Shown: piece after piece, positions 1 to 13,573 of the stretch
Layout of the letters: every line of letters starts with the position of its first letter
Numbering within the stretch: position 1 is the stretch's first letter
Assembly (NCBI GenBank): GCA_023250585.1
Contig: JAHFAK010000063.1
Location: 1-13,573 of the forward strand
Reading direction: 5' to 3'
Length of the DNA: 13,573 bases
Source: Deltaproteobacteria bacterium
Lineage (GTDB): Bacteria; Bdellovibrionota_F; JAHFAK01
Made by a program: the position numbers and the translations under genes
The notes under the pieces: model-generated
Told to the model about the DNA's origin: nothing
Seen by the model: the letters and a program-made list of their open reading frames with translations, nothing else
The model's database searches: none

Positions 1-12
1 TGACTATATGTT

Positions 13-1419
13 ATGTATATTATGGAAAGTACAAGAATTAAAAACCTGGTTAAGCATTTTATTGAAACCCATAATCTTACTGCAAAAAATGACCGAATCC
101 TCGTTGCGGTTTCAGGAGGAAAAGATTCGATCACACTTTTAGATATTCTTTCAAAATTGCGAGATTCATTATCTTTTTCTCTATGTGTTGCACATGTTGA
201 TCATAAGTTACGTAAGGATTCGAAAAAAGATGCATTGTTTGTAAAAGAATTAGCAAAAAAATATGGATTCCCTTGTTATAGTGCAGATGTGCATATTGAA
301 AAATCTAAAGGAGCACTCGAAGAAAAAGCTCGCGAAGCTCGCTACATCGCTTTAGAAAAAATGAGAAGCCGCGCTAACGCTCATAAAATTGCTGTTGCAC
401 ATACCAAAGATGACAATGCTGAAACCATGATCTTCCGTTTTTTGGGAGGATCTGCTATGCATGGTTTATCTGGTATTCAGCCTATGCAGGGTACAATCAT
501 TCGACCACTGCTGAGTCTGCAGAGAGCAGATATTGATCATTATATTGAAGAAGAAAAATTATTATTTCACGAGGACCATACAAATAAAAATAATATATTT
601 ACCCGGAATCGTATTCGACATCTTTTAATTCCTCTTATAAAAAAAGAATTTAATCCAAATATTATTGAAACACTCAATCATAGTGCATATCTTTTTTCAG
701 AGAATCATACTTTTTTGCAAAACGAAACGCACAAGATTATTAAAACATATGTGCAAAAAAAAGATAACGGCTGTTCTATCCTTGGTGCAGATTTAATGAA
801 ATATCCTAAAATTTATTGGTACTATATTCTTCGTGAAATGATAAAAACTATGATTGATTTTAAAAAAATTCGTTTTGCCTCGTTGCAAAATTTTATTAAA
901 AAACTGCAAAGTATGCAAAAAAATAGTTCGAATTTTGCTTTAAACGTATCAAAAAATGTTAAATTGAGTAAAAATTATGACACGATTGCAGTTTTATTAG
1001 AACATAGTAATAAAAGGCAAAACGCTCTATGTACGATAGAGCAGCCGGGATTCTATGAATGGAATGGAAAACAATTAGTATTGCAAGTTGCTGATAATAA
1101 TGGTAAAATAATAAATAGCATGGATAAAAATATGCTCTATTTAGATTGCGATAAAGTTATATGGCCTCTTACGGTGCGAAGTATGCAGCGAGGAGATCGC
1201 TTCAAACCGATGGGTTTAGGAGGAAGTAAAAAATTGTCTGATTTTTTTATTGATAAAAAAATTGATCGAAAAAAAAGAGATGAAATACCTCTCTTTATTT
1301 CAGATAACAACATAATTGGCGTATTTCATTATACCATTGCGCAAGGATATACCATTAGCAAAACTACAAAAAGAATTTTAACAATATCATTAGGAGGCTC
1401 TTTTGAAACAGTCACATAA
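13..1419 (+). CDS. tilS: tRNA(Ile)-lysidine synthetase TilS
   Basis: TilS uses ATP and lysine to convert C34 of the tRNA-Ile CAU anticodon to lysidine, so that the tRNA reads AUA codons; it acts in the cytoplasm. The 468-residue product has the PP-loop ATP-pyrophosphatase motif SGGKDS at residues 34-39, AHVDHKLR at about 60-67, and HTKDDNAET at 130-138. The last is the family's HxxxDQAET segment with Asn in place of the usual Gln. RPLLSLQR follows, then a long helical middle and a C-terminal domain ending in a basic, glycine-bearing stretch typical of full-length TilS. An in-frame TGA at 1-3 closes the frame. The start is ATG at 13 or the second ATG at 22; neither has a clear Shine-Dalgarno. 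The 3' end overlaps ftsH by 17 nt, and tilS-ftsH is a widely conserved pair. Confidence 0.95.
1392..1397 (+). promoter_or_regulatory. Ribosome binding site deciding the TTG start of ftsH
   Basis: A perfect AGGAGG lies inside the end of tilS, five bases before the TTG at 1403. No in-frame ATG occurs near the N-terminal membrane segment, so this site is what fixes the TTG start. It is the strongest Shine-Dalgarno noticed in the window; most other genes here have weak ones. Confidence 0.85.
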
Positions 1420-3334
1420 AACAATATTACTATGGATCGCCGTTTTTTTGATTGCGATCAGCGTATATAATTTGATTAACCCACAACTCGAAAACGTTCA
1501 GACTATAAAATATTTCGAGTTTCATAATGCGGTTAAAGAAAAAAAAGTCAAAACTGTCACCATTCGTGGAAAGCTTATCGAAGGTGAATTTACCGATGGT
1601 AAAAAATTTAAGACAAAGGCTATGGAGCCTGATTCAGATTTTAGAAATTTTCTTGTTGATAATAACGTTCTTGTTTCCTTTGAGGAAGAATTAGGAACTC
1701 CGTGGTGGCAACAATTTTTGATTTCATGGCTGCCTATGATTTTCTTGTTTTTGCTCTTTTTCTTTTTTATGCGACAGCTGCAGATTGGTGGCGGCAAAGC
1801 AATGAGCTTTGGCAAAAGTAAAGCGCGGCTTATGTCTGAAAGCCAAGTTAAAGTGACCTTTAAAGATGTAGCTGGAATCGATGAAGCAAAAGATGAATTA
1901 CAAGAAATTATCGATTTTTTAAAAGACCCGAAAAAATTTACACGTCTTGGAGGAAGAATTCCTAAGGGTGTTCTTTTAATGGGAGCGCCTGGGACAGGAA
2001 AGACTTTACTTGCAAAGGCAATTGCCGGAGAAGCAGGAGTTCCATTTTTTAGCATTTCTGGTTCAGATTTTGTTGAAATGTTTGTAGGTGTCGGCGCAAG
2101 TCGTGTTCGAGATTTGTTCGAGCAAGGCAAACGAAATGCTCCATGTATCATATTTATTGATGAAATCGATGCCGTTGGAAGACATCGTGGAGCTGGTATT
2201 GGCGGTGGTCATGATGAACGTGAACAGACACTTAATCAACTCCTCGTTGAGATGGATGGATTCGAATCAAATGAAGGAGTCATAATTATTGCAGCAACAA
2301 ACCGTCCTGACGTTTTAGATCCTGCGCTTTTGCGTCCTGGCCGATTTGATCGTCGTGTCATAGTTCCTACTCCAGATCTTAGAGGACGGGAAGGAATTCT
2401 GAAAGTTCATTCACGTAAAACTCCTCTTGCCTCAAACATAGATATGGGAATTATTGCTCGTGGGACGCCGGGATTTTCAGGCGCTGATCTTGAAAATCTT
2501 GTTAATGAGGCAGCCCTTATTGCTGCTCGAGAAAATAAAGATCAGCTTGAGATGAATGATTTTGAAATTGCTAAAGATAAAATTCTCATGGGAAAAGAAC
2601 GTCGCAGTATGATTCTTTCAGATGAACAAAAGAAAACAACGGCATATCATGAGGCAGGACATACGTTGGTTGCAAAATGTCTTTCTGGATCTGATCCTAT
2701 TCACAAGGTTTCTATTATCCCTCGTGGTATGGCTCTCGGAGTTACTCAACAGTTACCTAAAGAAGATAGATATACCATTTCCAAAGAAAAGGCTGAGATT
2801 GATATTACGGTGCTTATGGGTGGACGAATTGCTGAAGAAATGATGCTCAATCAAAAAACATCAGGCGCAGGAAATGATATTGAACGTGCAACAGAAATTG
2901 CGCGACGTATGGTATGTGATTGGGGAATGAGCGAAAAACTTGGACCTTTAACTTTTGGTAAGAAAGAAGAACAAATCTTTTTAGGTAAAGAATTAGGCAT
3001 GCATAAGGATTACAGCGAAAGTACGGCAATGATAATTGATGAAGAAATTAAAAAAATTGTTGGTTTTGCATATATACGCGCAAAAGACATTCTCACGAAT
3101 CATAAACCTAAATTAGAAGCGCTGGCTCTTGCATTACTCGAGTATGAAAGTCTTGATGCACAGGAAGTTGAAATGGTCATTGAAGGTGATAATTTAAATG
3201 AACTGAGAGCTAGAAAAGAAGAAGAAAAAAAACGTCAAGTCGCACGAGATGAAGCGAGAAAGCGGGAAGAGAAAATTGCTACAGAAACAAAGCCGAAGAT
3301 AAAAATGAAAAGAATGATCGAGGAGAAAGCTTAA
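1403..3334 (+). CDS. ftsH: ATP-dependent zinc metalloprotease FtsH
   Basis: FtsH is a membrane-anchored hexameric AAA+ protease that extracts and degrades misfolded membrane proteins and selected regulators. The 643-residue product is of normal length. Transmembrane segments lie at about 7-25 and 101-123, with a short periplasmic domain between them. The AAA module has Walker A GAPGTGKT at 194-201, Walker B IIFIDEID at 249-256, and a second region of homology with [19 protein letters not shown]. The peptidase has the zinc motif HEAGH at 416-420 and a probable third zinc ligand, Asp492, in the TSGAGND segment. The tail from about 590 is a highly charged Lys/Glu/Arg stretch. Translation starts at TTG 1403, overlapping tilS by 17 nt, which suggests translational coupling. 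In many deltaproteobacteria folP follows ftsH; here a short palindrome and cdaA follow. Confidence 0.97.
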
Positions 3335-3345
3335 AACTTTTCAAT

Positions 3346-3376
3346 TGTCATCCCGTGGTCAAGCCGTGGAATGACA
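3346..3376. repeat. 31-nt imperfect palindrome between ftsH and cdaA
   Basis: The outer arms TGTCAT and ATGACA pair exactly. After one C/A mismatch the inner arms pair as CCGTGGT with GCCGTGG, using three G-U pairs, around a CAA loop. The downstream arm is not followed by a T-run, so it is not a standard intrinsic terminator. The outer sequence resembles the TGTCATCCCG-type dispersed palindromes known in several bacterial genomes. No second copy is visible in this window. It ends 13 nt before the cdaA start, so the RNA hairpin could affect cdaA translation or transcript stability; that is inference. Confidence 0.6.
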
Positions 3377-3389
3377 TGTAGAAAATCTA

Positions 3390-4181
3390 ATGTACAATTT
3401 TTTTTATAATTTAGTTGCTCATTTTACGTTTACTGATGCTCTCGATATTGCCATTCTTAGCTTCATTATTTATTCAATTATTATTCTTATTAAAGGAACA
3501 AAAGCAGCATATGTAATTATTGGACTCTTTATTGGCATAGTAGCTTTATGGGCATCATCGATACAGGATTATGAGCTTTTTGTCGTCAATCGTATCTTTC
3601 GTGCTTTTTTTGTAAATCTTCCGGTGATTATTGTTGTACTTTTCCAATCTGAGATTCGTAAATTTTTGGCGCAGTTAGGGAGACGTCCTTTTTTTTCAAA
3701 GGAATCTATATTTACTCACGGGACGGAACTTGAAGAAGTCATTAAAGCAAGTGTAGCTTTGGCAAATAGAAAAATAGGTGCATTAATTGTGATTGAACGA
3801 GAAGAACATTTGTCAGATTATTTGGATACAGGTGTAAAAATTGATGCCGAAGTAGATAAGGATCTTATAACAAGTATTTTTTTACCTATATCACCTTTAC
3901 ATGATGGAGCACTTGCAATTCAGAATAATCGTATTTCAAAAGTTGGCTGTTTTTTACCGTTAACACTTGATCCTCGATTTGGACAAATTTATGGAACTCG
4001 TCACCGTGCAGCTATTGGTCTTACCGAAGAAATAGATGCTGTCGTGATTGTTATTTCAGAAGAGCGAGGAACTATTTCAGTTGCTGTAGGCGGAAAAATA
4101 ACGCGTGATCTTGATGCTATTGCACTCCGTAAAGTATTACAAAATCTCTTAATTGCAAGAAAACCTCGGAAAAAACACTAA
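3390..4181 (+). CDS. cdaA: Diadenylate cyclase CdaA (c-di-AMP synthase)
   Basis: CdaA condenses two ATP into cyclic di-AMP at the cytoplasmic face of the inner membrane. The 263-residue product is the usual size for the family. Three hydrophobic segments fill about residues 1-85, followed by the DAC domain. The two signature motifs are present: HDGALAI with the catalytic DGA at 172-174, and GTRHRAAIG with RHR at 204-206. The later ISEERGTISVA segment is also typical. The start ATG at 3390 gives the expected membrane N-terminus, although no Shine-Dalgarno is visible ahead of it. It is followed after 8 nt by the YbbR-domain gene, its usual partner. c-di-AMP is best studied in Gram-positives for osmotic and cell-wall control; the gene is also common in deltaproteobacteria-like groups. 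Confidence 0.95.
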   Translation: MYNFFYNLVAHFTFTDALDIAILSFIIYSIIILIKGTKAAYVIIGLFIGIVALWASSIQDYELFVVNRIFRAFFVNLPVIIVVLFQSEIRKFLAQLGRRPFFSKESIFTHGTELEEVIKASVALANRKIGALIVIEREEHLSDYLDTGVKIDAEVDKDLITSIFLPISPLHDGALAIQNNRISKVGCFLPLTLDPRFGQIYGTRHRAAIGLTEEIDAVVIVISEERGTISVAVGGKITRDLDAIALRKVLQNLLIARKPRKKH

Positions 4182-4189
4182 AAAAGAAA

Positions 4190-4906
4190 ATGAAAAAAAT
4201 ATATTCATATAAGTTAAAAGAATTAATAGTTAAAAATGTGCAGTATAAAATTATTGCTATTCTTATTTCAATTGTTGTGTGGGTATTTATCATTTCAGAA
4301 GAAAATATTGAGAAAACAATACGAGTTCCTCTAAAAATTAATAAATCTGATCATACGGTTGTAGTGAATGATGTAACAAAAGAAGTAGCGGTTACTGTCT
4401 CCGGCAGTCGTTCGATAATTAAAAGCTTACAATCTCTTAATCTATTTGCTGAAATCAATATTGATGATAATTCACTTGGTCTTGGTTCATATCGTATCCT
4501 TCCAGAAAAAATGAATATCCCTCAATACCTTGAAGTAAATTCAATCAATCCTGCTTCAGTATTAATTAATCTTGAGGAATTGGTACAAAAAGAAGTGCCG
4601 GTGATTCCCCGTTTTCAGGGAACTTTACCTCATGGATATATGATCAAACGATATAAAGTTACTCCTGAAAATGTTTACATAGAAGGAGCTGAACGTTTTG
4701 TAAATAAAACTCGTAAGGTGTATTTAAAAGTCATTGATCTTTCTTCTATGACTCAGATTCCTGAATCCGGAACGATGACTATTAAAACTTTAGCTGATTT
4801 TAATACAAAAAATATTTGGCTGAAGAATCAAGAAAACTTCGAAGTTGAATTAACTATCCAAAGACTAAAAGTGGGAATGATGGACGATACTCAATCCTCT
4901 TTTTAA
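4190..4906 (+). CDS. cdaR: YbbR-domain membrane protein, CdaR-like partner of CdaA
   Basis: The 238-residue protein has one N-terminal membrane anchor at about residues 20-36, preceded by a lysine-rich cytoplasmic segment. The rest is predicted to be extracytoplasmic and beta-rich. Two YbbR-like repeats can be made out, about 42-115 and 125-225; each begins near a xVPxx strand (RVPLKI, then EVPVIPRF) and includes a Pro-x-x-V segment such as TPENVYIEG. In Firmicutes the partner CdaR binds and modulates CdaA, but that protein has about four YbbR domains, so this is the short form. It starts 8 nt after cdaA and is presumably co-transcribed. Its stop lies only 5 nt from the stop of the convergent lipoprotein gene. 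The symbol is given by context and domain; regulation of CdaA is inferred. Confidence 0.85.
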   Translation: MKKIYSYKLKELIVKNVQYKIIAILISIVVWVFIISEENIEKTIRVPLKINKSDHTVVVNDVTKEVAVTVSGSRSIIKSLQSLNLFAEINIDDNSLGLGSYRILPEKMNIPQYLEVNSINPASVLINLEELVQKEVPVIPRFQGTLPHGYMIKRYKVTPENVYIEGAERFVNKTRKVYLKVIDLSSMTQIPESGTMTIKTLADFNTKNIWLKNQENFEVELTIQRLKVGMMDDTQSSF

Positions 4907-4911
4907 TGGGT

Positions 4912-6306
4912 TTAAGGGTACGTAACATCTACATCGCCAATATCACTTTCACATTGTATATCGGGTAAGGAAAGATTCTTTATATCATTAGGTACAAAGG
5001 GATCGATATCGAGTGTAAGATCACTAAATGGTGAATCAGTGCTGCACACTGCTCCAGCGCCGTAAAATCCGTCTTCATTTAAGCATTGAGCGTTATCCAT
5101 GCTGTAGACATATTTAAGAGCACATAAGCCTGAGCTTGAAGAAGCGCAGATAGCATTGATATAATTTTCTAATGCAACACCCATTTGTGTATCAGTAAAA
5201 TCAGTATTTGTGCTGCACACATTGACAGGTACACTTTCATTACCAGATACTGTAGGTAATCCAAGAGTTCCACCTTTTAATGCATAGCCGAGAGTTGTAC
5301 AATTAATTTCTCCTGTTCCTGCTCGTGCATATTTAATAAATCCATCTCCAAATGCTTTTGAGATAGGATAGGTATCCCAAAAATTTTCATCAACTTCGGT
5401 TAGAGCTTCTGAAAGAGCCATATTTTGTTTTGCGATATTTTGTTCACTATCGATGATCGCAGCAAAGCTATAGACTGCTTCTGCTCCAAATGGATTGAAT
5501 CCACTCGTACTGGTTGAGATGTTTGATACATATAATCCACCATAAGTTTCGATTGTATGTGCTGCTGTTTCTGTAACCATAATTTTTATTTTATCAGGGC
5601 CAGCTGAATCAGTTTGGTTAGCATCGGTCATCGTCATAGTAATTGAACGAGGGTCGTTATTATTAAATTCAGCTAATACTTTTTTTGGCGCAGTTGGATC
5701 ATCAGCAGGTCCTTCATAAGGGTAAATATATACTTGTGCGTTAGTGAGGGCATTAGATTCATTGACGTTAAAAGAAAAATCTATCGCAGGGCAGTGTTCT
5801 CCTTGAGCATTATCCCAATAGAGTTTCAAATTATAACTAAATGCAGATCCGGCTTCATTATAGGTGACGAGCACGTAATCTGGTGCAGTAGCGTCAGTCG
5901 AATCACTAATTTTAATAAGAAGATTTTCACCTGGGGCAAGAGGATGATCTGGTAAGATAATATCAAAGGCTTCTGAGAAATTTGTCAATATTCCGCCGAG
6001 AAGGTCTGATGTGAGTGTTTCTGCAATTCCTACAAACATTTTTGGTAAGCCCAGGAAATTTGCTGCTCCTCCGACATCTTCTTTTGATTTCTTTAGTAAA
6101 AGTGAAGGTACAGCAGCATCATTGTAAGCGCTGGGCAAAGCAAGAACAGTTAAACTTGGAATGGCAAGAATCTCAGCCTCGGGGTTTGTCTCAGTACTCG
6201 TAGCAGCAGGCTCTGTCTCATCGGATGTATCTTTAATTCTTCCGCACGTAAGAATAAAGATCAGTGATAGAATATAAGCCAAGAGAGAAATTTTTACTAT
6301 TTTCAT
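4912..6306 (-). CDS. Putative secreted lipoprotein of unknown function
   Basis: The 464-residue product starts with a lipoprotein-type signal peptide: lysines at 2 and 5, a hydrophobic core at 6-19, and Cys21 followed by a polar, acidic, Thr/Glu-rich linker (about 22-48). The lipobox ILTC is imperfect, because Thr at -1 is unusual where Gly, Ala or Ser is normal. The mature part looks like a soluble, beta-rich extracellular domain with eight further cysteines, the first at residue 172 and most in the last third, an even number compatible with disulfides. I recognise no enzymatic motif or family. It lies opposite to its neighbours, ends 5 nt from cdaR, and is divergent from glmM. Its promoter is unclear: a TATATT at 6330-6335 on this strand has only a poor -35 partner. 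The ribosome site (AAGAG) is weak. Export is fairly certain; function is unknown. Confidence 0.8.
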   Translation of the reverse strand: MKIVKISLLAYILSLIFILTCGRIKDTSDETEPAATSTETNPEAEILAIPSLTVLALPSAYNDAAVPSLLLKKSKEDVGGAANFLGLPKMFVGIAETLTSDLLGGILTNFSEAFDIILPDHPLAPGENLLIKISDSTDATAPDYVLVTYNEAGSAFSYNLKLYWDNAQGEHCPAIDFSFNVNESNALTNAQVYIYPYEGPADDPTAPKKVLAEFNNNDPRSITMTMTDANQTDSAGPDKIKIMVTETAAHTIETYGGLYVSNISTSTSGFNPFGAEAVYSFAAIIDSEQNIAKQNMALSEALTEVDENFWDTYPISKAFGDGFIKYARAGTGEINCTTLGYALKGGTLGLPTVSGNESVPVNVCSTNTDFTDTQMGVALENYINAICASSSSGLCALKYVYSMDNAQCLNEDGFYGAGAVCSTDSPFSDLTLDIDPFVPNDIKNLSLPDIQCESDIGDVDVTYP

Positions 6307-6392
6307 AATTTTCTCTTATAGTTATGCACAATATAGTCTATCACATGTATCATTTTATGTCTATACCCTATACGAAAAATGATTTTTTTTCA

Positions 6393-6406
6393 GTGATTTT
6401 AATCAC
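6393..6406. promoter_or_regulatory. CRP/FNR-type dyad upstream of glmM promoter
   Basis: A perfect inverted repeat, GTGATT-TT-AATCAC, contains the GTGA-N6-TCAC core typical of CRP/FNR-superfamily operators. It is centred 24 bases from the middle of the glmM -35 hexamer, about 51 bases before the inferred transcription start. That is not one of the classic CRP spacings. It also lies in the shared upstream region of the divergent lipoprotein gene, so it could act on either gene. The match is short and could occur by chance in AT-rich DNA. Confidence 0.35.
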
Positions 6407-6416
6407 CTAAAAGAGT

Positions 6417-6444
6417 TTGACAACACTAAAAAAAGTAAGATACT
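6417..6444 (+). promoter_or_regulatory. Sigma70-like promoter of the glmM operon
   Basis: A consensus -35, TTGACA (6417-6422), is followed after 16 bases by the -10-like GATACT (6439-6444), which matches TATAAT at four of six positions. Transcription would begin near 6451. That gives about 28 nt of leader to the ATG at 6480 and places AGGA (6470-6473) correctly, supporting 6480 over the GTG at 6462 as the glmM start. No terminator is visible between the five downstream genes, so this promoter probably drives glmM to the HEAT-repeat gene. Confidence 0.65.
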
Positions 6445-6479
6445 CGTTTAAATAAGTTCAGGTGAATAAAGGAATTTTT

Positions 6480-7853
6480 ATGAGAAAAATTTTTGGTACT
6501 GATGGTGTGCGTGGTACGGCAAATCAATACCCGATGACTGTGGAAGTTGCTTTACAATTGGGCAGAGCAATTGCCTATGTTATGAAGCGAGAACATGAAG
6601 GCAGTAAAATTGTTGTAGGTAAAGATACACGCATTTCTTGTTATATGTTTGAAGAGGCTATTGCTGCAGGAATTTGTTCAATGGGAGTTGACGTATATCT
6701 TGTTGGCCCTATGCCAACTCCAGGAATAGCTTTTTTAACACGAAGTATGCGTTGTGATGCTGGTGTTATGATTTCTGCATCACATAATCATTATCAAGAC
6801 AATGGCATAAAATTTTTTTCACGAGATGGTTTTAAACTTCCCGATGCCCAAGAAGCAGAAATTGAAACCTTATTATTTTCAGAAAAGCTTAATCTCCATC
6901 GTCCAATTGCAAAAAATATTGGAAAGGCTCACCGTATGGAAGATGCTTCAGGTCGTTATATTGAATTTTTAAAGAAATCTTTTCCAAAAGAACTTACTCT
7001 TGAAGGAATTAAAATTGTTGTAGACTGTGCCAATGGAGCAACCTATAAAATCGCTCCGATGCTTTTTCAAGAGCTTGGTGCTCAAGTTAGTTCTATAGGC
7101 GTTTCACCTAATGGGTATAATATCAATGATAGTTGTGGATCTCAATATACGGATGCTCTTATTGCAAAAGTGCAAGAACAACACGCCGACTTAGGTATTG
7201 CATTCGATGGTGATGGAGACCGTGTAATTCTTGCCGATCAGAGTGGTAAAATTATCGATGGCGATTATCAAATGGCATACGTGGGAATGCATTTAAAACA
7301 AAAAGGAAAATTATTAAAAAATACTATTGTGTCTACGATAATGAGTAATTTTGGTTTTGAAAAAGCTCTCGAAAAAAAAGATATACAACTCATTCGTACA
7401 CAGGTAGGTGACCGTTACGTTGTTGAACGTATGATACAAGACGGTTACAATTTTGGAGGCGAACAATCCGGGCATATTATTTTCTTAGATCATAATACGA
7501 CCGGAGATGGAATGATGGGTGCTCTTCAGGTGCTTTCATGCCTTCGCCATGATAATATTCCCTTAATAAATCTTACAAATCTCATTGAACGATTTCCACA
7601 AATTCTCATGAATGTTAAAGTTAAGCAGAAGAAAAATATAGATGAGATCGATGGATTAATTTCTAAGATACATGAAATCGGAAAAGCATTAGGAAATAGG
7701 GGAAGGGTAGTAGTTCGGCCTTCTGGTACCGAAGCAAAAATTCGCGTAATGGTCGAGGGAGAAAATGAAAAAACTATTACTGATTATGCATACCAACTTA
7801 TAGATATAATCGAGAAAAGCGAGTTAAAGTACGATGGCAAAGCTGGGAGTTAA
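6480..7853 (+). CDS. glmM: Phosphoglucosamine mutase GlmM
   Basis: GlmM interconverts glucosamine-6-phosphate and glucosamine-1-phosphate, the second step of UDP-GlcNAc synthesis for peptidoglycan and LPS. The 457-residue product is full length. It begins MRKIFGTDGVRG, the family's usual N-terminus. The phosphoserine loop ISASHNH is at 98-104 with catalytic Ser101, the Mg-binding DGDGDR at 243-248, the sugar-binding GGEQSGH at 326-332, and the phosphate-binding RPSGTEAKIR from 413. In the phosphoserine loop the near-invariant HNP is HNH (His104). Start ATG 6480 is chosen because AGGA lies six bases upstream and homologues start here; an in-frame GTG at 6462 would add six residues. The 3' end overlaps pdxJ by 20 nt. 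GlmM is a known regulatory partner of CdaA in Firmicutes, and the gene triad is present here but split by the lipoprotein gene. Confidence 0.96.
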   Translation: MRKIFGTDGVRGTANQYPMTVEVALQLGRAIAYVMKREHEGSKIVVGKDTRISCYMFEEAIAAGICSMGVDVYLVGPMPTPGIAFLTRSMRCDAGVMISASHNHYQDNGIKFFSRDGFKLPDAQEAEIETLLFSEKLNLHRPIAKNIGKAHRMEDASGRYIEFLKKSFPKELTLEGIKIVVDCANGATYKIAPMLFQELGAQVSSIGVSPNGYNINDSCGSQYTDALIAKVQEQHADLGIAFDGDGDRVILADQSGKIIDGDYQMAYVGMHLKQKGKLLKNTIVSTIMSNFGFEKALEKKDIQLIRTQVGDRYVVERMIQDGYNFGGEQSGHIIFLDHNTTGDGMMGALQVLSCLRHDNIPLINLTNLIERFPQILMNVKVKQKKNIDEIDGLISKIHEIGKALGNRGRVVVRPSGTEAKIRVMVEGENEKTITDYAYQLIDIIEKSELKYDGKAGS

Positions 7854-8550
7854 TATCGACCACATTGCTACGCTTCGAGAAGTTCGAAAGACTCGCTATC
7901 CTGATCCGGTAGAGGCAGCTAAAATTATTGAAAATTTAGGCGCCAGTAGTATTGTTTGTCACTTACGTGAAGATCGTCGACATATTCAAGATAACGATAT
8001 ATTTCACATCAAAAAAGTTTTAAATATTCCTTTGAATTTAGAAATGGCTGCGCGAGAAGAGATACGAACGATAGCACTGAACGTGCGACCGGATACCGTC
8101 ACTCTTGTTCCAGAGCGTCGGCAAGAGCTTACCACTGAAGGAGGCTTGAATGTTATTCATGATCAAACCCATTTACGGAAATTTATAAAACCTTTACGTG
8201 AGGTTGGAATTCATGTCAGTATGTTTATAGAACCTGATCTTGACCAAATTCAAGCATCTCAAGATATCGGCGCTGATGTTATTGAAATACATACGGGTAC
8301 CTATGCTCAATCACTTACGAGAGTTGATCAAGAAAGAGAATTGGATAAGATCGTTCAAGCTGCGGAATACACTTATTCGTGTGGATTATTTATTGCAGCC
8401 GGACATGGTCTTCATTACGAGAATACTTCTGTGCTGAAACAAAAATGTCCGTTGATTGAAGAATATAATATTGGCCATGCAATTATTGCTCGTGCAGTTT
8501 TTTTGGGATTAGAACGAGCGGTAAAAGACATGAAAGAAATAGTGAGATAG
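7834..8550 (+). CDS. pdxJ: Pyridoxine 5'-phosphate synthase PdxJ
   Basis: PdxJ condenses 1-deoxyxylulose-5-phosphate with 3-amino-2-oxopropyl phosphate to give pyridoxine 5'-phosphate, the ring-forming step of the DXP-dependent vitamin B6 route. The 238-residue TIM-barrel protein is of normal length and carries the N-terminal signature GVNIDHIATLR (5-15), RYPDP (21-25), HLREDRRHI (43-51), LEMAA, VPERRQELTTEGG, IEIHTG, AAGHGLHYEN and NIGHAIIARAVFLGLERAV. All are characteristic. The start ATG at 7834 lies inside glmM (20-nt overlap), implying coupled translation. The stop is 4 nt before the next gene. In many deltaproteobacteria acpS follows pdxJ directly; it is absent here. Confidence 0.97.
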   Translation: MAKLGVNIDHIATLREVRKTRYPDPVEAAKIIENLGASSIVCHLREDRRHIQDNDIFHIKKVLNIPLNLEMAAREEIRTIALNVRPDTVTLVPERRQELTTEGGLNVIHDQTHLRKFIKPLREVGIHVSMFIEPDLDQIQASQDIGADVIEIHTGTYAQSLTRVDQERELDKIVQAAEYTYSCGLFIAAGHGLHYENTSVLKQKCPLIEEYNIGHAIIARAVFLGLERAVKDMKEIVR

Positions 8551-8554
8551 AGCT

Positions 8555-10093
8555 ATGAAATTAGTAACGCCTCAGCACATGCGAACAATAGACAAGTTAA
8601 CGATTGAGAAATATAAGATTCCGGGACTTCGTCTTATGGAAAATGCTGGTTTGAGTGTTGCTCTTGAAATTTTGAAACGTAATCTTGATCTCTCAAATAT
8701 TTTTGTCATGTGTGGAACAGGCAATAATGGTGGAGATGGATTAGTCATAGCACGAATTTTAAAAACACGTGGGTATAATTTAAAAGTTATTATTGTAGGT
8801 GAAAAAGAAAAAATACAAGGATCTGCCCGTGTGAATTTAGATACTTTTTTAGCTTTGGATAAAACAGAAGTTTATGAGATAAAGGACTACGGCCAGATTC
8901 ATCATTTTGAAAATCCTACACTTATTATTGATGCGCTTTTTGGGACAGGCCTTGCTCAGGAAATCAAAGGTCTACACGAAGAAGTAATAACATGGATTAA
9001 TAAGAAAAATGCATACATCATCTCAGTCGATATTCCTTCAGGATTAAATGGAGAAACAGGTATTATTTTAGGATCATGTGTACAGGCAGATCTTACCGTT
9101 TCTTGTGGCCTTCCAAAAATTGGATGTTATCTCAATGAAGCACGTGCGTATTGTGGAGAAATTGTGATAACTGATATTGGACTTCCTGATGCTGCAGTAC
9201 AAGAATTAGAAATTCATACAAATCTCATTACGCATAAGGATATACAAAAAATATTTAAGATTCGTAACCTTGAAGCTCATAAGGGTAATTTTGGCCATGT
9301 GGCTATTGCCGGAGGTTCTAAAGGAAAAGCAGGAGCAGTCAAAATGGCGGCACGAGCAGGCCTTGTTTCAGGATGTGGATTAGTTACACTCTATGTTCCG
9401 AAAGCAATAGAACGTACCATTGAAGATTTTTGTCTTGAAGAAATGATGATTTCCCTTCAAAGCGATGAAGAAGTTTTTATTCATCAAGCTTTTAAGAACT
9501 CGACGACGTTATTTGAAAAAAAGGATGTACTTCTCATTGGCCCTGGAATAACCGTAAAATCTGATATTCCGCTTATTATTAAAGATCTTATTCGAGAATT
9601 ACCCATGCCCATAGTAATTGATGCTGATGGCATTAATGCCCTTGAAAATAATTCACACGTGTTAAAAGAAAAAAAAGGTACTATCGTTATTACTCCTCAT
9701 CCCGGTGAAATGGCACGCCTGACTAAGATGGCTGTTGAAGAAATTCAAAATAATCGCATCGGAATCGCTCGAAAATGTGCACAAGAGTTCTCGGTGTATG
9801 TTGTCTTAAAAGGATATAGAACAGTCATTGCTACACCAGAAGGAGAAGTTTATATGAATCTTACGGGCAATCCCGGAATGGCAACGGCAGGTAGTGGAGA
9901 CGTGCTTTCGGGAATGATTAGTTCATTCATAGCTCAAAAATATACAATCACCGAAAGTTTACTTTTAGGAGTCTATTTTCATGGATTAGCTGGAGATCAT
10001 GTGAAAGCTGACAAAGGTGAAGCTGGCCTTGTTGCGCGTGATATTATAGAAAAAATTCCGTGTGTAATGAAATCGTATGAAAAAAGTTCTTGA
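8555..10093 (+). CDS. nnr: Bifunctional NAD(P)H-hydrate epimerase / ADP-dependent (S)-NAD(P)H-hydrate dehydratase
   Basis: This is the NnrE-NnrD fusion that repairs hydrated NAD(P)H: the N-terminal domain epimerises R- and S-NAD(P)HX, and the C-terminal ribokinase-like domain dehydrates S-NAD(P)HX using ADP. The 512-residue product has YjeF_N features at about 1-220: ENAG (29-32), CGTGNNGGDG (53-62), DALFGTGL and SVDIPSGLNGETG. The C-terminal domain spans about 230-505: HKGNFGHVAIAGGSKGKAG, LLIGPG, IDADGIN, the HPGE motif (382-385), LKG, and AGSGDVLSG with the expected catalytic Asp449. Both halves look intact. It starts 4 nt after pdxJ and overlaps tsaE by 17 nt; the nnr-tsaE pairing is widespread. 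The ribosome site is weak, so coupling to pdxJ translation is likely. Confidence 0.96.
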   Translation: MKLVTPQHMRTIDKLTIEKYKIPGLRLMENAGLSVALEILKRNLDLSNIFVMCGTGNNGGDGLVIARILKTRGYNLKVIIVGEKEKIQGSARVNLDTFLALDKTEVYEIKDYGQIHHFENPTLIIDALFGTGLAQEIKGLHEEVITWINKKNAYIISVDIPSGLNGETGIILGSCVQADLTVSCGLPKIGCYLNEARAYCGEIVITDIGLPDAAVQELEIHTNLITHKDIQKIFKIRNLEAHKGNFGHVAIAGGSKGKAGAVKMAARAGLVSGCGLVTLYVPKAIERTIEDFCLEEMMISLQSDEEVFIHQAFKNSTTLFEKKDVLLIGPGITVKSDIPLIIKDLIRELPMPIVIDADGINALENNSHVLKEKKGTIVITPHPGEMARLTKMAVEEIQNNRIGIARKCAQEFSVYVVLKGYRTVIATPEGEVYMNLTGNPGMATAGSGDVLSGMISSFIAQKYTITESLLLGVYFHGLAGDHVKADKGEAGLVARDIIEKIPCVMKSYEKSS

Positions 10094-10532
10094 ATGTATC
10101 TCTCATTCACCAGAAGAGACTGAAAGTTTTGCTCACAAGATTGCCCGAAAAATTCAATCGCATATAGCAATCGGCCTCGTAGGCGAAATTGGTAGTGGGA
10201 AGACACATTTTGTTAAAGGGATAGCAGCTGGAATAGGCCTTGATAGAGCTCTCATAACTTCGCCAACTTTTACCATTGTGAATTCATTTTTAGGAAAATT
10301 TGATCTCTATCACCTTGATATTTATCGATTATCGAGTTACAATGAATTGGAGTATATAGGTTTTAATGATCTTATTTATCCCACCTCGGTTATTATTATC
10401 GAATGGTATGACCGAATGGAAAAAGATATTGGAGTCGACCTAAAGATTGAATTTACGTATATTGATGCGAATATTCGTAAATTATTATTATTCGTGAATC
10501 CTACATCTGAGCATACAAAATTATGGATATAG
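10077..10532 (+). CDS. tsaE: tRNA threonylcarbamoyladenosine biosynthesis ATPase TsaE
   Basis: TsaE is the small P-loop ATPase that works with TsaB and TsaD to make t6A at position 37 of ANN-decoding tRNAs. The 151-residue product is the usual size. Walker A GEIGSGKT is at 36-43, followed by TSPTFTIVN (61-69), HLDIYRL (79-85, including conserved Asp81), and IIEWYDRM with Glu109-Trp110. All fit the family. The ATG at 10077 lies inside the end of nnr (17-nt overlap), and the stop lies 10 nt inside the next gene. tsaB and tsaD are not in this window. Confidence 0.95.
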   Translation: MKKVLECISHSPEETESFAHKIARKIQSHIAIGLVGEIGSGKTHFVKGIAAGIGLDRALITSPTFTIVNSFLGKFDLYHLDIYRLSSYNELEYIGFNDLIYPTSVIIIEWYDRMEKDIGVDLKIEFTYIDANIRKLLLFVNPTSEHTKLWI

Positions 10533-11944
10533 AATTAAGTTGGTTAGCGTACGATAAAAGACAAGCCGATAGAGCATGGATGGCTCTATCTATTTTTGAA
10601 CTCTACATGACCATTCTCAAAGATGACTTCCGAAAAAAAGTTGATCCTCGCACAATGCTTTTTCACAAAAGCCAACATTATCTTTTAAATAGCCTTGAAA
10701 ATATTATGAAGAATGGAGCAATTGCTATTACGCTCGAAGAATATCAAGCAAACCTTTTTAAAAATGATATAGAGGAATTACCAACAATATCCGATGAATT
10801 TTTCTTTGATTTTCAGATTCTCAGCTATTTTACATCGCTTAAGATGAGTGATTCATATACGTTTGCCGAAAGTTCTCTGAATGAATTATTAAAATCGGTT
10901 GGATATATTCCATCAACCGCCAAGTGGGATTTCTTATCAATAGAAAATGTTGATGAGTTATTTAATGCATTAATGCTTGTCCGTGAAGATCATATCCGTG
11001 CTGTCACGCATAAATTGGATAAGCCAAAAAGTGATGATTCATTAAGTGAACTAAAAAACTTTGTACGAAATTATATAGAGTTTTTTAATTATGCAAAAAA
11101 CAATCGATTAGAAATTTTTTATTACAACAATAGCATTAATACGAAATATTGGGGTAATTTAATTGAACGAAAGAATTCACGTAATAAACAAATCGTACAG
11201 AGAGTTTATGAAAAATTTAAATCATCGGGAAAAGTAAAAAAAATTGAATTTCCAGAATCACGGATTGAGTTACGTAAAATGCATTCGATTGATCCGATAA
11301 TATATGCATTACTCAATGATCATGACTCTTTAATTAAACAGAAAGCAGCTGAAACATTAGGCACTATTGGTGATAGGCGAGCTGTTCCTCATCTTATTGA
11401 GATTATTAAAGATGGTGAGCCTGAAGTCAAACAAGAAGCAGCCCGGGCACTTGGCGAGTTGCGCGATATACGTGCCCTCCAACCTTTGATAGAAAGCTTG
11501 AATGATGATTCACTCAATGTCGTTGCAAGTGCAGCATTTGCTCTCTATCTTTTGGGTAATTCAAAGGCACATGTTCCTTTAGTTAAAGCACTTTTACGAG
11601 GCATTGTACAAGTTAGTGTAGCGCTTGCTTTCTTTCCAGGTATTGAAAGAAATGAAAAAGTTGTTAGGTTACTTATAAAAGCTGTACGTGATAAAAATGT
11701 CATTATTCGTCGAGAAGCTGCTTTTATTCTCGGTCAATTGAAAGGCCGTGAAATCAGTGTTGCCCTTATTAAAGCTCTCCGTGATACAGATGAAGAAGTT
11801 GTTTTAGCAGCTGCGACTTCACTCATTCGTATGGAAAGTAAAATGGCAAAAAAACAATTGAAAACATTTTTTCATTCATCACCATTAGCAAAAACAGTAT
11901 ATCTTACCGAAGATCTGCAGAAACAGCTGAATTTACGATCGTAA
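10523..11944 (+). CDS. HEAT/PBS-lyase-repeat protein with unrecognised N-terminal domain
   Basis: The C-terminal part (about residues 258-460) of this 473-residue protein is a run of short helical repeats of the HEAT / PBS-lyase type, about 31 residues each. Diagnostic pieces are IKQKAAETLGTIGDRRAVPHL, VKQEAARALGELRDIRALQPL, VASAAFALYLLG and IRREAAFILGQL. Such arrays are protein-binding scaffolds. Residues 1-250 are different: helical, rich in aromatic and charged residues, without signal peptide or membrane segment, and not a family I recognise. The protein therefore looks cytoplasmic. It overlaps tsaE by 10 nt and is probably the last gene of the glmM operon, ending 7 nt from the stop of the convergent repeat-protein gene. 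A function cannot be assigned; a scaffold or regulatory role is only a guess from the repeats. Confidence 0.85.
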   Translation: MDIELSWLAYDKRQADRAWMALSIFELYMTILKDDFRKKVDPRTMLFHKSQHYLLNSLENIMKNGAIAITLEEYQANLFKNDIEELPTISDEFFFDFQILSYFTSLKMSDSYTFAESSLNELLKSVGYIPSTAKWDFLSIENVDELFNALMLVREDHIRAVTHKLDKPKSDDSLSELKNFVRNYIEFFNYAKNNRLEIFYYNNSINTKYWGNLIERKNSRNKQIVQRVYEKFKSSGKVKKIEFPESRIELRKMHSIDPIIYALLNDHDSLIKQKAAETLGTIGDRRAVPHLIEIIKDGEPEVKQEAARALGELRDIRALQPLIESLNDDSLNVVASAAFALYLLGNSKAHVPLVKALLRGIVQVSVALAFFPGIERNEKVVRLLIKAVRDKNVIIRREAAFILGQLKGREISVALIKALRDTDEEVVLAAATSLIRMESKMAKKQLKTFFHSSPLAKTVYLTEDLQKQLNLRS

Positions 11945-11951
11945 AATATAG

Positions 11952-13508
11952 TTAAGAATCACATGCATCTCCAATACCGTCGTTATCCGTATCTTTTTGA
12001 TCAGTATTAGAAACTTCGATACAGTTGTCGCATGCATCGCCGACAGAATCATTATCCGTGTCTTTTTGATGGTAGTTAGCGGTAGTAGGACAATTATCCA
12101 CATCTCCACAAATTGTATCTTCATCACTATCGTCCTTTGGGTCATACGAACATGTATCATCACTATTTAATATGCCATCACCATCAATGTCTTCGTCACA
12201 TACATCTCCAATTCCATCACCATCGAAATCTTCTTGATCAGGGTTTATAATGAGTATGCAGTTATCACATGCATCTCCCACGCCGTCACCGTTTTCTCCA
12301 TTTTGTCCATCACTGTCTAATTGGTCAGAATTTGGAAGGAGAGGGCAATTGTCTTTGCAATCAATGATTCCGTCAGAATCTAGATCAACATCAGGTATCC
12401 CGCATCCGCATTGTCCTCCACTCGTCTTATTAAGATCCTGTGGACATGAGTCATTACAATCAGCAGTTCCATCATTATCTGAATCAGTATCCGCAATACC
12501 GCATCCGCATTGTCCTGCAGTTATTTTATTCTGATCATTAGGGCATTGATCATTACAATCAGCAGTTCCATCGTTATCTGAATCAGTATCCGCAATACCA
12601 CATCCGCACTGTCCTGGGTTTTGCTTATTTGGATCCTGTGGACATGACTCATTATTTGCACAAACTCCATCTCTATCTTCATCATTTTTTGGATCATTAG
12701 GACATGTATCCTTGCAATCAACAATCCCATCAGAATCGTTATCGGTATCAGGTATCTCGCATCCACATTCGCCGGGACTTTGTTTATTTGGATCAAATGG
12801 GCAGCCATCTGATGTATCTGGGGTCTCATCGTTATCATCGTCACTATCGCAACTGTTTCCTAACCCATCATGATCAGAATCTTCTTGTCCTGCATTACTT
12901 ACCAAAGGACAATTATCGGAAGTGTCAGCAATTCCATCGTTATCATCATCATTATCACAGACATCTCCCTTACTGTCTCCATCATGATTTGCTTGATCTG
13001 GATTGAAAACATTGATGCAGTTATCATTTTCATTACAAATTCCATCTTTGTCGTTATCTCCTTTGCAATTTGAATCGCACTCATCTCCAAGACCATCGTT
13101 ATCACTATCTTCTTGTCCCGCATTACTTACAAAAAGACAGTTATCGGAAGTGTCTGGTACTCCATCGTTATCATCGTCATTGTCGCATACATCCCCGGCG
13201 CCATCTCCATCATTATTGTCCTGGTTTTGATTAGCATTTAATGGACAGTTATCACTTGTGTCTGAGACTCCATCACCATCATCATCAGAATCGCAGGCGT
13301 TACCTTGCGAGTCACCATCGGTATTGAATTGATCTGGGTTTGCTACGAATGGGCAGTTGTCAGAAGTATCAACTTTTCCATCATTATCATCGTCTGAATC
13401 ACATGCGTCTCCTTGTGAATCTCCATCGTTATTTTTCTGATCTTTATTAGCAGTGAGAGGACAATTATCTTGGGTATCGATAATTGTATCATTATCATCA
13501 TTATCGCA
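11952..13508 (-). CDS. Thrombospondin type 3 repeat protein, 5'-truncated (C-terminal 518 residues)
   Basis: This is an Asp/Asn/Cys-rich protein made entirely of thrombospondin type 3 calcium-binding repeats, a class normally found on secreted or surface proteins. Reading from 13508 downward, about seven units start with CDxDDDxDG and contain DTSDNCP, mostly 36 residues each. Next come four units starting CGC (33-53 residues; [14 protein letters not shown] and relatives), then irregular DNCP/GDACDN units. The reading ends GIGDACDS-stop with no sorting or membrane domain after the repeats. The paired cysteines and Asp ladders predict calcium-stabilised, disulfide-linked structure outside the cytoplasm. 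The frame stays open to an ATG at 13550, but the extra 14 residues are encoded by the fold-back arm (IIIIIII) and are not part of the protein. The true N-terminus and any signal peptide are missing. Confidence 0.85.
12411..12767 (-). repeat. CGC-type coding repeats including a near-identical 99-bp direct repeat
   Basis: Units begin at cysteine codons 12767, 12608 and 12509, with a further diverged one at 12410. The segments 12451-12517 and 12550-12616 are exactly 99 bp apart and differ at only three of 67 positions, so one arose by recent duplication or is kept similar by conversion. This is the part of the gene most likely to be miscounted by short-read assembly. Confidence 0.8.
12768..13508 (-). 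repeat. Tandem 108-bp coding repeats (36-residue TSP3 units)
   Basis: Reading on the minus strand, units begin at the cysteine codons at 13508, 13403, 13295, 13187, 13079, 12959 and 12851. Most are 36 codons long. The first is 35 because its Asp run is one codon short; the one at 13079 is 40 and carries an extra [11 protein letters not shown] segment; the last is 28. Units at 13187 and 12959 share [10 protein letters not shown] and are 228 bp apart, suggesting a duplication of a two-unit block. Confidence 0.8.
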
Positions 13509-13573
13509 TGCGATAATGATGATGATAATGATACAATTATCGATACCCAAGATAATTGTCCTCTCACTGCTAA
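13447..13573. repeat. Near-perfect inverted repeat (fold-back) at the window end
   Basis: The left arm, 13447-13508 (62 nt), and the right arm, 13509-13573 (65 nt), are reverse complements with no spacer. The only difference is one extra GAT triplet in the right arm, near 13521-13526. The centre is the self-complementary CGCATGCG at 13505-13512. The right arm read on the plus strand encodes the same TSP3 unit (CDNDDDND...DNCPLTA) that the left arm encodes on the minus strand. A spacer-free palindrome inside a coding repeat, running exactly to the sequence end, points to a chimeric read or assembly fold-back rather than genome structure. Confidence 0.85.

Follow-up and report, generated by a model that had tools for sequence, protein, structure and literature searches.

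A terminal fold-back at a contig end, very probably an inverted chimera, gives a TSP3-repeat lipoprotein gene a false start

The stretch of DNA analysed here (the window, 13,573 nucleotides, C128:1-13573 in an assembly of 164 contigs) closes with a palindrome, and a TSP3-repeat gene on its minus strand reads through this palindrome to the contig end. This raises the question whether the gene truly starts there or whether the palindrome is an artefact which supplies it with a false start. We conclude that the terminal palindrome is very probably an inverted chimera, formed during sequencing or library preparation, and does not represent genome sequence.

In the arm alignment the last 65 bases of the window are the reverse complement of the 62 bases preceding them, with zero spacer and with all aligned bases matching; the single gap is of 3 nt and falls in an ATC run, present in two copies in the left arm and in three in the right one. 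The exact inverted repeat anchored at the contig end is 55 nt long, against a maximum of 8 nt in 2,000 codon-order shuffles of the gene. Arms and spacer are as the original prediction described them, while the pivot, named there as GCATGC, has a larger native self-complementary core, CGCATGCG, a short palindromic microhomology of 8 nt such as an inverted chimera is expected to have. The same prediction held that GCATG(C/T) recurs in this gene, and the GATGCATGYGAY form is indeed present at three further sites in it; the codons at the pivot itself are GAC-GCA-TGC-GAT. The inverted copy extends to the last base of the contig. A genuine palindrome, or a head-to-head gene, would have unique sequence on both sides, and here nothing lies beyond position 13573. 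Coordinates of all features are collected in Table 1.

Table 1. Features of the fold-back and of the TSP3-repeat gene in the window (C50, another contig of the same genome)
Feature	Position	Strand	Remarks
Genuine 3' part of the TSP3-repeat lipoprotein gene	11952..13512	-	5' part on C50, to C50:983, minus strand
Spurious 532-residue ORF call	11952..13550	-	TTG start within the false arm
Stretch identical to the first 119 nt of C50	13318..13436	.	Shared k-mer, branch point of both contigs
First base differing from C50	13437	.	C here, T in C50; synonymous CAG/CAA (Gln); 137-nt false branch begins
Left arm, genuine TSP3 gene sequence	13447..13508	+	Allele 3 nt shorter than C50
CGCATGCG, 8-nt self-complementary pivot site	13505..13512	.	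Last forward stretch common to C50; window departs after 13512
Right arm, false inverted copy	13509..13573	+	Reverse complement of C50:130-194, 65/65 identical

What follows the pivot in the genome is given by C50. Its first 198 bases overlap window positions 13318-13512 at 98% identity, beginning with 119 identical bases, which are followed by a single SNP and then by an indel of 3 nt. C50 is devoid of the inverted copy; it passes CGCATGCG into TCTCCCCCATCG, further TSP3 repeats and the N-terminus, so that C50:1-1001 presents a true continuation past the pivot. It had been predicted that sequence clipped at the pivot would run into another TSP3 unit, and this continuation is present on C50; the reading of the palindrome as an artefact is likewise supported, as C50 reads through the pivot into the real gene front. 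Since the gene has its real front half on a different contig, we are dealing with an ordinary assembly artefact. The genome holds many TSP3-repeat genes, which would allow the two contigs to carry two different ones, with the gene of the window truly starting at the palindrome; we consider the probability of this practically negligible. The 98% identity extends over 198 nt and is located at both contig ends, whereas other TSP3 DNA matches in the genome are mostly of 67-83% identity and cover short stretches, so C50 supplies the front that the gene lacks in the window and is not a paralogue. Moreover, the two contigs join in frame into a complete gene, and a start within the palindrome would leave the product without a signal peptide.

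Joining the window contig and C50 at the overlap yields a single frame of 782 codons, uninterrupted by stops. The true N-terminus on C50, MNHLKLALFFLILLILLRC, is a lipoprotein-type signal peptide as judged by eye, and Pfam TSP_3 (PF02412) matches both halves of the gene (E 6.6e-73 and 3.6e-65) with six stretches above the cut-off in each half; the product thus combines Pfam repeats with a signal peptide, recognised by eye, at its true start, as a TSP_3 lipoprotein should. The minus-strand frame of the window crosses the pivot without a stop and runs off the contig end (539 codons); it contains no in-frame ATG, and the automatic 532-residue ORF (13550..11952) starts at TTG. The proposal of a false N-terminus at the fold-back is therefore borne out, C50 carrying both the real continuation and the real N-terminus; the expected miscall of a complete gene across the pivot does exist as the 532-residue ORF, with its start at TTG and not, as had been proposed, at ATG. 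The consequences concern annotation only: trimming the last 61 bases (13513-13573) and joining the contig to C50 restores the 782-residue TSP3-repeat lipoprotein, which replaces the 532-residue ORF with its false start.

The TSP3 gene is ordinary for this genome, in which many contigs have TSP3-repeat matches. A C50 N-terminal query gave 73 of them; contigs bearing TSP3-repeat genes include C12, C17, C22, C72, C94 and C157. Some matches are located close to contig ends (C137:136-600 and C104:465-908), and further genes of the family have therefore probably been split by short-read assembly.

The way in which the contigs were built was deduced from their ends. The survey sampled 61 contigs, 57 of which were usable (114 ends); C1, C8, C9 and C11 were left out because the 600 bases at either end consist of N only. 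Eight pairs of sampled ends overlap exactly by 119-121 nt, which suggests that short reads were assembled on a de Bruijn graph at k near 120. One of these pairs consists of the left end of the window (1-120) and the last 120 bases of contig C44 (27,590 nt), identical to each other, so that the two contigs probably adjoin or share a branch point. Similarly, C50 begins exactly 119 nt before the first base at which it differs from the window, so the two separate at a k-mer which they have in common. The branch departing from C50, 13437 to 13573 (137 nt), would fit one 150-base read. Among the 114 contig ends no other terminal fold-back longer than 12 nt was found, the next longest being of 12 nt with an 87-nt gap. 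We also considered that the length of the palindrome (62+65=127) could originate from a 127-nt k-mer, and dropped this idea because the contig overlaps show k of 119-121.

It had been left open in the original prediction whether a template switch or a palindromic k-mer path produced the structure. A pure assembly artefact, in which the assembler crosses strands via a self-complementary k-mer with no chimeric molecule involved, would agree with the self-complementary site lying exactly at the pivot, and also with the two alleles held by the arms, as a haplotype-mixing graph path would leave them. Such a path needs all junction k-mers to be native at the assembly k. Taking C50 plus the upstream contig as the native sequence, we found all junction k-mers to be native up to k = 9, while those spanning the pivot are missing, on either strand, from k = 10 up, and are not native at the assembly k. 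The native site has only 8 nt and the contig overlaps indicate k about 120, so strand bridging is ruled out for any usual assembly graph, and we regard the purely computational origin as very unlikely. A k-mer path alone being impossible at k >=10, a physically chimeric molecule is needed: as native k-mers fail across the pivot, at least one real read must hold the fold-back.

The arms themselves differ in allele. The right arm is identical throughout to the C50 allele, while the left arm has one ATC fewer, and ahead of it, at 13437, stands the other base. Judging from these sequence differences, a synonymous SNP and an in-frame indel of one codon, two strains would seem to be present in the sample. 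One molecule folding back onto itself would yield equal arms. Unequal alleles in the arms agree with strands of two similar molecules having paired, or with alleles merged in the graph. With its synonymous SNP and its indel in frame the branch also looks as a second strain would, so a rare real rearrangement there is conceivable, namely an inverted duplication in a minor strain, arisen by in-cell template switching at CGCATGCG and truncating the surface-lipoprotein gene. Template switches between inverted repeats are well established biologically (PMC8604942). Nevertheless, the right arm matches the C50 allele and not that of the adjoining left arm, the copy stops together with the contig with no unique sequence after it, and C50 has the intact gene; a duplication of this kind is, in our estimation, highly improbable.

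For the preferred inverted chimera the following course of events may be proposed. A single strand whose end lay in or near CGCATGCG would anneal to a complementary strand, belonging either to the same molecule or to a sister molecule that bears the other allele, and polymerase extension in library preparation or amplification would create a read folding back on itself. The de Bruijn assembler (k about 120) would then keep the fold-back read as a branch from 13437, attached to the contig end, and the displaced true continuation would become the start of contig C50. The chimera would have been formed in a wet-lab step, and presumably one or a few reads carried the fold-back.

Related structures have been described in several types of libraries. 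In MDA the main chimera is the inverted one, primed at 2-21 complementary bases and accounting for most of the rearrangements (Lasken and Stockwell 2007, PMC1855051); the inversion at a short complementary stretch, here of 8 nt, is alike, while most MDA chimeras have an intervening deletion and the present one has zero spacer. Palindromic chimeric reads with mismatched bases, derived from partial strands of similar molecules, occur in sequencing libraries and are explained by the PDSM model of library fragmentation (PMC10908179). They resemble our case in pivoting on natural palindromic sites and in joining strands of similar molecules, and the differing alleles of the two arms would fit strand pairing as in this model; those reads come from human capture libraries, whereas ours is known solely from a bacterial assembly. 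Hairpin-extension palindromes, described in historic and ancient DNA libraries (PMC3946424), share a read 3' end that is the reverse complement of the 5' end, yet they are interrupted and located at read ends, in contrast to the uninterrupted palindrome found here.

Several other features of the window and the genome were recorded. A 464-residue predicted lipoprotein is encoded between cdaA/ybbR-like genes and glmM (window 4912-6306, minus strand) and has no Pfam match. A scan of genome contigs with the HEAT-repeat protein of the neighbourhood gave no relative. By GlmM the organism is placed only loosely, its best match being of 56% to a deltaproteobacterial MAG, with 49-50% to Bdellovibrio-type MAGs; the nearest genome compared has no more than the class in common, a distance too great for synteny of the join to be informative. 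Outside the window a dispersed hairpin family is present in at least 27 copies (e.g. C50:1816-1932, C6:15639-15697 and three on C22), and its core motif has no copy in the window. The core is fixed, about 59 nt long (TTTCTATCGA[GT]CGCGCTTTCCTGTTCTTAATAGTATTATGGAAGCGACGTCGATAGAAA), and flanked by near-perfect inverted arms, mostly of 27-29 nt. The core sequence is absent from the one other genome of the phylum compared, and a scan against Rfam assigned the hairpins to no family, the only hits being microRNA models below threshold, which match long hairpins. Many copies are placed within a larger unit, MITE-like and with GTAAYNNCTCAGTTA as its ends, and those of C50, C24 and C68 are outside such a unit. 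Within one copy the complementarity of the arms is 97.7%, but between copies their mean identity is only 45% (minimum 7%); at arm positions 1-27 mismatches occupy 5 of 729 cells, three of them of the G-T type. With mismatches so few, and just three of them G-T, copying or homogenisation of the arms at the DNA level (template switching) seems more probable than selection for an RNA stem.
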